In this document: positions 1 through 64,000 of the stretch, piece after piece
Layout: each line of letters begins with the position of its first letter
Position numbering within the stretch: position 1 is the stretch's first letter
Origin: Geitlerinema sp. PCC 7407
Lineage (GTDB): Bacteria > Cyanobacteriota > Cyanobacteriia > PCC-7407
DNA: 64,000 nt
Assembly: GCF_000317045.1 (NCBI RefSeq)
Contig: NC_019703.1
Span: 3,666,934 to 3,730,933 of the forward strand
Direction: 5' to 3'
The notes under the pieces: generated by a model
Told to the model about the DNA's origin: nothing
The model's database searches: none
The model's input: the letters and a program-made list of their open reading frames with translations, nothing else
Program-made: the position numbers and the translations under genes

Positions 1-526
1 CAATTCCTCGCTCCAAATCCGCTCTCAGCCCTGGCACCAAAGGCAAAATCTGATCTTCTAGCGCTGCTACCACCGTTTGGCCACTATCCTCCGCCATGAT
101 TTGGTGGAAGCGGCCATAGGAGCTGTAGGGCACACCGCCCCCGCGATAAAAGCAATCAATGATTTGGTCTTCCACCGTCGCCAGCAGCGGAATAAACTGG
201 GCCGTCACTGCCAAATTGTTGGGACTGGCAGAGCGCGTCAGACAGGCGGAGTGCTCTGGCGGGAGATAGTAGGTTTTGGCCAAGGCATCGTACTCCACAA
301 TTTGCCCCGTTACCATGGCCCCTAGCCACTCACGGACGTAGCGCTCATTGAGCCCGGCCGCAGAGGCAATGTGTGCGCTAGTCGACGGAGAAAGCTCAGC
401 GAGGGTATCAAACAAACCTGTGCGATGGCCAATCGATATCATCAGCGCCAGGGCACCACTGTTGAGAATGCCCACCATCTGCTCAGCAAACGCTTCGGAC
501 TTGGCAAGATTCAACACGGAGGTCAT
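1..526 (-). CDS. SAM-dependent methyltransferase, N-terminal part (runs off left edge)
   Basis: An open frame read leftwards from an ATG at 526 has no stop before base 1, so the C-terminus lies outside the window. The 175 visible residues begin MTSVLNLAKSEAFAEQM. They contain a winged-helix-like segment (TGLFDTLAELSPSTSAHIA, then AGLNERYVREWLGAM) of the kind found at the N-terminus of Rv2258c-like class I methyltransferases, where it serves dimerisation and lid formation. The SAM-binding glycine motif would lie beyond the edge and is not seen, so catalysis is inferred from the family. The gene diverges from a TetR regulator across a 322-bp spacer with a perfect palindrome and is the obvious candidate target of that regulator. 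The substrate is unknown. Confidence 0.75.
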   Translation of the reverse strand, partial: MTSVLNLAKSEAFAEQMVGILNSGALALMISIGHRTGLFDTLAELSPSTSAHIASAAGLNERYVREWLGAMVTGQIVEYDALAKTYYLPPEHSACLTRSASPNNLAVTAQFIPLLATVEDQIIDCFYRGGGVPYSSYGRFHQIMAEDSGQTVVAALEDQILPLVPGLRADLERGI

Positions 527-848
527 GTTCTTGTACCAACTGGTTTGTTTTTAGTCCTACCGAAACTCTCCCAAAAATTCCAGAGTATTGCTGTGCTTTT
601 TGACCTGACAAAATTAACAAGGCGGCTTTCTATTGGTCCAATTCTTTGAAAAATCGGTCTTTTAGTGGCCAGTTAAGAATTGAAACACTTGATTTAAAGA
701 CGCTTGATCCAAATCGCTTAGATTGCGTTAAGGCTCATTCAGAATTTCAGATGTCTGCGCTTTAGCCCAGAAAAACAGACTATCTAGTCTGTAAAATAGG
801 AAGTCCCTCTCTCCGGGCAAGTCCCAGACGGTCACAATTTCCTCAAAC
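527..848. other. Divergent spacer between methyltransferase and TetR genes
   Basis: No convincing gene is present. The spacer is clearly more AT-rich than the flanking genes and must hold the promoters of both divergent genes. Its one striking element is the palindrome at 775-792, 57 bases before the tetR start codon. Confidence 0.7.
775..792. promoter_or_regulatory. 18-bp perfect palindrome, probable TetR-family operator
   Basis: The sequence is ACAGACTA-TC-TAGTCTGT: two 8-base arms around a 2-base centre with no mismatch. It lies between the divergent methyltransferase and tetR genes, close to the tetR start. The inner part, AGACTA with TAGTCT, resembles the TAGAC/GTCTA half-sites reported for NemR-type TetR repressors. 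Autoregulation and control of the divergent gene are inferred from position and symmetry. Confidence 0.65.
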
Positions 849-1463
849 ATGTCAAAAAACGGTCAAGCAACGCGACAGCGAATTTTGGATGCGGCGGAAA
901 CGCTGGTCCTACAGCACAGCCTAGCGGGCACTTCCATTGATATGGTGCTAGCCCAGGCAGGCATCACAAAGGGGGCTTTTTTCTATCATTTCAAGAGTAA
1001 GTCAGCGCTGGCCGAAGCTTTGGTTGAGCGCTATTTGGCCCAAGAGACGCTGATGTTGCAAGAGCTGGTGCAGCGGGCTGAGCGCTTGAGTCGCGATCCG
1101 CTCCAGCAAGTGTTGATATTTTTGGGGCTGTTTCAAGAGGTGCTGGAGCAGGCCGACACTCAGGCAGGCTGCTTGGTGGCGTCCTATGTGTACCAGATGG
1201 CTGACTTGAGCGAAGAAATTCGGGCGATCGCCGCTCAAGGCTTTGCAGATTGGCGTCAGGACTTGAGTCAGCGCTTTGAAACTATCATGGCCCAGTATCC
1301 TCCGCGCTATCCGGTAACGGCGACGGACCTCGCCAATGGTTTTCTGGTGGTAGTCGAGGGGTCTTTGGTGCTGTTGCGGGTACTCCAAGAAGCTCAGCAC
1401 CCCAGTCAGCAACTCGCCCACTATCGCAATTATCTGGAGCTGCTGTTTTTGCCCGATCGCTAG
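849..1463 (+). CDS. TetR/AcrR-family transcriptional repressor
   Basis: The 204-residue protein starts at an ATG. The helix-turn-helix is canonical: TRQRILDAAETLVLQHS (about 8-24), then TSIDMVLAQAGITKGAFFYH (about 28-47) and FKSKSALAEALVERY. The ligand-binding C-terminal domain is about 140 residues, of the type seen in NemR-like repressors that sense electrophiles or small hydrophobic molecules. It diverges from a methyltransferase gene, and the 18-bp palindrome upstream is probably its operator, so it likely represses itself and the methyltransferase until a ligand binds. The ligand cannot be told from the sequence. The gene converges on the porin, with a shared hairpin between them. Confidence 0.9.
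   Translation: MSKNGQATRQRILDAAETLVLQHSLAGTSIDMVLAQAGITKGAFFYHFKSKSALAEALVERYLAQETLMLQELVQRAERLSRDPLQQVLIFLGLFQEVLEQADTQAGCLVASYVYQMADLSEEIRAIAAQGFADWRQDLSQRFETIMAQYPPRYPVTATDLANGFLVVVEGSLVLLRVLQEAQHPSQQLAHYRNYLELLFLPDR
1224..1231. repeat. HIP1 octamer GCGATCGC (one example of a very frequent repeat)
   Basis: This is one of many copies of the palindromic octamer GCGATCGC, often extended to GGCGATCGCC. Copies occur inside coding regions in all frames and in spacers throughout the window. HIP1 abundance is a known signature of many cyanobacterial genomes. The IS605-type element at the right edge carries few copies compared with the chromosomal genes. Confidence 0.95.
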
Positions 1464-1510
1464 GGATTGGGACAGGCGATCGCCCCTCTGCCTCCCAGGC
1501 CGATCGCCGC

Positions 1511-1539
1511 AAAGGCAGCCCCTTTGCGAGGCTGCCTTT
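1511..1539. terminator. Hairpin between convergent tetR and porin genes
   Basis: AAAGGCAGCC (1511-1520) and GGCTGCCTTT (1530-1539) form a perfect 10-bp stem with a 9-base loop. Each arm ends in three T residues on its own strand. The T tracts are short, so termination in both directions is likely but not certain. Confidence 0.6.
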
Positions 1540-1565
1540 AGCCAAGGATCCCCCAGTGAAGGAAT

Positions 1566-3323
1566 CTAGAAGTTGAAGGTGGTGCGCAGGGTGCCGATCA
1601 CCACGTCGTCGCGATCGCCCGTAAATTGGCCCGGGTCCGTCAGCCAGATCACACCCGGCGTCACGGAGATATTGTCATTGAGCTGGTAGCGATAGAAGCC
1701 CTCAACGTGCAGGGACGTTTTGTTATCAATGCCGATGCTGCTAAGACTTGGGCCGTTGTCATAGCCGCCCAAGTAGGGCTGAACCCCCACGACGATGCCG
1801 CCCAGATTGCCTTCTTTGCCCAGGTCGGGAAAGGCTAGGCCCAGGCCGTAGTACCAGACCTCACCGTCCCGGATGCCGGTGCCAAAGGGATCTTTGACGA
1901 TGCGGACATCGGTGTGGCCAAAGAAGCCATTCACCACGAACTTCGGGCTGAACTGGTAGGATGCCTGGACACCGTAGGAGTTGCTCACCGTCGGCGAGAG
2001 CTCGGCTGAGGGGAAGTTGGCCGGGATGGTGCCGGTGAGGGCTGTACCAATGCCGATGTCGAAAATCGGGTTGTTGCTGCGGTGGTAGCCGTGGACGTAG
2101 GTCAGGCCCAGCTGAAGGCGATCGCCCGGCGTCAGGGTCAACTGCGCCAGAGTTGCATAGTCGCCATTAAACAAGCCGCTACCCCCCTCTGGGCTAGCCG
2201 CGTTGTCCGCCAGATAGCCCAGGGAAAAGCCGATCGAGTCGTTGAGCTGGTAGGTCATGGCGGCTCCGGCCCCACCGCCAATGCGGTAAATCGGGCTCTC
2301 CTGACCAAAAGCGGAACTGGTGGAGCGCCCACCGTCAAAGTCTTCGAGATAGGGGTTGATGGTCGGCGCGTAGTCCGCGTGGGTGCCCCCCGCCGCGTCG
2401 ATGTAGACCTGGAGCTTGTCGCTGAGGGGGAAAGAGTAAGAGAGCCATTCCAGGATTACGCCGTTCCCGGTGTCGCCGGGATTGAAAATCTGGGTGCTCT
2501 CTGCGGTGCTCGCTCCGTCTACCGAGGTCAGAGTGCCAATTCTAAACGGCGTTCCGTTCCCGGCGGCTAGGCGCGTATGCAGCAGGTCCCGGCCGGTGAA
2601 GCTGGACTGAAGGTCTAGACGGATCCGCTCTTGGAACACAACTTCGCTGTCGTCGGCCAGGTCGCTGCCAAAAGCGCCGCTGGCGGCAAAGATCGCCTCG
2701 CCCACCAGCTTGGTGGTGGTGGAGAACTGGTTGGCCTCTAGCTCGGCGGTGCGAGCCTCTAGGGAGTCGACGCGGCCCCGCAGGGTCGCTAGCTCTGCCG
2801 CAAATTCTTCTTGGAGCCGCTGCAAGGTGGCGAGGTCTTCGCGGGTGGCGAGGTCGGCCGTCCCGGCGGCAATGAGCTCATTTACGCGATCGAGGCAGGC
2901 ATTGAGACCGGCGGCGAACTCGTAGCGGGTCATGGCGCGGTTGCCGCGATAGGTCCCGTCGGGGTAGCCAGCGATGCAGCCGTAGCGCTCGACCAAGGAC
3001 TGCAAGGCCTGAAAGGCCCAGTCTGTCGGCTGCACGTCGGACAGTTGCGAAACTGAGGTGACCTGATCCATGGCCACGGGGTCAGCGGGCAGAGACTGGG
3101 CGATCGCCTCTGGAGCCGCAGGCCGGGGCGCAAACTCGGGGAGCTGGCCCGGGGCGATCGCCTCTGCTGTTTGAGCAATATCAGGAGCCACCTCCGATGG
3201 GAGTTGCGATGCGGGGTCTGAAGACACCTCCCAGGCGATCGCCCCCGGAGCCGCTAGCGCCGCCCCCGCCATCGACAGGCCCAGTCCCGTCACCTGCACA
3301 ATCTTCGCGTTCATCATCCTCAT
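1566..3323 (-). CDS. SLH-domain OprB-type outer-membrane porin (iron-uptake porin family)
   Basis: The 585-residue precursor has a signal peptide (about 1-30). After a Pro/Ala-rich linker comes an S-layer homology domain (about 88-150: SQLSDVQPTDWAFQALQSL, CIAGYPDGTYRGNRAMTRYE). A coiled coil (about 165-200, LATLQRLQEEFAAELATLRG) and a C-terminal OprB beta-barrel ending in FNF follow. This order is that of cyanobacterial Som/iron-uptake porins: SLH binds the periplasmic cell-wall polymer and the barrel conducts small solutes. Four in-frame ATG codons lie at the start. The Shine-Dalgarno GAGGAG is only 3 bases from the first one, so translation may begin at the ATG at 3317 or 3314. The leader may pair with the small RNA Yfr1. 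Confidence 0.92.
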   Translation of the reverse strand: MRMMNAKIVQVTGLGLSMAGAALAAPGAIAWEVSSDPASQLPSEVAPDIAQTAEAIAPGQLPEFAPRPAAPEAIAQSLPADPVAMDQVTSVSQLSDVQPTDWAFQALQSLVERYGCIAGYPDGTYRGNRAMTRYEFAAGLNACLDRVNELIAAGTADLATREDLATLQRLQEEFAAELATLRGRVDSLEARTAELEANQFSTTTKLVGEAIFAASGAFGSDLADDSEVVFQERIRLDLQSSFTGRDLLHTRLAAGNGTPFRIGTLTSVDGASTAESTQIFNPGDTGNGVILEWLSYSFPLSDKLQVYIDAAGGTHADYAPTINPYLEDFDGGRSTSSAFGQESPIYRIGGGAGAAMTYQLNDSIGFSLGYLADNAASPEGGSGLFNGDYATLAQLTLTPGDRLQLGLTYVHGYHRSNNPIFDIGIGTALTGTIPANFPSAELSPTVSNSYGVQASYQFSPKFVVNGFFGHTDVRIVKDPFGTGIRDGEVWYYGLGLAFPDLGKEGNLGGIVVGVQPYLGGYDNGPSLSSIGIDNKTSLHVEGFYRYQLNDNISVTPGVIWLTDPGQFTGDRDDVVIGTLRTTFNF

Positions 3324-3325
3324 TG

Positions 3326-3339
3326 ACTCCTCAACACAC
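3326..3339 (-). promoter_or_regulatory. Porin ribosome-binding site, complementary to the Yfr1 sRNA core with a small bulge
   Basis: On the porin mRNA strand the leader reads GUGUGUUGAGGAGU. The conserved unpaired core of cyanobacterial Yfr1 (ACUCCUCACAC, from published work) can pair with GAGGAGU and the upstream GUGU if three bases bulge out. The paired part covers the Shine-Dalgarno. Because ACUCCUC also mimics an anti-Shine-Dalgarno, chance complementarity is possible. The yfr1 gene itself is not visible in this window. Confidence 0.4.
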
Positions 3340-3688
3340 CAATATGGCTGGTCTATTTTTTACCCCGGCTCCCAGGGATCTCAAAGAAGAACCCTCTAAC
3401 CTCGGCAAAAATATATGGTTCCCCCAGCCTGCCTAAAGAAGCCGTGAATTTGGGCTGCTAGGCGCTGGGTTTTCCCACTCTACAGACCGTCTTGCCAGTC
3501 TCAGGGCGATCGCAGTTTTTCTTTGGATTGGTCAGCCGAGCGCATCAGGACACCCCAGGCGATCGCCCCCGGTCCGGACAGTCGACGAGCACAAGCCTTC
3601 GTAATCTGGACACTTCAGCAGTCCTTAGACACCCAAGCCGGGACCACAGCTGGCGGCAAACACTCCCGCCGGATTACGGTTTGCCCCA
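3340..3688. other. Divergent spacer between porin and hsp20 genes
   Basis: The segment carries several HIP1 copies and no credible gene. It must hold the promoters of both the porin (minus strand) and the small heat-shock gene (plus strand). I see no CIRCE-type inverted repeat for the heat-shock gene. Confidence 0.6.
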
Positions 3689-4336
3689 ATGTCCGAAAGC
3701 CTTGTCCTGCCTAACATTGAAATCAATGAGCCCTTTGAACTTCTCCCCCCACGAGGTGACCCGATGGTGACGCAACTGCCTTGGGAAACGCTTTTCTATC
3801 CCGAAATCGGAGCTTCTCGCCGCGCCGTCGAGGCGTTTCGCAGAGCCCGACAGCCCAAAACCCAAATCGCTAGCTGGCAGCCCGCTCTGGAGCTGCATCA
3901 CACCAGCGACGCCTTGATCCTGCGGGCAGAGCTCCCCGGCGTCACGGGTGAAGACCTCGACATCCAGGCCAGCCGCGATCGCGTCTTGATCAGCGGTCGT
4001 CGCTGCGCCCCCGAACAAGCTCCCGGAACCTCCATCACCTCCGAGCTGCGCTACGGCGCGTTTCAGCGGATTGTGGCGCTGCCTGTCGCTATCGAGCCCG
4101 ACCACATCGAGGCCGATCTGAGCAATGGCATTTTGACCCTCACGCTGCCGAAGTACGCCGCTCAACGGCCCTCGATGGTGAAGGTGCAGATTACCGAATC
4201 AGCCACCCGCGATGACGGCGTGGTCGAACCTGATTCCGGCGATCGCCCCCCAGGGGCCATTCCCGTAGTGCTGCCAGCCTCCGAGGTCCCTACCTCCGCC
4301 GACAGCCTCGAAGATCCTTGGGCCGTCAGCACCTAG
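3689..4336 (+). CDS. Hsp20/alpha-crystallin small heat-shock protein
   Basis: The protein is 215 residues from this ATG. A second ATG at 3764 (MVTQLPWE) is an alternative start. The alpha-crystallin domain spans about 70-170 (WQPALELHHTSDALILRAEL, PGVTGEDLDIQ) and closes with the family pattern GILTLTLPK. An unusually long acidic and proline-rich tail of about 45 residues follows. The protein should be an ATP-independent holdase that keeps unfolding proteins soluble for refolding by DnaK, whose gene follows on the same strand after 219 bp. A weak hairpin (CCGAACC at 4346-4352 with GGTTCGG at 4364-4370) lies just behind the stop codon. Confidence 0.9.
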   Translation: MSESLVLPNIEINEPFELLPPRGDPMVTQLPWETLFYPEIGASRRAVEAFRRARQPKTQIASWQPALELHHTSDALILRAELPGVTGEDLDIQASRDRVLISGRRCAPEQAPGTSITSELRYGAFQRIVALPVAIEPDHIEADLSNGILTLTLPKYAAQRPSMVKVQITESATRDDGVVEPDSGDRPPGAIPVVLPASEVPTSADSLEDPWAVST

Positions 4337-4555
4337 GGGCGATCGCCGAACCGCCCACTCCGAGGTTCGGTAACCCCCCCTTCAAGAGAAGACAAACCCT
4401 GCCCAATATAGATTCAGTGGTTTGGCTAGCGATGAACTCGATCAGCCTCGCCGTTAGCTAGGCGCTGAACCGTCCTACGAAACCCCTCAAAATTTTCAGA
4501 CATTCCGGCTGAGTGACAGCCAAATAGTCGCATTGAATGGAGCCGAAACACCACC

Positions 4556-6496
4556 ATGGCAAAAGTAGTTGGAATTGACCTAGGAACAACAAACTCCTGC
4601 GTCGCAGTAATGGAAGGCGGCAAGCCGACCGTCATCGCTAACGCGGAGGGGTTTCGGACGACCCCCTCAGTAGTTGCCTACGCGAAAAACGGCGATCGCC
4701 TCGTCGGCCAAATCGCTAAGCGCCAGGCCGTCATGAACCCCGAGAACACCTTCTATTCCGTGAAGCGGTTCATCGGTCGACGCTACGACGAAGTCACCAA
4801 CGAACTCACCGAAGTTTCCTACAAGGTCCTCAACCTGAACGGAAACGTCAAAATCGATTGCAGCAACAAAGGCGAGCAGTACGCCCCCGAGCAAATCTCC
4901 GCCGAAGTCCTGCGCAAGCTCAAAGAAGACGCCAGCAAGTACCTCGGTGAAGAAGTCACCCAGGCGGTCATCACCGTCCCGGCCTACTTCAACGACTCCC
5001 AGCGCCAAGCCACCAAAGACGCTGGCCGCATCGCTGGCCTAGAGGTCCTGCGGATCATCAACGAGCCCACCGCCGCCTCCCTGGCCTACGGTCTCGACAA
5101 AAAGAGCAACGAAACCATCCTGGTCTTTGACTTGGGCGGTGGTACCTTCGACGTCTCCATCCTAGAAGTGGGCGACGGCGTCTTCGAAGTGCTCGCTACC
5201 TCTGGTGACACCCACCTGGGCGGCGACGACTTCGACAAGAAGATCGTTGACTACCTAGCCGAAGAATTCCGCAAGGCCGAAGGCATCGACCTGCGCAAGG
5301 ACAAGCAAGCCCTCCAGCGCCTCACCGAAGCCGCTGAGAAAGCCAAAATCGAGCTGTCCAGCGTCACCCAAGCCGAAATCAACCTGCCCTTCATCACGGC
5401 AACCCAAGACGGTCCCAAGCACCTCGAGACCACCCTCACCCGGGCGAAGTTTGAAGAGCTGTGCGCTGACTTGATCGATCGCTGCCGCATCCCCGTCGAG
5501 AACGCGATGCGTGATGCCAAGCTCGACAAGAGCCAGATCGACGAAGTGGTGCTAGTGGGCGGTTCGACCCGGATTCCCGCAGTCCACGAGCTGGTGCGGC
5601 GCGTCCTGGGCAAAGACCCCAACCAGAGCGTCAACCCGGACGAAGTGGTCGCCGTTGGCGCAGCCATCCAGGGCGGCGTCCTCGCAGGCGAAGTGAAGGA
5701 CATTCTGCTGCTGGATGTGACCCCGCTGTCTCTGGGCGTTGAGACCCTGGGCGGCGTCATGACCAAGATCATTCCTCGCAACACCACCATCCCCACCAAG
5801 AAGTCCGAGGTCTTCTCGACGGCGGTCGATGGCCAGACCAATGTGGAAATCCACATCCTGCAAGGTGAGCGGGAAATGTCCAACGACAACAAGAGCTTGG
5901 GAACCTTCCGTCTCGACGGTATTCCCCCGGCTCCCCGTGGCGTGCCACAGATCGAAGTGACCTTCGACATTGACGCCAACGGCATCCTCAACGTGACCGC
6001 CAAAGATAAGGGCACGGGCAAAGAGCAGTCCATCAGCATCACCGGCGCTTCGACGTTGCCGAAAGATGAAGTGGAGCGCATGGTCAACGAAGCCGAGAAG
6101 AATGCGTCTTCGGACCGTGAGCGTCGCGAGAAGATCGACCTCAAGAACCAAGCTGACTCCTTGTCTTACCAAGCCGAGAAGCAGATCGAGGAGCTGGGCG
6201 ACAAAGTGCCTGAGGCTGAGAAGTCTAAGGTGAAGGCTCTGATCACCGACCTGCGGGCCGAAATTGGCACCGAGGCCGAGAAGAAGGAGCTCTCGACCAT
6301 CGACTTCGATCGCGTGAAGACCCTGACGACCGAGCTGCAACAAGCGCTCTACAGCATCAGCAGCAACCTCTACCAGCAAGCAGCCGCAGCGGGTGGAGAC
6401 GGCACGGGTGCACCGGGCGCAGATGCAGGCCCTTCTAGCGGCGGCACCTCTGGCGGTGACGATGTGATCGACGCCGAGTTCTCGGAAACCAAGTAG
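4556..6496 (+). CDS. dnaK: Chaperone protein DnaK (Hsp70, DnaK2-like)
   Basis: The 646-residue protein starts [20 protein letters not shown]. All nucleotide-binding motifs are present: phosphate-1 GIDLGTTNS, phosphate-2 [13 protein letters not shown], adenosine motif [11 protein letters not shown]. They are followed by the beta-sandwich substrate-binding domain ([20 protein letters not shown]) and the helical lid. The C-terminus is Gly-rich and ends [12 protein letters not shown], close to the usual bacterial DnaK tail. Length and sequence fit the main essential cyanobacterial paralogue. No CIRCE box is visible upstream. A strong terminator follows at 6595. Confidence 0.97.
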
Positions 6497-6594
6497 TCTT
6501 GTGGGGAGGGGCTCTACTCCCTCCCCGGACTCTAGACTTGGGGGAGCTGAGCGCTCTCGCTGGCTAGCGCCAGATACGACCTAAGCAATTTGTG

Positions 6595-6629
6595 AGCCCT
6601 GCTTGTGAAATTCACAGGCAGGGCTTTTT
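6595..6629 (+). terminator. Rho-independent terminator of dnaK
   Basis: AGCCCTGC (6595-6602) pairs with GCAGGGCT (6618-6625), and an inner TGTGAA/TTCACA stem lies inside. Five T residues follow (6625-6629). A second hairpin without a T tract, GGGGAGGG/CCCTCCCC, lies just after the dnaK stop at 6503-6526. Confidence 0.88.
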
Positions 6630-6647
6630 GGTGCTTTGGAATGCCAG

Positions 6648-7373
6648 CTAGGCCTTGGCAAAGTGCCACTCTAGGACTCGAATGGGCGCCTCCTGGAGAG
6701 CGGCAATGAGGGCTGCGTTGTCCTCGAAATGGAGCTGCGGCAGGTAGGTGGCTTCGACGTCTACGGTGAAGGCAGGCTCTTCGAAGGGCCAGGGCTCCAC
6801 GGTGAGGCGATCGCCCATCTGGCGCAGATCGTAGCGCTGGCCTTGCAGATCTCGGGTGATTTCGAGAGCGCGCTGGCTGGCCGGAATCCGGCGCTGGGCC
6901 AAGATCAGCGAGAGGCGATCGCACCAGCGCATAAACTGGTAGGCCTCCTCTGCTGCCTCCTCAGACACCCCCAGGGCGCTGCGCCACTGCGCTTGTTGCT
7001 GGCGCTGCTCCTCCAGGAAAGCGTCCCAGTCCGGCGACGTGCCGGCGCGGGCCTGATGAAGAAAACAGAGGTGCCTGGAAATCAAGAGCGTGACCCAGCG
7101 GCCGCGATAGCGGGCGTTTTGGATGTGGGTCCGCAGCTCATCGATGGAGCTCTCGCCATCTAGGGTGAAGTCCAAAGGCGCTCCGGCAGCGGTGAGCTGA
7201 TGCTCCTCAAATTCACGCTCCAAGTCGTCGTGGTGAGAAATCGCCGCGATCGTCTCATAAAAGCGAGTCGGGGCATTTTGGCGGCACCAGTGGCCGGCAA
7301 TCTGGGCAGCCAGCAGGGCATGGGCGCGATGGTAAATCACTTCCCAGCCGTCTTCGAGCAAGTTCACAATCAT
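6648..7373 (-). CDS. DUF3891 family protein
   Basis: The 241-residue soluble protein starts at an ATG (MIVNLLEDGWEVIYHRAHAL). Conserved features are an early HRAHALLAAQIAGHW segment, the histidine-rich ISHHDDLEREFEEHQL (about 46-61) and SRHLCFLHQA (about 101-110). The spaced His and Asp residues suggest a helical metal-binding fold like HD-domain phosphohydrolases, but the family has no assigned function. The gene lies downstream of the large adenylyl cyclase on the same strand, 195 bp away, and converges on dnaK. Confidence 0.8.
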   Translation of the reverse strand: MIVNLLEDGWEVIYHRAHALLAAQIAGHWCRQNAPTRFYETIAAISHHDDLEREFEEHQLTAAGAPLDFTLDGESSIDELRTHIQNARYRGRWVTLLISRHLCFLHQARAGTSPDWDAFLEEQRQQQAQWRSALGVSEEAAEEAYQFMRWCDRLSLILAQRRIPASQRALEITRDLQGQRYDLRQMGDRLTVEPWPFEEPAFTVDVEATYLPQLHFEDNAALIAALQEAPIRVLEWHFAKA

Positions 7374-7568
7374 GGGTCGTTGACCGGTTGACAGGGTTCA
7401 GTTCCCAGGATTACCGGCTCTAGGGCGATCGCCATCGGCTCGCAGAAAGAAGCCGCCCCCGGCGCTCGAGGGCGCCATGCCTGCCGCTAGACAGATTTGC
7501 CCAGAACCTGATCAAGCGGTTGATCGAGAAATTTGCTCAGAAATTTGCCCAGGGCCGCGGCCAAACCG

Positions 7569-10500
7569 CTAGGACCGTTTGCCCAGCAGCCAGTAGGTCA
7601 TCATGTGGCCCTTGCCCTTGATGGGCACCATTCCCCGAGGCCGAAACTCATAGACGTCGCGCAGGCGCTCGTAGGTGTCAGTGGTGACCTGAATGCCGCC
7701 GGGCTCGCCCTGGGATTCCATGCGGCTCGCCACATTCACCGTGTCGCCCCAGAGGTCATAGATAAATTTCTTCTTGCCAATGACGCCCGCGACGACCGGC
7801 CCCGTGTTGATGCCGATCCGGAGGCGGAAGGGCTCGCCATTGTGGGTCTTCATGCCGCGAATACTGGTCATCATGTCGAGGGCCATATGGGCGATCGCCT
7901 CTGCGTGGTCCTCGCGAGGGCAGGGCAAGCCGCCAACCACCATATAGGCGTCCCCAATGGTCTTGATCTTCTCTAGGCCGTGGGTCTCAGCGAGATGGTC
8001 AAAGTTCGAGAAGATGTGGTTGAGCAGCGATACCAGCTCCGTCGGCGACACCTGGGCCGACAGCTCTGTGAAGTTCACCAAGTCTGCGAACAGGACCGTC
8101 GCTTCGGCGAAGCTGTCGGCGATGTTTTTTTCGTCCAGCTTGAGGCGCTCAGCGATCGGCTCCGGCAAAATATTCAGCAGCAGCCGCTCAGCGGTTTCCT
8201 GCTGGTAGCGCAGAGCCTCTTGCCAGATGCGGCGCTCCGTAATGTCGACCACCGCCCCCTCGTAGTAGAGGAGCTGCCCCGTCCCATCGCGCACGGCTCG
8301 GGCATTTTCGGAGATCCAGATCACGCTGCCGTCGCGCCGATAAATCTGGGACTCGAAGTTGGAAAGAGAATCTTGCTGATTGAGGATAGCAACAAACTCC
8401 TGCCGCCGCTGGGGATCGACGTAGAGCTGCTCTGCCACACTGGTCAGAGTCTGGATGATCTCCTCGGGGGAGTCATAGCCATAGATGTGAGCGAGGGCCT
8501 GGTTGACGCTGATAAAGCGACCATCCGCCGTGGTTTGGAAGATGCCCTCGATGGCGTTTTCGAAGATGCTGCGGTACTTTTCTTCGGCGGCGCGCAGGGC
8601 AGTCTCAGCGCGCTTGCGCTCGGTGATGTCGGTGAGGGTGCCCATAGAGCCAATCACGGCCCCGCTAGCATCGTGGACCGGCGTGCCATTGGCCAGCACC
8701 CACAGCAGCGTGCCGTTGAGGCGCTGATACTGGATTTCGTACTGGTCGCTGATTTCTTGGCGGCGGAGCTGGCGTTTCTCGGCCAGCAGGCGGCGATCGC
8801 GATCGCTCCCCACAAAGCGCTGCTCATTTTGGCCCAGGAGCGCCTCCCGAGGATAGTCCAGCAGCTCGCACACGCGATCGTTGACGAACTGGATCACCCC
8901 CTCGTTGTCCACGATCAGCAGGCCCTCATGCATCTGCTCGATCAGGGTGCGATACTTGGCCTCGCTGTCCCGCAGGGCCTGCTCAGACAGCTTGAGCCGC
9001 GTGACATCCCGCGCCACCCAGATCACCGTCTCACGAGACAGAGGTGAGACACTGGCCAAGAACCAGCGATCGGCTCCCTGGGTCGTGAGCTGATATTCTA
9101 CGTTCAGTGTTTTTTGGTCGGCGATCGCCTTGCGAATGTAGCGCAGCTGCAGCGCCGCCAGCTCCGCCGGCACAATCTCAAACACCGTCCGGCCCACCTG
9201 ATCCGCCGCTGGCTTCACCAGCAGCTCCGGATTGGTCGGCGCCACCTTGAGGCAGCGCCCCTCCGCGTCATAGACAAAAATCAGGTCCGTCATCGCGGCC
9301 ACCAGGCCCCGCAGCTCGGCCTCGGACTGCTTTTGCTGGAGGGACACGCCCAGCTGCGCCGCCACCGCCGACACCAGCTCCACCAGCCGCTCATCCTGCT
9401 GGCGCGCCCGATGCATAAAGAACACCAGCACCGCCGCCACCCGCGCCGCGCTGCCCGGCGTTTCGGGCGTCACGATGGGCACCGCAAAGCCCGCATTCAG
9501 GCCTGCGGCCTGAGCTGCATGGGCTCGCTGGGGCAGCACGTTCGCCGCGTCCGCCACCTCCAAGATCCACTCCGGCTGCCGGCTTTGCCAGACCCGGCCC
9601 GCCAGCCCCTGGCCCGGCGCTGGGGTCATCTGGGCCGCCTGCTGCCAGAACTGCTCAAAGGCCTCGCGAGTCGCCCCGTCAGCATCGAGAGACGGTCGGC
9701 ACCACATCGGCCCGTAGGTCAGCGCCGTCCCGTCAGCATTGGGAATCCACGACTCGCCCACGTCCCAGCCCGTGGTCTCGCAGACCTGGTGCAGCGCCAT
9801 GCCCAGGGCATCGTGAAAGTCCGACGCCGCGTCGATCGCCTGGGTAATGGTCAGCAGCAGCTGTAGCTCTTCTTCGGCCCGCTTGCGGCCAGTAATATCT
9901 CGTGAGACCCAGATCACCGAGTCCTCGGTCAAGGGCGAAACCGTAGCGGCAAACCACACTTCCTGGCCGTTGATCGGCAGGGTGTACTCGACGCTGAGGG
10001 TTTCTTGGGTGGCGAGGGCCTCGCGGGTGTAGCGGAGCTGCAGGTCAGCGGATGCCTTGGGCAGTACCTCGTGGAGCAGCTTGCCCAGCTGATCTTCGGC
10101 GCGCCGGAAGAGGTTAAAGATCTTGGTAGGAGCGACTTTGAGGCATCGCCCCTCACGATCTAGAACGATAATCACGTCCTCCATGGCCGCAAAGAGCGCC
10201 TGCATTTCGGACTGGGCCGCCTGCAGCTCGCGGGTGCGCAGCTTGACCCGGCGATCGAGCTCTTCGTTGGCCAGAGCCAGGGTGGCAAAGGAGGCCTGGA
10301 GCTGCTCTCCCATCTGGTTGAAGGAATGGGCCAAGACTTCTAGCTCAGCCACGGGCTGGACGGTGACGGTTTGGTCGAGCTTGCCATTGGCGATCGCCCG
10401 AGAGGCCTCACTCAGCCGCAAAATCGGCTGGCTGATCCAGCGGGCCGTCGCCACTCCCAGGGCCGTCGCCACCCCCAAGGCCGCAAAGCACAGCAAAATC

Positions 10501-11636
10501 GTCGAGCGGGTGTTGTGATCGATGCGGGCCATGAAGTCCGTCTCCGGCACCGCCACCACGATCAGCCAGTCGAGACCGTAGCGATCGCGCCACGGCAGCA
10601 CCTGAACATACTGGCGCACCGACTGGGACGTGCGAAACTCGACCTTCTGGGCTTGCGTGATGCGGCCCAGCCCGTTGTAGCGCTGCTGGAAGTACTCCGC
10701 CGTCGACTGAATCACCGGATCGCTACTCTGAATCGCCTGGAGACGCTGCGCCTCGCCCCGCACCAAACGGTAAGCAGGCTCCGAGCTAGAGCTCGCCACC
10801 AGCGCCCCCGATCGCTCCACAATAAAAATGCGCGCCGACGGACTCATCTGAATGCGGCGCAGGTACTGGCTGACCTGAAACAGCATGTGGTCAACGCTCA
10901 GCACCCCCTGCAACTCCCCCGCCGCGCCATAAATCGGGTAGTTGGCCGCCACCGATAGGACCTCTGGGCGATCGGTCCATTGGTAAATAGGGCTCCAGAC
11001 CGGCTTTTTGGCCTGGACCGGTGCCTGATACCAGGCCTCAGCCCGCGCGTCAAAATCCTCCGCGATGCTCAGCAGGTTCAGGCGATCGCCGCGATCGCTG
11101 GTGCTGTAGGCATAGAGCTTCGACACATCCAGCGGATCCGACGTCGCCTGGACAACCAGCCGATTGTCGGAATAGCGCTCAACCCCCACAAACTGCCCAT
11201 CCGGAAAGCCAAAGCTGATGTAGCCCACGTCAAAGGCTCGCATCTGCCGCCAAAAATACTTTTCGAGGCTGGCCGGATCCTGAAGATCCAGCATCCCCAG
11301 CTCCAGGGCATCGGCGTTGATCTGGTTGATTTGCGCGGGCGTGGCGAGATAGGCATCTAGGTGCTGGCGGACCCGCGAGAGCACTTCGCCCTGGAGCTGC
11401 GATACGAGGTCATCAACCGCCTGTTTGCCATTGCGCAGCGAGAGCCAGCCCGTCAGCCCCACCACCACCGAAATTTGCAGCAGGAAGGGCACCACCAAAA
11501 TCAGGCGAATCGACGGCTTGCGCGATCGGCGGGGCCGCTTTTGGGGGGCAAGCGTTGGTGGCAGCGCTTTCGCAGAGGGGAGAGGCAGCAAACTCACAGC
11601 AGCAAACCATCCCGTTGACTCACACCCAGGGTGCAA
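7569..11636 (-). CDS. Membrane adenylyl cyclase, class IIIa-like: dCache-HAMP-PAS-GAF-PAS x3-cyclase
   Basis: The 1355-residue protein has a first transmembrane helix (about 43-65), a periplasmic double-Cache sensor (to about 375), a second helix and a HAMP domain. A coiled coil, PAS, GAF, three more PAS domains and a C-terminal class III cyclase follow. Catalytic residues are complete: metal-binding Asp1185 (FADLVNFT) and Asp1229 (KTIGDAYM), adenine-selecting Lys1225 and Asp1294 (DLWGDTVN), and transition-state Asn1301 and Arg1305. Lys/Asp predict ATP rather than GTP as substrate. PAS1 and PAS2 share the phrase EGRCLKVAPT, pointing to internal duplication. The frame opens with TTG; a GTG at 11597 is an alternative. 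Extracellular ligands should set cAMP output, integrated by the cytoplasmic sensors. Confidence 0.93.
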   Translation of the reverse strand: MHPGCESTGWFAAVSLLPLPSAKALPPTLAPQKRPRRSRKPSIRLILVVPFLLQISVVVGLTGWLSLRNGKQAVDDLVSQLQGEVLSRVRQHLDAYLATPAQINQINADALELGMLDLQDPASLEKYFWRQMRAFDVGYISFGFPDGQFVGVERYSDNRLVVQATSDPLDVSKLYAYSTSDRGDRLNLLSIAEDFDARAEAWYQAPVQAKKPVWSPIYQWTDRPEVLSVAANYPIYGAAGELQGVLSVDHMLFQVSQYLRRIQMSPSARIFIVERSGALVASSSSEPAYRLVRGEAQRLQAIQSSDPVIQSTAEYFQQRYNGLGRITQAQKVEFRTSQSVRQYVQVLPWRDRYGLDWLIVVAVPETDFMARIDHNTRSTILLCFAALGVATALGVATARWISQPILRLSEASRAIANGKLDQTVTVQPVAELEVLAHSFNQMGEQLQASFATLALANEELDRRVKLRTRELQAAQSEMQALFAAMEDVIIVLDREGRCLKVAPTKIFNLFRRAEDQLGKLLHEVLPKASADLQLRYTREALATQETLSVEYTLPINGQEVWFAATVSPLTEDSVIWVSRDITGRKRAEEELQLLLTITQAIDAASDFHDALGMALHQVCETTGWDVGESWIPNADGTALTYGPMWCRPSLDADGATREAFEQFWQQAAQMTPAPGQGLAGRVWQSRQPEWILEVADAANVLPQRAHAAQAAGLNAGFAVPIVTPETPGSAARVAAVLVFFMHRARQQDERLVELVSAVAAQLGVSLQQKQSEAELRGLVAAMTDLIFVYDAEGRCLKVAPTNPELLVKPAADQVGRTVFEIVPAELAALQLRYIRKAIADQKTLNVEYQLTTQGADRWFLASVSPLSRETVIWVARDVTRLKLSEQALRDSEAKYRTLIEQMHEGLLIVDNEGVIQFVNDRVCELLDYPREALLGQNEQRFVGSDRDRRLLAEKRQLRRQEISDQYEIQYQRLNGTLLWVLANGTPVHDASGAVIGSMGTLTDITERKRAETALRAAEEKYRSIFENAIEGIFQTTADGRFISVNQALAHIYGYDSPEEIIQTLTSVAEQLYVDPQRRQEFVAILNQQDSLSNFESQIYRRDGSVIWISENARAVRDGTGQLLYYEGAVVDITERRIWQEALRYQQETAERLLLNILPEPIAERLKLDEKNIADSFAEATVLFADLVNFTELSAQVSPTELVSLLNHIFSNFDHLAETHGLEKIKTIGDAYMVVGGLPCPREDHAEAIAHMALDMMTSIRGMKTHNGEPFRLRIGINTGPVVAGVIGKKKFIYDLWGDTVNVASRMESQGEPGGIQVTTDTYERLRDVYEFRPRGMVPIKGKGHMMTYWLLGKRS

Positions 11637-12161
11637 TCGCCCAAGCTTCCTTGCATCATTCCGCCCCTGTTGATTTCAAGACCCCAGTACGCCACACCTT
11701 AGTCCCGCAGCCGGCTCGGGCTCACGATCTTTCCACCTTTCCGGCTCGAACCATCCGTGGAATTGCGGAGCAACTGTTTTTCCATGACTCGGTGGTTAGT
11801 TAACAGTATATGGGCCAGTTATTCTTCTCCCCCAAGGGCTCAACCGGCTTTTCAGGAAAATCTTTAAGCACCCGCCATGAAAATGGAGCGCAGATAAAAT
11901 AAAACCTTTAAGAAAAATTGCGGAGCTACAGCCGCTAAAAAGCACGTACCTAGGCGATCGCCCCCACAAAAGCAAACCCCCAGCCAGGGGCCGGGGGCAA
12001 ATGGTGTGTGAGGAGTGAGGAACTTAACAGTATCTATAGCAAAACATTGGCATATGACAAGCAGGTGACAAGGATATGAAGTTTTGGACACAAAATTTTC
12101 CGAGCCTAGCCTGAAAGCCACGTAGCAGCCCACTAACAGCCTGCTGGAGGGTCTTGAGGTA
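11637..12161. other. Spacer between hybrid kinase and adenylyl cyclase genes
   Basis: Both flanking genes read leftwards, so this holds the 3' end of the kinase transcript and the promoter of the cyclase. A terminator-like hairpin sits at 11977-11997. The rest is AT-rich with no credible gene. An 89-codon open frame here runs through the hairpin and was not accepted. Confidence 0.65.
11965..11998 (-). terminator. Terminator-like hairpin behind the hybrid histidine kinase gene
   Basis: On the minus strand GGGGG-type arms (plus 11977-11981 CCCCC with 11993-11997 GGGGG, plus inner GCC/GGC) form a GC-rich stem followed by TTTGCTTTTG. It lies about 165 bases downstream of the kinase stop codon. 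Confidence 0.6.
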
Positions 12162-15100
12162 TCAAGTTACGCTGCTGCGCCCCACCAGTTTGGCCACCGT
12201 CGCCACCAGTTTGCGCGGCTCGATGGGCTTGGCGACGTGGAGCTGGAAGCCGGCGGCGATCGCCTGCCGCCGATCTTCTTCCCGCGCATAGGCCGTGACC
12301 GCCGCTGCCGGGATGCCGCCTCCCCGATCGGCGGGCAGGGCTCGGATGCGCCGGATCAGCGAGTAGCCGTCTTCTAAAGGCATGCCCACATCGCTGAGCA
12401 GCGCATCGGGGCGATCGCGGTGGATCAGGGCGATCGCCTCCTGGGCCGAAGCCGCCGTCAGCACAGTCGCGCCCTGCTGCTCCAGCACCGCCGCCATAAA
12501 CTCTCGCGTGTCTGGCTCATCGTCCACCACTAGCACCCGCAGACCCCGGAGGGGCTGCAAGTCATCCAGCACCGCCGCCGAGCCAGCGTCTTCTTCGGGG
12601 GCAGGCTGGGAGTTCTGGAGCAGGGGCAAGCGGACCCGGAAGGTGGCCCCGCAACCGATGCCGGGGCTCTCCACCGAGATGGTGCCGCCGTGCAGCTCCA
12701 CCAGATTGCGGACGATCGCTAGCCCCAACCCCAGGCCGCCCTGGGAGCGGCTCGTGGTGTCGTCCGCCTGCCGAAACCGCTCAAACACGTAGGGCAGAAA
12801 GTCCGGCGCGATGCCTTGGCCAGTGTCCATGACCGAAAACTCAGCATGACTTTCCTGGGACACGAGGACGACGGTGACCTGGCCGCCCTCCGGCGTGAAC
12901 TTGACGGCATTGGACAGCAGGTTCCAGGCGACCTGCTGCAGGCGATCGAAGTCTCCCGAGACAAAGACAGAGGGCGCGATTTGGATCAGGAGCTGGAGGT
13001 GCTTGGCGCTGGCGGTGGGGCGCACCGTGTCCAGGGCCGCCTCAAGGGCACGGGCCAGGTTGGTGGGCCGCAGGTAGAGGCGCAGCTTCCCTCGGATCAC
13101 GCGGGAGATGTCCAGGAGGTCCTCGATCAGCTGACTCTGGGCCTGGGCATTGCGCTCGATCACTTCGAGGGCGCGATCGACTTTTTCGGTATCGAGGCGG
13201 CGGGTGCGCAGCAGTCGCGCCCAGCCCAAAATGGCGTTGAGGGGCGATCGCAGCTCGTGGGATACGATGGCCAAAAACTCATCCTTGAGGCGGCTCGCGG
13301 CCTCGGCCTGTTGGCGGGCAGTTTGCTCGCGGGTCAGCAGGTCAGCCCGTTCGGCTTCGAGGCGCTTTTGGGCGGTGATGTCGCGGGAAACGGTGGCGAT
13401 CGCCGCGGGCTGGCCGGTGTGGGGATGCTTGACCACAAAAACGTTGTAGAGCACCGGGATAGACTGGCCGGTCTGGAAATGGCGAAATTCCATTTCGCCT
13501 TGCCAGTAGCCGATGGCTTCGAGGGACGGCAGCACGGTTTCCTGGACGAGGGAGCGATCGCTCTCGGGGAAAAACGCCAGGAAATGCTGAATCTGCTCGA
13601 GGGCGCCCGGGCGATCGAGGCCCACCAGGCGCCGGCCAGCCTGATTGAGAAACAGCGGCGCGCCGTCCAAGTCCGCCAGACCAATGAAGTCAGTGCTGTT
13701 TTCCACCAGGGCCACCAGCTGCTGGTGCTGAGCCTCTGAGCGCTGGCGCTCGGTCAGATCCAGGACAAAGCAGGCGCACTCGGTGCAGGCTCGATCGAGC
13801 TGCGTCACGCCCAGCAGCACCGGCACCCGGTGGCCGTCGCGATGCAGGTACTCTTTCTCAAAGGGCGTCGCCACCCCGGTGGTCAAAATTTCGGCGATCG
13901 CCTGCTGATCCCGCGGCTGATACTCCGGCGGCGTCATCGCCTGCCAGCTCAGCTCTCCCGCCTCCAGCTCGGCCCGCGTGTAGCCCATCAGGTTCAAAAA
14001 AGCGTCGTTGGCATCCAGCAGCCGCCCGCCGATGTCCACAAACATGACGCCAATCAAGTTGGACTCGACCAGGCGTCGCAGGCGCGCCTCGCTCTGGCGC
14101 AGGGCCTCATCCGCCGCCTTGCGGGCCGTGATGTCCATGGCCACCCCCAGCATGTGGGCTGGGCGATCGGGCTCTTCTTGAAACGATCGCCCGGTCACGG
14201 CGACCCAGCGGACTTCGCCATCGGGCCACACCACGCGAAACTCTGCTTCGCAGCTCGTCCCCTGGGCGATCGCCGCTCCGATCTGCGCCTGGAGCTCGTC
14301 GGCATCCTCCGGATGCACACAGTCCTCGAAGGGGTTTTGACCCACCGTTGTCTCAGAGGCCTCCAGGCCCAGCATGGCTTTGCAGCGGCGAGACCACTGG
14401 ACCCGGCCATCTGCGCCGCTATAGTACCAGGTCCCCAGATTCGCCACCTCCAGAGCCAGGCGCAGCCGCGCTTCGCTCTCTTGGAGCGACAGCTGCGCCC
14501 GCTTGAGGTCCGTCACGTCCTGGGTCATCACTAGCCCCGCTAGGATCTCGCCCTCCTCATTGCGCACCGGCATCGAGTGGACATGGTAGACGTGTTCCCG
14601 GAACATCATTTCGGTGACGACGCTTTGGCCAGCCAGGGTCTGGCGGTAGAAAGGCTCGATCACAGCGCAGACATCCGGCGGCAAAGCGTCCCAGATCGTC
14701 CGCCCTTCGAGGGCCTCGGGCACCAGGTTCACCGCCACCAAGCCCGCGCCTTCCACCAGGGTATAGCGCAGGTCCTGATCAAATAAGAAAACGGCACCGT
14801 TGGGCAAATTCTTGAGCACCGTTCGCGAAAGGGCCTCGCTGCGGCGGAGGGCGGCTTCGGTCTCGCGCATGCTCGTAATATCGCGGGCAATGCTCAGCAC
14901 CGAGACAATGGCCCCTGCCTGACTAAACTCCGGCACCAAGCGCGCCTGAAAATAGCGCAGGGCGCCGTCTGGGCCAACGGCTGAGAATTCGCGAGTTTGC
15001 TCCTGGCCCGTGGTGAAGATGCTGTCTAGCAGGGTTTGCCAGGTTGAAAAATCTTCTGTCGGGCCGAGCAGCTCAGCGCGCGATCGCCCAATCACGTCTT

Positions 15101-16682
15101 CGGGGGTCCAGGACGTCACGCGGGCGATCGCCGGATTGACATACTGATAGCGCCCCTCCCGATCAATGCGGGCCACCACGTCCGGCGACTGCTCCACCAG
15201 CGCCTTAAACTCTTGCTGGCGGCGATACAGCTCTAGTTCTGAGCGTTTGCGCGCCGTGATATCCCGCCACGTGGCCACAAAGCCATCCCACAGCTTGGCA
15301 ATGCGGATATCCAGCGCCCGCACGATCGGCAGCGCATCGGGAGAGGTCCCCGACACCACAATTTCTCGGCTCACCGGATCGCCGGTTTCGACGACCTGGG
15401 TGCACGCTTGGCGCAGCTCGTCCGCCGGGTAGTCCGCCAGCGCCGCCAAAAAGTCTTGGCCGAGCCACAGGTTTGGCCCCAGGGCTTGGCTGGCAGCGTC
15501 ATTGAGATAGGCGATCTGGAAGTACTGAATTCGCTGCTGGTCGTCGCGCTGGGTGACGCAGATGGCAAAGCAGTCGGGCAAATTTTCCATCGATGCCCGA
15601 AAGCGCTCTTCGCTGAGCTGCAGCGCCTGATTGACCTGGGCCAGGCGGGTGTTGGCCTGGGCGAGGGATCTGTTGAGCTGCAAGAGGTCCGTCTGGGCGA
15701 GGCCAGGGGCGTCGCTCCCCGGCGATCGCCGGGGAGCGATCGCCATGGCGAGCAGCAGAGCGACGCTGCCCTGGCAAAACAGGCTCAAGCGGTGCCCATA
15801 CAAAACCCCTGCGTCCACCGGGAAGGTCAGGGCCAAGAAATTGGGCGGGTAAAACAGCAGGTAGCTAAACAGGGACACCGCAATTGAGAAGCTAACCAGC
15901 GCCGCCGTGCCCACTAGTCCCAGGCGCACCGCCGCCCAAACCAGAGGGAAGAAGATCAGCAGCAATCCTTGGTAAAACAGCGGTCCGGCGATCGCCGCTC
16001 GGCCCACCGTCAAAACGCACAGGAGCGCCACGACTCCAAACAAAATCAGGATCTCAGTGGAGGCCGCAGCGGGCTTGGGCCACAGCTCCACAGGGCCTGC
16101 CGCGCGGGGCAGCCAGCGCTGCCGCCGTAGCCAGGGCGTCAGGCTCCACAGGGCGATCGGGGCGATCGCCAAGATGCCCAGGGCATTACTCAGCCAGCTG
16201 TGGAGCACGCTCGGCCCCAGACTCAGCAGCGAAATCCGGCCCGTCAGCACCAGCAAGCCATTGATCACCGCCGCGCTCGCTAGGCCCGCCACCAGCGGCC
16301 CGCTCACCCAAAAAGCCACCCAATTGGGCACCCCAGCCAGGGAAATAGGGCCACGCCACAGCCGTCGGTAGAGCAGCCAAACCGTCAGCGGCTCTAGGCT
16401 GTCGAGAATGCCAAGGCCGCGCGACCAGCCCTCCCCGCCCCACCAGGGCGCCATGAGCACCGCCGCCAGCATGGTCAGCAGCACCTCCATCGGCCCAAAC
16501 CACAGCGTCAGGGCGATCGCCACGCCCGCCGTCGGATGCCACAGCGCCACCTCCGGCTCGGTCTGGTGCAGCAGCGTCAGGCCGTGGGCGCCCAGCAGCA
16601 CCAGCAAACTGGCGATCGCCACCAGCCATCCTCGTCGGGACGGGAGCAGCTTCAGACTCCAGCTAGGCGGCAACACAAACAC
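12162..16682 (-). CDS. MASE1 hybrid histidine kinase with six PAS domains and a receiver
   Basis: The 1506-residue protein starts at GTG. An N-terminal MASE1 sensor of about 8 hydrophobic helices (about 1-310) contains LLGAHGLTLLH and WHPTAGVAIALTLWFGP. Six PAS domains follow, for example FRASMENLPDCFAICV and LVENSTDFIGLADLDG. Next come the kinase core with phospho-acceptor His1142 (FLAIVSHELRSPLNAILGW), N box NLLSNAVKFTPEGG and G boxes DTGQGIAPDF and GGLGLGLAIV. A C-terminal receiver has VLVVDDEPD, Asp1431 (LLSDVGMP) and the KPIEP lysine. It should autophosphorylate and pass phosphate to its own receiver. No output regulator is adjacent, so the partner is unknown. Confidence 0.94.
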   Translation of the reverse strand: MFVLPPSWSLKLLPSRRGWLVAIASLLVLLGAHGLTLLHQTEPEVALWHPTAGVAIALTLWFGPMEVLLTMLAAVLMAPWWGGEGWSRGLGILDSLEPLTVWLLYRRLWRGPISLAGVPNWVAFWVSGPLVAGLASAAVINGLLVLTGRISLLSLGPSVLHSWLSNALGILAIAPIALWSLTPWLRRQRWLPRAAGPVELWPKPAAASTEILILFGVVALLCVLTVGRAAIAGPLFYQGLLLIFFPLVWAAVRLGLVGTAALVSFSIAVSLFSYLLFYPPNFLALTFPVDAGVLYGHRLSLFCQGSVALLLAMAIAPRRSPGSDAPGLAQTDLLQLNRSLAQANTRLAQVNQALQLSEERFRASMENLPDCFAICVTQRDDQQRIQYFQIAYLNDAASQALGPNLWLGQDFLAALADYPADELRQACTQVVETGDPVSREIVVSGTSPDALPIVRALDIRIAKLWDGFVATWRDITARKRSELELYRRQQEFKALVEQSPDVVARIDREGRYQYVNPAIARVTSWTPEDVIGRSRAELLGPTEDFSTWQTLLDSIFTTGQEQTREFSAVGPDGALRYFQARLVPEFSQAGAIVSVLSIARDITSMRETEAALRRSEALSRTVLKNLPNGAVFLFDQDLRYTLVEGAGLVAVNLVPEALEGRTIWDALPPDVCAVIEPFYRQTLAGQSVVTEMMFREHVYHVHSMPVRNEEGEILAGLVMTQDVTDLKRAQLSLQESEARLRLALEVANLGTWYYSGADGRVQWSRRCKAMLGLEASETTVGQNPFEDCVHPEDADELQAQIGAAIAQGTSCEAEFRVVWPDGEVRWVAVTGRSFQEEPDRPAHMLGVAMDITARKAADEALRQSEARLRRLVESNLIGVMFVDIGGRLLDANDAFLNLMGYTRAELEAGELSWQAMTPPEYQPRDQQAIAEILTTGVATPFEKEYLHRDGHRVPVLLGVTQLDRACTECACFVLDLTERQRSEAQHQQLVALVENSTDFIGLADLDGAPLFLNQAGRRLVGLDRPGALEQIQHFLAFFPESDRSLVQETVLPSLEAIGYWQGEMEFRHFQTGQSIPVLYNVFVVKHPHTGQPAAIATVSRDITAQKRLEAERADLLTREQTARQQAEAASRLKDEFLAIVSHELRSPLNAILGWARLLRTRRLDTEKVDRALEVIERNAQAQSQLIEDLLDISRVIRGKLRLYLRPTNLARALEAALDTVRPTASAKHLQLLIQIAPSVFVSGDFDRLQQVAWNLLSNAVKFTPEGGQVTVVLVSQESHAEFSVMDTGQGIAPDFLPYVFERFRQADDTTSRSQGGLGLGLAIVRNLVELHGGTISVESPGIGCGATFRVRLPLLQNSQPAPEEDAGSAAVLDDLQPLRGLRVLVVDDEPDTREFMAAVLEQQGATVLTAASAQEAIALIHRDRPDALLSDVGMPLEDGYSLIRRIRALPADRGGGIPAAAVTAYAREEDRRQAIAAGFQLHVAKPIEPRKLVATVAKLVGRSSVT

Positions 16683-17032
16683 AGGCCCATCGCACCATCA
16701 ACAAAAACTCATCATCCCCAAGCCCCTCTTTGATCTGAGCAAGCTGTCCTTTTGGGAATCGCAATATCCCTCGCACTATACTTCAAGGCCGCGATCGCTG
16801 CCTCTCTCTGGAGGCACCTTTCTTGCAAACTTTGGATCCGTAAAAGCACGGATTTGCGCGATCGCGTTTTAGCAATGGGTGATACCGCTAGAAGCACCGG
16901 CCAGGGATTGGGTCACTCCACGTCCCTTTTCCCTTCCAAAAGCGATCGCGCCTTTGCGCAGCCGGAGAGGACACCCCACGGAGTACACTCAAAAAGAGAT
17001 GGTTCGAAAAACTTAACAACCGAGTCCAGACC
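16683..17032. other. Divergent spacer between hybrid kinase and crtH
   Basis: The spacer holds the divergent promoters. HIP1 copies are present, and a TACACT motif at about 16984-16989 could be the -10 box of crtH. No credible gene was found. Confidence 0.55.
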
Positions 17033-18583
17033 ATGAGCCCTGTCACGTCCGCCGTTTCCCAGCCTTCCCCCCTTCCCCAAAGCATCCCCGACACCCAGTG
17101 GGATGTGATTGTCATTGGCTCTGGGATTGGCGGCCTGGTGACCGCGACTCAGCTCGCGGCCAAAGGGGCCAAGGTCTTGGTGCTGGAGCGCTACCTGATT
17201 CCGGGCGGCAGCGCGGGCTACTTCGAGCGCAACGGCTATCGCTTCGACGTGGGCGCCTCGATGATTTTTGGCTTTGGCGATCGCGGCACCACCAATCTCC
17301 TCACCCGCGCCCTAGACGCCGTCGGCGTCCAGATAGAGACGATTCCGGATCCGGTGCAAATTCACTATCACCTGCCCAAGGATTTGCAGCTGCGGGTCCA
17401 TCGGGACTACGAGCAGTTTATCCAGGAGCTGAGCGATCGCTTTCCCCACGAGAAAGAGGGCATTCGCAAGTTCTATGACGAGTGCTGGCGCGTGTTCAAC
17501 TGCCTCAACGCCATGGACCTGCTCTCCCTCGAAGAGCCCCGCTACCTGACCCGCGTCTTTTTTCAGCATCCCCTGGCCTGCTTGGGCCTCGTGAAGTACC
17601 TGCCCCAGAACGTCGGGGACATCGCCCGCCGCCATATCCAGGATCCAGATCTGCTGCGGTTCATCGACATCGAATGCTACTGCTGGTCCGTGGTGCCCGC
17701 CGAGTGTACGCCCATGATCAACGCTGGCATGGTCTTCTCCGATCGCCACTACGGCGGCATCAACTACCCGAAGGGGGGCGTCGGCCAGATCGGCCAAAAG
17801 CTGGCGGAGGGCCTCGTCAATGCGGGCGGCCACATCCAGTATCGGGCTCGGGTGACGCGCATCCTGATGGAGGGCGATCGCGCCGTTGGGGTAGAGCTCG
17901 CCACCGGCCAAACCCTCCGGGCTCGCCGCATCGTCTCCAACGCGACCCGCTGGGACACCTTCGGCAAGCTCCTGCCGCCCGAGAAGACCCCCGCCAGTGA
18001 GCAAAAGTGGCGGCAGCGCTATCGCCCGTCGCCCAGCTTCTTGAGCCTCCACCTCGGGGTCAAAGCCGACTTGCTGCCTGCCGATGCCGACTGCCACCAC
18101 ATCGTGGTGGACGACTGGAGCGCCATGGAGGAGAGCGGCGGCACTATTTTCGTGTCCATTCCGACCCTGCTTGACCCGTCCCTGGCCCCGCGCGATCGCC
18201 ACATTATTCATACCTTCACCCCCAGCTGGCTCAGCGAGTGGCAGGGCCTCACCCAGCGCCAGTACGAGGCCAAAAAGCAAGCCGAAGCCGCCAAGCTGAT
18301 CGATCGCCTAGAGCGTATCTTCCCCGGTCTCCGCGCCGCCATCGACTACCAAGAAATCGGCACCCCCCGCACCCATCGCCGCTTCCTCGGTCGCCAAGAC
18401 GGCACCTACGGCCCCATCCCCCGCCGCAAGCTCCTAGGACTGCTCGGCATGCCCTTCAACCGCACTGCCGTGCCGGGTCTCTACTGCGTCGGCGACAGCA
18501 CCTTTCCCGGCCAGGGCCTCAACGCCGTTGCCTTTTCTGGCTTTGCCTGCGCCCACCGAATCGCTGTCGACCTGGGCTTCTGA
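17033..18583 (+). CDS. crtH: Carotenoid (prolycopene) isomerase CrtH
   Basis: The 516-residue protein has an N-terminal FAD-binding Rossmann motif ([19 protein letters not shown], about 24-42) and the phytoene-desaturase-like signature [17 protein letters not shown]. The closing FAD segment is [20 protein letters not shown]. These are typical of cyanobacterial and plant CRTISO, which uses reduced FAD to turn 7,9,9',7'-tetra-cis-lycopene into all-trans-lycopene. It supplies lycopene to cyclases such as CrtL, encoded further along in this window. Length matches the family. The gene stands alone and converges on an unknown membrane-protein gene. Confidence 0.93.
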
Positions 18584-18669
18584 GCCTCCCAGCTCTAGGG
18601 CTCTGGGACAGAAAATTGCGCTCGTTGGCAAGCAGCACCTCTGGGGTACTGCTTCAGGAAATCTGCTGT

Positions 18670-19095
18670 CTAGGGCGAGAAGCTGGGCAGGGCTTTTTGC
18701 AGGCGCTTGAGATTGGTCGATCGCCCCATCAGGGTGATCGCGTTTCCCTCTAGACGAACGTAAATCTTGCCCGAAAACAGCCCCCGCACCTGCGATCGCC
18801 CATAGACTCGATAGTCCTCGATCTCCCCCTGGGCCTCATACCCCAGGGTCGTCAGCGCCGTCTCCATCTCCCGCAAAAACTGCTTTTGATTTTTGAAGGT
18901 GCCCGAAATCGACTGGCTGCGGTTGAAATAGCCCCCCAGGGCACCCCCCGCCAAACCCAGGATCAAGCCCAGTTGGTAAGGCAGCGCGCTCCCAAACTCC
19001 GTTCCCAGCACCTGAGTCGCCATCAGCACCCCAATGATCGTGGTGCTCGCGAAATAGTAGGCAAATGTGATCCAGAAGCCAGGGCCAGAAATCAT
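18670..19095 (-). CDS. Conserved-looking two-helix membrane protein of unknown function
   Basis: The 141-residue protein starts at ATG. It has a first hydrophobic helix at about 8-28 (FWITFAYYFASTTIIGVLMA) and a second, glycine-rich one at about 40-58 (LGLILGLAGGALGGYF). A soluble C-terminal domain (about 65-141) includes KQFLREMETALTTLGYE and DYRVYGRSQVRGLFSGKIYV. I do not recognise the family. The tail resembles a small alpha-beta domain. A 35-codon membrane-protein gene lies 24 bp upstream on the same strand, and the two may be co-transcribed. Confidence 0.75.
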   Translation of the reverse strand: MISGPGFWITFAYYFASTTIIGVLMATQVLGTEFGSALPYQLGLILGLAGGALGGYFNRSQSISGTFKNQKQFLREMETALTTLGYEAQGEIEDYRVYGRSQVRGLFSGKIYVRLEGNAITLMGRSTNLKRLQKALPSFSP

Positions 19096-19119
19096 AGGTG
19101 TAGTGAAATAAAAAGGGCG

Positions 19120-19227
19120 TTACTTCTTCCAGGGAAGCTTAGTTCCCATCTCCGTCAGGGCAGACCAGCACAGGTACACGATCAACAGGCCCACGCCCAG
19201 CAAAAACATTTGGAAATCGTGATCCAT
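19120..19227 (-). CDS. 35-residue single-helix membrane protein
   Basis: ATG at 19227 to TAA at 19120-19122 encodes a 35-residue peptide. It has a short polar start (MDHDFQM), a hydrophobic helix (FLLGVGLLIVYLCWSALTEM) and a basic end (GTKLPWKK). This is the build of small photosynthetic or NDH-1 subunits, but it matches none I can name with confidence. It sits 24 bp upstream of the unknown membrane-protein gene on the same strand. The basic C-terminus suggests it stays cytoplasmic. The ribosome-binding site is weak, and an internal ATG would give 29 residues. Confidence 0.55.
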   Translation of the reverse strand: MDHDFQMFLLGVGLLIVYLCWSALTEMGTKLPWKK

Positions 19228-19503
19228 CGTTGCCCTAGGCCTCACAACCCGCTTGGAACACCTCGCGCTCTGGATAGAGCGCGGCAGATTTCGGACTCAG
19301 CCGACAAATTTGCGGCATATCCAGAGACTCTGCCCTCAATTTATACCTTGGGAGAGACTCAAAAGCCTAGTGGGACCCCGACTTTTGATATAAAATCCTA
19401 TCATTAGTTAAGCTGGGCCCACGAGCGCCCGTTAACTCGGCGAAGCAGGTGAATTCACCGCGATTTTGGGCTTTGACGCAGTAACAAGAGGATCAAGAAC
19501 ACA

Positions 19504-20112
19504 ATGTCTTACGAATTTCCCAACCTGCCCTACGCACAGGACGCCCTCGAACCCCACATCTCGGCTAACACCCTGAGCTTCCACCATGGCAAGCACCATG
19601 CCAAGTATGTGAGCACCTACAACGAGATGGTGCAAGGGACAGAGAACGAGAGCAAGTCCATCGAAGAAGTCATCAAGGCTTCCTACGACCCGTCCGCCAA
19701 GGCCCAAAGCGGTCTCTTCAACAACGCCGCTCAGTCCTGGAACCACACCTTCTACTGGTACTGCATGAAGCCCGGTGGCGGCGGTGAGCCCACGGGCGAG
19801 CTGGCTGAGAAGATCAAGGCTGACTTTGGCAGCTTCGAGAAGTTCAAGGAAGAGTTTAAGGCTGCGGGCGGCTCTCAGTTCGGCAGCGGCTGGGCGTGGC
19901 TGGTGCTCGACAATGGCACCTTGAAAGTGACCAAGACCCCCGACGCCGTGAACCCCATCGCCCAGGGCCAAACGCCTCTGCTGACCATGGATGTGTGGGA
20001 GCACGCTTACTACCTGGACTACCAGAACCTGCGCCCCAGCTACGCCAACACCTTCCTCGACAGCTTGGTGAACTGGGACTTCGTGGCCGAGCAGTACGCA
20101 AAGGCTAAGTAG
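19504..20112 (+). CDS. sodB: Iron superoxide dismutase
   Basis: The 202-residue protein (MSYEFPNLPYAQDALEPHIS) carries the four metal ligands His27, His81, Asp163 and His167 (signature DVWEHAYY). The motif AAQSWNHTFYW places a Gln just ahead of the second ligand, as in iron-type enzymes. It converts superoxide to oxygen and hydrogen peroxide in the cytosol and protects iron-sulfur enzymes and photosystem I. No N-terminal signal is present. The upstream spacer has a TATAAA stretch at 19389-19394 without a good -35 partner. A strong terminator closes the gene. Confidence 0.97.
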   Translation: MSYEFPNLPYAQDALEPHISANTLSFHHGKHHAKYVSTYNEMVQGTENESKSIEEVIKASYDPSAKAQSGLFNNAAQSWNHTFYWYCMKPGGGGEPTGELAEKIKADFGSFEKFKEEFKAAGGSQFGSGWAWLVLDNGTLKVTKTPDAVNPIAQGQTPLLTMDVWEHAYYLDYQNLRPSYANTFLDSLVNWDFVAEQYAKAK

Positions 20113-20164
20113 GTTTTTGAAGCTCCAAATTTCGGCGGTTAGTTAGCTATGCGCTGAATTTTGT

Positions 20165-20198
20165 AAGGCCACGTCGAAGGACGTGGCCTTTAACTTTT
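20165..20198 (+). terminator. Rho-independent terminator of sodB
   Basis: AAGGCCACGTC (20165-20175) and GACGTGGCCTT (20180-20190) form a perfect 11-bp stem with a GAAG loop, followed by TTAACTTTT. Confidence 0.88.
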
Positions 20199-20243
20199 AA
20201 AGATTGTTAAGATTTATTCAATCGCGCTCAGGAGAGCCTCCCC

Positions 20244-20453
20244 ATGAATAGTGATGAGCTGGCGCAATACATTGAGGCGACGGATGCCATTTCCAAGCCT
20301 TGGCTGCTGGTGCAGTTGCGGCTCAAAAAGCTGAATGAGCAGCGGGCGTCGATGGAGCCAGAGGAGTACGCGCGCCAGCTGGCGGATGTCCACCAAGACC
20401 TGATGAATCTGGGAGAGTGGTGGGTCGGCCGGGAAGATGAGGTTTTTGGGTGA
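20244..20453 (+). CDS. Small hypothetical protein (69 residues)
   Basis: ATG at 20244 follows a good Shine-Dalgarno (AGGAGAG, 8 bases upstream). The protein is soluble, acidic and helical: MNSDELAQYIEATDAISKPW, then LRLKKLNEQRASMEPEEYAR and LMNLGEWWVGREDEVFG. I do not recognise a function. It sits between the sodB terminator and the psb32 terminator, so it is probably its own transcription unit. Confidence 0.75.
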   Translation: MNSDELAQYIEATDAISKPWLLVQLRLKKLNEQRASMEPEEYARQLADVHQDLMNLGEWWVGREDEVFG

Positions 20454-20467
20454 GGCGATCGCGCCAC

Positions 20468-20490
20468 AAAAAACCCCGCCAATGGCGGGG
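20468..20490 (-). terminator. Rho-independent terminator of psb32
   Basis: CCCCGCC (20474-20480) and GGCGGGG (20484-20490) form a 7-bp stem with a 3-base loop. On the minus strand it is followed by six T residues (plus 20468-20473). The hairpin also lies 20 bases past the stop of the small plus-strand gene and could stop that transcript weakly. Confidence 0.8.
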
Positions 20491-20541
20491 TATCAGGATT
20501 CCAAGGAGTTCAAAGTTTTTGTCTGGGGTGCGGGCGATCGC

Positions 20542-21276
20542 CTAGCTGCCCTGCACCGCGACGTATAGGTAGTAGGTTGCCATGGGGATCACGGTCGCTG
20601 CAATCAGCAGGCCGATCACCCACACCATCGAGACGCCCTTTTGCTCTTCAGTTTCTTCGGCACTCGCAAAGGTCCCTTCTACCTGAACGGTGTTTTGGAC
20701 CACCGGAGGACCCGGATCGGGGTTGCCCGAGAGGACTGCTACTAAGCGATCTTTGACGTCGATCAGGGCTTGGTTGTAGCGATCGCCTTGGCGCAGGGGC
20801 GCTTGCAGGGTTTCGCCGACCACGCTCTCAGCGATGTCTGCGGTCAGCAGCGCCTGGGCTTCGCTGCCGACATGAATCCCGGCGTTGTTGGTCACTTCAT
20901 CCAGGACGATGACCGTTTGGTTGGCCTGGGCCTGGGCGTCGGGAAACCACTTTTCAAAAAGCTTGTCTGCGAAGCTCTGGGCTGTTTCGCCATAGTCGAG
21001 GCGGTGGAGCGTCACGAAGCGCACTTCGTTGCCGGTTGCTTTCGCAAGTTTGTCGAGTTCGCTGCTGAGGCTGTTTTCGTTGACGCGGCTGACGATCTCG
21101 GCCTGATCCACAATCCAGGGCGCATTTTTGGCAGGCAGCGGCGGAATTTGGTAAACGCCGGTTGCGTGGGCTGGCGCAGCAAAGAGCTGACTGGTGAGAA
21201 CGATGGCGGCGATCGCTAACCAGCATCGCTGGAGCGCGCGGCTCCAGGCAAACCGGGAGGAGAGGAGCTGCTTCAT
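20542..21276 (-). CDS. psb32: TPM-domain protein Psb32 (photosystem II repair)
   Basis: The 244-residue protein has an N-terminal signal or anchor (about 15-40, ending AAPAHATGVYQIPPLP), a TPM domain (about 48-180) with WIVDQAEIVSRVNEN and QANQTVIVLDEVTNNAGIHV, and a C-terminal helix (about 218-240). In Synechocystis and plants this family speeds up photosystem II repair after photodamage and acts at the lumenal face of the thylakoid. The context is consistent, since psbU and ftsH are also in the window. A terminator lies right behind the gene. Confidence 0.85.
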   Translation of the reverse strand: MKQLLSSRFAWSRALQRCWLAIAAIVLTSQLFAAPAHATGVYQIPPLPAKNAPWIVDQAEIVSRVNENSLSSELDKLAKATGNEVRFVTLHRLDYGETAQSFADKLFEKWFPDAQAQANQTVIVLDEVTNNAGIHVGSEAQALLTADIAESVVGETLQAPLRQGDRYNQALIDVKDRLVAVLSGNPDPGPPVVQNTVQVEGTFASAEETEEQKGVSMVWVIGLLIAATVIPMATYYLYVAVQGS

Positions 21277-21727
21277 GATTTATGAGTGATGTATGAAGAA
21301 CGGTGATCTTTCCAAAATACTATACGGTCGATTCTTCGCGCGATCGCCCAGTCGCGCCCTTGACTGATTTCTAGGCTTTTCGAGGACAGGAGCATTTTCT
21401 TACAGAGTCTTTATATTTTGAGTCTAGAAATATCCGGTTTTCGAGGCCTATCCTCGAAAAAGTACTCAGTTTTTTACAGCGATCGCGATATCTATACAGA
21501 TTTACTTCACAAATTCAGGCCTTTTTCGCCTAATTGAGCGGATTTCAAGTTGTTCACGCTGTAGTTAGAAAAGCTGAGATTGCAATTTGTCGCAATGAAC
21601 TCAGTGGAAGCACGGGCTTACTCATAAAGCATTCAGCAGGCTTCCGTACATACCACAAATCTGGTAGCGAATTGGAATTTCAGTGGATATACTGTAGGAA
21701 ACCAGATTTCGCCCTGGGAACACAGCC
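21277..21727. other. AT-rich spacer with a perfect hairpin
   Basis: The spacer lies between psb32 and a small plus-strand frame. It contains a perfect inverted repeat TTTTCGAGG (21438-21446) / CCTCGAAAA (21452-21460), and the phrase TTTTCGAGG also occurs at about 21378. A TATACT box lies about 40 bases before the downstream GTG start. A 66-codon frame here has no family features and was not accepted. Confidence 0.55.
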
Positions 21728-21946
21728 GTGTTAGTCAAGCTAGCTAGTATTGCAACCTTTTTAGTAGGAACGCCAGCGCTTTCCCTGGGTGCGATGGAAA
21801 TACAGGCGCGATTCGTTCCTATTCACGGTTTTTCTGAGGCTTCAGCCCTCATAGCGGAGTATACTCCTCCCGTGGAGGGAGGACCGGCCACCAGTGACAG
21901 TGGCGGCACTCGCTTCAAGACAGTTCCTCTATTAGAGGCGGCGTGA
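21728..21946 (+). CDS. Candidate small exported protein with a PPxxGxP...GGTR motif
   Basis: GTG at 21728 opens 72 codons. The N-terminus looks like a short signal peptide (MLVKLASIATFLVGTPALSL, cleavage near GAMEIQA). The mature part contains YTPPVEGGPATSDSGGTRF. This resembles the [FY]xPPxxGxP...GGTR phrase that opens many exported cyanobacterial proteins, such as DUF928 and related small secreted peptides. A rho-independent terminator with a T5 tail follows at 22046-22087 on the same strand and supports a real plus-strand transcript. There is no clear Shine-Dalgarno, and the start is GTG. Confidence 0.5.
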   Translation: MLVKLASIATFLVGTPALSLGAMEIQARFVPIHGFSEASALIAEYTPPVEGGPATSDSGGTRFKTVPLLEAA

Positions 21947-22045
21947 GGGCCATCCCGAAAGCTTTAGCGTTTCTGTCAAGCGCTTGAGAGGCTGACAGAG
22001 GGGTTAGTTTCAGACGAAGATTTTGGATTATTTCAGGACTCATTT

Positions 22046-22087
22046 GCTCTAGATCCAGGTGAATAATCGCTGGTTCTAGAGCTTTTT
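22046..22087 (+). terminator. Rho-independent terminator facing right
   Basis: GCTCTAGA (22046-22053) pairs with TCTAGAGC (22075-22082), and after one T-T mismatch CCAG pairs with CTGG. Five T residues follow (22083-22087). On the opposite strand no T tract follows, so it serves a plus-strand transcript, most simply the small exported-protein gene at 21728. Confidence 0.8.
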
Positions 22088-22114
22088 GCTGACTTCAAAG
22101 CGTGCAGGACGCCA

Positions 22115-23812
22115 TCACGGTGCAGAGGCGATCGCGCTTTTTTGCCATTGATTGCCTTGGACCAGGGTATGCGCCTGCCAGGATTCTTGGGGCGTCGGAT
22201 AGTCTAGGCGGAAATGGCCGCCTCGGCTCTCGGTTCTAAAGTGAGCGCTCTTCAGAATCAGGCAACCAATTGTCAGTAAATTGATCGTCTCTCCCCAAAC
22301 CCGCAGCGAAGGCCCCGCTTCGGGGAAAGAAACCTTGACCGTTTGGGCGGGTGATAGGTGCTGTATTGCCTGGGTAATGGGCAGTTTGGCGATCGCCCTT
22401 TGCCAGTGCTCGACCTGGGCGATCGCCTCCGCTAGGGCTTCCGCCTCGCGACAAATGCCCGCCCGGTCCCACATCAAGCGAGGCAGCTTTTCGCGCACTT
22501 CTTGAATCTGGTCACTCTGGGCCTGCCAGTCATCCCAGGCCGCTGGGTCTAGGACCGTTGGGAGCTCAGGGGCGATCGCCTGTTTGGGCACCGCCTCCAG
22601 CTGGGCCAGCTGCGTCCCAAACACAAGACACTCCAGCAGAGAATTGCTCGCCAGACGGTTGGCACCATGCACCCCCGTACTAGCCGTCTCCCCCACCGCG
22701 TACAGCCCTGGAATCGAGCTGCGACTCGCCAGATCCGTCACCACCCCGCCCATCCAGTAGTGGGCCGCTGGCGCCACCGGAATCGGCTCCCGCAAAGGAT
22801 CTACTCCCCACTGGCGACACACCTGAAGAATATTGGGGAAGCGGCGACAGATGGTCTCTTCGGGGATCGCCTGGAGATCGAGCCAGACCGTCGCCGTCGC
22901 AGGGTCCGCAGCAGTCCGCTGCAAATGGCGAAAAATCGCCCGGCTCACCACGTCCCGGGGGGCCAATTCTCCCGCCGGATCGTAGTCGAAGGCAAACCGA
23001 TGGCCCTGGTGATCGATCAGGTGGGCGCCCTCACCCCGCACCGCCTCACTGATCAAAAAGTGCGGAGCGCCTGGCTTGGTCAGGGACGTGGGGTGAAACT
23101 GCATAAACTCAAGGTCGCGCAGGAGCGCTCCTGCCCGCCAGGCAATGGCCACGCCATCGCCGGTGCTAATGGCCGGGTTGGTTGTCTGGGCGTAGACTTG
23201 GCCGCCGCCGCCTGTCGACAAAATCACCGCCCCCGCCGGCAGCCAGTGAATGGCGCCCCCATAAAACAGCACAATGCCCTGGCAGCGCGATCGCGTCGGG
23301 TCGAGCCACAGGTCCAGCACAAAGGCCTGGGACAGCACCACAATGTTGTCGCGCTCGAGGACCCGCTCCGCCAGAATGCTGACCACCGCTCGGCCCGTGG
23401 TGTCCGCCGCGTGGAGTACCCGCCGCCGGGAGTGCGCCGCCTCCAAAGTCAGCGACAGCGACGATCCATGGCGATCGAACGCAACCCCGAGGGCCTGCAA
23501 ATTTTCGATACAGCTTGGCGCCTGAGTCGCCAAAAACTCCACCGCCGCGCGATCGCACAGCCCCGCCCCCGCTCGCAGCGTATCCTCCACGTGGAGCATC
23601 GGCGAATCCTGGGGGTCCATCGCCGCCGCAATTCCTCCCTGGGCCCAGTCACTCGCTGACAGCGACACCTGATCTTTGGTGATCAGGCACACCTGCAGAT
23701 GGGCCGGCAAGCAGAGGGCTGCGTACAGTCCCGCCGCACCGGAGCCAACAACAACAACATCAAACCGATTGAGAGTAGCGGGGTCCGAAAGATTCAGGGC
23801 AGGCGCTTGCAA
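22115..23812 (-). CDS. nadB: L-aspartate oxidase
   Basis: The 565-residue flavoprotein has FAD motif DVVVVGSGAAGLYAALCLP (about 18-36), a second FAD contact SLSASDWAQGGIAAA, and active-site segments LEFMQFHPTSL and HGANRLASNSLLECLVFG. It belongs to the fumarate-reductase/succinate-dehydrogenase flavoprotein family. NadB oxidises aspartate to iminoaspartate, which NadA condenses to quinolinate for NAD. The frame opens at TTG, and no ATG lies in the first 18 codons, so the exact start is uncertain. It follows psbU on the same strand. Confidence 0.92.
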   Translation of the reverse strand: MQAPALNLSDPATLNRFDVVVVGSGAAGLYAALCLPAHLQVCLITKDQVSLSASDWAQGGIAAAMDPQDSPMLHVEDTLRAGAGLCDRAAVEFLATQAPSCIENLQALGVAFDRHGSSLSLTLEAAHSRRRVLHAADTTGRAVVSILAERVLERDNIVVLSQAFVLDLWLDPTRSRCQGIVLFYGGAIHWLPAGAVILSTGGGGQVYAQTTNPAISTGDGVAIAWRAGALLRDLEFMQFHPTSLTKPGAPHFLISEAVRGEGAHLIDHQGHRFAFDYDPAGELAPRDVVSRAIFRHLQRTAADPATATVWLDLQAIPEETICRRFPNILQVCRQWGVDPLREPIPVAPAAHYWMGGVVTDLASRSSIPGLYAVGETASTGVHGANRLASNSLLECLVFGTQLAQLEAVPKQAIAPELPTVLDPAAWDDWQAQSDQIQEVREKLPRLMWDRAGICREAEALAEAIAQVEHWQRAIAKLPITQAIQHLSPAQTVKVSFPEAGPSLRVWGETINLLTIGCLILKSAHFRTESRGGHFRLDYPTPQESWQAHTLVQGNQWQKSAIASAP

Positions 23813-24008
23813 CGGTGAGTCCTAATAAGCGATAAAAAAACTGCTCTTCATACAGCAGGTCGTTCATCAGCGAACTGAGAACTAAACTTACTGTACAAAG
23901 AGCTTTCGTGATCCGACAGATTTGAATGGTTTAAGTTTGGACTGCTTGTGGTGATGAAGCCTGAGCTTTACCAAACGCCAAATTCAAGTTTCGATTGTCG
24001 GTGGTTGT

Positions 24009-24446
24009 TTACTTGTAGTTGCCGTTGTTGAAGCGATCGCCACCTTCGTTGAACGCGTTTTCCGGCGTCGTCACCGCAAAATTATCCAAGTTGGCTTTCA
24101 GGACTTCCTTTTGACGATCCGTCAAACCTTCAATCTCAAAAATGTCCTCTACGCTTTCGTAGGGAGCATTCGTAATCAGAATCCGAGCCAGGGTCGGATA
24201 GAGACCCCGATAATCGCGGAAAGCCTGAATGTTGGAGTTGTTGAGATCAATTTTTTGACCAAAGGCTGTTTGCAGCTTGTCATCCACCGTATTTCGGCGG
24301 CTGGCCTCTGCGGCCATCAGGACCGGCATCGGACGCAGCACCGAGCCGCTTAGCGTTGCTGCCATGGCTTGTTGAGCGTTGCCCAGCCATCCCCAGCATC
24401 CAACGACCAACGCTACGATCGTCAGCACGGGAACCAGACGTTTCAT
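24009..24446 (-). CDS. psbU: Photosystem II 12-kDa extrinsic protein PsbU
   Basis: The start was set at the ATG at 24446 because the frame upstream (GTG-GGA-GGT) is itself the Shine-Dalgarno, 10 bases before this ATG. The 145-residue precursor has a signal peptide ([20 protein letters not shown] ... MAATL). The mature PsbU has the helix-hairpin-helix pattern: [60 protein letters not shown]. It binds the lumenal side of photosystem II and stabilises the manganese cluster and its chloride and calcium requirement. Confidence 0.95.
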
Positions 24447-24665
24447 CGTATGCATACCTCCCACTCAGGCAAAATGAATTCCTGTATACACAGCATTAAG
24501 TGCAGCGGCACAAACTACCTGGCTCCGTTGGAGAGCAATCTCCGGCGAACGCAAGGCAGCGACAGCTAGAGGCCTGTACAAGCACCGCAAACTGGCTACA
24601 GTCTAGGGTAGCTCACAGACGTACTCTGGGAAAGCATCCAGCTGAATCGGCCTCAGAAGAGAATT

Positions 24666-25676
24666 CTAGCGGCGCTCGGGATTGGGTTCTGGGGGCAGGG
24701 CTGCCAAAAATTTGCCCAGGGCTTCAAAGGAGCAGGCATAGGTCAGGGTGGGTTTGTCGTAGCCCTTGAGATCGACGCGGTACTCTTTGAAAACGGTTTG
24801 GTCAGGCCCCATGAGCTTGGCGGCGTACTCGTAGGTGGTCTCGCCGATGGCGACGTCTAGCTGGATTTCTTTGGTGGCGGACTCTAGGCGAAAGGCGGCG
24901 TTGACGGTGTCTCCGAGAGCCGTGTAGTCGGGGCGATCGCCGCTGCCCGTGTTGCCAACCATCGCAAAACCCGTGTTGATCCCTGCCCCGATACGCAGCG
25001 GAAAGGGCAAGGGGTACTGATTTGCCAGCTCTGTGGTGATGTCGTGGAGCGCCTTGAGGGCGCGAAAAATTCGCAGCGCTTCTCCCTGGTTGACGCCCTG
25101 GGCTCCATGGATCCACACAGCCATCACCGCGTCGCCGATGTACTTGTCAACCCAGCTACCGTGGTCTCGAATGATATTGCCGGCATGGCGAAACCAGGTG
25201 CCAATCAGCTCCGAAAGGACCTTTTCGTCCATCTGCCGCGTGAGCACCGTGAAGTTGCGAATGTCAATAACGAGCACCGAGATCAGGCGGCGAACATGGA
25301 GCGTTGCCGTAGCGGTGAACTCCTGGGAGTCCGAGTCCATGCCCGGATCGGTGTCGTGGAGATTGGGGACCGGGCAGTAAAAGTCAAGCTCGGTCTGGCC
25401 AAAGGTCAAGTGATCCCCATTTTGTAGCGTGACAGGGATGCTAACCCGGCGACCGTTGATGAAGGAACCGTTGCGGCTGCCGAGGTCGATCAAATAAAAC
25501 TCTCCGGTTTCCATGCACTGCAGCATCGCATGGTTGCGCGAAATCCACCGATCTGGCAAGACAACGTTGTTATCTTCACTACGCCCAATCGTCCAACAGT
25601 TACTGCCGGCTAGAGGCACATAGCGATCGCCAGATGCAGTGCGCAGAATTAAATGCGGAGTGGGTTGAAAAGTCAC
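24666..25676 (-). CDS. FHA-domain class IIIb adenylyl cyclase (Cya1-like)
   Basis: The 336-residue soluble protein starts at GTG. The FHA domain (about 28-100) has phosphothreonine-binding motifs IGRSEDN, ISRNHA and GSRNGSFING. The cyclase domain (about 128-300) has metal-binding Asp138 (VIDIRNFT) and Asp182 (KYIGDAVM), Lys178, Asn259 and Arg263. Thr252 (DYTALGDTVN) replaces the usual Asp. The Thr is the mark of class IIIb cyclases, several of which respond to bicarbonate. The domain order matches Synechocystis Cya1 (slr1991). The FHA domain suggests recruitment by a Ser/Thr-kinase substrate. Confidence 0.9.
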   Translation of the reverse strand: MTFQPTPHLILRTASGDRYVPLAGSNCWTIGRSEDNNVVLPDRWISRNHAMLQCMETGEFYLIDLGSRNGSFINGRRVSIPVTLQNGDHLTFGQTELDFYCPVPNLHDTDPGMDSDSQEFTATATLHVRRLISVLVIDIRNFTVLTRQMDEKVLSELIGTWFRHAGNIIRDHGSWVDKYIGDAVMAVWIHGAQGVNQGEALRIFRALKALHDITTELANQYPLPFPLRIGAGINTGFAMVGNTGSGDRPDYTALGDTVNAAFRLESATKEIQLDVAIGETTYEYAAKLMGPDQTVFKEYRVDLKGYDKPTLTYACSFEALGKFLAALPPEPNPERR

Positions 25677-25860
25677 TACAGCGGCAGAAACGACGGGAAT
25701 ATTTTTCTATGATGCATCCTGACACATCTACACAAAGGTAGTGTTAAGTTTTCCGGAATCTGCTGATAAATCTTCTTTTTCAGAAGAAATTTTTAGCCAC
25801 GATCGCCGGTGGAAGCGTCAGGATATCATGGGCCGCCGAGCAGAGCTTTGGGCACCAGCA

Positions 25861-26568
25861 CTAGGCGGAGGAGGCAACCAGCCAAAATAAACCATCCACC
25901 AGGATGGTACCCAAAATTGTGCCGCTGAATACCAGCCAGTGGGGCTGGTCTGACTTGAGGGGAACCAAACCCAAAATGAGTAACAAAGATGCCAAGGCCA
26001 AAGCCCAGCCAGCCCCCCAAGGGGTTCTCATGTGGGCGATCGCGTCTTGAAACACCGAAATCGCCAGCTCCGGCTCCACGTGCATGAGGCGACGCCAATG
26101 GGGCAGCAGATGGGTGACGTAGAAATAGGAATCGGTGATAGCGGTGCCCAGCAAAGACCCCAAGTAGAAACAGTTTCCTACAAGCCCTCGCCCGCGAAAC
26201 AGTCCCCAGAGGGCCAGGGGCAAAATGAGCGCCTCGACCGGCAAGTGCAAAAGCGGCTCCCAGCGCAGCCAGCCCCAGTAGAGTGACCCCGTCAGCCAGC
26301 TCCAGGTGAAGCCCAGCAGCAGATCGCCCCAGAAACGGCTGTGGGTCCGAGACATCAAAACGAGGCCTAGCCCCAGCCAGCCCACGGTGACTGCCAGACT
26401 CAGCCAAGGCAGCAAACGAACCAAAGGCGCCTGCACAAAGACCGGCACTGAAACCAAAAAGATCGCAGCGATAACCGGGACGCTGCGCTGTCGCACCCCT
26501 GTCCACCACCGGGAAACCGTGGTGAGAGCGGCGGGGGGCGAGTTGCTAGACGGTGAGTAGAACGTCAA
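25861..26568 (-). CDS. DUF3120 multi-pass membrane protein
   Basis: The 235-residue protein has about six hydrophobic helices (for example SVPVIAAIFLVSVPVFVQAP, LLPWLSLAVTVGWLGLGLVL, WALALASLLLILGLVPL). Conserved phrases are LLGFTWSWLTGSLYWGWLRW and GNCFYLGSLLGTAITDSYFY. It fits the cyanobacterial/chloroplast DUF3120 family, which has no assigned role. The frame starts at TTG; a GTG at 26496 is an alternative and would still keep all helices. It diverges from uppP. Confidence 0.8.
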   Translation of the reverse strand: MTFYSPSSNSPPAALTTVSRWWTGVRQRSVPVIAAIFLVSVPVFVQAPLVRLLPWLSLAVTVGWLGLGLVLMSRTHSRFWGDLLLGFTWSWLTGSLYWGWLRWEPLLHLPVEALILPLALWGLFRGRGLVGNCFYLGSLLGTAITDSYFYVTHLLPHWRRLMHVEPELAISVFQDAIAHMRTPWGAGWALALASLLLILGLVPLKSDQPHWLVFSGTILGTILVDGLFWLVASSA

Positions 26569-26938
26569 AGTACGGTTAACAATTATTTACTTATTTTTCA
26601 TCAAGATAACATAGCCTTATCCCCCCTGGGGGGATGAGCTTATTGTAGCGATTTTTCTTCTAGACGCCGACTGTTTTGGGAAAGAAGGACCAAAGTCGAG
26701 GACAACGGCGGCAGGCTTTCAGGTTGTGATCGGGTTAAGGAAAATTGTTACAAGACCGATTACTGTATAGCAGAGACAGTTTTGTGGCTTTCCGCCGGTT
26801 TTTCTAAGGGGTTTCAGGTTTTCACGTTTGTCTGCCATGGCACCGCGAGTCGTTTTGTGCGTCTGCACGAGTGTCCTGGATTTGAGCTAGCCGGCTTTAT
26901 TGCACCAGAGCGCTGTTTACACCCATCATCAGAACCCT
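26569..26938. other. Divergent spacer of DUF3120 and uppP genes with a GC palindrome
   Basis: This AT-rich spacer contains one sharp GC-rich perfect inverted repeat at 26619-26635 (ATCCCCCC-T-GGGGGGAT). It probably holds both promoters. No credible gene is visible. Confidence 0.6.
26619..26635. repeat. 17-bp perfect inverted repeat
   Basis: ATCCCCCC and GGGGGGAT flank a single T in an otherwise AT-rich divergent promoter region. There is no following T tract on either strand, so a simple terminator is unlikely. An operator is possible. Confidence 0.6.
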
Positions 26939-27901
26939 ATGCTTGACTTTTTCAGTTCCTGGACCCCTGACTTACTCGGTTTTTGGCCTGTTTTGCATAC
27001 CCCCGGGGGAGGATGGCTGGCGATCGCCGATCCCGCAGAGGGAGCCGCAGCGATCGGCTCTCCGGCCGTGACCATTTTTCAGGCAATCATTTTGGGCATC
27101 GTGCAGGGGCTAACGGAGTTCTTGCCGATCAGCAGCACTGCTCACCTCAAGGTGGTGCCGGTGATGCTGGGCTGGGGAGATCCGGGGGTTGCTTTTACAG
27201 CGGTCATTCAGCTTGGCAGCATCGGGGCTGTGCTGTGGTACTTCTGGCAGGACCTGACCCAGCTGGTGAAGGGGACGGCGACGGCGATCGCCGCGCGGGA
27301 CTATGAGGCCCAGGAGTTTCGCCTCAGCTTGGGTATCCTCATCGGCTCTCTGCCCATCATTTTTTTGGGGCTGTGCGTCAAATTCTTGGTTGCTGAGTTT
27401 TATGACACGGTGCTGCGCAGTACGCTGGCGATCGCGATCGTGTCCATTGTGATGGCCCTCTTGCTGGGTCTGGCAGAGCGCCTCAGCCACCACAAGCGCA
27501 GTTTTAATGACCTGACGACGCAGGACGGCATTTTGATGGGCCTGGCTCAGGCCATGGCGCTGATACCGGGGGTCTCTCGCTCTGGCTCGACCCTGACGGC
27601 GGGTCTCTTTTTGGGACTCGATCGCGCCACTGCGGCCCGCTTTTCTTTCTTGCTTGGCATTCCGGCGATTACCATTGCAGGCTTGACGGAGTTGCCGGGG
27701 CTGCTGACCACTGATCTTAGCCAGGGCGGCCTTCTTCCCCTGATTGCCGGGGTTTTGTCGGCGGCTTTCTTTTCCTACGCTTCGATCGCGTGGCTACTGC
27801 GCTATCTACAAACCCAAAATGCCTGGGTTTTCGTGTGGTATCGGCTCGGGTTTGGCGCTTTCTTGCTGGCGGCGATCGCCGGTAAAGCCCTTCCCCTTTG
27901 A
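26939..27901 (+). CDS. uppP: Undecaprenyl-diphosphatase UppP (BacA)
   Basis: The ATG at 26939 (MLDFFSSWTPDLLG) was chosen; the frame is open to a TTG at 26900. The 320-residue membrane protein shows both family signatures: the (E/Q)-rich region GIVQGLTEFLPISSTAHLKV (about 73-92) and MALIPGVSRSGSTLTAGLFL (about 205-224). About eight hydrophobic helices are present. The enzyme dephosphorylates undecaprenyl diphosphate to recycle the lipid carrier of peptidoglycan and polysaccharide synthesis, and confers bacitracin tolerance when abundant. The N-terminal extension of about 55 residues before the first conserved helix is longer than in E. coli. Confidence 0.93.
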   Translation: MLDFFSSWTPDLLGFWPVLHTPGGGWLAIADPAEGAAAIGSPAVTIFQAIILGIVQGLTEFLPISSTAHLKVVPVMLGWGDPGVAFTAVIQLGSIGAVLWYFWQDLTQLVKGTATAIAARDYEAQEFRLSLGILIGSLPIIFLGLCVKFLVAEFYDTVLRSTLAIAIVSIVMALLLGLAERLSHHKRSFNDLTTQDGILMGLAQAMALIPGVSRSGSTLTAGLFLGLDRATAARFSFLLGIPAITIAGLTELPGLLTTDLSQGGLLPLIAGVLSAAFFSYASIAWLLRYLQTQNAWVFVWYRLGFGAFLLAAIAGKALPL

Positions 27902-27928
27902 GCCGCCCTGCTAATTTGACGTTTGCTT

Positions 27929-27972
27929 GAATCTTTTTAATTGAGTCTTTTCGGATTCAATTAAAAAGATTC
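27929..27972. repeat. AT-rich 16-bp perfect inverted repeat between uppP and the DUF512 gene
   Basis: GAATCTTTTTAATTGA (27929-27944) and its exact complement (27957-27972) flank a 12-base loop. It begins 28 bases after the uppP stop. It would form a long hairpin, but T residues lie inside the stem rather than after it, so it is not a standard terminator. A role in uppP mRNA 3'-end formation is likely. Confidence 0.75.
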
Positions 27973-28088
27973 GCATCGACCCCTTTCACGGACGCCGGCC
28001 CCACGCGCAGATGCCACAATGGCTATGGACCTTTGGGTGCGTGCCCAGGTTCGGCTGTCCTTTTTCGTCGGTGCTTCCCGCGACCGCT

Positions 28089-29459
28089 ATGAGCGAGCTT
28101 TCGATTCAACCCGCCCGTATTACCGGAGTCTTGCCAGGGTCTATTGCCGAGGAAATTGGCTTTGAAGCGGGCGATCGCCTGGTCAGCATCAACGACCAGC
28201 GGCCCCGCGACCTGATCGACTACCAGTTTCTCTGCGCCGACGAGTTTCTCACCCTCGAAGTCCTCGACGCCCAGGGCAAAACCCACACCGTCGAAATTGA
28301 AAAAGACTACGACGAAGACCTCGGGCTCGAATTCGAAACCGCCCTTTTTGACGGCCTGATTCAGTGCACCAACCGCTGCCCCTTCTGCTTCATCGACCAG
28401 CAGCCGCCGGGCAAGCGCGAAACGCTTTACTTGCGCGACGATGACTACCGGCTGAGCTTCTTGTATGGCAGCTATCTGACCCTGACCAATCTAACCGCGC
28501 GCGAATGGCAGCGCATCGAGCAGATGCGCCTGTCGCCGCTGTACGTCTCGGTCCATGCCACGGAGCCTGAGGTGCGCACCCGCCTGCTCAAAAATCCTCG
28601 CGCAGGCCAGATTTTGGATCAGCTTCAGTGGTTTCAGGAGCGGGACTTGCAGATCCATGCGCAAGTCGTGGTTTGTCCCGGCATCAATGACGGCGAGCAC
28701 CTAGACCGCACCCTGCGGGATCTTGCCAGCTTTCATCAGGGCGAGATGCCAGCTGTTGCTTCGGTGGCCGTGGTCCCCGTGGGGCTGACGCGCTTTCGGC
28801 CCGAGGAAGACGAGCTGATTCCGGTGACACCAGCCAAGGCCCAGGAGGTCATTGACCAAGTCCAGGCCCTCCAGCAAGAGCTGAAGCAGAAAAACGGCAC
28901 CCACGTGGTTTGGCTGGCCGATGAATGGTTTTTGATTGCAGGACGAGACTTGCCCCTAGAGTCTCACTATGAGGACTATCCGCAGATTGACAATGGGGTT
29001 GGCTCGATTCGTCAGTTTTTGCGACAGTTTGAGGAGGCGGCGCAGGATTTACCCGCGGCGATCGCCCCACCACGCCGCTGGACTTGGGTGGTTGGCAATG
29101 CAGTCGAGCGCGCCTTCGAGCCCATCGTGCAGCGCCTAAACCAAATCGAGGGTCTGCAATTTCAGATGGTGGCGCTCAACAGTCACTACTGGGGTCAAAG
29201 CATTACGGTAACAGGACTGTTGACCGGGCAAGATTTGGCCGCAGGCCTACAGCAACGGGACCTGGGCGACGGGGTCTTGCTGCCCTCGCTGATGCTCAAG
29301 CATGGCGACCAGCGATTCCTAGATGACATGACCGTTGGCGAACTCGCAGCCCAGCTCCAAGCCCCGGTTTTGCCAGTAAGCGGCATTGAGGGACTAATTG
29401 ATGCCTGCCTCAAGCCGCTGTCTAGCGCAACAACGGAGTCTTCTGTCGTCATGTCCTAG
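28089..29459 (+). CDS. DUF512 radical-SAM-like iron-sulfur protein (cyanobacterial PDZ type)
   Basis: The start was set at the ATG at 28089 (MSELSIQPARITGVLPGSIA), where the conserved family sequence begins; the frame is open 26 codons further. An N-terminal PDZ-like region (about 1-60) has GSIAEEIGFEAGDRLVSIN. A cysteine cluster CTNRCPFCFIDQQPPGKRET (about 90-109) has CxxxCxFC spacing, as in radical-SAM iron-sulfur sites. The DUF512 domain follows (VLLPSLMLKHGDQRFLDDMT). The family is described as a putative Fe-S cyanobacterial oxidoreductase, and its substrate is unknown. Length (456 residues) fits. Confidence 0.88.
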   Translation: MSELSIQPARITGVLPGSIAEEIGFEAGDRLVSINDQRPRDLIDYQFLCADEFLTLEVLDAQGKTHTVEIEKDYDEDLGLEFETALFDGLIQCTNRCPFCFIDQQPPGKRETLYLRDDDYRLSFLYGSYLTLTNLTAREWQRIEQMRLSPLYVSVHATEPEVRTRLLKNPRAGQILDQLQWFQERDLQIHAQVVVCPGINDGEHLDRTLRDLASFHQGEMPAVASVAVVPVGLTRFRPEEDELIPVTPAKAQEVIDQVQALQQELKQKNGTHVVWLADEWFLIAGRDLPLESHYEDYPQIDNGVGSIRQFLRQFEEAAQDLPAAIAPPRRWTWVVGNAVERAFEPIVQRLNQIEGLQFQMVALNSHYWGQSITVTGLLTGQDLAAGLQQRDLGDGVLLPSLMLKHGDQRFLDDMTVGELAAQLQAPVLPVSGIEGLIDACLKPLSSATTESSVVMS

Positions 29460-29471
29460 TCCAAAGATCCG

Positions 29472-29672
29472 CTATGCCTGTTTACGGGCAGCCGAGAGGC
29501 GAACGACGGTAAGGGACTGGGAGGGACGATTGCGCTCTCGGGAGGGGTCAATGCGCACCACCGTATAGGTCTTGGCCGTGGAGTCCTCGAAAGTGTCTCC
29601 GATACTCAAGGTGCGGTTGCTGTTCATCGTCCCCAAAAAGCGACGGTGGAGATCCATGAGTAAATATTCCAT
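29472..29672 (-). CDS. Small hypothetical protein (66 residues)
   Basis: The ATG at 29672 (MEYLLMDLHRRFLGTMNSNR) has an AAGG ribosome-binding site 6 bases upstream and was preferred to a longer frame opening at 29846. The upstream part of that frame (QPGSLKRIGLKETGAFSGSL) is low-complexity and not family-like. The short protein ends SLTVVRLSAARKQA and has a beta-rich middle (SIGDTFEDSTAKTYTVVRID). I do not recognise its family. It converges on the DUF512 gene with 12 bases between stops. Confidence 0.65.
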   Translation of the reverse strand: MEYLLMDLHRRFLGTMNSNRTLSIGDTFEDSTAKTYTVVRIDPSRERNRPSQSLTVVRLSAARKQA

Positions 29673-30695
29673 AGAAGCCTTATCTCTCAAGATTGAACGT
29701 TCGTTTTCAGGCCGAGGCGGGCTTCTCAGCGATTTGAGGAGCACCAGGGAACCACTGAACGCTCCGGTCTCCTTAAGACCAATGCGTTTCAGACTGCCTG
29801 GCTGAGGGAGCACAAACTGCCACACACCGGCATTTTCCTGATTCATCTGCGCCTTGGTTCAAAAGACTCAGCTTGCAGATGAGCAGGAAGGCCGGCGTCG
29901 ATCACGACACGAATGGCCGTGATGCTGTGCCTAGCTCTCAGAATGCATTTTGAAGCGGTATTTCAAGCCTGATGTGGTTTGGGGAGAGAGGGGCTTGTCA
30001 ACGATTGCTCGGATCGCTGTGCTAATGCTTCTGATGGCACGCCAGCCTCAACAAAGCCATCCCTCGTGACTTACAACAAGATTCAACTTAGCTCAAAAGC
30101 GTTGAAAAGCATCTGTCCCCAGATACCTTTACCTTATATCACCCAAAATTTCTTAGCAGGCAAAGGTTGCGAAATTCAAAGGATATCTTGCGAATCTTGA
30201 GCAAGCTGTAATCTTTCATCATCTTGGCGATCGCAGCAGGGAGCGTCAGAACCTACAGTTTTGGGAGCCTGTCTGGCGAAGAAGCGAAATTCTGGGGTCT
30301 AATCCGATCAGGGGAAGCTATTGCGTCTGCAAGCTTGGTAAGCTGTTGCCCGATTTCCCATGAAGCTCTCGATGGCAGCAGGCGATCGCGCGCCGGTAGA
30401 TGGGTGCTCTCTAGCGAGGAAGCGCCACCTTTTTGGCGATCACCTCGCAAAGCACTCAGAGCCGCCCAAGGCTATTTCCTGATTTGCCAAGCCTCTGGAC
30501 AAACAGTATTCTGCTTACAGCAATTTTTGCGGTTCTGTAACATTGAATGTTTTTTGTCATGTTCATGGGCAGAAAACCTCGAACATTTAACCGGAATTTG
30601 CCCCCGCGAAGATTGCGAGATGGCGGCTTGCTTGCCCCGAGCATTTCTGGGACCCCTAAACCTTCTGAACTCTCACCAGACTGAACCAATCACCT
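29673..30695. other. 1-kb spacer without a convincing gene
   Basis: This is the longest gene-poor stretch of the window, AT-richer in its first half. A frame of 178 codons (30224-30760) overlaps the tolC start, contains scattered Cys and no family features, and was rejected. A short hairpin CGCCA/TGGCG with a T-rich loop lies at about 30423-30438. The right end should hold the tolC promoter. A non-coding RNA cannot be excluded by eye. Confidence 0.5.
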
Positions 30696-32483
30696 ATGCG
30701 AACCTTTCGTCACCTGATGACTGTGGGGATGGGCGCAGCGATCGCCCTCAGTACGGTTAAGCCAGGCGCCTCTCAGGAGATTTTGCCACCGGCCCAACGC
30801 CAGAACCCTTCGCCCCCCCAAAGCGAGGTTCAGCCTGAGACTGCCAAAACATCGACGCCGGCAGCCAGCTCGACGAATCGTTCTGCTAAGCCTGCGATCG
30901 CCCAAACCGCCGAACCCGAAAATTCGCAGGACCTGCCGCCCCTCGCCCCCAACCCAGAGACACCCGGCCGCACGCCGCCCGCGCAAACCCCTCCCACGCC
31001 AGCGGATGATGCACCGGTTCCCAGTACTCCACCTCCGGCCGTACCCGAGGGCACCACAGACAGCACGCCCCCCGAGCAGCCGCAAACGCCACCACCCACC
31101 GCCCAGCCCAGTGCGCCTCAGGCCGGCCCCAGCTATCCCGAAGCCCTCGAGGCCAACCCCAATCCGCTCCAGTTCCCGACCGAAGCAGATGAAGTCCGCA
31201 TCGTCGGGACCCAACCTATTACCCTCGAAGAAGCCCTCGAGCTGTCTCGGCGCAACAATCGCCCCTTGCAGGCAGCGCGCCTAGAGCTCGAGCGATCGCG
31301 CGCCGTCGTGGAGGAAGCAAAGGCCGCCGAGAAACCCAACGTCAACCTGCAAGCAGGGCTCACCAACCAAGAATCGGCCAGCCCCAATCGCGGCTTTGAC
31401 GCCAGCGGCGGCGCCCAGACATCCCTCAGCAGCGGCGTCGAGCTCAGCTACGACGTCTACACCTCCGGCCGCCGCGCCGCCACCATTCGGGCCAGCGAGC
31501 GCCAGCTGCGCCGCCAAGAGCTCGAAGTAGAGCGCATCGAGGAGCAGCTGCGCTTTGACGTCACAGACGCCTACTACGACTTGCAGGAAGCCGATGAGCA
31601 GGTGCGCATCGCCGAATCAGCCGTGCGTAACGCTGAGCGGACGCTAGATGATGCTCGGCTTTTGGAGCGGGCGGGCGTCCGGACGCGCTTTGATGTGCTC
31701 CAGGCCCAGGTGCAGCTCGCGAACGAGCAGCAAAACCTGACCCAGGCCCGCAGCCGCCAGCGCATCTCTCGCCGCACGCTGGCTCAGATTCTCAGCTTGC
31801 CTCAGCAGGTCAATATCGCCGCCCAAGACCCGGTGCAGATCGCCGGTCTGTGGGAAATTTCCCTCGAAGAGAGCATCATTCAGGCTTACAAAAACCGGGC
31901 AGAGCTCGAGCAGCGCCTGGTCGATCGGGAAGTGAACGACGCCCAGCGGGAGGCAGCCCTGGCCGCCGTGCGCCCCCAGGTGAGCGTGTTCGCCCGCTAC
32001 AACGTGCTGGACATCTTTGATGATGGGGCCGGGATCGACGACGGCTACGCTCTGGGCGCTCAGCTCAACTGGAACCTCTACGATGGCGGCGCTTCGCGCG
32101 CTCGGGCGCGTCAGCAAGAGATCGGTAAGGAAATTGCGGAGCTCGATTTTGCCGATCAGCGCAATCAAGTGCGCCTGCAAGTCGAGCAGTCCTATTTTGA
32201 TTTGCAGTCCAACTTTGAAAATATCCAGACCGCTTCGGTAGCCCTAGAGCAGGCGCGGGAGTCTCTGCGCCTCGCGCGTTTGCGGTTCCAGGCCGGGGTC
32301 GGCACCCAGACTGAGGTGATCGACGCGGAAACGGAGCTGACGCGGGCCGAAGGAAACCGGGTTCAGGCTATCTTGGGCTACAACCGAGCTCTGGCGTCGC
32401 TCCAGCGATCGATTAGCAATTTGCCGCCCGAAATTTCGCAGGTGGGTCTGGGAGCAGGGACTCCTGGTAGCTCGCTGCGCTGA
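30696..32483 (+). CDS. TolC-family outer-membrane efflux/secretion protein
   Basis: The 595-residue protein has a signal peptide (about 1-26), then an exceptional proline-rich linker (about 30-150; PPAQTPPTPADDAPVPSTPP). Two TolC repeats follow, each of long helices and beta strands: ITLEEALELSRRNNRPLQAA (about 175-194) and YALGAQLNWNLYDGGASRAR (about 449-468). Such proteins form trimeric channels across the outer membrane and periplasm and couple to ABC or RND pumps, as HgdD does in Nostoc. The adjacent genes encode no pump subunit, so its partner lies elsewhere. The long linker may span the thick cyanobacterial peptidoglycan. Confidence 0.92.
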   Translation: MRTFRHLMTVGMGAAIALSTVKPGASQEILPPAQRQNPSPPQSEVQPETAKTSTPAASSTNRSAKPAIAQTAEPENSQDLPPLAPNPETPGRTPPAQTPPTPADDAPVPSTPPPAVPEGTTDSTPPEQPQTPPPTAQPSAPQAGPSYPEALEANPNPLQFPTEADEVRIVGTQPITLEEALELSRRNNRPLQAARLELERSRAVVEEAKAAEKPNVNLQAGLTNQESASPNRGFDASGGAQTSLSSGVELSYDVYTSGRRAATIRASERQLRRQELEVERIEEQLRFDVTDAYYDLQEADEQVRIAESAVRNAERTLDDARLLERAGVRTRFDVLQAQVQLANEQQNLTQARSRQRISRRTLAQILSLPQQVNIAAQDPVQIAGLWEISLEESIIQAYKNRAELEQRLVDREVNDAQREAALAAVRPQVSVFARYNVLDIFDDGAGIDDGYALGAQLNWNLYDGGASRARARQQEIGKEIAELDFADQRNQVRLQVEQSYFDLQSNFENIQTASVALEQARESLRLARLRFQAGVGTQTEVIDAETELTRAEGNRVQAILGYNRALASLQRSISNLPPEISQVGLGAGTPGSSLR

Positions 32484-32555
32484 GGCCTAGCCCAGGCTGC
32501 TAGACGTCTTTGCTTAGGCGGCTTCATCGACAATCGAGCAGTAATCAAGCAGTAC

Positions 32556-32585
32556 AAAAGGGGGGACGATCGTCCCCCCTTTTTT
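32556..32585. terminator. Bidirectional terminator between tolC and the 115-residue gene
   Basis: AAAAGGGGGGACGA (32556-32569) is followed directly by its exact complement (32570-32583), so each strand has a GC stem followed by at least four T residues. It serves the convergent genes on both sides. Confidence 0.9.
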
Positions 32586-32599
32586 GCAATTGGGCTGTT

Positions 32600-32947
32600 T
32601 TAAGAAGACACGTTGGGGGATTCGTCAGGCGATCGCGCAGTTTGGGCAAACACTTGCTCGGAGTTCATCAGGCGATCGAGCACTTGGTCCGCGTCGATCA
32701 ATCGCTTGAGCACAACCTGGCCAATGGTGCTGTGAGGGGGAATCTGCGCAGACGCCGTGGGAGTCACTTCTACCATGATCACTGCGTCTTCTACCGAGTA
32801 GAGCCAGAGGCGATCGCCATTATCGACAATCCCCAGCGTCAGCTGCTGAATATCTGGCTTGCGACGCCAGGCGATCTCATTCCACAAACCACCAAACTCC
32901 CACACCCGCCCGATTGTCCAGCCTTCTGAGAGGAAAAAGTACTTCAC
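32600..32947 (-). CDS. Conserved-looking hypothetical protein (115 residues)
   Basis: The frame starts at GTG (MKYFFLSEGWTIGRVWEFGG). The sequence LWNEIAWRRKPDIQQLTLGI, then GDRLWLYSVEDAVIMVEV, looks like a compact beta-rich soluble domain that I associate with cyanobacterial hypothetical proteins. The C-terminal part (about 75-115) is polar and probably disordered. No catalytic motif is visible. It converges on tolC with a shared terminator. Confidence 0.75.
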   Translation of the reverse strand: MKYFFLSEGWTIGRVWEFGGLWNEIAWRRKPDIQQLTLGIVDNGDRLWLYSVEDAVIMVEVTPTASAQIPPHSTIGQVVLKRLIDADQVLDRLMNSEQVFAQTARSPDESPNVSS

Positions 32948-33376
32948 AAGTCTTTGAGTGAATAGGGCTTGCTGGCATTATGCCTTGAAGCTGCCCGAAT
33001 CCAAGCATTTTCCCTGGAGAGAATTCAGGGTTGCCTGGAAGTCTAAGCCTCTCTGGGAGAGACTTTGGAGGATTAGGCGCCTTGGCAGTGCTCCGGAAGT
33101 TTTGGCGAGGGCGCTGTACACTGCAAACAAGGCAGGCGTTCTGTGGTCGGTCGGGCGATCGCCCCTTTTTCAATGCAGGGCCGTCCCCAAAATCGAATGA
33201 GTGCTCTTGCGATGGGAGTAAAAAAAAGCACCCAGTGCGGAGCATTTTTTGACCAGCAACGTCCTTTAACTATTAGCCGATCGCTGCCCCGAGGCTGAGC
33301 GCGCCGACAGCGCTCCCGATCACGGGTGCAGCCCCTCGTAAGACACTTCCAGGTTGACATTCCCAACTAGAGATTC
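32948..33376. other. Divergent spacer without a convincing gene
   Basis: The spacer separates the 115-residue gene from the TPR-protein gene and holds both promoters. A TTGACA hexamer at 33353-33358 lies close to the right-hand start codon but has no matched -10 box. Frames on both strands lack family features. Confidence 0.5.
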
Positions 33377-34315
33377 ATGCGAATACTACTCAGCAGACTG
33401 ATCATTGGTCTTGGGCTCGGGCTTGGGCTGAGTACAATGCCCGCCCACGGTCAGGCGATCGCTCCTCGCCAAGTCAACGCCCTTGTGGAGGCGCTGCGGC
33501 AGGCCGCTCCCCAGCCCCTCCGCAACGATGATGAGCTCTACAGCGCTTGGCAGGTTAAGGGTGACAACATCGCGCGCTGGGCCAAATTCTGTCAACAGCC
33601 CGCCATCACGCCCGCCGAATTCGATCGCAACGCCGAGAAAGCCCGCACCATCGTGAGCTGCATCGTCAAAGATGCCCTCGAGGACGAGTATGAAGCCAGC
33701 GGCAACGATGAGGCGATCGCCGTGCGGCGCGTTGCTGCCTGGTGGATGACCGGCGACCCAACCCAGTACGCCCAGGGCGACACTGCCACCTACACCCAGC
33801 AGGTTCTGCGCTTTTATCAGGGGGCTCGGCCCAGCCAAAGCGCGGCGCAGCCCGCCACTCCTCCGGCGCGCCCCGCTCAGGCTACCCCTCCAGCACGCCC
33901 CGCTCAGGCCGCCGCTCCCGCTTCCCAAGGCCGCACCCTCTACGATCGCTACATGCAGGCCGGCTACAAAGCGACCCAGGAGCGGGACTACGCCACCGCC
34001 GCCGTGTACTTCAAGCGGGCCCTCGACGAGCGGCCCCGGGACTCCTACGCGACGAGCGCCCTGCAAAACGTCGAGAAATACCAAAGCCAGCCGCCAGAAG
34101 CCGCCAGCGAAGAGTCGACTGAAGACAATGGCAGCGCTCCGTCTTTGCTAGATGGAGCCCTAGACTCAGAACCCTCTGAGCCAGCGGCCGAGCCGGACGA
34201 GCCCGCAGAAGAGCCCGCCCAGGAAAACTCCTCCTCAGCCGCACCCGCGGAAAGCTCCTCGACGAGCGATCGCGCCTTTGTCGTGCCGACCCAAAGCGAT
34301 CGCAAGACCCCATAA
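33377..34315 (+). CDS. Secreted TPR-containing protein of unknown function
   Basis: The 312-residue precursor has a signal peptide (about 1-25, LIIGLGLGLGLSTMPAHGQA). An N-terminal helical domain (about 28-155) contains DELYSAWQVKGDNIARWAKF and two cysteines. A Pro/Ala linker with the near-perfect repeat TPPARPAQ (about 161-180) follows. One or two TPR units (about 188-235, AGYKATQERDYATAAVYFKR) come next, then an acidic Ser/Glu/Pro-rich tail of about 75 residues. It should be periplasmic and act as a protein-protein scaffold. It lies 42 bp ahead of another secreted protein on the same strand, probably in one operon. Confidence 0.8.
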   Translation: MRILLSRLIIGLGLGLGLSTMPAHGQAIAPRQVNALVEALRQAAPQPLRNDDELYSAWQVKGDNIARWAKFCQQPAITPAEFDRNAEKARTIVSCIVKDALEDEYEASGNDEAIAVRRVAAWWMTGDPTQYAQGDTATYTQQVLRFYQGARPSQSAAQPATPPARPAQATPPARPAQAAAPASQGRTLYDRYMQAGYKATQERDYATAAVYFKRALDERPRDSYATSALQNVEKYQSQPPEAASEESTEDNGSAPSLLDGALDSEPSEPAAEPDEPAEEPAQENSSSAAPAESSSTSDRAFVVPTQSDRKTP

Positions 34316-34357
34316 ATTCGTTGTCGTTCCTGACTTGACTCCCTGAATTAGACCTCT

Positions 34358-34807
34358 ATGAATAAGCTCTTGACCCTCACCGTTCTGGGCTGCGTGCTGT
34401 CGGCAGCCCCCGCCGCGATCGCCGCTGAGTGGCGCGAAATCACCCGCAATGACGTCGGCGATCGCTTCATGATCGACACCAGTTCCCTCGATCGCCGGGG
34501 CAGCAGCGTCTGGTTCTGGGAATATCGCGACTTTCCCCAGCCCAACAACGCCTTCCTCGAAGAAACCGTCGACCAGCCCGTCCACGGAGCCGTCATCTAT
34601 CGCTCCGTCGACTGCACCAGCGGCATCCAGCGCCTCCGCCGGATCATCGCCTACAACAAAGACAAAAAAGTCATCGAGCGCTTTAACTACGACGACAAAG
34701 GCCCCCTCAGCAAGCCCAACGCTGGCAGCAGCGCCGCCACTCTAACCCAGTTTGCCTGCAACAACGCCCCCTCAAACGCTCCAGCTTCCTCCAGCTCAGC
34801 GCCCTAA
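34358..34807 (+). CDS. Secreted protein resembling surface-adhesin protein E
   Basis: The 149-residue precursor has a signal peptide (MNKLLTLTVLGCVLSAAPAA / IAAEW). The mature domain has the pattern W-x-x-I-x-x-x-D ... MIDTSSLDRRGSSVWFWEYR, a later VDCTSGIQRLRRIIAYNKD, and a final Cys before a Ser/Ala-rich tail. This pattern resembles the small domain called surface-adhesin protein E; the two Cys may pair. The function in cyanobacteria is unknown. It follows the TPR-protein gene by 42 bp and ends at a strong terminator. Confidence 0.75.
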   Translation: MNKLLTLTVLGCVLSAAPAAIAAEWREITRNDVGDRFMIDTSSLDRRGSSVWFWEYRDFPQPNNAFLEETVDQPVHGAVIYRSVDCTSGIQRLRRIIAYNKDKKVIERFNYDDKGPLSKPNAGSSAATLTQFACNNAPSNAPASSSSAP

Positions 34808-34826
34808 CACCCCCCATCAGTCCCCC

Positions 34827-34856
34827 AAACGACAGTTCCCTCAACTGTCGTTTTTT
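34827..34856 (+). terminator. Rho-independent terminator of the secreted-protein operon
   Basis: AAACGACAGTT (34827-34837) and AACTGTCGTTT (34843-34853) form a perfect 11-bp stem with a 5-base loop. The T tract runs to 34856. Confidence 0.92.
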
Positions 34857-35133
34857 GTATATTTTTTGGATGCAGTTCAAGGCCAACACCCAAGCTATCT
34901 GAGACGATCGCCCCCTCATCCGATCCAGCCGTCCAGGCACGCCATCAAGCAACCCGAATTTCAAAATCCCATATAGAATCCACACCGGACATCAACGGTC
35001 CGGCTTGATACCCAAAGGACAGTCAAAACACAAAGCTTCTTGAAAAATAGCTAAAAAGACTCAGAAGAAAACCAGTGCTTTTCCAGGAAGCATCGACAAT
35101 ACCTGTAACCGGATTCATAGGTCCTGTGTAGTT

Positions 35134-37743
35134 ATGCAGCCAATTCGCACATTCAACGTTGCCCCTTCCCTTCCCTCGCGCCTCGAACCGCTGCGTAAGC
35201 TCGCCTACAATCTCCACTGGGATTGGAATACCGAGACACGCGAACTGTTCGACCGCCTAGACCGGGACCTTTGGGAATCCAGCAACCATAACCCCGTTCT
35301 CATGCTCGGCACCATCAGCCAAGAGCGCCTGCGCGAAGTCGCAGAAGACGCAGGCTTCTTGGCCCAGATGGACCGCGCCGCCCAGCAGCTCAATGATTAT
35401 GTCCAAGAGCAAAGCTGGTATCGCAAACATCGCGGCGCCAACCTCGAGACCCGCAGCAGCAGCAAAAGCCATGGCAAGGAGTGCTACGCCTACTTCTCCG
35501 CCGAATTTGGTTTGACCACCTGCATGCCCATTTACTCGGGCGGCCTGGGCGTTTTGGCCGGTGACCACCTCAAATCCGCCAGCGACCTCGGACTGCCCTT
35601 GGTGGGCGTCGGCCTCCTCTACCAAGAAGGCTACTTTGCCCAGTACCTCAACCCCGACGGCTGGCAGCAAGAGCGCTACCCCATCAATGACTTCTACAAC
35701 ATGCCATTGATCCTGGAGCGCAACGCCGATGGCTCCGAAATGCGCATCGAAGTCGACTACCCAGGCCGCAAAGTCTATGCCCGGGTGTGGCGCTTGCAGG
35801 TGGGGACGGTGCCGCTGTATCTCCTCGACACCAACATCGAGCCCAACAATCCCTACGACCACGACATCACCGACGAGCTCTATGGCGGTGATATCGACAT
35901 GCGGATCCACCAGGAGATGATGCTGGGCATTGGAGGCTTCCAGATGCTGAAGGCGCTGGGGCTCAATCCGACGGTGTACCACATGAACGAGGGGCACTCC
36001 GCCTTTGTGTCCCTCGAGCGGATGCGCCACCTGATCCAGGACGAAAATCTGGGCTTCGCGGAAGCTCGGCAGGTGGTGAAGGCGAGCCAAATGTTTACGA
36101 CTCACACGCCGGTGCCTGCGGGCTTCGACCTGTTCCCGCCGGACAAGGTGATGCACTATGTGGGTCGCTATGCGGAGGTGTTTGGCCTGTCTCGGGAGCA
36201 GTTCCTCGCCCTGGGCCGGGACAATACCGGTGATTTGGCGTCGGCGTTTAGCATGGCGACGCTGGCGATCAAGACGGCCACGTTCGTCAATGGGGTCAGC
36301 CAGCTCCACGGCGCGGTCTCGCGGAGTCTTTTTCAGCCGCTGTGGTCTGATTTGCCCCTCGATGAGGTGCCGATCACGGCGATTACCAATGGGGTCCATG
36401 CGCGCAGCTGCGTTGCGAAGTCGACGCAGGAGCTGTACGACCGCTATCTGGGCCCCAATTGGGCGAGCGCGCCGGGAGATGATCCGCTGTGGGAGCGGGT
36501 GTACTCGATTCCGGATGAGGAGCTGTGGCGCAACCATGAGCGCTGCCGATCGGCGCTGGTGGTGTTTGTGCGCGATCGCCTGCAAAAGAGCCTGCGAGAG
36601 CAGGGCGCTTCGCCAACGGCCATTGCGGATGCCCTTGATGTGCTCGATCCTTCAGCGCTGACCATTGGCTTTGCGCGGCGCTTTGCGACCTACAAGCGAG
36701 CCACGCTGTTTATGCGGGATGTGGAGCGCATCAAGAGGATTTTGGCGGGGGTGCGCGAAAGCGGCCATCGCCGACCTGTGCAGTTCGTGATCGCCGGGAA
36801 AGCGCACCCCAAAGACATTCCGGGCAAAGAAATGATCAAAGAGATCATTCACTTTATTCGCGATGAAGGGGTCCAGCACAACATTGTGTTTATCCCCAAC
36901 TACGATATTCGGGTTTCGCGCCTGATGGTGGCGGGCTGTGATGTCTGGCTCAACACGCCTCGCCGCCCCCGCGAAGCGTCGGGCACCAGCGGCATGAAGG
37001 CGGCGATGAATGGCCTGCTCAATCTCAGCGTGCTGGACGGCTGGTGGGATGAAGCGGACTATGTGCGCACGGGCTGGCCGATTGGCTACCGGGAGGTCTA
37101 CAGCGATCCGGCCTACCAGGATGAGGTGGAGGCCAATGCGCTCTACGAGCTGCTAGAGAAGGAAGTGGTGCCGCTGTTTTATGAGCGGGATGCGGAGGAT
37201 GTGCCGCGGCGCTGGACGGCCAAGATGAAGGACGCGATTCGGCTCAACTGCCCTCGCTTTAACACGGCGCGGATGGTGCGCGACTACGCAACCCAGGGAT
37301 ATTTCCCGACGAGCGATCGCTACTGGACGCTGACGAGCCAGGAATATGCCCCGGCCAAGGAGCTGGCCCAATGGCAAAACAACTTGCTCGATCACTGGTA
37401 CGACATGCGGATCGAGGACATTGATATTTCGGCGGATGCGGATGTCGAGGTCAATCAGGCGATCGCCGTCAAAGCGCGGATCAACCTGGCGGCCCTGACT
37501 CCCGACGATGTCCAGGTCGAGCTATATCAAGGCCCGGTCAACGAAGGCGGCGAAATCTTCGCCGGGGTGCCGCTGGTGATGGACTGCCAAGGAAAAGATG
37601 CCAACCAGCACACCATCTACACCGCCACGGTCACCTACGGCAGCAGCGGCCTCCAGGGGCTGTCTCTACGCGTCCTGCCCAAGCACCGCTACCTCAGCAG
37701 TGTCTACGAACCCCGGCAGATCCTCTGGGCCGCGCCCCACTAG
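35134..37743 (+). CDS. glgP: Alpha-glucan phosphorylase (short form)
   Basis: The 869-residue enzyme begins with a DUF3417 domain (LRKLAYNLHWDWNTETRELF). The phosphorylase body has YFSAEFGLTTCMPIYSGGLG (about 119-138), VYHMNEGHSAF and the pyridoxal-phosphate motif GTSGMKAAMNG with Lys622. It is the TIGR02094-type phosphorylase, which lacks the N-terminal control region of the long enzymes. It releases glucose-1-phosphate from glycogen by phosphorolysis. A hairpin CCGGAC/GTCCGG at 34985-35003 lies in the leader region about 130 bases upstream. Its stop codon overlaps that of the convergent DUF429 gene. Confidence 0.94.
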   Translation: MQPIRTFNVAPSLPSRLEPLRKLAYNLHWDWNTETRELFDRLDRDLWESSNHNPVLMLGTISQERLREVAEDAGFLAQMDRAAQQLNDYVQEQSWYRKHRGANLETRSSSKSHGKECYAYFSAEFGLTTCMPIYSGGLGVLAGDHLKSASDLGLPLVGVGLLYQEGYFAQYLNPDGWQQERYPINDFYNMPLILERNADGSEMRIEVDYPGRKVYARVWRLQVGTVPLYLLDTNIEPNNPYDHDITDELYGGDIDMRIHQEMMLGIGGFQMLKALGLNPTVYHMNEGHSAFVSLERMRHLIQDENLGFAEARQVVKASQMFTTHTPVPAGFDLFPPDKVMHYVGRYAEVFGLSREQFLALGRDNTGDLASAFSMATLAIKTATFVNGVSQLHGAVSRSLFQPLWSDLPLDEVPITAITNGVHARSCVAKSTQELYDRYLGPNWASAPGDDPLWERVYSIPDEELWRNHERCRSALVVFVRDRLQKSLREQGASPTAIADALDVLDPSALTIGFARRFATYKRATLFMRDVERIKRILAGVRESGHRRPVQFVIAGKAHPKDIPGKEMIKEIIHFIRDEGVQHNIVFIPNYDIRVSRLMVAGCDVWLNTPRRPREASGTSGMKAAMNGLLNLSVLDGWWDEADYVRTGWPIGYREVYSDPAYQDEVEANALYELLEKEVVPLFYERDAEDVPRRWTAKMKDAIRLNCPRFNTARMVRDYATQGYFPTSDRYWTLTSQEYAPAKELAQWQNNLLDHWYDMRIEDIDISADADVEVNQAIAVKARINLAALTPDDVQVELYQGPVNEGGEIFAGVPLVMDCQGKDANQHTIYTATVTYGSSGLQGLSLRVLPKHRYLSSVYEPRQILWAAPH

Positions 37744-38468
37744 CTAGGGGCTGGCCAGCACCCCGGCACGACGATGTAGCCCTGGGCGCGATCGCCCAGC
37801 ACCAGATTCCGTTGCGGCCCCCAGTACCACCAGTGGGCCGCAACGTAGGCGCACACCAGGGCGTCGAGCTGGTCTTCAAGGGCCTTGAGCGCCGCGCCGC
37901 GGCTGGGGACCTCGGGCAAATCTGCCGCTACCAGCGGCAGGCTCGGCTCGTGCTCCGGCAGATGCTGCAAAATCAGTTGGCGGAGTTGCTGCAAGGCTTG
38001 CTGGCGCTCCGCCAATCGTCCTTTCTTGTACTTCAAAATGCGATCGAGGCTGAACAGGTACACCATGGCCGGGTGGGGAAACACCTCGATCTGAAAGCGA
38101 TCGGGCCGCTTGCCCTCCGGATCGTGGTCAAAGCCCTGCGCCTCCAGGCTCAGGCCAAACCCCACCGTGCGCGCCGCGAAGCTGTGGCCCAAGTTGGCCG
38201 GATAAGCGCCCCCGTGATACTTGCCAAAATAGCGGTGCGTCAGGCGATCGGCCCAGCGCATCCCCGTAGCGTTGGGAATCAGGGTCGGCGCATCCACCGC
38301 CACCCCCGCCGGTCCGTCGGCAACCTGGCGATCGATCCAGGCGAGGACCTCCTCTAGGGTGTCCAGGCGAGCCAGCGATCGCAGCTGGAGGCGATCGCCC
38401 GTCCACTCCAGCGCGCACAGACCGCTCGGCTGCGACTGCCAGCCCAAATCAACCCCAATAAACTTCAC
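37740..38468 (-). CDS. DUF429 family protein
   Basis: The 242-residue protein starts at GTG. It opens MKFIGVDLGWQSQPSGLCAL, an RNase-H-like first strand with an acidic residue. Further conserved acids are VAVDAPTLIPN (about 57-67), IEVFPHPAMVYLF (about 126-138) and EDQLDALVCAYVAA (about 203-216). The DUF429 family is predicted to have an RNase-H fold with a nuclease-like acidic site, but no activity is established. It converges on glgP, and the two stop codons share bases. Confidence 0.85.
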   Translation of the reverse strand: MKFIGVDLGWQSQPSGLCALEWTGDRLQLRSLARLDTLEEVLAWIDRQVADGPAGVAVDAPTLIPNATGMRWADRLTHRYFGKYHGGAYPANLGHSFAARTVGFGLSLEAQGFDHDPEGKRPDRFQIEVFPHPAMVYLFSLDRILKYKKGRLAERQQALQQLRQLILQHLPEHEPSLPLVAADLPEVPSRGAALKALEDQLDALVCAYVAAHWWYWGPQRNLVLGDRAQGYIVVPGCWPAPS

Positions 38469-38631
38469 GCTGCTCTCCCCTCACCCGCAGACGCTGCCAA
38501 AACAAAAGGCTCCCCAGCCTCAACCAGGAAACCTTCAATCCCCAACGTTTTTGCATCCTTGATGCTGCTTTGCCCCTAGCTTTGCCGAGATATCCCAGGA
38601 AAGCGGGCGATCGCTTCACCCAAACCCGAGC

Positions 38632-38934
38632 CTACTGCTCCTGCATCAGGCGCAGATAGTTTTGGCGCAGCTGGGAATGATTTTCAGCAATCCGCTGGGA
38701 CAGCTGCTTTTCCACATCGCACAGTTCCTGCCAGAAGGCCGTCGAGCGGCGCGCCGACAGCAGCTCATTCCAGAGCAGCTCCAGCAGCTCGCCAGACTGG
38801 GGATCTCGAGCCACCACGCGATCGCGCACCTGCTCAAACGCTTGATTTGCTTCAGAATGATTAGAAACGTCTTGAGTTAAACGCAGGCAAGCCTGCAATT
38901 CCGTCAGTAGGGTTTGAGAAACAGCTTGCACCAT
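38632..38934 (-). CDS. Helical hypothetical protein (100 residues)
   Basis: The protein starts at ATG (MVQAVSQTLLTELQACLRLT) and appears all-helical, with SGELLELLWNELLSARRSTA, FWQELCDVEKQLSQRIAENH and a final LRQNYLRLMQEQ. The heptad pattern in the last 35 residues suggests a coiled coil. I do not recognise a function. It diverges from trpS across a 187-bp AT-rich spacer that holds a TTGACA hexamer at 38938-38943 and repeated TTTACAA. Confidence 0.7.
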   Translation of the reverse strand: MVQAVSQTLLTELQACLRLTQDVSNHSEANQAFEQVRDRVVARDPQSGELLELLWNELLSARRSTAFWQELCDVEKQLSQRIAENHSQLRQNYLRLMQEQ

Positions 38935-39121
38935 TGTTTTGACATAGAAATTTACAACAAAGTTTACAATACTGGATTTATCAGCTCGATGGATCCGTTA
39001 ATTTCACCGGATCGCAATAGAAGTTAATATCTTCAAGGGACTCGCAACAGTCTCCATCCCCTCTGACAGGCCAATTCGGCCTTCATTTTATTTTTGAGAT
39101 TTAGCAAATTTCCGCAGCACT

Positions 39122-40135
39122 ATGGGTAGGCAACGGGTTTTATCAGGCGTTCAGCCAACGGGCAACTTGCACCTAGGCAACTATCTCGGAGCGATTCGGA
39201 ACTGGGTAGAAGGCCAGCAGAAATACGAAAACTTCTTTTGTGTCGTGGACCTGCACGCCATCACCGTTCCCCACGACCCCAAAACCCTAGCCGAAAACAC
39301 CCGAGCCGTCGCTGCCCTGTACCTGGCTTGCGGCATCGACCTAGACCACTCCACGATTTTTGTCCAGTCCCACGTCCCCGCCCACACCGAGCTGACCTGG
39401 CTGCTCAACTGCATCACCCCCCTCAACTGGCTGGAGCGGATGATCCAGTTCAAGGAAAAAGCCATCAAGCAGGGAGAAAACGTCGGCGTCGGCCTGCTGG
39501 ACTATCCCGTGCTCATGGCGGCGGACATCCTGCTCTACGACGCGGACAAAGTGCCCGTGGGCGAAGACCAAAAGCAGCACCTCGAACTCACCCGCGACAT
39601 CGCCATGCGCCTCAACTACCAGTTTGGTCGCGAAGAGGCTCCCGTGCTCAAAGTGCCCGACCCCCTGATCCGGCCCGAGGGCGCCCGGATCATGAGCCTC
39701 ACCGACGGCACCCGCAAAATGTCCAAATCCGATCCGTCAGAGCAGAGCCGCATCAACCTCCTAGACGATCCGGATACGCTGCGCCAGAAGATCAAGCGCT
39801 GCAAAACCGACCCCGTGCGCGGCCTCGAGTTTGACAACCCGGAGCGGCCCGAGTGCAACAACCTGCTGACGCTCTACGCCATCTTGTCCAACCAAACCAA
39901 GGACGCAGTGGCGGAGGAGTGCCGCGAGATGGGCTGGGGACAGTTCAAGCCGCTGCTCACCGAAACCACGGTGGAGGCCTTGCGGCCCATTCAGGAAAAG
40001 TACAACGAAGTGATGGGCGATCCGGGCTACCTCGACAGTGTCCTGCGGGACGGTCAGGCCCGCGCCTCAGAAATCGCCAATGCTACCCTGGCGCGAGTTC
40101 GGGCAGCGCTGGGCTTCTTGCCGCCCCTCTCATAA
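39122..40135 (+). CDS. trpS: Tryptophanyl-tRNA synthetase
   Basis: The 337-residue class I synthetase has the HIGH-like motif in SGVQPTGNLHLGNYLGAIRN (about 7-26; HLG) and the KMSKS loop KMSKSDPSEQ (about 200-209). The tryptophan pocket region is VGEDQKQHLELTRDIAMRLN. It charges tRNA-Trp in the cytosol. Length is normal for bacteria. The next gene, a metF-like gene, starts 15 bases after the stop, so both are probably one operon. Confidence 0.96.
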   Translation: MGRQRVLSGVQPTGNLHLGNYLGAIRNWVEGQQKYENFFCVVDLHAITVPHDPKTLAENTRAVAALYLACGIDLDHSTIFVQSHVPAHTELTWLLNCITPLNWLERMIQFKEKAIKQGENVGVGLLDYPVLMAADILLYDADKVPVGEDQKQHLELTRDIAMRLNYQFGREEAPVLKVPDPLIRPEGARIMSLTDGTRKMSKSDPSEQSRINLLDDPDTLRQKIKRCKTDPVRGLEFDNPERPECNNLLTLYAILSNQTKDAVAEECREMGWGQFKPLLTETTVEALRPIQEKYNEVMGDPGYLDSVLRDGQARASEIANATLARVRAALGFLPPLS

Positions 40136-40150
40136 GCTGGAGCAGCTTTG

Positions 40151-41065
40151 ATGTTGAATCGTTTGCGTAGTGCAGTGAATGCGGGTGAATTTTTGGTGAC
40201 CGCCGAAATCACGCCGCCTAAGGGGGGCAACCCGCAGCGGATGCTGGAAATGGCCCGCTTGCTCAAGGGGCGGGTCCACGCGGTGAATATTACAGATGGG
40301 AGCCGGGCGGTGCTGCGGATGACGCCCCTGGCCGCTTCGGCGCTGCTGGTCCAGGAGGGGATTGAGCCGGTGTGCCAGTTTGCCTGCCGCGATCGCAATC
40401 GCATTGCGCTCCAGGCAGACCTGATGGGCGCTCACGCCCTGGGCATCCGGAACGTTTTGGCGCTGACCGGAGACCCCCTGAAGGCGGGCGATCACCCCGA
40501 TGCCAAGGGGGTATTTGACCTGGAGTCGGTGCGGCTGCTGACGCTCATTCGCAAGCTCAACCAGGGCAGCGACTGGAACGGCAAGGCCCTGACCGATGAG
40601 CCCACGGATCTATTTGCCGGGGCAGCGGTGGACCCCCAATGCCCCAGCTGGTCGGGCTTGCAGCGGCGCTTTGAGCGCAAGCTGGAGGCGGGGGCCGAGT
40701 TTTTCCAGAGTCAGCTGATCTCAGATTTTGATCGGCTGGGGATGTTTATGGACAAGCTGGGCAATGCAGGCGGCAAACCGATTTTGGCGGGAATTTTCTT
40801 GCTGAAGTCGGCCAAGAATGCCCAGTTTATCAACCGCAATGTGCCGGGGGTACAGATTCCCCAGCACCTGATCGATCGCCTGGCCAATGCAGACGATCAG
40901 CTCCAAGAGGGCATCCGGATTGCGGCGGAGCAGGTGCAGCTGGCCAAGGAGCTGTGCCAAGGGGTGCACCTGATGGCGGTGCGCCGCGAGGACTTGATTC
41001 CGCAGATTCTCGATCTGGCGGGGGTGACGGCGCTCCAGCCGCCGGTCTTGAATTCGGTGCGCTAG
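40151..41065 (+). CDS. Methylenetetrahydrofolate reductase family protein
   Basis: The ATG at 40151 was chosen; a TTG codon precedes it directly. The 304-residue TIM-barrel protein has the family phrases FLVTAEITPPKGGNPQRMLE (about 13-32), VNITDGSRAVLRMTPLA (about 44-60), FACRDRNRIALQADLMGAHA and NVLALTGDPLKAGDH, the last near the FAD site. The family reduces 5,10-methylene- to 5-methyl-tetrahydrofolate for methionine synthesis. The N-terminal Glu of EITPP is the conserved acid. Its closeness to trpS suggests co-transcription but no functional link is known. Confidence 0.88.
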   Translation: MLNRLRSAVNAGEFLVTAEITPPKGGNPQRMLEMARLLKGRVHAVNITDGSRAVLRMTPLAASALLVQEGIEPVCQFACRDRNRIALQADLMGAHALGIRNVLALTGDPLKAGDHPDAKGVFDLESVRLLTLIRKLNQGSDWNGKALTDEPTDLFAGAAVDPQCPSWSGLQRRFERKLEAGAEFFQSQLISDFDRLGMFMDKLGNAGGKPILAGIFLLKSAKNAQFINRNVPGVQIPQHLIDRLANADDQLQEGIRIAAEQVQLAKELCQGVHLMAVRREDLIPQILDLAGVTALQPPVLNSVR

Positions 41066-41250
41066 GGGCGATCGCCTCTGCACCAGTCAGCGACAGAAGC
41101 GTTGACAAGCGGTATCACCCACCCGCGACAATTGCGGTAGGGACGGCCTAACCTTCGAGCAGCCAAGCATGGGGGGGCAGCGAAGGGGCGATCGCGCAGG
41201 TTCATCGCTAGCGCGAGTCCCTGACACAGAGATTGGGAGGTTTAGGTTCG

Positions 41251-42483
41251 GTGTTTGATGCTCTGGTGATCGGGTCCGGTCCGGCAGGACTGTCTATCGC
41301 GGCGGCTCTAGGGGAGGCAGGCCTCAAGGTCCAGGGCTTGAGCCCGACGGATCCGGCTGCTCCTTGGCCCAATACCTATGGGGTCTGGCGAGATGAGCTA
41401 GAGGCGCTGGGCTTGACCCATTTGCTGGGCCACTGCTGGACCAATTGCGTCACTTACCAGGGCGATCGCGAGATCGCCCTGCAGCGGGCCTACGGCCTGT
41501 TTGACAAAGAAAAGCTTCAGCAACACTGGCTCCGGCAGGGCGATCGCAGCGGGGTGACCTGGCATCGGGGCAGCGCGGCCCAGTTGGAGCACCTGCCCCA
41601 TCACTCCCAGCTGACGACCCACAGCGGCGAAACCCTGACCGCCCGCATCGTGGTCGACGCCAGCGGCCACAAGCCGGTCTTCCTACGGCGGCCCCCGGCA
41701 GCGGGCGTGGCCTACCAGGCAGCCTACGGGATTGTTGGGCGCTTTTCGTCGCCGCCGGTGGCGCCTCAGCAGTTTGTGCTGATGGATTACCGGTCAGACT
41801 ATCTGTCCGCCGAGGAGCGATCGCAGCCGCCTACCTTCCTCTACGCCATGGACTTGGGCGATGACGTTTACTTCGTGGAAGAAACCTCTCTGGCCTACTG
41901 TCCGGCGGTATCCTTTGACGTGCTCAAGGACCGGCTCTACCAGCGTTTGGCCCATCACGGTGTGCAGGTCACTGAGATTCACCACGTCGAGCACTGTCTG
42001 TTTCCGATGAATTTGCCTTTGCCGGACTTTCAGCAGCCGGTGGCTGGCTTTGGCGGCGCGGCCAGCATGGTGCATCCGGCTTCGGGGTACCTAGTGGGGG
42101 CGATGCTGCGCCGGGCGCCGGGTCTGGCCCAGGCGATCGCCCGGGCCCTCGACACGCCCAACGCCTCTCCCCACAGCACTGCTCAGGCGGCCTGGAAAGC
42201 GCTGTGGCCCAGCGATCGCGTCCGCAAGCACTATCTCTACCTCTTCGGCCTCGAAAACCTGATGCGCTTTGATGAGGCCCGGCTGCAGCGCTTTTTTGCG
42301 ACATTCTTTCAGATGCCCCAGGCTCACTGGTCCGGCTTTTTGGCCGATACCCTGACCATTCCCGAGCTGCTGGTTGCCATGCTTGGCCTATTCGGTCAGG
42401 CCCCCAACGACATTCGCTGGGGGCTGATGCAGTCCGTGGGTCACGACGGCGATCTCCTGTGGCGATCGCTGCTGGGCCGCTAA
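41251..42483 (+). CDS. crtL: Lycopene beta-cyclase (CrtL type)
   Basis: The GTG at 41251 was chosen because GGGAGG lies 10 bases upstream; the frame is open to a TTG at 41233. The 410-residue flavoprotein has FAD motif DALVIGSGPAGLSIAAALGE (about 3-22) and the cyclase signature PNTYGVWRDELEALGL (about 41-56). Further motifs are VDASGHKPVFL and the FLYAMDLGDDVYFVEETSLA segment (about 192-211), whose acidic FxEET is the catalytic motif of this family. It closes both ends of lycopene to give beta-carotene. It works downstream of CrtH. Convergent speA ends 19 bases away. Confidence 0.9.
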   Translation: MFDALVIGSGPAGLSIAAALGEAGLKVQGLSPTDPAAPWPNTYGVWRDELEALGLTHLLGHCWTNCVTYQGDREIALQRAYGLFDKEKLQQHWLRQGDRSGVTWHRGSAAQLEHLPHHSQLTTHSGETLTARIVVDASGHKPVFLRRPPAAGVAYQAAYGIVGRFSSPPVAPQQFVLMDYRSDYLSAEERSQPPTFLYAMDLGDDVYFVEETSLAYCPAVSFDVLKDRLYQRLAHHGVQVTEIHHVEHCLFPMNLPLPDFQQPVAGFGGAASMVHPASGYLVGAMLRRAPGLAQAIARALDTPNASPHSTAQAAWKALWPSDRVRKHYLYLFGLENLMRFDEARLQRFFATFFQMPQAHWSGFLADTLTIPELLVAMLGLFGQAPNDIRWGLMQSVGHDGDLLWRSLLGR

Positions 42484-42502
42484 CCCCAGCACCGAACAGC
42501 CA

Positions 42503-44512
42503 TCACGAGGTCAAGTAGGTGTAGCTGCTCAGACTGCGCTCGTAGTTTTGCATCAAGAGCTGGGCTTCCTGGAGGGTAATTTGCTTTTCTTGCAGAGCCT
42601 GCTCCGTTTGGCGGCGAATGCTCTCGAGCAGATCCTCGGGGTCGTACTGGACATATCCCAGCACCTCATTAATGCGATCGCCCTTCACCACGTGCTCGAT
42701 CTGGTAGCCCTTGGGCGTCAGGCAGATGTGCACCGTATTGGTGTCCCCAAACAGGTTGTGGAGGTTGCCCATGATTTCCTGGTAGGCTCCGCCCAGGAAC
42801 ATGCCCAGATAGTAGGGCTCACCCGATCGCAGCGGGTGCAGTTCTAGCACTGACTTCACATCTCGTAGATCGATAAACTGGTCGATTTTGCCGTCGCTGT
42901 CGCAGGTCAGGTCCGACAGGGTTCCCCGGCAGTTCGGCTCCTCGTCCAGGCGGTGGATGGGCAAGATGGGAAACAGCTGGTCAATGGCCCAGGAGTCCGG
43001 CGCTGACTGAAACACCGACAGGTTGATGTAGTAGATGGAGGCCATGATTTTTTCGAGGTCCTCCAGATCGTCGGGCACATACTCCTGCTGCCGACAGATC
43101 TTCAAAATCTTTTCGCAGCAGGCCCAGTAGAGCCGCTCCGCCCGGGCTCGCTCCCGCAGGCTCAGGTAGCCAAAGCCAAAAAGGCTAATGGCTTCCTCTT
43201 TGAACTGGGTGGCGTCGTGGTAGGCCTCTTGGTAGTTTTCTTCGGTGATCGCGAGGTAGGTCTCGTAGAGGTTGCGCACGATCAGGTGCTCGCTCTCCTC
43301 GATGGCCCCCGGATCCCCGCTGGGGGCATCGTTGGTCCCCAGCACATCAAACACCAAAACCGACTGGTGAGAGGCGATCGCCCGTCCGCTCTCGCTCACC
43401 AGCGTCGGCACCGGCAGATTTCGCTCTTCGCAGGTCTCCTTCACCTCCGCCACGATGTCGTTGGCGTAGTTCTGCATGTTGTAGTTCTTGGAGGCGTGGA
43501 AGTTGGTCTTGGAGCCGTCATAGTCCACCCCCAGACCGCCGCCCACGTCGAGGTACTGCATGTTGGCCCCCAGGGCCGCCAGCTCCACGTAGATCTGGCT
43601 GGCTTCGCGAATCGCGTCCTTGATCACGCCAATGGCCGAGATCTGAGAGCCGATGTGGAAATGGAGCAGCTGGAGCGAATCCAGCATGTCTGCCGCTTGC
43701 AACTCCTCGACCGCATGGATAATTTCGGGGATGGTCAGGCCAAACTTGGCGCGATCGCCCGTCGAGGTGCCCCAGCGGCCCACCCCGCGCGTGTTCAGCT
43801 TAGCCCGCACGCCCAGCAGCGGCTTGATTCCCAGTTTGCGGCTGATTTCGATGGCCAGGCCCACCTCTTCCACCTGCTCTAGCACGATGATGCAGGGGCG
43901 GCCCATCCGGCGCGCCAGGATGGCCGTCTCGATGTATTCGCGGTCCTTGTAGCCGTTGCAGATCAGCAGCGCATCGGGCGTATTCAGCGTAGCCAGGGCG
44001 ATCATCAGCTCGGGCTTGGAGCCAGCCTCTAGACCGAACTGGTGGGGCCGACCAAAGCGCACCAGGTCTTCGATCAGGTGGCGCTGCTGGTTGCACTTGA
44101 CCGGGAAGACGCCCCGGTAGGAGCCGGGATAGTTGTAGCGAGCGATCGCCCGGGCAAAGCAGGCATTCAGGCGCTCGATGCGGTCTTCGAGGATATCTGA
44201 AAAGCGAATCAGCAGGGGCAAGTCCAGGTTGCGCTGCTTGAGGGACTCCACCAGCTCAAACAAATCCAGTGACCCACCGCGATCGCCCTTGGGCGACACC
44301 GTCACATGGCCCGCTGCATTGATCGAAAAATACGGCTCTCCCCAGCCCTGGATGCGATAGAGCTCTTCGCTGTCTTCGATGGTCCAGGCTTTTTGGGGCG
44401 CAGTGGAGGCCAGGGGCATTGCCTGTAGGGGCGATCGCGTCTCCTGACGAGTCTTTTCGAGCGTAACCGGTTGCTGCTGCTGTTCGGAAGAAGGAGAGGA
44501 TTGACCACCCAT
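42503..44512 (-). CDS. speA: Biosynthetic arginine decarboxylase
   Basis: The 669-residue enzyme is a fold-III pyridoxal-phosphate decarboxylase. Lys139 in YRGVFPVKCNQQRHLIED is the cofactor lysine. The GGGLGVDYDGSKT motif (about 319-331) binds the cofactor phosphate, and the alanine-racemase-like barrel is complete. It makes agmatine from arginine, the first step of polyamine synthesis. Length agrees with the bacterial SpeA family. The N-terminal 40 residues are Gln/Ser-rich and probably disordered. Confidence 0.95.
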   Translation of the reverse strand: MGGQSSPSSEQQQQPVTLEKTRQETRSPLQAMPLASTAPQKAWTIEDSEELYRIQGWGEPYFSINAAGHVTVSPKGDRGGSLDLFELVESLKQRNLDLPLLIRFSDILEDRIERLNACFARAIARYNYPGSYRGVFPVKCNQQRHLIEDLVRFGRPHQFGLEAGSKPELMIALATLNTPDALLICNGYKDREYIETAILARRMGRPCIIVLEQVEEVGLAIEISRKLGIKPLLGVRAKLNTRGVGRWGTSTGDRAKFGLTIPEIIHAVEELQAADMLDSLQLLHFHIGSQISAIGVIKDAIREASQIYVELAALGANMQYLDVGGGLGVDYDGSKTNFHASKNYNMQNYANDIVAEVKETCEERNLPVPTLVSESGRAIASHQSVLVFDVLGTNDAPSGDPGAIEESEHLIVRNLYETYLAITEENYQEAYHDATQFKEEAISLFGFGYLSLRERARAERLYWACCEKILKICRQQEYVPDDLEDLEKIMASIYYINLSVFQSAPDSWAIDQLFPILPIHRLDEEPNCRGTLSDLTCDSDGKIDQFIDLRDVKSVLELHPLRSGEPYYLGMFLGGAYQEIMGNLHNLFGDTNTVHICLTPKGYQIEHVVKGDRINEVLGYVQYDPEDLLESIRRQTEQALQEKQITLQEAQLLMQNYERSLSSYTYLTS

Positions 44513-44749
44513 GCCGCTGAAGATTCTCCTGGTATGCGATCGCGTAGACAGTCTAGCGTATCCCCTTCGAGATCCGGACTATCCCCCAGCACAGGTTTTG
44601 GCCAAAGTTTCACCCCTTTTGCTCGCCCCCATCTGTCCCCCATCAGCGGCCCCGATCTTTCGAAAAATATCTTTACAGAGACGTCCCCTTTTCTGAGAGC
44701 ATAGAACGTTGAGCATATCCCTCGTGAACTTCTAGGAGCAGGTAAACCC

Positions 44750-45199
44750 GTGGAACGGACATTTGTTGCAGTTAAGCCCGACGGTGTTCAGCGTGGCTTG
44801 GTCGGTGAAATCGTGCGTCGGTTCGAAACCAAAGGCTTCACGGTCGTCGGCCTCAAGATGGTGAATGTCAGCCGTGAACTGGCTGAGCAGCACTACGATG
44901 TGCACCGGGAGAAGCCCTTCTTCGGTGGCTTGGTCGAGTTCATCACCTCCGGCCCCGTCGTTGCGATGGTCCTCGAAGGCGATGGCGTCGTCGCAGGTGC
45001 TCGCAAACTCATCGGCGCAACCAATCCCCTGGCCGCTGAACCCAGCACCATCCGCGGTGACTTCGGCGTCAGCATCGGTCGCAACCTGATCCACGGTTCC
45101 GACGCAGTCGAGACCGCCCAGCGCGAAATCGCCCTCTGGTTCAAGGACGAGGAGCTGGTGAACTGGAAGCCCAGCATTTCTAACTGGCTGTACGAATAA
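44750..45199 (+). CDS. ndk: Nucleoside diphosphate kinase
   Basis: The GTG start has a Shine-Dalgarno (AGGAG, about 9 bases upstream). The 149-residue enzyme has the N-terminal [20 protein letters not shown], with Lys10, and the active-site signature [10 protein letters not shown] with phospho-acceptor His115. It equalises the nucleoside triphosphate pools by ping-pong transfer of the gamma phosphate. It diverges from speA and ends at two successive hairpins. Confidence 0.97.
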
Positions 45200-45208
45200 G
45201 CTTGGTTT

Positions 45209-45229
45209 AGGGGCTCCGCTGGAGCCCCT
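45209..45229 (+). terminator. First hairpin behind ndk
   Basis: AGGGGCTCC (45209-45217) and GGAGCCCCT (45221-45229) form a perfect 9-bp stem with a 3-base loop and no T tract. It may stabilise the 3' end ahead of the true terminator that follows. Confidence 0.65.
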
Positions 45230-45238
45230 GACAGTCGA

Positions 45239-45271
45239 AGCGCCAGATCCCGACGGGATCTGGCGCTTTTT
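45239..45271 (+). terminator. Rho-independent terminator of ndk
   Basis: AGCGCCAGATCCC (45239-45251) and GGGATCTGGCGCT (45255-45267) form a perfect 13-bp stem with a GAC loop, followed by a T5 tract. Confidence 0.93.
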
Positions 45272-45323
45272 CGGTCTGTGGTGAGAAGTCCGAGGGGCGA
45301 TCGCCCCTCAGGCGGGTGCCTGG

Positions 45324-46061
45324 TTACTGGCGGGAAGAGGTTTCCGAAAGGCTTTTCTCGGGGAGAGACTCGGACGCTTCGGTCGGCTCCGCCGAGCGCT
45401 TGGAGAAGCCCCAGAAGAAGATCAGGCCGATCACCCCGATCATGAGCCACTCTGGGGGCACCAGATCGGGATTGATCACGCGCAGGAGGAGCCGCAGACC
45501 CACCAGCGCTACGGTCACGTAGCCTGCGTCCTCCAGGTTCTCGTATTCCTTGAGCCAGCGGATAAACAGCTCGGCCATAAAGCGCAGGGTGATCACGCCG
45601 ATCAGACCACCCAAAATCACCAGCCAGATTTCCTTGGACAGGGCGATCGCCGTCGTCACGCTGTCGAGGGAAAAGGCCAGGTCGGTGATAGCAATAATGG
45701 GAATGGCTTGCCAAAGCGACGCAAAGCGCGGCCCGTGATGGTGGTGATCGGCTTCCTCATCCGACGTGAAGTGTTGGTAGACCAGCCACAGCAGGTAGGC
45801 AGCGCCCAGCAGCTCAAACTGCCAATACTGAGTCACCCAGGTCGCCGTCAAAATCAGCACCACTCGCAGCACAAAGGCCATCACTAGGCCAATATTCAAC
45901 GCGTTTCGCTGCATTTTGGCCCCTTCTAGGCCCCGGGCGATCGCCGCCAGCGCAATGGCGTTGTCCGCGGACAGAACCGCTTCCAGAGCGATCAGCACCG
46001 GCAGCAGCAAGAGGGTATCTAGCCCCACATTGGGGGCAAAATCGAGTATTTGATCCAGCAT
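45324..46061 (-). CDS. TerC/Alx-family integral membrane protein
   Basis: The 245-residue protein has about seven hydrophobic helices. The TerC metal-binding motif LEAVLSADNAIALAAIARGL (about 26-45) and its partner ITDLAFSLDSVTTAIALS (about 124-141) are present. A cytosolic histidine cluster (DHHHHGP, about 105-111) and a polar C-tail of about 25 residues are also seen. Relatives export manganese (Alx, MeeF) or take part in tellurite resistance and membrane-protein assembly; the chloroplast homologue is needed for thylakoid biogenesis. Mn export is a reasonable inference. I see no clear yybP-ykoY riboswitch upstream. Confidence 0.88.
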   Translation of the reverse strand: MLDQILDFAPNVGLDTLLLLPVLIALEAVLSADNAIALAAIARGLEGAKMQRNALNIGLVMAFVLRVVLILTATWVTQYWQFELLGAAYLLWLVYQHFTSDEEADHHHHGPRFASLWQAIPIIAITDLAFSLDSVTTAIALSKEIWLVILGGLIGVITLRFMAELFIRWLKEYENLEDAGYVTVALVGLRLLLRVINPDLVPPEWLMIGVIGLIFFWGFSKRSAEPTEASESLPEKSLSETSSRQ

Positions 46062-46315
46062 TAATAATTACGGGGTTGCCGACAATCTGCCAGGCACGAA
46101 ACATCGGGCATTTGACCTATTATCGAAGATGTCGTTGGATTCGCCAACCTCACCGGGACGCAGAAGCCGCGGACGTTCCGGGCTGAGCTAGCTCAAGTTT
46201 GCCAACGCCGGGGTGTAGCGCCATTGCCAAAGAGCGATCGCCCCCTTGATTGTTTCCTGCTCAAAGCGGCCGCTAGAAGCATTTCCGTTGTTTGCAGCCT
46301 TCACGCAGAGCCACG

Positions 46316-47914
46316 ATGACGATCGCCATTGACTTTGGCACCAGCAACACAGTCATTGCCCGCTGGAACCCTGCCACCCAACAGCCCGAAACCCTCAGCC
46401 TCCCCCATCTCAGCTGGCGCCAGGGCACCAACCCACCGCTGATTCCCAGCTTGGTCTACGTGGAGGACGCCGCCCAAGCTAAGGTGGTCGTCGGGCAGGC
46501 GGTGCGCGATCGCGCCCTCGATCTGAGCCAGGACCCCCGATTTTTCCGCAGCTTCAAGCGGGGCATTGGTTCGGATATTCAGGGATTTTTGCCGGAGCTC
46601 GACGGCCAGACGGTCAATTTTGAGCAGGTGGGAGCGTGGTTTTTGCAGGAGGCGATCGCCTCGGTGCGGGCCGTCCCGCTGCCCCTCGACTCACTTGTTG
46701 TGACAGTTCCAGTAGACAGCTTCGAGGCCTATCGGCACTGGCTGGGCCGGGTTTGTCAGTCTCTGGACGTGGAGCAGGTGCGGATGCTGGACGAACCCAC
46801 CGCCGCCGCCTTGGGCTACGGGCTGGCGGACCAGGAAACCCTGCTAGTCATCGACTTTGGCGGCGGCACCCTCGATTTGTCGCTGGTGCAGCTCGACCTG
46901 GGTCGCCAAGGCCAGACCAAGCCCCTGGGGTTCATTCTCAAGTGGGGCGAAAAGCTGCTGGCAGAGCAGTCGGCTCAGCGACCCAAAACCGCCCGAGTCC
47001 TGGCCAAGGCCGGCCAAAATCTCGGCGGCTCTGACCTAGACCACTGGCTGGTAGACTACTTTGCCCAGACCCAGGGACTGGCGGCGACGCCCCTGACCAC
47101 CCGCCTAGCCGAGCGCCTGAAAATCCAGCTTTCGTCCCAGCCCAAGGCAGTAGAGGTGTTTTTTGATGAGGCGTCCTTCGAGAGCTATGAGCTGGCTCTA
47201 GAGCGCGATCGCTTCGAGGAGATCTTGGCAGAGCGGGGATTTTTTAAGGCCCTCGACGACGCCATGACCCAGGTGCTCCAGCAGGCGCGCCGCCAGGGCA
47301 TTGGGGTGGAGGACATTGACGCGGTGCTGCTGGTGGGCGGTACGGTGCAAATCCCGGCGGTGCAGACCTGGGTTCAGCAATATTTCGATGCTGCCAAGGT
47401 GCGCTGCGACAAGCCTTTTGAGGCGATCGCCCAGGGAGCCCTACAGCTCAGTCAGGGCGTCGAAGTCAAGGACTTCTTGTATCACAGCTACGGCATTCGC
47501 TACTGGGACCGCCGCCAAAACAGCCACAGCTGGCACCCCTTGATCAAGGCCGGTCAGCCCTATCCAATGAGCGAGCCCGTCGAGCTGATTTTGGGCGCCT
47601 CTACCGACAATCAGCCCAGCATTGAGCTGATTTTGGGGGAATTGGGAACCGCAACGGGCGGCACTCAGGTGTTTTTCGATGGCGATCGCCTGATTACTCG
47701 TACTCTCGGCGAGGGCCAATCTCAGGTGCAGCCCCTCAACGATCGCGAGGGCGCCCGCAGCATTGCCCAGCTCGATCCGCCGGGTCACCCAGGCAGCGAT
47801 CGCGTCAAAGTTCTGTTTCGCGTCGATGATCAGCGCTTTTTGCGCATCACCGTCAATGACCTGCTCACCAGCAACACCCTAATCGACGATCGCGCCGTCG
47901 TTCAGCTGAGCTAG
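46316..47914 (+). CDS. Hsp70-family ATPase lacking the helical lid
   Basis: The ATG at 46316 was chosen; the frame is open to a TTG at 46292. The 532-residue protein has the actin/Hsp70 ATPase motifs: phosphate-1 IAIDFGTSNTVIARW, phosphate-2 LLVIDFGGGTLDLSLV (about 178-193) and adenosine AVLLVGGTVQIPAVQ (about 334-348). The region after about 375 is a short beta-rich domain rather than a canonical DnaK substrate-binding domain, and the helical lid and acidic tail are absent. It is therefore a divergent Hsp70, probably with a specialised client. It diverges from terC across 254 bp. A weak hairpin (CGCTGGC/GCCAGCG, 47922-47943) follows. Confidence 0.88.
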   Translation: MTIAIDFGTSNTVIARWNPATQQPETLSLPHLSWRQGTNPPLIPSLVYVEDAAQAKVVVGQAVRDRALDLSQDPRFFRSFKRGIGSDIQGFLPELDGQTVNFEQVGAWFLQEAIASVRAVPLPLDSLVVTVPVDSFEAYRHWLGRVCQSLDVEQVRMLDEPTAAALGYGLADQETLLVIDFGGGTLDLSLVQLDLGRQGQTKPLGFILKWGEKLLAEQSAQRPKTARVLAKAGQNLGGSDLDHWLVDYFAQTQGLAATPLTTRLAERLKIQLSSQPKAVEVFFDEASFESYELALERDRFEEILAERGFFKALDDAMTQVLQQARRQGIGVEDIDAVLLVGGTVQIPAVQTWVQQYFDAAKVRCDKPFEAIAQGALQLSQGVEVKDFLYHSYGIRYWDRRQNSHSWHPLIKAGQPYPMSEPVELILGASTDNQPSIELILGELGTATGGTQVFFDGDRLITRTLGEGQSQVQPLNDREGARSIAQLDPPGHPGSDRVKVLFRVDDQRFLRITVNDLLTSNTLIDDRAVVQLS

Positions 47915-47949
47915 TGGCTGGCGCTGGCAATCTGGGGCCAGCGTCGCGC

Positions 47950-48459
47950 CTATTCGTGAACCACCACCGGCGTTCCCACAGACGACCAGTCAAACAGCCA
48001 CTCGGCGTGGTCCACCGCGACATTGGTGCAGCCGTGGCTGACCGGCGTGCCAAAGCTGTGGTGCCAATAGGCCCCGTGAATGCCGTAGCCACCGGAGTAG
48101 TACATCACGAAGGGGACGTCCGGCACATAGTAGTCATCGCCCTCCATGGAGGTAAGGCGATGCATGGACTGAATCGCAAACGTTCCGGTCGGGGTCGGCG
48201 TGCTGGCTTTGCCCGTAGACACGATGACGGCATAGACCGGCTTGCTGCCCTCCCAGGCGATCAGGCGCTGGCTGGACAGATCGATCTCGAGCCAGCGCTC
48301 CGGTGACTGCTTGAGCTCCATCATGCGGGTAGCAATCAAGGTCGGCGGCTCGTGGGCGATCGCAGGGGCGGCCCCCACCAGAGCTGCGCCTAGGGCCACA
48401 GCGGCCAGGAGCGAACGGCAGCTCCGAAGAAGGGAATAAGGGTGAGTTGTGCTGCGCAT
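47950..48459 (-). CDS. L,D-transpeptidase (YkuD domain)
   Basis: The start was set at the ATG at 48459, with AGAGGT 7 bases upstream; the open frame extends to 48552 but those residues are not signal-like. The 169-residue precursor has a signal peptide (about 8-35, LLAAVALGAALVGAAPAIAH). The YkuD domain carries the active-site motif HGAYWHHSFGTPVSHGCTNV with catalytic Cys in SHGC. Such enzymes cross-link peptidoglycan 3-3 or attach proteins and resist most beta-lactams. It converges on the Hsp70-like gene. Confidence 0.9.
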   Translation of the reverse strand: MRSTTHPYSLLRSCRSLLAAVALGAALVGAAPAIAHEPPTLIATRMMELKQSPERWLEIDLSSQRLIAWEGSKPVYAVIVSTGKASTPTPTGTFAIQSMHRLTSMEGDDYYVPDVPFVMYYSGGYGIHGAYWHHSFGTPVSHGCTNVAVDHAEWLFDWSSVGTPVVVHE

Positions 48460-48686
48460 TTCTAGACCTCTTTCTTTGCAATGCCAAAGTGGTGGCTTGC
48501 ACCCCGAGGTCGCACAAACCGGAATGGGAGACATCGAAGACTGCGGAGCCATGTTCTAGAAGCTTGGCAGCCTTTTCGAGGTCTTGGCCTATTTCCGAGG
48601 AAAGAATTTTAGGATTCCCGCAAAAATCGGGGAAACTGTGCGCCCTCTATACCTTTGAGATACAGACGCACAGGCCGGTTTTTCGG

Positions 48687-49352
48687 TCAAGCAAGGAAAG
48701 AAGTCGCTGCTTCTTGCCAAGGCTGGAGCAGCTGGCGGAGCTTTTGGGCCTGAGCCGCGATCGCCTCCCAGTTTTCCGTCTGTAGCGCCGCCGAGGGAAA
48801 CAGCTCCCCCGCCAGACCCACGGCGATCGCCCCCGCCGCGATGAACTGGGGCGCGTTTTCGAGGGTGACGCCGCCCGTGGGAATCAGGGCAATCTGGCCC
48901 AGGGGGCCGCCCAGGGCGCGAATGTAGCTGGGGCCACCGAGGGACTGGGCCGGAAAGACTTTGACACTGGGCGCGCCGGCCTGCCAAGCAGTGACGATCT
49001 CGGTGGGCGACAGGGCACCGGGAACCAGGGGCACGCCGCGATCGCTGGCGTAGCTGAGCAAGTCCAGGGCCACGTGGGGCGTGAAGCAAAACTGGGCACC
49101 CGCCGCGATCGCCGTTTGCAGGTCTTGCAGCGACAGCAGAGTACCTGCACCTACCCAGCAGTGGGGCAGGGTTTCCCGCAGGCGGGCCACCAAGTCCGGC
49201 GCGCGATCGCTATTCCAGGTCACCTCGATCAGCCCCATACCGCCCGCTGCCACCGCCTGGGCCATGCGATCGCCCACGGCCAAGCTGCCGGCCCGAATCA
49301 CCGCGATCGCCCGCTGCTGGCGCAATACCGCCCGCCAAGATTCCCCCACCAT
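48687..49352 (-). CDS. eda: KDPG / 4-hydroxy-2-oxoglutarate aldolase
   Basis: The 221-residue TIM-barrel aldolase has Schiff-base Lys131 in APSVKVFPAQSLGG and general-base Glu43 in LIEVTWNSDR. FCFTPH (about 88-93) and PTGGVTLENAP, the phosphate-binding loop, complete the family set. It splits 2-keto-3-deoxy-6-phosphogluconate into pyruvate and glyceraldehyde-3-phosphate, the last Entner-Doudoroff step, and may also act on 4-hydroxy-2-oxoglutarate. It starts just behind the ftsH terminator. Confidence 0.93.
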   Translation of the reverse strand: MVGESWRAVLRQQRAIAVIRAGSLAVGDRMAQAVAAGGMGLIEVTWNSDRAPDLVARLRETLPHCWVGAGTLLSLQDLQTAIAAGAQFCFTPHVALDLLSYASDRGVPLVPGALSPTEIVTAWQAGAPSVKVFPAQSLGGPSYIRALGGPLGQIALIPTGGVTLENAPQFIAAGAIAVGLAGELFPSAALQTENWEAIAAQAQKLRQLLQPWQEAATSFLA

Positions 49353-49370
49353 AGCCTCTGATACCTAAGC

Positions 49371-49400
49371 AAAAAGGGGCAGTCAGTACTGACTGCCCCT
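49371..49400 (-). terminator. Rho-independent terminator of ftsH
   Basis: AGGGGCAGTCAGT (49375-49387) is followed directly by its exact complement (49388-49400). On the minus strand a T5 tract follows (plus 49371-49375). It lies 73 bases behind the ftsH stop. Confidence 0.9.
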
Positions 49401-49472
49401 AAGCATTTTGGCAAATTTTGGTGAAAGATAACTCCGTCGCTTCAGGCTAGACGGTGTGACCTATCCCAGTGG

Positions 49473-51314
49473 CTAGGCAATGGAGGCCATCTTCACATCG
49501 CTTTCTGCCAAGAGCTGCTGCAGCTCTTCAGAATCCACCGTTTCGCGCTCCACCAGCATATCCGCTAGGTTATCCAGCACGCTGCGGTTGCCCACCAGCA
49601 CGCTCTTGGCGCGGCGGTATGCCTGATCCACCAGGTTGCGCACCTCATCGTCGATCGCCGAAGCGGTCTCCTCTGAGAAGTCTCGCTCCGCAGCGATATC
49701 GCGACCCAGGAACATGTTGCCCTGCTGACGGCCCAGCGCCACCGGCCCCAGCCGCTCGCTCATGCCAAAGCGAGTCACCATCTGACGAGCCACGCGAGCC
49801 ACCTGCTGGAGGTCATTGGAAGCGCCCGTCGTCACTTCCTCTTCACCGAAGACGATTTCCTCGGCAACGCGGCCACCCAAAGCAACCGCCATCTGGTTTT
49901 GCAGATAGGCTCGGGAGTAGAGGCCCGAATCCATCCGGTCTTCGCTCGGCGTGAACCAAGTCAGACCGCCTGCGCGACCGCGAGGAATGATGCTGATCTT
50001 CTGAACGGGGTCATAGTCGGGCATCAGCGCGCCCACCAGTGCGTGACCCGCTTCGTGATAAGCCACAAGCTGCTTGCGCTTTTCGCTCATGACGCGGTCT
50101 TTCTTCTCAGGACCCGCCAGAACGCGATCGATCGCGTCGTTGACCTCGTCCATCGAGATTTCGGTCAGGTTTCGGCGAGCCGCCAAAATCGCTGCTTCAT
50201 TGAGCAGGTTCGAGAGGTCTGCGCCCGTGAATCCGGGGGTCCGGCGAGCGATCTTCTCGAGATCCACATCCTTCGCCAGGGTCTTGCCACGGGCGTGGAC
50301 GCGCAGCACTTCCAGACGGCCCTGGTAGTCGGGGCGATCGACCACAACCTGGCGGTCAAAGCGACCCGGACGCATCAGCGCTGCATCCAGCACGTCAGGA
50401 CGGTTGGTCGCTGCGATGATGATGATGCCGGTGTTGCCCTCGAAGCCGTCCATTTCGGTCAGCAGCTGGTTGAGGGTCTGCTCTCGCTCATCGTTGCCGC
50501 CGCCGAGGCCAGCGCCCCGCTGACGACCCACGGCGTCAATCTCGTCGATAAAGACGATACAGGGAGCGTTGGATTTGGCTTGCTCGAACAGATCGCGCAC
50601 GCGAGATGCGCCAACCCCGACAAACATTTCCACAAACTCAGAACCGGAAATGCTGAAGAAGGGAACGCCTGCCTCCCCTGCAACCGCGCGGGCCAGCAGG
50701 GTCTTACCGGTTCCCGGAGGACCCACGAGGAGCACACCCTTAGGAATCTTGGCACCCACCGCTGTGAAGCGATCGGCGTTCTTCAGGAAGTCCACAACCT
50801 CGGTGAGCTCTAGCTTGGCCTGCTCAATGCCTGCCACATCGCCGAAGGTCACCTGGGTTTGGGGCTCCATCTGCACGCGGGCCTTGGACTTGCCAAAGTT
50901 CATGGCCTGACTGCCCGGGCCGCCCTGGGCGCGCCGCAGCAGGAAGAACAGACCCACCAACAGCAAAATCGGGAAGAAGAGACTGCCCAGAGCCTTCACC
51001 CAGAAGCCTTCATCGTTCTGGGGCAGGACAGAAATATCGATGTTGTTAGCGGTCAGAATGTTGATCAGATCCGGGTCATTGGGGGGGATGTTGACCAGGA
51101 TCTTGCTGCCGTCAAAGGAGGTCACCAGCGCGCGAGTTCGATCGGCGCTAATACTGACTTTCTCTACTTTGTTATTTTCAACCGATTGAATAAATTGACT
51201 GTAGCGCCAGGTCTCACGGCTTTGAGGCTGGTTATCAAAGAAGGCAGTCGCTAGGGCGATCACAACGATCGCCAACAGAGCGTACAGTCCTGCATTTCTC
51301 CATCGCTTATTCAC
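49473..51314 (-). CDS. ftsH: ATP-dependent zinc metalloprotease FtsH
   Basis: The 613-residue protein starts at GTG with AGGAGG 10 bases upstream. The first membrane helix (about 9-26), periplasmic/lumenal FtsH_ext domain (about 32-106) and second helix (about 108-127) precede the AAA+ domain: Walker A GPPGTGKT (198-205), Walker B VFIDEID and [22 protein letters not shown]. The zinc protease motif is HEAGH, with later ELLAE-type tail. It forms hexamers in the membrane and degrades damaged proteins such as photosystem II D1. It resembles the cyanobacterial FtsH1/FtsH3 clade. A truncated paralogue lies directly upstream, 238 bp away. Confidence 0.97.
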
Positions 51315-51525
51315 CGAGGGTAATCCTCCTAGAACCTTTATATGTGAGGACTCGCTATATAGATTTCTTGCCGTGATTCACTCCGCGCAATGCCTGAAGC
51401 GACTGTTAGGGCCATTGGTTTGGGGCTGGCCAGCCTGAAAAAGATGCGCTCTGGAGGCGGTCTTCTTGGGCTGTGTCCCAGGTCAAGGGCTGCTTTCACT
51501 CGTTTTTGCAAGAAATCTCAGCATC

Positions 51526-51577
51526 TCTTTGTTAACTAATATTAACTTATCTTCAGGATTCTGCCAGAAGGGCTCGC
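51526..51577. repeat. 52-bp direct repeat, copy B (end of truncated ftsH)
   Basis: This stretch covers the last codons, stop and 3' flank of the truncated ftsH. It matches 52121-52172 at 40 of 52 positions without gaps. The best-conserved block is TTCAGGATTCTGC. Confidence 0.8.
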
Positions 51578-51954
51578 AAGAAGAAGAAGACGCACCCCAA
51601 AAAGATGCCTATCAGGGAAAGGCCCCCAGCTGCTTTGAGCAAAAAGCGTTCATTGCTTTTGGGTAGAACCGCAATATCAACATTATTATCGACCAGGGTG
51701 TTGATGAGGTTGGGGTCGTTGGGAGGGATATCCACCCAAACCTGGCTGCCGTCGGAAGAAGTGACGAGGGCGCGGGACCGATCGTCGCTAATACTGACTT
51801 TCACAACGGTTTTATCTTCAACAGACTGAATAAATTGGCTATAGTCCCAGGTCTCTCGGCCCTGAAGCTGGTTGCTCCAAAAGGCAACGGATACAATAGC
51901 CATCACCACCGCTAACAGCGCATATAGTCCGGCTTTCTTCCATCGCCTACTCAC
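51553..51954 (-). CDS. Truncated FtsH paralogue: membrane and FtsH_ext part only
   Basis: The 133-residue protein aligns without a gap to residues 1-127 of the adjacent complete FtsH, with 76 identical residues (60%). It keeps both membrane helices and the whole FtsH_ext domain ([35 protein letters not shown]). It has no AAA+ or protease domain. Its last six residues (ALLAES) are not FtsH-like but equal the end of the aminotransferase encoded upstream. Its GTG start has AGGAGA 10 bases upstream, the same layout as ftsH. The frame is intact after substantial divergence, so it is probably expressed and could enter FtsH hexamers as an inactive subunit, or bind its partners. Confidence 0.85.
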   Translation of the reverse strand: MSRRWKKAGLYALLAVVMAIVSVAFWSNQLQGRETWDYSQFIQSVEDKTVVKVSISDDRSRALVTSSDGSQVWVDIPPNDPNLINTLVDNNVDIAVLPKSNERFLLKAAGGLSLIGIFLGCVFFFLRALLAES

Positions 51955-52120
51955 AATGCGTTGCTCTCCTGAGACTGTCTGTAGTAAAGGACCACTGGCT
52001 TAATGTCCGCGATGTTTTCATGCACTGGGGGCGGTGGTTTTGAGGCCTAGGGCTGTGCGGAAGATCATTATGAAGCGTTCTCTCATTTATTTCTCCCTTT
52101 ATATCCAGCCTCTTCGTCAC

Positions 52121-52172
52121 TTTTTGTAAACTAATGTCACGCTCTTTTCAGGATTCTGCTAGGAGGGCTTGC
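52121..52172. repeat. 52-bp direct repeat, copy A (end of aminotransferase gene)
   Basis: This stretch covers the last codons, stop and 3' flank of the class IV aminotransferase gene. It is the probable source copy of the repeat at 51526-51577, since the encoded ALLAES tail belongs to the aminotransferase frame here. Confidence 0.8.
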
Positions 52173-52972
52173 TGAAACAGGTCCCGCAGCTCCTGGAGTC
52201 CATCGTGGTTGGGGTCGAAGGCAAGGGGGGTTGAGTCCCTCAAGATTGCGTGGATGGGCACAATTTCGACGACGCTGTTGGTGTAGGCGATCGCCTCAAA
52301 TTCAGCGACGAGTTCTTCTGACCACGGGGCACTTCCCACAGTTTTATTCTGGCGTACGAGCCACGTAATTAACTGCGATCGCACCAGTCCCGGCAAGATT
52401 CCGGCGCTCAGGGGTGGGGTCCACCAGTAGCCATCTCGCCAGCCCCACAGGTTGCCGGTGCTCGTTTCTAGCCAGTGGCCTTTGCCGTTGGTCAAGATGG
52501 CTTCTTGGGCACCGCGATCGCGCGCTAGCTGAAGGGCGCGCCAGGGAGCCAGATAGTTGCCGGTTTTGTGTTCGGGCAGGCTGCGCCGGAAGTCGGCTGA
52601 GTCGGACAGCCACGCAACAACACCCTGCTGCTGACGCAGGGGCAAATCGGCGGGCAGCGATCGCCCAGTGATCCACTCCCGACCATCGGGGAACACCGTG
52701 ATTCGCAGGACCGGAAAGAAGCCCAGGAGGCGCTCGCAGCCCTGGCGAATTTGCTCCCAGTTGGGCGATCGCCACTGGAGCGCCTGGGCGCTGTCGCGCA
52801 GGCGACGACAGTGCCCCAGCCAGTTGGATAAAGGATGATCGAGGGAAGCGCCATACACGCGCAGCGTCGTGAAAATCGTCGCACCATAGAGCAAGCCGGG
52901 CTCGTCAACCGGGATCGAAAGCTGATCCGATTCTTGAAACGAGCCGTTATACCAAAAAGGTTGACTGGACAT
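52148..52972 (-). CDS. Class IV aminotransferase / aminodeoxychorismate lyase-like
   Basis: The 274-residue protein starts at ATG (MSSQPFWYNGSFQESDQLSI). Fold-IV pyridoxal-phosphate features are the Arg-containing FTTLRVYG, the cofactor lysine in EHKTGNYLAPWRAL (about Lys135), and LETSTGNLWGW (about 167-177), with the conserved Glu and the phosphate-binding Ser/Thr. The members split 4-amino-4-deoxychorismate to p-aminobenzoate (PabC) or transfer amino groups to branched-chain or D-amino acids. I favour the PabC group from length and context-free similarity, without proof. It ends in QALLAES; this tail and its 3' flank are duplicated at 51526-51577. Confidence 0.82.
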   Translation of the reverse strand: MSSQPFWYNGSFQESDQLSIPVDEPGLLYGATIFTTLRVYGASLDHPLSNWLGHCRRLRDSAQALQWRSPNWEQIRQGCERLLGFFPVLRITVFPDGREWITGRSLPADLPLRQQQGVVAWLSDSADFRRSLPEHKTGNYLAPWRALQLARDRGAQEAILTNGKGHWLETSTGNLWGWRDGYWWTPPLSAGILPGLVRSQLITWLVRQNKTVGSAPWSEELVAEFEAIAYTNSVVEIVPIHAILRDSTPLAFDPNHDGLQELRDLFQQALLAES

Positions 52973-53155
52973 GGCACGTTGCTGCCGAATACCTGGGAGT
53001 TTACGGCGCTTTTGGGAGTCAATGGCATCGGATGCGGCCAGCTCTCACCCCGGCCAGCGCTTTTACCGCAGCGTTTCCAATCGTCACAAAAGCCTTCAGC
53101 CATCTTAAACCGCCAGGGGACACCCTTTCGCGCCGATGCCAGGCAGCCGCTCAGA

Positions 53156-53989
53156 CTAGTTTTCGGGCTGAATCGTCACCCCTTGTACTTGGCCGTCGGG
53201 GGTGTAGATCAGTGTCCCACCCAGCGCCTCGATGCGCTGGACAATTTGCCGACGAATTCCGCGATCTTGGACATTTGGCAATACTGTCATCCAGGAAGCA
53301 ATTTGAGCCCCGCGGCTGGCGGGATTTCGGGCCAAGAACTGAGCAGTTTGTCGAGACTGAGCGGCGATCGCCGGTCCCATCTCATCCGGGGACTGACTGG
53401 CCCATTCCGCCGCCGTTTCAAAGGATTTGCGGGCCGCCTGCGCATCCCCCAAAAACAGCAGCTCATCCACGCCTTTGTAGCGCCACACATAGAAAGAATC
53501 TGGGGGGACCGTCGGCGTCAAGGACGGCAGCGCGCGATTCATCAGGGCCACCGAGCGATCGGGCAGCCCAGCATACAAAGAGGTACTGACGGACAGGAAG
53601 CGATAGGCCTCCAGAAAGCGCGGATCAAGGGCCAAAATCAGATCGAAGTAATCGGGACTGAGGGCGTAGCCAGTCTCGAAGCGCACCTCATCGTCCCCAA
53701 AATATTGCAGAAAGCGCAGCAGCACCCAGTCAGCAATCAGGTTGTCAAAGTCAAAGGTAGGCAGTTTGCTGAGGACCTGGAGATGAAGCTGCTCGGCTTC
53801 GAGGTCGCGCTGGAGAGCTTCGGGCGACAGGGCCTGGTCCCGCTGGAGCAAAGACTGCAGCTGGGGATACTGGAGAGCGGCGATCGCGCCGATACAGGCA
53901 ACGATTCCGCCCAGCACCGATAGAGCCTGGCGCAGCGATCGCCCCCGCCCAGGTGCCGAAGAATTTTGCGAAACGCTCGAAGTCACCAT
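53156..53989 (-). CDS. TPR-like membrane-anchored protein of unknown function
   Basis: The ATG at 53989 (MVTSSVSQNSSAPGRGRSLR) was chosen. The frame is open far upstream, but that part is Gly/Ala-rich and overlaps the divergent gene. The 277-residue protein has one N-terminal helix (about 22-42, ALSVLGGIVACIGAIAALQY). Helical repeats follow (FDNLIADWVLLRFLQYFGDD, FYVWRYKGVDELLFLGDAQA, ARKSFETAAEWASQSPDEMG) and then a small C-terminal domain. The repeats look like TPR units. I do not recognise a named family. It diverges from another TPR-like gene. Confidence 0.78.
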   Translation of the reverse strand: MVTSSVSQNSSAPGRGRSLRQALSVLGGIVACIGAIAALQYPQLQSLLQRDQALSPEALQRDLEAEQLHLQVLSKLPTFDFDNLIADWVLLRFLQYFGDDEVRFETGYALSPDYFDLILALDPRFLEAYRFLSVSTSLYAGLPDRSVALMNRALPSLTPTVPPDSFYVWRYKGVDELLFLGDAQAARKSFETAAEWASQSPDEMGPAIAAQSRQTAQFLARNPASRGAQIASWMTVLPNVQDRGIRRQIVQRIEALGGTLIYTPDGQVQGVTIQPEN

Positions 53990-54128
53990 GGCGTTGATTT
54001 GCAAGAGCAGCAGATATCTAGTACTCTGCCACACTCCGTCAGGGGCGATCGCATTTGGGAGTGGAATGGGTATCTTAGGGATCAAAGAGCCCTGCTGCGC
54101 AGATATTCTCCTTCCCCACCCCGACGCC

Positions 54129-54560
54129 ATGAGCAGTTTCGAAGAATACGCCGAAGCCCGAAAACAGAAGAATCGCCGCCTGATCCAGGCCCTGACGGTC
54201 GTGTCGGTTGTCGCTTTTCTGGGCGGCAGCATCCAGAGCTTCGTCGGCATGATGTCCCGGCCCGCTCCACCCGCTGAGACCCCAGCCTCGCCGTCGCCCG
54301 CCGCCGCGCCTGTTGCCCCACCCGTGGTCACCTTGGAGGCGCAAATCGCCGGCTACGAGCAGGTCCTCAAGCGAGAGCCCGAAAACCCAGCCGCCCTAGA
54401 AATGGTGGTCAATCTGCGCATCCAGGCCCAGGACTATCGCGGCACCGTGGCCCCCCTAGAGACCTTGGCCCGGCTTTATCCCCAAAACCAGGACTACCCA
54501 GTCTTGCTGAAAGAGATGCGCGAAAAAGCAAAAACCCAGCCAGCAGAAAACTCCCCCTAG
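54129..54560 (+). CDS. Small membrane-anchored TPR-like protein
   Basis: The ATG at 54129 (MSSFEEYAEARKQKNRRLIQ) was chosen. The frame is open to 53988, but the extra part is not conserved-looking. The 143-residue protein has a basic start, one membrane helix (about 22-42, LTVVSVVAFLGGSIQSFVGM), a Pro/Ala-rich linker and a TPR-like C-terminal half (VTLEAQIAGYEQVLKREPEN, AALEMVVNLRIQAQDYRGTV). It should sit in the plasma or thylakoid membrane and bind partners. It diverges from the TPR-like gene on the minus strand, and the two may belong together. Confidence 0.78.
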   Translation: MSSFEEYAEARKQKNRRLIQALTVVSVVAFLGGSIQSFVGMMSRPAPPAETPASPSPAAAPVAPPVVTLEAQIAGYEQVLKREPENPAALEMVVNLRIQAQDYRGTVAPLETLARLYPQNQDYPVLLKEMREKAKTQPAENSP

Positions 54561-54755
54561 ATCCCTCAGGCATTACCAGAGGGCGTTTGAGGAAGTTTGC
54601 TGCCGGGTTTAGCCACTGTGGCAGTCTGCTGAGGTGGCCAACGCCTAGAGACGGAGTCCAAGGCTTCTAGATACAATGGGGCTGAATCGCCTTTGACGGC
54701 GATCCCAGCCTCGTTGTCGTTACTACGGTTGCGTGTTCTGCGCATCAATGCAAAG

Positions 54756-54772
54756 CCGTGCTAGAAGCACGG
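54756..54772. repeat. Hairpin just upstream of the PBP start
   Basis: CCGTGC (54756-54761) and GCACGG (54767-54772) form a 6-bp stem with a 5-base loop, 21 bases before the ATG. No Shine-Dalgarno is visible between hairpin and ATG. The sequence, with the following GGGGTTTCCAACCC, resembles the terminal hairpins of IS200/IS605-type elements. It could be a remnant or a leader structure. Confidence 0.45.
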
Positions 54773-54793
54773 GGTTTCCAACCCAATTTCCTG

Positions 54794-57052
54794 ATGAGCC
54801 CGCCTCAGCCCCCCCAGCTTCCCCGTACAGTCCTCAATACCCTGACCCAGGCCGTCCAGACGGTTCAAGCTCGCATTGACTTTTCTAAGCTGGTGCTCAA
54901 GCCGAACGCTCGCGTACCAGAGCTCTGGGTCCAGGAAGCTGGTGCAGACAAGGCCGAGGTGTACCCTTTGCTGGGCGATCGCTATCTGCTGGGACGCAGC
55001 TCAAAGTCCTGCGATATCGTCATTCGCAACCCCGTTGTCAGCCAGGTGCATCTCTCCCTCAGCCGCACCTCTCAGCAGCGCGATGCAGGCTTTATTCTGC
55101 GCGACGAAGACTCCACCAATGGCATTTATCGAGGCAAGCGGCGCGTTAACAAAATCGAGCTGCGTCACGGCGACATCTTGACGTTGGGTCCACCAGAGCT
55201 GGAAGCCGCTGTCCGCATTCAGTACATTGATCCGCCCCCCCTGTATGTCCGGGCAGCTCGCTACAGCCTGTACAGTATTGGCGGATTGACGGCGATCGCC
55301 GTTGCCTGGGTTGGCTTCGAGTGGCAAAAGATCCCGATTCGGCCGCTGCCGGTCTCCATTCAGGGGCCAGTGGTGGTCTATTCGCGCGATCGCGAAGTGC
55401 CCCTACAGCCGCCCTTCAACAGCGCCCACGTCGAGCTCGAAAAACTCTCAGATTTCTCGGCCTTCCTTCCCCAGGCCGTCGTTGCCTCCGAGGACTCCCG
55501 CTACTACTGGCACCTCGGCGTTGACCCCATCGGCACCCTGCGCGCCCTCGTCGTCAACATCCAGGGCGGCGGCATCCGCGAAGGCGGCAGCACCCTGACC
55601 CAGCAGCTTGCCCGCAACCTCTTCCGGGAGTACGTCGGCACCGAAGACTCCGCCAGCCGCAAGCTGCGGGAAGCCGTCGTGGCCTTCAAGCTCGAAACCT
55701 TCTACAGCAAGGACGACCTGCTGCTGACCTACCTCAACCGGGTCTACCTGGGCAACGGCAACAACGGTTTTGAGGATGCCGCCCAGTTTTATTTCGGGAA
55801 GTCCGCCGCCAATCTCACGCTCTCTGAGGCCGCCACTCTCGCGGGGATTTTGCCAGCTCCCAACAGCTTCAACCCTATTCGGGACTACCAAGCCGCCGTC
55901 GAGCGGCGCGATCGCGTTCTCAACCGGATGGTCACCCTCGGCATGGTCAGCCAGGACGAAGCCACCCGCGCCCGGCGATCGCGCATCGACATCAACCCCA
56001 AAGCCCGCGAAATCCTCGAAAGCACGATCGCTCCCTACTTTTACAGCTACGTCTTCAGCGAGCTGGAAGAGCTTCTCGGGACCCAGCTAGCGCGCGAAGG
56101 CAACTTCATTATCGAGACCGGCCTCGACCCAAAGATTCAGTCCACGGCTGAAAGCTCGCTTCGGTCCAGCATCGAAAGCGACGGAGCCACCTACGGCTTT
56201 TCCCAAGGCGCCGTCGTCACCCTTGACAGCCGCACCGGCGCAATCATCGCCCTCACCGGCGGCGTCGACTTCAACGAAAGCCAGTTCAACCGCGCCACCC
56301 AAGCTCTTCGTCAGCCTGGATCCACCTTCAAAATTTTTGCTTACACCGCTGCCCTTAGCGCCGGTATTTCTCCCTGGCAAACCTTTTCCTGCGCCCCCCT
56401 AAACTGGGAGGGCCAGTCCTACAGCGGCTGTGAGCGCAGCGGCGGCAACATCGACATGTATCGCGGTCTTGCTCAGTCCGAGAACGCTGTAGCCCTGCGC
56501 ATCGCCCGCGAGGCTGGTCTCGATCAGGTTGTGCGCACAGCCCAGCGTATGGGCATCGAGTCCACCCTCAAGGCAGTGCCGGGCCTAGTCTTGGGCCAGA
56601 GCGAAACCACCCTCTTGGAGATGACCGGCGCTTTTGGTGTCTTGGCTAACGGCGGCCTGCGCAACTCTCCCCACGCCATCAAGCGCATCCTCGACAGCGG
56701 AGACTGCGAAGACCGAAATAATTTAGATACCTGTCGGGTCATCTACAGCTATGAGGACAGCGCCGAGGCAGACTATCCCGTCCTGGATGCCAACGTCGCC
56801 AGCACCATGACCGACATGCTCCAAGGCGTCATCGAAAGCGGCACAGGCCGCGGCGCCAGCATTGGCGTCCCGGCCGCCGGCAAAACCGGCACCACCAACG
56901 ACAATGTTGACCTGTGGTTTATCGGCTATCTCCCGGGCCAAAATCTCGTCAGTGGCGTTTGGCTCGGCAACGATGACAACACCCCGACCGGCGGCAGCAG
57001 CGGCCAAGCTGCAAGCTTGTGGGGAGACTACATGGGCCAGATTGTGAATTAA
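54794..57052 (+). CDS. FHA-fused class A penicillin-binding protein (PBP1A type)
   Basis: The ATG at 54794 (MSPPQPPQLPRTVLNTLTQA) was chosen; a GTG at 54758 is in frame. The 752-residue protein starts with an FHA domain (about 55-135: LLGRSSKSCDIVIRNPVVSQ and DEDSTNGIYRGKRRVNKIEL), then one membrane helix (about 155-178). The GT51 transglycosylase has EDSRYYWHLGVDPIGTLRA and GGSTLTQQLARNLFREY. The transpeptidase has SxxK in RQPGSTFKIFAYTAAL, SEN and KTGTT. It polymerises and cross-links peptidoglycan. The cytosolic FHA domain should tie it to Ser/Thr phosphorylation. Confidence 0.93.
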   Translation: MSPPQPPQLPRTVLNTLTQAVQTVQARIDFSKLVLKPNARVPELWVQEAGADKAEVYPLLGDRYLLGRSSKSCDIVIRNPVVSQVHLSLSRTSQQRDAGFILRDEDSTNGIYRGKRRVNKIELRHGDILTLGPPELEAAVRIQYIDPPPLYVRAARYSLYSIGGLTAIAVAWVGFEWQKIPIRPLPVSIQGPVVVYSRDREVPLQPPFNSAHVELEKLSDFSAFLPQAVVASEDSRYYWHLGVDPIGTLRALVVNIQGGGIREGGSTLTQQLARNLFREYVGTEDSASRKLREAVVAFKLETFYSKDDLLLTYLNRVYLGNGNNGFEDAAQFYFGKSAANLTLSEAATLAGILPAPNSFNPIRDYQAAVERRDRVLNRMVTLGMVSQDEATRARRSRIDINPKAREILESTIAPYFYSYVFSELEELLGTQLAREGNFIIETGLDPKIQSTAESSLRSSIESDGATYGFSQGAVVTLDSRTGAIIALTGGVDFNESQFNRATQALRQPGSTFKIFAYTAALSAGISPWQTFSCAPLNWEGQSYSGCERSGGNIDMYRGLAQSENAVALRIAREAGLDQVVRTAQRMGIESTLKAVPGLVLGQSETTLLEMTGAFGVLANGGLRNSPHAIKRILDSGDCEDRNNLDTCRVIYSYEDSAEADYPVLDANVASTMTDMLQGVIESGTGRGASIGVPAAGKTGTTNDNVDLWFIGYLPGQNLVSGVWLGNDDNTPTGGSSGQAASLWGDYMGQIVN

Positions 57053-57654
57053 GGCTCAGCGCGGTTACACCACTCGTTGCGGCTGTCGTGATGTCGACTC
57101 CTGGCAAGGCAGTCGGAGAGTCGCGATGGGATAAAGCCTGGAAGAACGCCAAATATTTCTACAAGCTCTAGCAGTACCTGATTGATTCTTACCAAGATTA
57201 GCAATTTGGGCTGACTAATTGCCTTCGCAGTTATTGCTATATCGCGCTGAATTGATATTTCTAAAAGTCATCAATAAATCACTCCATAGCGTTTCCGCTG
57301 CGTGGATTTCAATGAGCACCATGGAGCATTTCAATAGGTGGTATAGGTCAAATGCTTGCTGTTATCTGGGGGTGTGACTTAAAGCCATTCATCGAGCGAT
57401 TTTGCGCTTAAAAGGGCGATCGCGTCGTTGGCAATTTTATTTTTTCTTAATCTTTTTAAGATCGCAGATCTCTCAATTATTCCTGCTTTTGGTCCCTGGT
57501 CTCACAAATCACAACTTTTTTTTGAGAAATCAGTTATGATCTCACCCAAAGTATAGTTCGGTAACAGGACGCTGCTGTGATTCAGCTTGTTCACTGCTAG
57601 TTGATCACGCCTGTCCCGTCCGCACTAGTTTCGAATTAATGGTTGGAGAGAATC
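57053..57654. other. 600-bp AT-rich spacer, probable long leader of the RNA-binding-protein gene
   Basis: The spacer is much more AT-rich than its surroundings from about 57180 on. It holds several poly-T and poly-A runs and an imperfect TGAGA...TCTCA repeat at about 57522-57543. No frame is convincing. Cyanobacterial rbp genes are known to have cold-regulated 5' regions, so a long regulatory leader is a fair inference. Confidence 0.5.
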
Positions 57655-57951
57655 GTGACGATTTACGTTGGTAACCTGTCTTTTCAAGCAACTGAAGAGG
57701 ACCTGCGGGACGTTTTCGCCGAGTACGGTGTGGTGAACCGTGTGAGTCTACCGGTCGACCGAGAGACAGGTAAAAAGAGAGGCTTTGCCTTTATTGAAAT
57801 GGCTACGGAAGCGGAAGAAGACGCCGCGATCGCTGAGCTCGATGGCGCAGAGTGGTTGGGAAGAGAGCTGAAAGTGAACAAGGCTCGTCCCCGCGAGGGA
57901 GGACGGACCAACGGGAATCGGAGCGGCGGTTCTTTTCGCAATCAGTACTAA
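57655..57951 (+). CDS. RRM-type RNA-binding protein (cyanobacterial Rbp)
   Basis: The GTG at 57655 was chosen because GGAGAG sits just upstream of it and the RRM begins at once (VTIYVGNLSFQATEEDLRDV). A frame-opening TTG at 57643 would swallow the ribosome-binding site. The 98-residue protein has RNP2 (IYVGNL) and RNP1 (KKRGFAFIEM) and a short Gly/Arg/Asn-rich tail (GGRTNGNRSGGSFRNQY). Relatives are cold-induced, and some bring mRNAs for photosynthetic proteins to the thylakoid membrane. A hairpin terminator follows. Confidence 0.93.
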   Translation: MTIYVGNLSFQATEEDLRDVFAEYGVVNRVSLPVDRETGKKRGFAFIEMATEAEEDAAIAELDGAEWLGRELKVNKARPREGGRTNGNRSGGSFRNQY

Positions 57952-57986
57952 GCTTCACAGCAGTCTTTAACTCGATCCGCAGAAAT

Positions 57987-58016
57987 CCCCCACCAGCCTT
58001 ACGGTAGGTGGGGGTT
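57987..58016 (+). terminator. Hairpin terminator of the RNA-binding-protein gene
   Basis: CCCCCACC (57987-57994) and GGTGGGGG (58007-58014) form an 8-bp GC-rich stem with a 12-base loop. Only two T residues follow, so the signal is moderate. Confidence 0.65.
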
Positions 58017-58409
58017 AACACCTGTGGAAACGAAGCGCTTAGCCTCCAAAAGCCTTTGACCCTTGATCAAAGGGTGGCTAAAGATGAGCTTTTTGTTTGC
58101 TTTGCTTTTGCGTTGATCTAGAACCGCTGAGACCATCACTTCACATCTGACGGTTCATTTCAGAATGGCGTTTGCTCAAACCATTCTCACGTTGTGAGGA
58201 TGCAGTTTGTGGCGTCTAGTGAAGAGCGATCGCCTTCGATCGGCGCCAGATTGCTTCCCCAGAGACATCGAAGTTCTCAAAACAATTGAGGCACAATGAA
58301 GGGAATGCGCGGTTTTCCAGAAAGCTCTGCATTCTTTAATTTGGAACCCTCTAAGGTCAGCAAAGCCCCTTGACTGACGGCGCCATGACTGACCGCTAGG
58401 CATCACTGC
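58017..58409. other. Spacer with one small hairpin, no convincing gene
   Basis: A perfect hairpin CCTTTGA (58053-58059) / TCAAAGG (58067-58073) lies in this spacer. Open frames on both strands lack family features. The promoter of the GTPase gene must lie at the right end. Confidence 0.55.
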
Positions 58410-60071
58410 ATGTCTCTTCCCCGTCTGCTTACTATCTTGATTGGACTCAGCCTGATTTTGGGGCTGGTCCTTTGGCTTGTCAGCGGGTTGCGACAGCTTT
58501 ATCTGCAAGCAGCGTTTGTGTCACCGCTCCTGAGTGGCCTGTTGCTGCTGGTGATCATTGCGCTGCTAGGGGTGATGGTATGGGCGTTTTTGTACTACGC
58601 TCTTCTGTTTGGGCGGCCCAAACCCTCTCAGCGCCAGCGTCTCAAGGCACCTCGCGACAAGGCCCAAGCGGCGGAGGTGTCCCTTGAAACGGTTCGGCGT
58701 CAGGCGCTGCAAATCCAGGACGAGGTGGCACGTCAGGCGCTGCTGGCGCGATCGCGGGAGATCGCAGCCAGTCTGGGGCGTCGCGAAATCCACGTGGTGG
58801 TCTTTGGGACGGGGTCGGCGGGCAAAACGTCGATTGTCAATGCTTTGCTGGGCCGGATGGCGGGGGCGATCGGGGCACCCATGGGTACAACGGATGCGGG
58901 CCAAACCTACCAGCTTCAGCTCACAGGGCTCGATCGCCAGATTTTGATTACGGATACTCCGGGCATTCTGGAGGCGGGGGTTGCGGGCACGGAGCGCGAA
59001 AAGCTGGCGCGGCAGCTGGCAGCAGAGGCGGATTTTTTGCTGTTTGTTGTGGATAATGACCTGCGCCAGTCAGAGTATGAGCCACTGAGCCTGCTGGCGG
59101 AGGTCGGCAAGCGATCGCTGCTGGTCTTTAACAAGACCGACCTGTACACGGAGGGCGATCGCGAAACCATCCTGGCGCGGCTGCGCTACCGCCTGCGCAC
59201 GACCATCAGCGCCGATGACGTCGTCGCAGTGGCCGCCGATCCTCAAGCGGCCATGCTGCCCGGCGGCGGTCAAGTCAAGCCTGACCCAGAGATCATGCCG
59301 CTGATCCGGCGGATGGCCGAGATCTTGCGCTCAGAAGGCGAAAGTCTCGTGGCGGATAACTTGCTGCTGCAATCCCAGCGCTTGGGAGAGGAAGCTCGCC
59401 AACTCATCGATGCCCAGCGACGCCGGCAGGCCGATCAGGTGGTGGAGCGCTTTCAGTGGATTGGGGCGGGTGTGGTGGCCGTGACGCCGCTGCCCGTGGT
59501 CGATCTGCTGGGCACAGCCGCCGTCAATGCTCAAATGGTCGTAGAGATTGGCCGAGTCTACGGCTGCGAAATGAATCTCGATCGCGGCCGAGAACTCGCT
59601 TTGTCTTTGGCCAAGACTCTTGCCAGTCTGGGCATCGTCAAAGGAGCATTGCAGCTTGTGACGGCTGCTCTGCAAACCAATATTGCGACATTCCTGCTTG
59701 GGCGAGCGATCCAGGGCGTGAGCGCAGCCTACCTAACGCGGATCGCGGGCAAGAGCTTCATTGAGTACTTTCGCCAAGATCAAGACTGGGGCGATGGGGG
59801 CATGGCGGAAGTGGTGCAGCGCCAGTTTCAGCTCAATCGCCGAGATGAGTTTTTGAGGGTGTTTTTGCAGGAGGCGATCGCCCGCGTCGTGCAGCCTCTC
59901 ACTCAGCAATCCCGCACTGCTGAAAATGCCGATGCAGAAGATGTCCTAGAGGACGCAGCTTCAGACAGCACCGGCAAAACAGCGCAGTACGAGTGGGACG
60001 AACAAGGGGCGATCGCCCTCGAGAACGACGACTGGTCTGCCCCTGCTCAGGCCCCTAAGGATTGGTCATAG
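58410..60071 (+). CDS. Membrane GTPase with DUF697 domain
   Basis: The 553-residue protein starts with two hydrophobic helices (about 7-27 and 40-67). The GTPase domain has G1 VVVFGTGSAGKTSIVNALLG (about 130-149), G3 ILITDTPGILEAGVAG with DTPG, and G4 LLVFNKTDLY with NKTD. A DUF697 domain (about 340-500, VAVTPLPVVDLLGTAAVNAQ) is followed by an acidic tail. Such YcjF/DUF697 GTPases are membrane-associated and of unclear role. Its end overlaps that of the convergent Fur-family gene by 17 bases. Confidence 0.88.
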   Translation: MSLPRLLTILIGLSLILGLVLWLVSGLRQLYLQAAFVSPLLSGLLLLVIIALLGVMVWAFLYYALLFGRPKPSQRQRLKAPRDKAQAAEVSLETVRRQALQIQDEVARQALLARSREIAASLGRREIHVVVFGTGSAGKTSIVNALLGRMAGAIGAPMGTTDAGQTYQLQLTGLDRQILITDTPGILEAGVAGTEREKLARQLAAEADFLLFVVDNDLRQSEYEPLSLLAEVGKRSLLVFNKTDLYTEGDRETILARLRYRLRTTISADDVVAVAADPQAAMLPGGGQVKPDPEIMPLIRRMAEILRSEGESLVADNLLLQSQRLGEEARQLIDAQRRRQADQVVERFQWIGAGVVAVTPLPVVDLLGTAAVNAQMVVEIGRVYGCEMNLDRGRELALSLAKTLASLGIVKGALQLVTAALQTNIATFLLGRAIQGVSAAYLTRIAGKSFIEYFRQDQDWGDGGMAEVVQRQFQLNRRDEFLRVFLQEAIARVVQPLTQQSRTAENADAEDVLEDAASDSTGKTAQYEWDEQGAIALENDDWSAPAQAPKDWS

Positions 60072-60528
60072 CCTGACGTGATTCTTCAGACTCTGGCACC
60101 CGATAGCCATAGAAATCAATGCGATAGTCCGTAATGCGGACCCCGGTCTGCTCCTCGATTTGGCGCAGCAGTTCCGGCGGCAAATCCACATAGACATCCA
60201 GGATTTGCTGCGTGTCCAGGCAGTTTACGTGGCTGTGGGAATCGCTAATATTGCCATACAGACGGCCTTCCGAACGCTCAATGCACTCGATCACCCCTTG
60301 ATTCGACAGCGCTTCCAGATTTTGGTACACCGACGTGTGGCCAATTCCTTTGCCCTGGAGATTGAGGCGATCGTAGATTTCGCGGGCAGACAGGTGCTCC
60401 TGAGCCTGCCACAGCAGCTCCAGGATATAGCGACGCTGACGGCTCAACCGCATACCCAGGGTTTGGCAACGATCGAGAGCATCCTCAAGGGATCGGATGG
60501 GTTTGGTACCTACCACTTCTTGTCGCAT
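60055..60528 (-). CDS. Fur-family regulator, PerR/FurC-like
   Basis: The ATG at 60528 (MRQEVVGTKPIRSLEDALDR) was chosen. The frame is open to a GTG at 60585, but family members begin near here. The 157-residue protein has a winged helix (LGMRLSRQRRYILELLWQAQ, GHTSVYQNLEALSNQGVIEC) and the metal-sensing HSHVNCLDTQQILDVYVD. The paired CxxC structural zinc sites of E. coli Fur are missing. Sequence and lack of CxxC fit the cyanobacterial PerR/FurC branch, which senses peroxide by metal-catalysed histidine oxidation. That assignment is by likeness only. Confidence 0.83.
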   Translation of the reverse strand: MRQEVVGTKPIRSLEDALDRCQTLGMRLSRQRRYILELLWQAQEHLSAREIYDRLNLQGKGIGHTSVYQNLEALSNQGVIECIERSEGRLYGNISDSHSHVNCLDTQQILDVYVDLPPELLRQIEEQTGVRITDYRIDFYGYRVPESEESRQAMTNP

Positions 60529-60894
60529 GGTCAACGTCTTGGCCTCACTTGCTCCTGTGTCAAAGACTCCCGCTTCTGATTCCACGATTCACCCGAATCT
60601 CTGAAGGTCGTTACCAGGAGTGTCGATATGTATCCATCACTGAATAGTCGCAACCCACAGGTCAGCCTACAGCAAACCCGTGTTGTTGATTTTAATGCGT
60701 CCGTTCTAATGTGTCAGTCTGCGCCTTGGGTCTGGGGTATCCGAAACGCGTTTACAAAGTCTCTAGTTCTATGATAGACGCTAGGTCGGACTCACTACAA
60801 CTTTGGCTTAGCCCAATCGTCAGCAAAGCCTAGCGTTAAACCCCAGACAATAGTAGGAGTAGAGGATGCACCACTCATTTGCTCGGCCATCGCC
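60529..60894. other. Divergent spacer of the Fur-family and CRR6 genes
   Basis: It holds both promoters and no credible gene. A TTTACA at about 60751 and TATGAT at about 60770 lie too close together for a standard promoter. Confidence 0.5.
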
Positions 60895-61371
60895 ATGACG
60901 CTCAAGATTCATCTGACCAGCGACGCTCTCTACTCCCTCGACCTGAGTCCCGCTGAGGCCGTGCTTCAGCCGCTCCTGGCTGAGGGCATCAGCGCCTACG
61001 AGCAGCAGCTTCAGTTCTCGATTGATTTTCCGCGGGACTCGGCCGACCCTCGCGAGCTCTCAGAAATCCCGGAAGTGCGACTGTGGTTTGTGCGGCTAGA
61101 TAGTCGCTATCCCTGGCTGCCCTATCTTCTTGACTGGAAGGCCGGGGAGCTAGGTCGCTACTCAGCAATGCTGGTGCCCCACCAGTTCAGCCCGACGGAA
61201 GGCATTCAGTACAATCCTGAGGCTCTGGAAATTTTCCTGATGCACAAGATCTTTGTGCTGGCGGACTGGATGGCAAGTCAAGGGATTTCGGCCCAGCCTC
61301 GGCTCCAGGGTTTTGCCCAAATGCTGGGATATGACTTGGATGAGGGTTTATTTTCGCTGGTTTGTCGGTAG
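60895..61371 (+). CDS. CRR6-like protein for NDH-1 assembly
   Basis: The 158-residue protein (MTLKIHLTSDALYSLDLSPA) shows the CRR6 family layout: SPAEAVLQPLLAEGISAYEQ, then VRLWFVRLDSRYPWLPYLLD (about 62-81), QFSPTEGIQYNPEALEIFLM, and a final LGYDLDEGLF. In plants CRR6 is needed to assemble subcomplex A of the chloroplast NDH complex, and cyanobacterial homologues assist NDH-1 biogenesis (NdhI). It should be cytosolic. Its end overlaps the convergent M23 peptidase gene by 24 bases. Confidence 0.85.
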   Translation: MTLKIHLTSDALYSLDLSPAEAVLQPLLAEGISAYEQQLQFSIDFPRDSADPRELSEIPEVRLWFVRLDSRYPWLPYLLDWKAGELGRYSAMLVPHQFSPTEGIQYNPEALEIFLMHKIFVLADWMASQGISAQPRLQGFAQMLGYDLDEGLFSLVCR

Positions 61372-62052
61372 GGCCGCCCGCTGCTCTTGGGCGGTGTACA
61401 TGGCCTGAAGGACGAGGGCGGGATCGACCCAGTTTTCGCTAAACTTCAGGCCCCAGTGGAGATGGGGGCCGGTGGTGCGGCCGGTCATGCCGACTCGACC
61501 GATGCGATCGCCCGCTGACACCTGCTGCCCTTCCCAAATTTGCAGGCCACCTTCGCGATCGATGAGGTACTTGCCACCGCTCCGGCTTTCGACGTGACCC
61601 TGCATATGACAGTAGATGTGCAGCCATTGGCCAGATTCGACGACGACGGAGGTGCCGCAGTTGCTGTCGTCGGACACTTCGACCACTTTGCCAGACCACC
61701 AGTTGCGGACATAGCTGCCCATGGGAGCAGCCATATCTAGGCCATAGTGAAATTCTTGGCTGTAGCCGCCGGTGGGCGACTGACGATAGCCAAAGGGTGA
61801 GGTGTATTCCTGGAAGTTTTCGACGGGGAAGGAGGCTCCCTGCCAGAAGTCGACGCCTCGCAGGGCCGCCTGGGTGTCTCTGGGCTCTAGGGCGCGCACG
61901 GGCTGGGGGCGATCGCCCACTAGCAGCCAACTGGTGAGGGCCACGCCTGCCAGCACGCCTGCCAGTCCCAGACGCAGCCAGGGAGCAACCGAGGAAACAG
62001 AGAAAGCAGCAAAGGCTGAATTGGACTCAGTGGACCAAGATTGTTTTCCCAT
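61348..62052 (-). CDS. M23 (LytM-type) peptidase with membrane anchor
   Basis: The 234-residue protein has one N-terminal membrane helix or signal (about 28-46, LGLAGVLAGVALTSWLLVGD). The LytM domain has zinc ligands in FHYGLDMAAPMGSYV (HxxxD) and PHLHWG (HxH), with the middle segment VVVESGQWLHIYCHMQGHVE. All four metal-site residues are present, so it should be an active peptidoglycan endopeptidase. The domain opens with TSPFGYRQSP, typical of periplasmic members. It converges on the CRR6 gene. Confidence 0.92.
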   Translation of the reverse strand: MGKQSWSTESNSAFAAFSVSSVAPWLRLGLAGVLAGVALTSWLLVGDRPQPVRALEPRDTQAALRGVDFWQGASFPVENFQEYTSPFGYRQSPTGGYSQEFHYGLDMAAPMGSYVRNWWSGKVVEVSDDSNCGTSVVVESGQWLHIYCHMQGHVESRSGGKYLIDREGGLQIWEGQQVSAGDRIGRVGMTGRTTGPHLHWGLKFSENWVDPALVLQAMYTAQEQRAALPTNQRK

Positions 62053-62129
62053 CCGAGTGTTTTAGGGGCAAGTTTACGGTGGTGGGGTTAGCGGCGATCG
62101 CCTTCGCCAGGCGTCGCGCGATCGCGTTA

Positions 62130-62300
62130 GCCAGATATCATACATGAACTACCCCGGCCTAAGAGGCCTGAGGTTTCTGTCGCTTCTTCGCCCCAAGTTG
62201 CCGCATACTTCCGCACGCGGTAGAGCTTGACGACTCTGCGACTGAAGAGGCAAGTTCCTTACCCCTTGCCCAAGCCAGATTGACTTGGGCGGCATTAACA
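62130..62300 (-). ncRNA. Predicted omega RNA (reRNA) of TnpB
   Basis: By analogy with ISDra2-type elements, the guide RNA scaffold comes from the 3' end of tnpB and the right-end hairpin, and the guide from the flank directly outside the element. The boundaries given are approximate; no promoter or processing site is visible. Confidence 0.35.
62152..62173 (-). repeat. Right-end hairpin of the IS605-type element, overlapping the tnpB stop
   Basis: GGCCT (62156-62160) and AGGCC (62164-62168) form the core stem, extended by CCCC against GAGG with a bulge. The tnpB stop codon lies inside the hairpin. In related elements this is both the TnpA binding site and the 3' part of the omega RNA scaffold. 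Confidence 0.7.
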
Positions 62301-63397
62301 TCTCGGTCCTCAACATGATTGCAGTGAGGATTGGCGCAAACATGCACCCGGTCAGACAAGGTCTTGGGGGTCAGTTCCCAGCACTTTACGCAGCGCTGAG
62401 AGGGCTTTAGCTGCTGAGTGGGAGACTCGACATAGAATCCCCCGGCTTCAGCCAGCTTGTAGTCCAGGAACTGACCAATCATGCCAAAACCCACGGACAA
62501 AATAGAGCGGTTAAGCCCTGCTTTTTGACGGGTCTTGGACTTGCCCTTGCGGGTCATGTTTTTGACGTTCAGTTTTTCACCGGCCACTAGGCTATTACGG
62601 CTCACTATGTGGCTGGTGACTTGGTGAATCCAGTTCTCGCGCTGTCGGGCAACTTTGCGCTGTAGCTTCGAGACTTTTTGACGCTCACGCGTCCATCGGC
62701 GAGAGGCTTTGATGCGCTTCGTTCGGTTGGGAGCGCGCTTGCGTCTGAGTTTCTTTGAGGCTTGCTTGACTTGGATGTCCCCTTGCCGGATGAACTCAGG
62801 TTTGCTGATCTGCTCACCCGTGGATAGGGTGATGGCTTCTTTGCACCCCAGATCAATGCCAACAGAACCTTCTCCTGTAGACCGGGCTGGCTCACACTGC
62901 ACGGTGATGGAGGCATACCATTTGCCGTGTCGCCAGAAGATCGTGCAGGTGGTGGGTTTGCCCCAGGTCCGAGCTTGTCCCCGCATCTTCAGGCTGCCAA
63001 GGTTGCTCAGGTTGAGAGAACCATGCAATCCACTAGTTTCGGCTTTCCAACCGGACTTGCAGGGATAGGTCCAGCCTGCATAGCGGCGGGACGCTTTGAA
63101 GCGGGGATATCCACCCAGTTTTTTGAAGAATCTCTGAAAGGCAAGGTCGACTCGCTTGAGGGTGGCTTGGAGAGCATGGGAGCCTAGCTCTTTGTACTCT
63201 GGCCACACTTCTTTGAAGGCGGGTAGGCTGTTTTGCTGCTCAAAGTAGTCAACGGCGTGGTTGAACTTCTGATACTGGGTTTTGCGGTTGGCTAACGCGG
63301 CGTTGTACAACCCACAGTGCAGTTTCCGCCAGTAGTGGAGTGTGGACTCCTGCTGACGGGTGGGATAAAGCCGGTAGGTGATACGACGTGTTAGCAT
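62159..63397 (-). CDS. tnpB: TnpB RNA-guided nuclease of the IS605-type element
   Basis: The 412-residue protein is complete. It has an N-terminal helix-turn-helix/WED part (MLTRRITYRLYPTRQQESTL) and the split RuvC nuclease: Asp182 (GIDLG), Glu274 (VAGEKLNVKNM) and Asp366 (DRDVNAAQVNLAWA). A zinc ribbon has Cys336, Cys339, Cys354 and Cys359. All three catalytic acids are present, so it should be active as an omega-RNA-guided DNA endonuclease, as shown for ISDra2 TnpB. Length is close to the family norm. It lacks the high HIP1 density of neighbouring genes, consistent with transfer. Confidence 0.93.
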   Translation of the reverse strand: MLTRRITYRLYPTRQQESTLHYWRKLHCGLYNAALANRKTQYQKFNHAVDYFEQQNSLPAFKEVWPEYKELGSHALQATLKRVDLAFQRFFKKLGGYPRFKASRRYAGWTYPCKSGWKAETSGLHGSLNLSNLGSLKMRGQARTWGKPTTCTIFWRHGKWYASITVQCEPARSTGEGSVGIDLGCKEAITLSTGEQISKPEFIRQGDIQVKQASKKLRRKRAPNRTKRIKASRRWTRERQKVSKLQRKVARQRENWIHQVTSHIVSRNSLVAGEKLNVKNMTRKGKSKTRQKAGLNRSILSVGFGMIGQFLDYKLAEAGGFYVESPTQQLKPSQRCVKCWELTPKTLSDRVHVCANPHCNHVEDRDVNAAQVNLAWARGKELASSVAESSSSTACGSMRQLGAKKRQKPQAS

Positions 63398-63425
63398 TCT
63401 CTCAGCATAGCTTGCCTATAGGTTG

Positions 63426-63836
63426 ATGCAACCCAGCCACAGAAAAGGATCTCACTCTGTTTTTTCTATTTACCTACACCTGGTTTTTGTGACCAAATAC
63501 CGGCAAAAGGTGATTGATGACTCAATGCTGCAAACAATGACTGAGGTGTTTCAGCGAGTTTGTGTTGCTAACAAAAGCAAGGTGATTGAGATCAATGGGG
63601 AGCCTGACCATGTCCATCTTTTGCTTGACTTGCATCCAGATAACAACATTTCTCAGTTGGTTGCGAGCCTGAAGGGGGCGTCTAGTCGCATTGTCAGAAA
63701 ACAGCACTCGGAGCGGTTGGCAAGGTTTTACACAAAGCCTGTTTTTTGGTCGAGTTCTTACTATGTTTCTTCTGCGGGGGGCGCGCCGTTGGAGCGAATC
63801 AAGCAGTACATTGATGGGCAACCGGGGGTTAATTGA
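63426..63836 (+). CDS. tnpA: TnpA, HUH/Y1 transposase of the IS605-type element
   Basis: The ATG at 63426 was chosen; a TTG precedes it. The 136-residue Y1 transposase has the HUH pair His62/His64 (EPDHVHLLLDLHP) and nucleophile Tyr128 (LERIKQYIDGQ). It starts QPSHRKGSHSVFSIYLHLVF as usual. It cuts and rejoins single-stranded ends at the terminal hairpins. Length is slightly below the typical 140-155 residues but all motifs are present. Confidence 0.93.
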   Translation: MQPSHRKGSHSVFSIYLHLVFVTKYRQKVIDDSMLQTMTEVFQRVCVANKSKVIEINGEPDHVHLLLDLHPDNNISQLVASLKGASSRIVRKQHSERLARFYTKPVFWSSSYYVSSAGGAPLERIKQYIDGQPGVN

Positions 63837-63872
63837 CTGTTTCCGCTTTGCTCCAACAGTCGCGCTATCCTT

Positions 63873-63895
63873 CCCCACCCTTAAGAGGGTTGGGG
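63873..63895 (+). repeat. Left-end hairpin of the IS605-type element
   Basis: CCCCA-CCCT and AGGGTTGGGG enclose TAAG, with one bulged T. A bulged hairpin of this kind is the standard TnpA recognition structure. It lies 37 bases after the tnpA stop. Confidence 0.75.
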
Positions 63896-64000
63896 ACTGT
63901 CGCGGTTTAGTTCACCTGTTTTTGTGGGCGATCGCCTGTAGCACCCTTGCGCCAGCCTGACTCGCAGACTCCAGAAACTTGAGCGAAGTTCCGCTGAAGT

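Follow-up and report, generated by a model that had tools for sequence, protein, structure and literature searches.

The window analysed here, a stretch of 64,000 nucleotides from the Geitlerinema sp. PCC 7407 genome (one contig of 4,681,111 bases), carries a stand-alone gene for the membrane-anchored N-terminus of the FtsH3 protease, located directly upstream of the complete ftsH3-like gene from which it was copied (Table 1). The fragment lacks the entire catalytic half of FtsH, and its codons evolve more slowly at amino-acid-changing sites than neutrality predicts. The likeliest reading, to which we give somewhat less than an even chance on these comparative grounds, is that it is a co-regulated and dispensable mini-protein, born by duplication and kept under constraint, which would tune FtsH3 through the periplasmic interface of that protein.

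Table 1. Features of the fragment locus in the window, and loci of related stand-alone proteins in other genomes (prefix L).
Feature	Position	Strand	Basis or remark
Intact ftsH3-like gene for a type A FtsH of 613 aa; its 5' end was duplicated	49473..51314	-	ORF, Pfam
FtsH3 N-terminal fragment, a stand-alone FtsH_ext protein of 133 aa (GTG start, TGA stop)	51553..51954	-	ORF, Pfam, alignment, omega <1
Ribosome-binding site AGGAG of the fragment	51966..51970	-	11 nt before the GTG start
Fragment TM helix 1, residues 7-27	51874..51936	-	11/21 identical to FtsH3, still hydrophobic
Fragment periplasmic/lumenal FtsH_ext domain, residues 28-104	51643..51873	-	53/77 identical to FtsH3
Fragment TM helix 2, residues 105-127	51574..51642	-	9/23 identical to FtsH3, strongly diverged, still hydrophobic
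Last six fragment codons and stop (ALLAES-stop), duplication junction	51553..51573	-	Derived from the aminotransferase gene 3' end
Class IV aminotransferase (PabC/IlvE-like) gene, 3' end duplicated	52148..52972	-	ORF, Pfam; gene order with ftsH3 conserved among relatives
Upstream repeat copy: aminotransferase 3' end and upstream element	52120..52172	-	77% identical to 51525-51577
Downstream repeat copy, holding the fragment's last codons and stop	51525..51577	-	77% identical to 52120-52172
HLR1-like (RpaB) element GTGACATTAGTTTACAAA before the fragment, a diverged duplicate of the element upstream of ftsH3	52123..52140	-	15/16 to HLR1
Element TTAATATTAGTTAACAAA before ftsH3, the second of the two copies	51528..51545	-	13/16 to HLR1; identical to the L004 element
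FtsH_ext-PLDc_N locus	L096:2196-2747	-	Stand-alone membrane protein
FtsH_ext-PLDc_N locus	L132:2439-3023	-	Stand-alone membrane protein
FtsH_ext-PLDc_N locus	L133:2128-2673	-	Stand-alone membrane protein
FtsH_ext-PLDc_N locus	L134:2413-3078	+	Stand-alone membrane protein
FtsH_ext-PLDc_N locus	L135:2056-2781	+	Stand-alone membrane protein

The original prediction had described a 133-residue, protease-less FtsH_ext reading frame with a GTG start and a ribosome-binding site directly upstream of ftsH, and ORF and Pfam analysis confirmed each of these points. Pfam assigned FtsH_ext alone to the product (PF06480, E 1e-10, above the gathering score), with AAA+ and Peptidase_M41 domains absent, and no NCBIfam FtsH model reached its cut-off. 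Of the features that define the FtsH family, the fragment thus has an FtsH_ext domain between two N-terminal helices and lacks the AAA+ plus M41 domains. The neighbouring gene, which follows on the same strand after a gap of 238 nt and starts at a GTG with AGGAGG 10 nt before it, encodes FtsH_ext, AAA, AAA_lid_3 and M41 domains; we take its product to be FtsH3-like (type A), as its N-terminus fits the pattern of FtsH3 (slr1604). The predicted gap-free alignment of the two proteins, with 76 of 127 residues identical, was reproduced exactly (BLASTP E 1e-47; 92, 102 and 62 of 127 nucleotides identical at codon positions 1, 2 and 3, respectively), a resemblance far beyond chance at the level of sequence. 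Two hydrophobic segments flank the FtsH_ext domain. The predicted structure has a mean pLDDT of 75.6 (about 77-92 across the periplasmic domain) and superimposes on the hexameric N-domain of E. coli FtsH (4v0b) with a TM-score of 0.94 by target length and an rmsd of 1.1. A scan of genome contigs detected FtsH homologues at 33-52% identity and no close relative. The window genome has two further FtsH genes, which appear to resemble type B, and an FtsH4 match was absent among the matches listed.

The ends of the fragment reveal its origin. It terminates in ...FFLRALLAES-stop and the aminotransferase encoded upstream of it in ...FQQALLAES-stop, and a 53-nt direct repeat spans both gene ends together with the next ~30 nt. 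A second repeat, with a spacing of 640 nt, covers the ftsH 5' end. The recurrence of the aminotransferase end at the fragment end, combined with the repeated ftsH 5' end, demonstrates by sequence comparison a short tandem duplication of a unit comprising the aminotransferase 3' end, the ftsH3 upstream element, the leader and the ftsH3 5' end through TM2. The original prediction had left unnoticed that the last six residues and the stop codon are no FtsH sequence and were copied from the end of the aminotransferase gene. In relatives (L089, L090 and L086) the same aminotransferase gene immediately precedes ftsH3, with no intervening fragment. Past the first 53 nt of the repeat, the intergenic DNA retains a weak similarity (interior local score of 27 versus 19.5 for shuffled sequence, with 16 of 500 shuffles as high), and this interior is, by its sequence, too diverged for dating the duplication; a longer duplication followed by a deletion may have produced the same junction. 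In trees built with FastTree, the fragment is sister to the genome's own FtsH3 with a support of 0.93 (protein) and 0.97 (DNA). Another adjacent pair of similar coding stretches is present in the window at 8970-9326 and 9861-10217 (50% identical over 119 codons by tblastx).

A tandem duplication with one breakpoint inside ftsH3 necessarily produces a shortened copy in front of a complete gene, and the fragment could accordingly be an inert by-product of this event that is slowly decaying: transcribed because the promoter came along in the duplication, perhaps translated, without function, and held in frame by luck and by weak selection against toxic membrane peptides. This alternative is a serious one, and we consider it quite possible. 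It agrees with the much faster evolution of the fragment, which has accumulated 0.68 amino-acid substitutions per site as against 0.05 in FtsH3, and with the probability of about 8-13% that, at 100-150 substitutions, a neutrally evolving stretch of 128 codons stays free of stops; this is not very rare and makes the intact frame a weak test of constraint.

Codon models argue against simple decay. Using our own implementation of GY94 with F3x4 and a separate omega for the fragment branch (122 codons, 7-20 taxa, three taxon sets), we obtained a fragment-branch omega of 0.18-0.28 with free branch lengths and of 0.32-0.40 with equal time imposed on the fragment and FtsH3; these values are rough because synonymous sites are near saturation, and their direction was stable across the sets. 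With or without the equal-time constraint, omega = 1 was rejected for the fragment branch in every taxon set (p 2.8e-5 to 3.5e-3), so that the neutral dN/dS which would have counted against the original prediction was not found. Neither an omega near 1 nor frame disruptions, the hallmarks of a pseudogene, were found. An omega equal to the background (0.07-0.10; about 0.08 for FtsH3) was also rejected (p 0.01-0.04), and the substitution data thus indicate a clearly weaker constraint than on FtsH3; the fragment may accordingly be in late or partial decay. The omega below 1 could in part date from a time with a longer copy. The coding region contains no indel in 381 nt, next to an indel-rich intergenic region, which likewise speaks against an inert by-product.

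The distribution of substitutions along the fragment is the reverse of that among FtsH3 orthologues. The orthologues have a mean identity to the window's FtsH3 of 88% in TM1, 73% in TM2 and 63% in the periplasmic domain, whereas the corresponding values for the fragment are 52%, 33% and 69% (shift relative to five orthologues, p 6e-5 to 0.02). Every FtsH3-conserved column of the periplasmic domain is kept (15/15), which an inert copy would leave unexplained, compared with 8 of 12 in TM1 and 4 of 8 in TM2. Both helices had been predicted to be kept, which is correct for hydrophobic segments and incorrect for much of the helix sequence conserved in FtsH3. The reversed pattern identifies the helices as mere anchors and the periplasmic domain as the part that is kept; the loss of conserved helix sequence speaks against a fragment that simply joins the hexamer like any other subunit and favours an action through the periplasmic domain.

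A search for FtsH_ext-only proteins in related genomes, as had been suggested, gave a mixed outcome. The comparison set comprised 390 genomes of the class, in which the window genome is the sole representative of its genus, family and order; at the aminotransferase-ftsH3 locus no second copy was present among the matches listed, and the fragment is known there from a single genome. FtsH3 N-terminal fragments were found in a distant cyanobacterial genus, on the same strand and upstream of ftsH3, in 5 of 26 genomes (G143, G075, G171, G238 and G022; in G022 the full-length ftsH3 sits on another contig). Fragments of both lineages share one architecture, an FtsH3 N-terminus that stops at or just after TM2 and groups with the FtsH3 of its own lineage, and in the other genus, too, the helices are altered. 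G143 and G075 form a related pair with TM1 extended in frame by 12 residues, and in G143 the duplication extends to the 85 nt immediately before the start, which include the element. The distance to ftsH3 reaches up to 866 nt in this genus, with a peroxiredoxin gene in between in G238, and the G022 fragment (L097:1290-2888) is broken by a ~1.2-kb insertion with a transposase-like coding sequence. In the genus tree the fragments fall into two well-supported groups (1.0 and 0.996), which may be one (0.66-0.86). Pairwise omega was 0.22-0.35 in the group of three (p <6e-4 versus 1), a value difficult to reconcile with an inert by-product, and 0.55 in the pair (p = 0.066); full-length FtsH3 in the same genomes gave 0.02-0.06. 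A family-wide search found the upstream-fragment arrangement confined to that one genus. Because its occurrence is sporadic and one copy is broken, the fragment is dispensable there; together with the fast evolution of the window's fragment, this keeps inert decay plausible.

In five genera of three families, FtsH_ext is instead fused to a PLDc_N domain. The FtsH_ext part of these proteins is closest to FtsH3, some of them have a lipobox-like cysteine near the N-terminus, and no ftsH lies next to their genes in the stretches read. A PLDc_N-like segment fused to TPR-like repeats, related to their tails, occurs at L138:1406-2218 (-) in genome G017. The window's fragment, those of the other genus and the PLDc_N fusions indicate, as judged from their sequences, that a protease-less FtsH_ext architecture arose at least two, probably three times. 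A short FtsH_ext frame in G318 (L086:4999-6839 (+)) was rejected because it belongs to a complete ftsH3 that is frameshifted in this draft genome, probably through an error of assembly or sequencing, and those of G241, G266, G003 and G038, located at contig ends, were set aside.

The duplication also copied a putative regulatory element. GTTAA(T/C)ATTAGTTAACAA or a close variant is present upstream of many of the FtsH3 genes examined (e.g. L003, L004 and L026), ~55-90 nt from the aligned N-terminus. By sequence, this element resembles and is not equal to the consensus of HLR1, the binding site of RpaB (KTTACAWW-N2-KTTACAWW), whose listed targets include ftsH2 and ftsH3 (PMC13421787; cf. PMC11287208). 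The score of the copy before the fragment was equalled by 0 of 300 shuffles, and HLR1-like matches with up to three mismatches number 5 in the whole window versus 2 expected. Since the HLR1 match in single relatives is often no better than chance, we treat the HLR1 identity as a lead and the recurrence of the element as the firmer observation. A further HLR1-like match with two mismatches lies at 26576-26593 (+) of the window. With the element duplicated before both genes, the fragment is likely transcribed under the same conditions as ftsH3.

These features would also suit a translated leader. In that case the fragment would matter through its duplicated element and by holding ribosomes on a long ftsH3 transcript; ftsH3 would be expressed more strongly or acquire one more regulated start site, and the peptide would be incidental. 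Both element copies are kept, the upstream one as the better HLR1 match; a terminator search of the gap before ftsH3 was negative (one weak match, at chance level, falls inside the fragment), and the short gap between the genes permits co-transcription. We nevertheless consider a leader unlikely, as it leaves the amino-acid constraint concentrated on the periplasmic domain unexplained and sits poorly with the distant fragments of the other genus and the intervening peroxiredoxin gene. Slightly less probable still is a neofunctionalised two-helix membrane protein that has left FtsH and puts its FtsH_ext fold to a different use in the lumen, as may the FtsH_ext-PLDc_N proteins, which occur independently and away from ftsH. 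The diverged helices fit this view; the complete set of FtsH3-conserved columns in the periplasmic domain speaks against it, as does the position of the gene beside ftsH3, where it is preceded by its own copy of the ftsH3 upstream element.

Our preferred reading, a periplasmically acting modulator of FtsH3, can be put as a sequence of steps. A tandem duplication left a protease-less FtsH3 N-terminal mini-gene before the intact ftsH3. Constraint at the amino-acid level, according to the substitution statistics, has since focused on the periplasmic domain, with hydrophobicity alone required of the helices. Having its own copy of the HLR1-like, RpaB-type element, the fragment is probably expressed from it and hence together with FtsH3. 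The product is most likely seated in the membrane, where its FtsH_ext domain may engage the same targets as that of FtsH3 itself, candidates being the periplasmic ring of the hexamers FtsH1/3 and FtsH2/3 or the partners that these hexamers have on the periplasmic/lumenal side. Both heterocomplexes have FtsH3 in common (PMC9020784), and a mini-protein made of its periplasmic domain would therefore be best placed to compete for ring contacts or partners. The fragment could tune FtsH3 activity by competition or by modulating assembly, in a role that its absence or loss in relatives suggests is accessory and non-essential.

Conservation beyond chance and the existence of similar mini-genes elsewhere raise the prospect that the fragment may be a built-in protease regulator. 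A wider proposition, possible though in our judgement doubtful, is that protease-less FtsH3 mini-proteins, encoded in cis and duplicated with their upstream element, have evolved repeatedly in cyanobacteria as dominant periplasmic regulators of FtsH heterohexamers, a class not described before. The arrangement had been put forward as one without a described parallel: the literature searched indeed describes no stand-alone FtsH_ext protein, but the arrangement recurs in the distant genus and is therefore not confined to the window. The determinants of cyanobacterial FtsH levels and activity have been described as poorly known (PMC11287208). FtsH3 is the subunit common to the essential FtsH1/3 complex and the photosystem II repair complex FtsH2/3; a constrained, catalytically empty FtsH3 N-terminus, if real, would be a natural probe of the role of the periplasmic domain and a model of how regulators of essential complexes emerge from partial tandem duplications. 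Because the arrangement recurs in a second lineage, where one genus contains intact as well as broken copies, the question can be tested both comparatively and by deletion.

Among known systems, HflK/HflC, prohibitins and Psb29 are non-proteolytic regulators of the FtsH complex. The fragment, proposed to work as such a non-proteolytic partner, differs from them in that they are unrelated in sequence, whereas it is a piece of FtsH itself. Its TM1, FtsH_ext domain and TM2 derive from FtsH3 of the Synechocystis slr1604 type, and the upstream element was copied with them; it differs from FtsH3 in the missing AAA+ ATPase and M41 domains, the aminotransferase-derived C-terminal tail and the diverged helices. 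The FtsH_ext-PLDc_N proteins resemble it as stand-alone combinations of FtsH_ext with membrane segments and no protease, and are set apart by their C-terminal domain, their location and, in some, the lipobox-like cysteine. The FtsHi proteins of plants and algae are FtsH paralogues without proteolytic activity, some of which occur in complexes with other FtsH (PMC9020784); unlike the fragment, which is without the whole cytoplasmic half, they keep the AAA+ domain and lose the protease motif (HEXXH). The closest counterparts are the upstream fragments of the other genus, which are likewise protease-less FtsH3 N-termini on the same strand, with altered helices and, in one clade, an omega below 1, but which have a separate origin close to the FtsH3 of that genus, with a TM1 extension in two and a broken frame in one.
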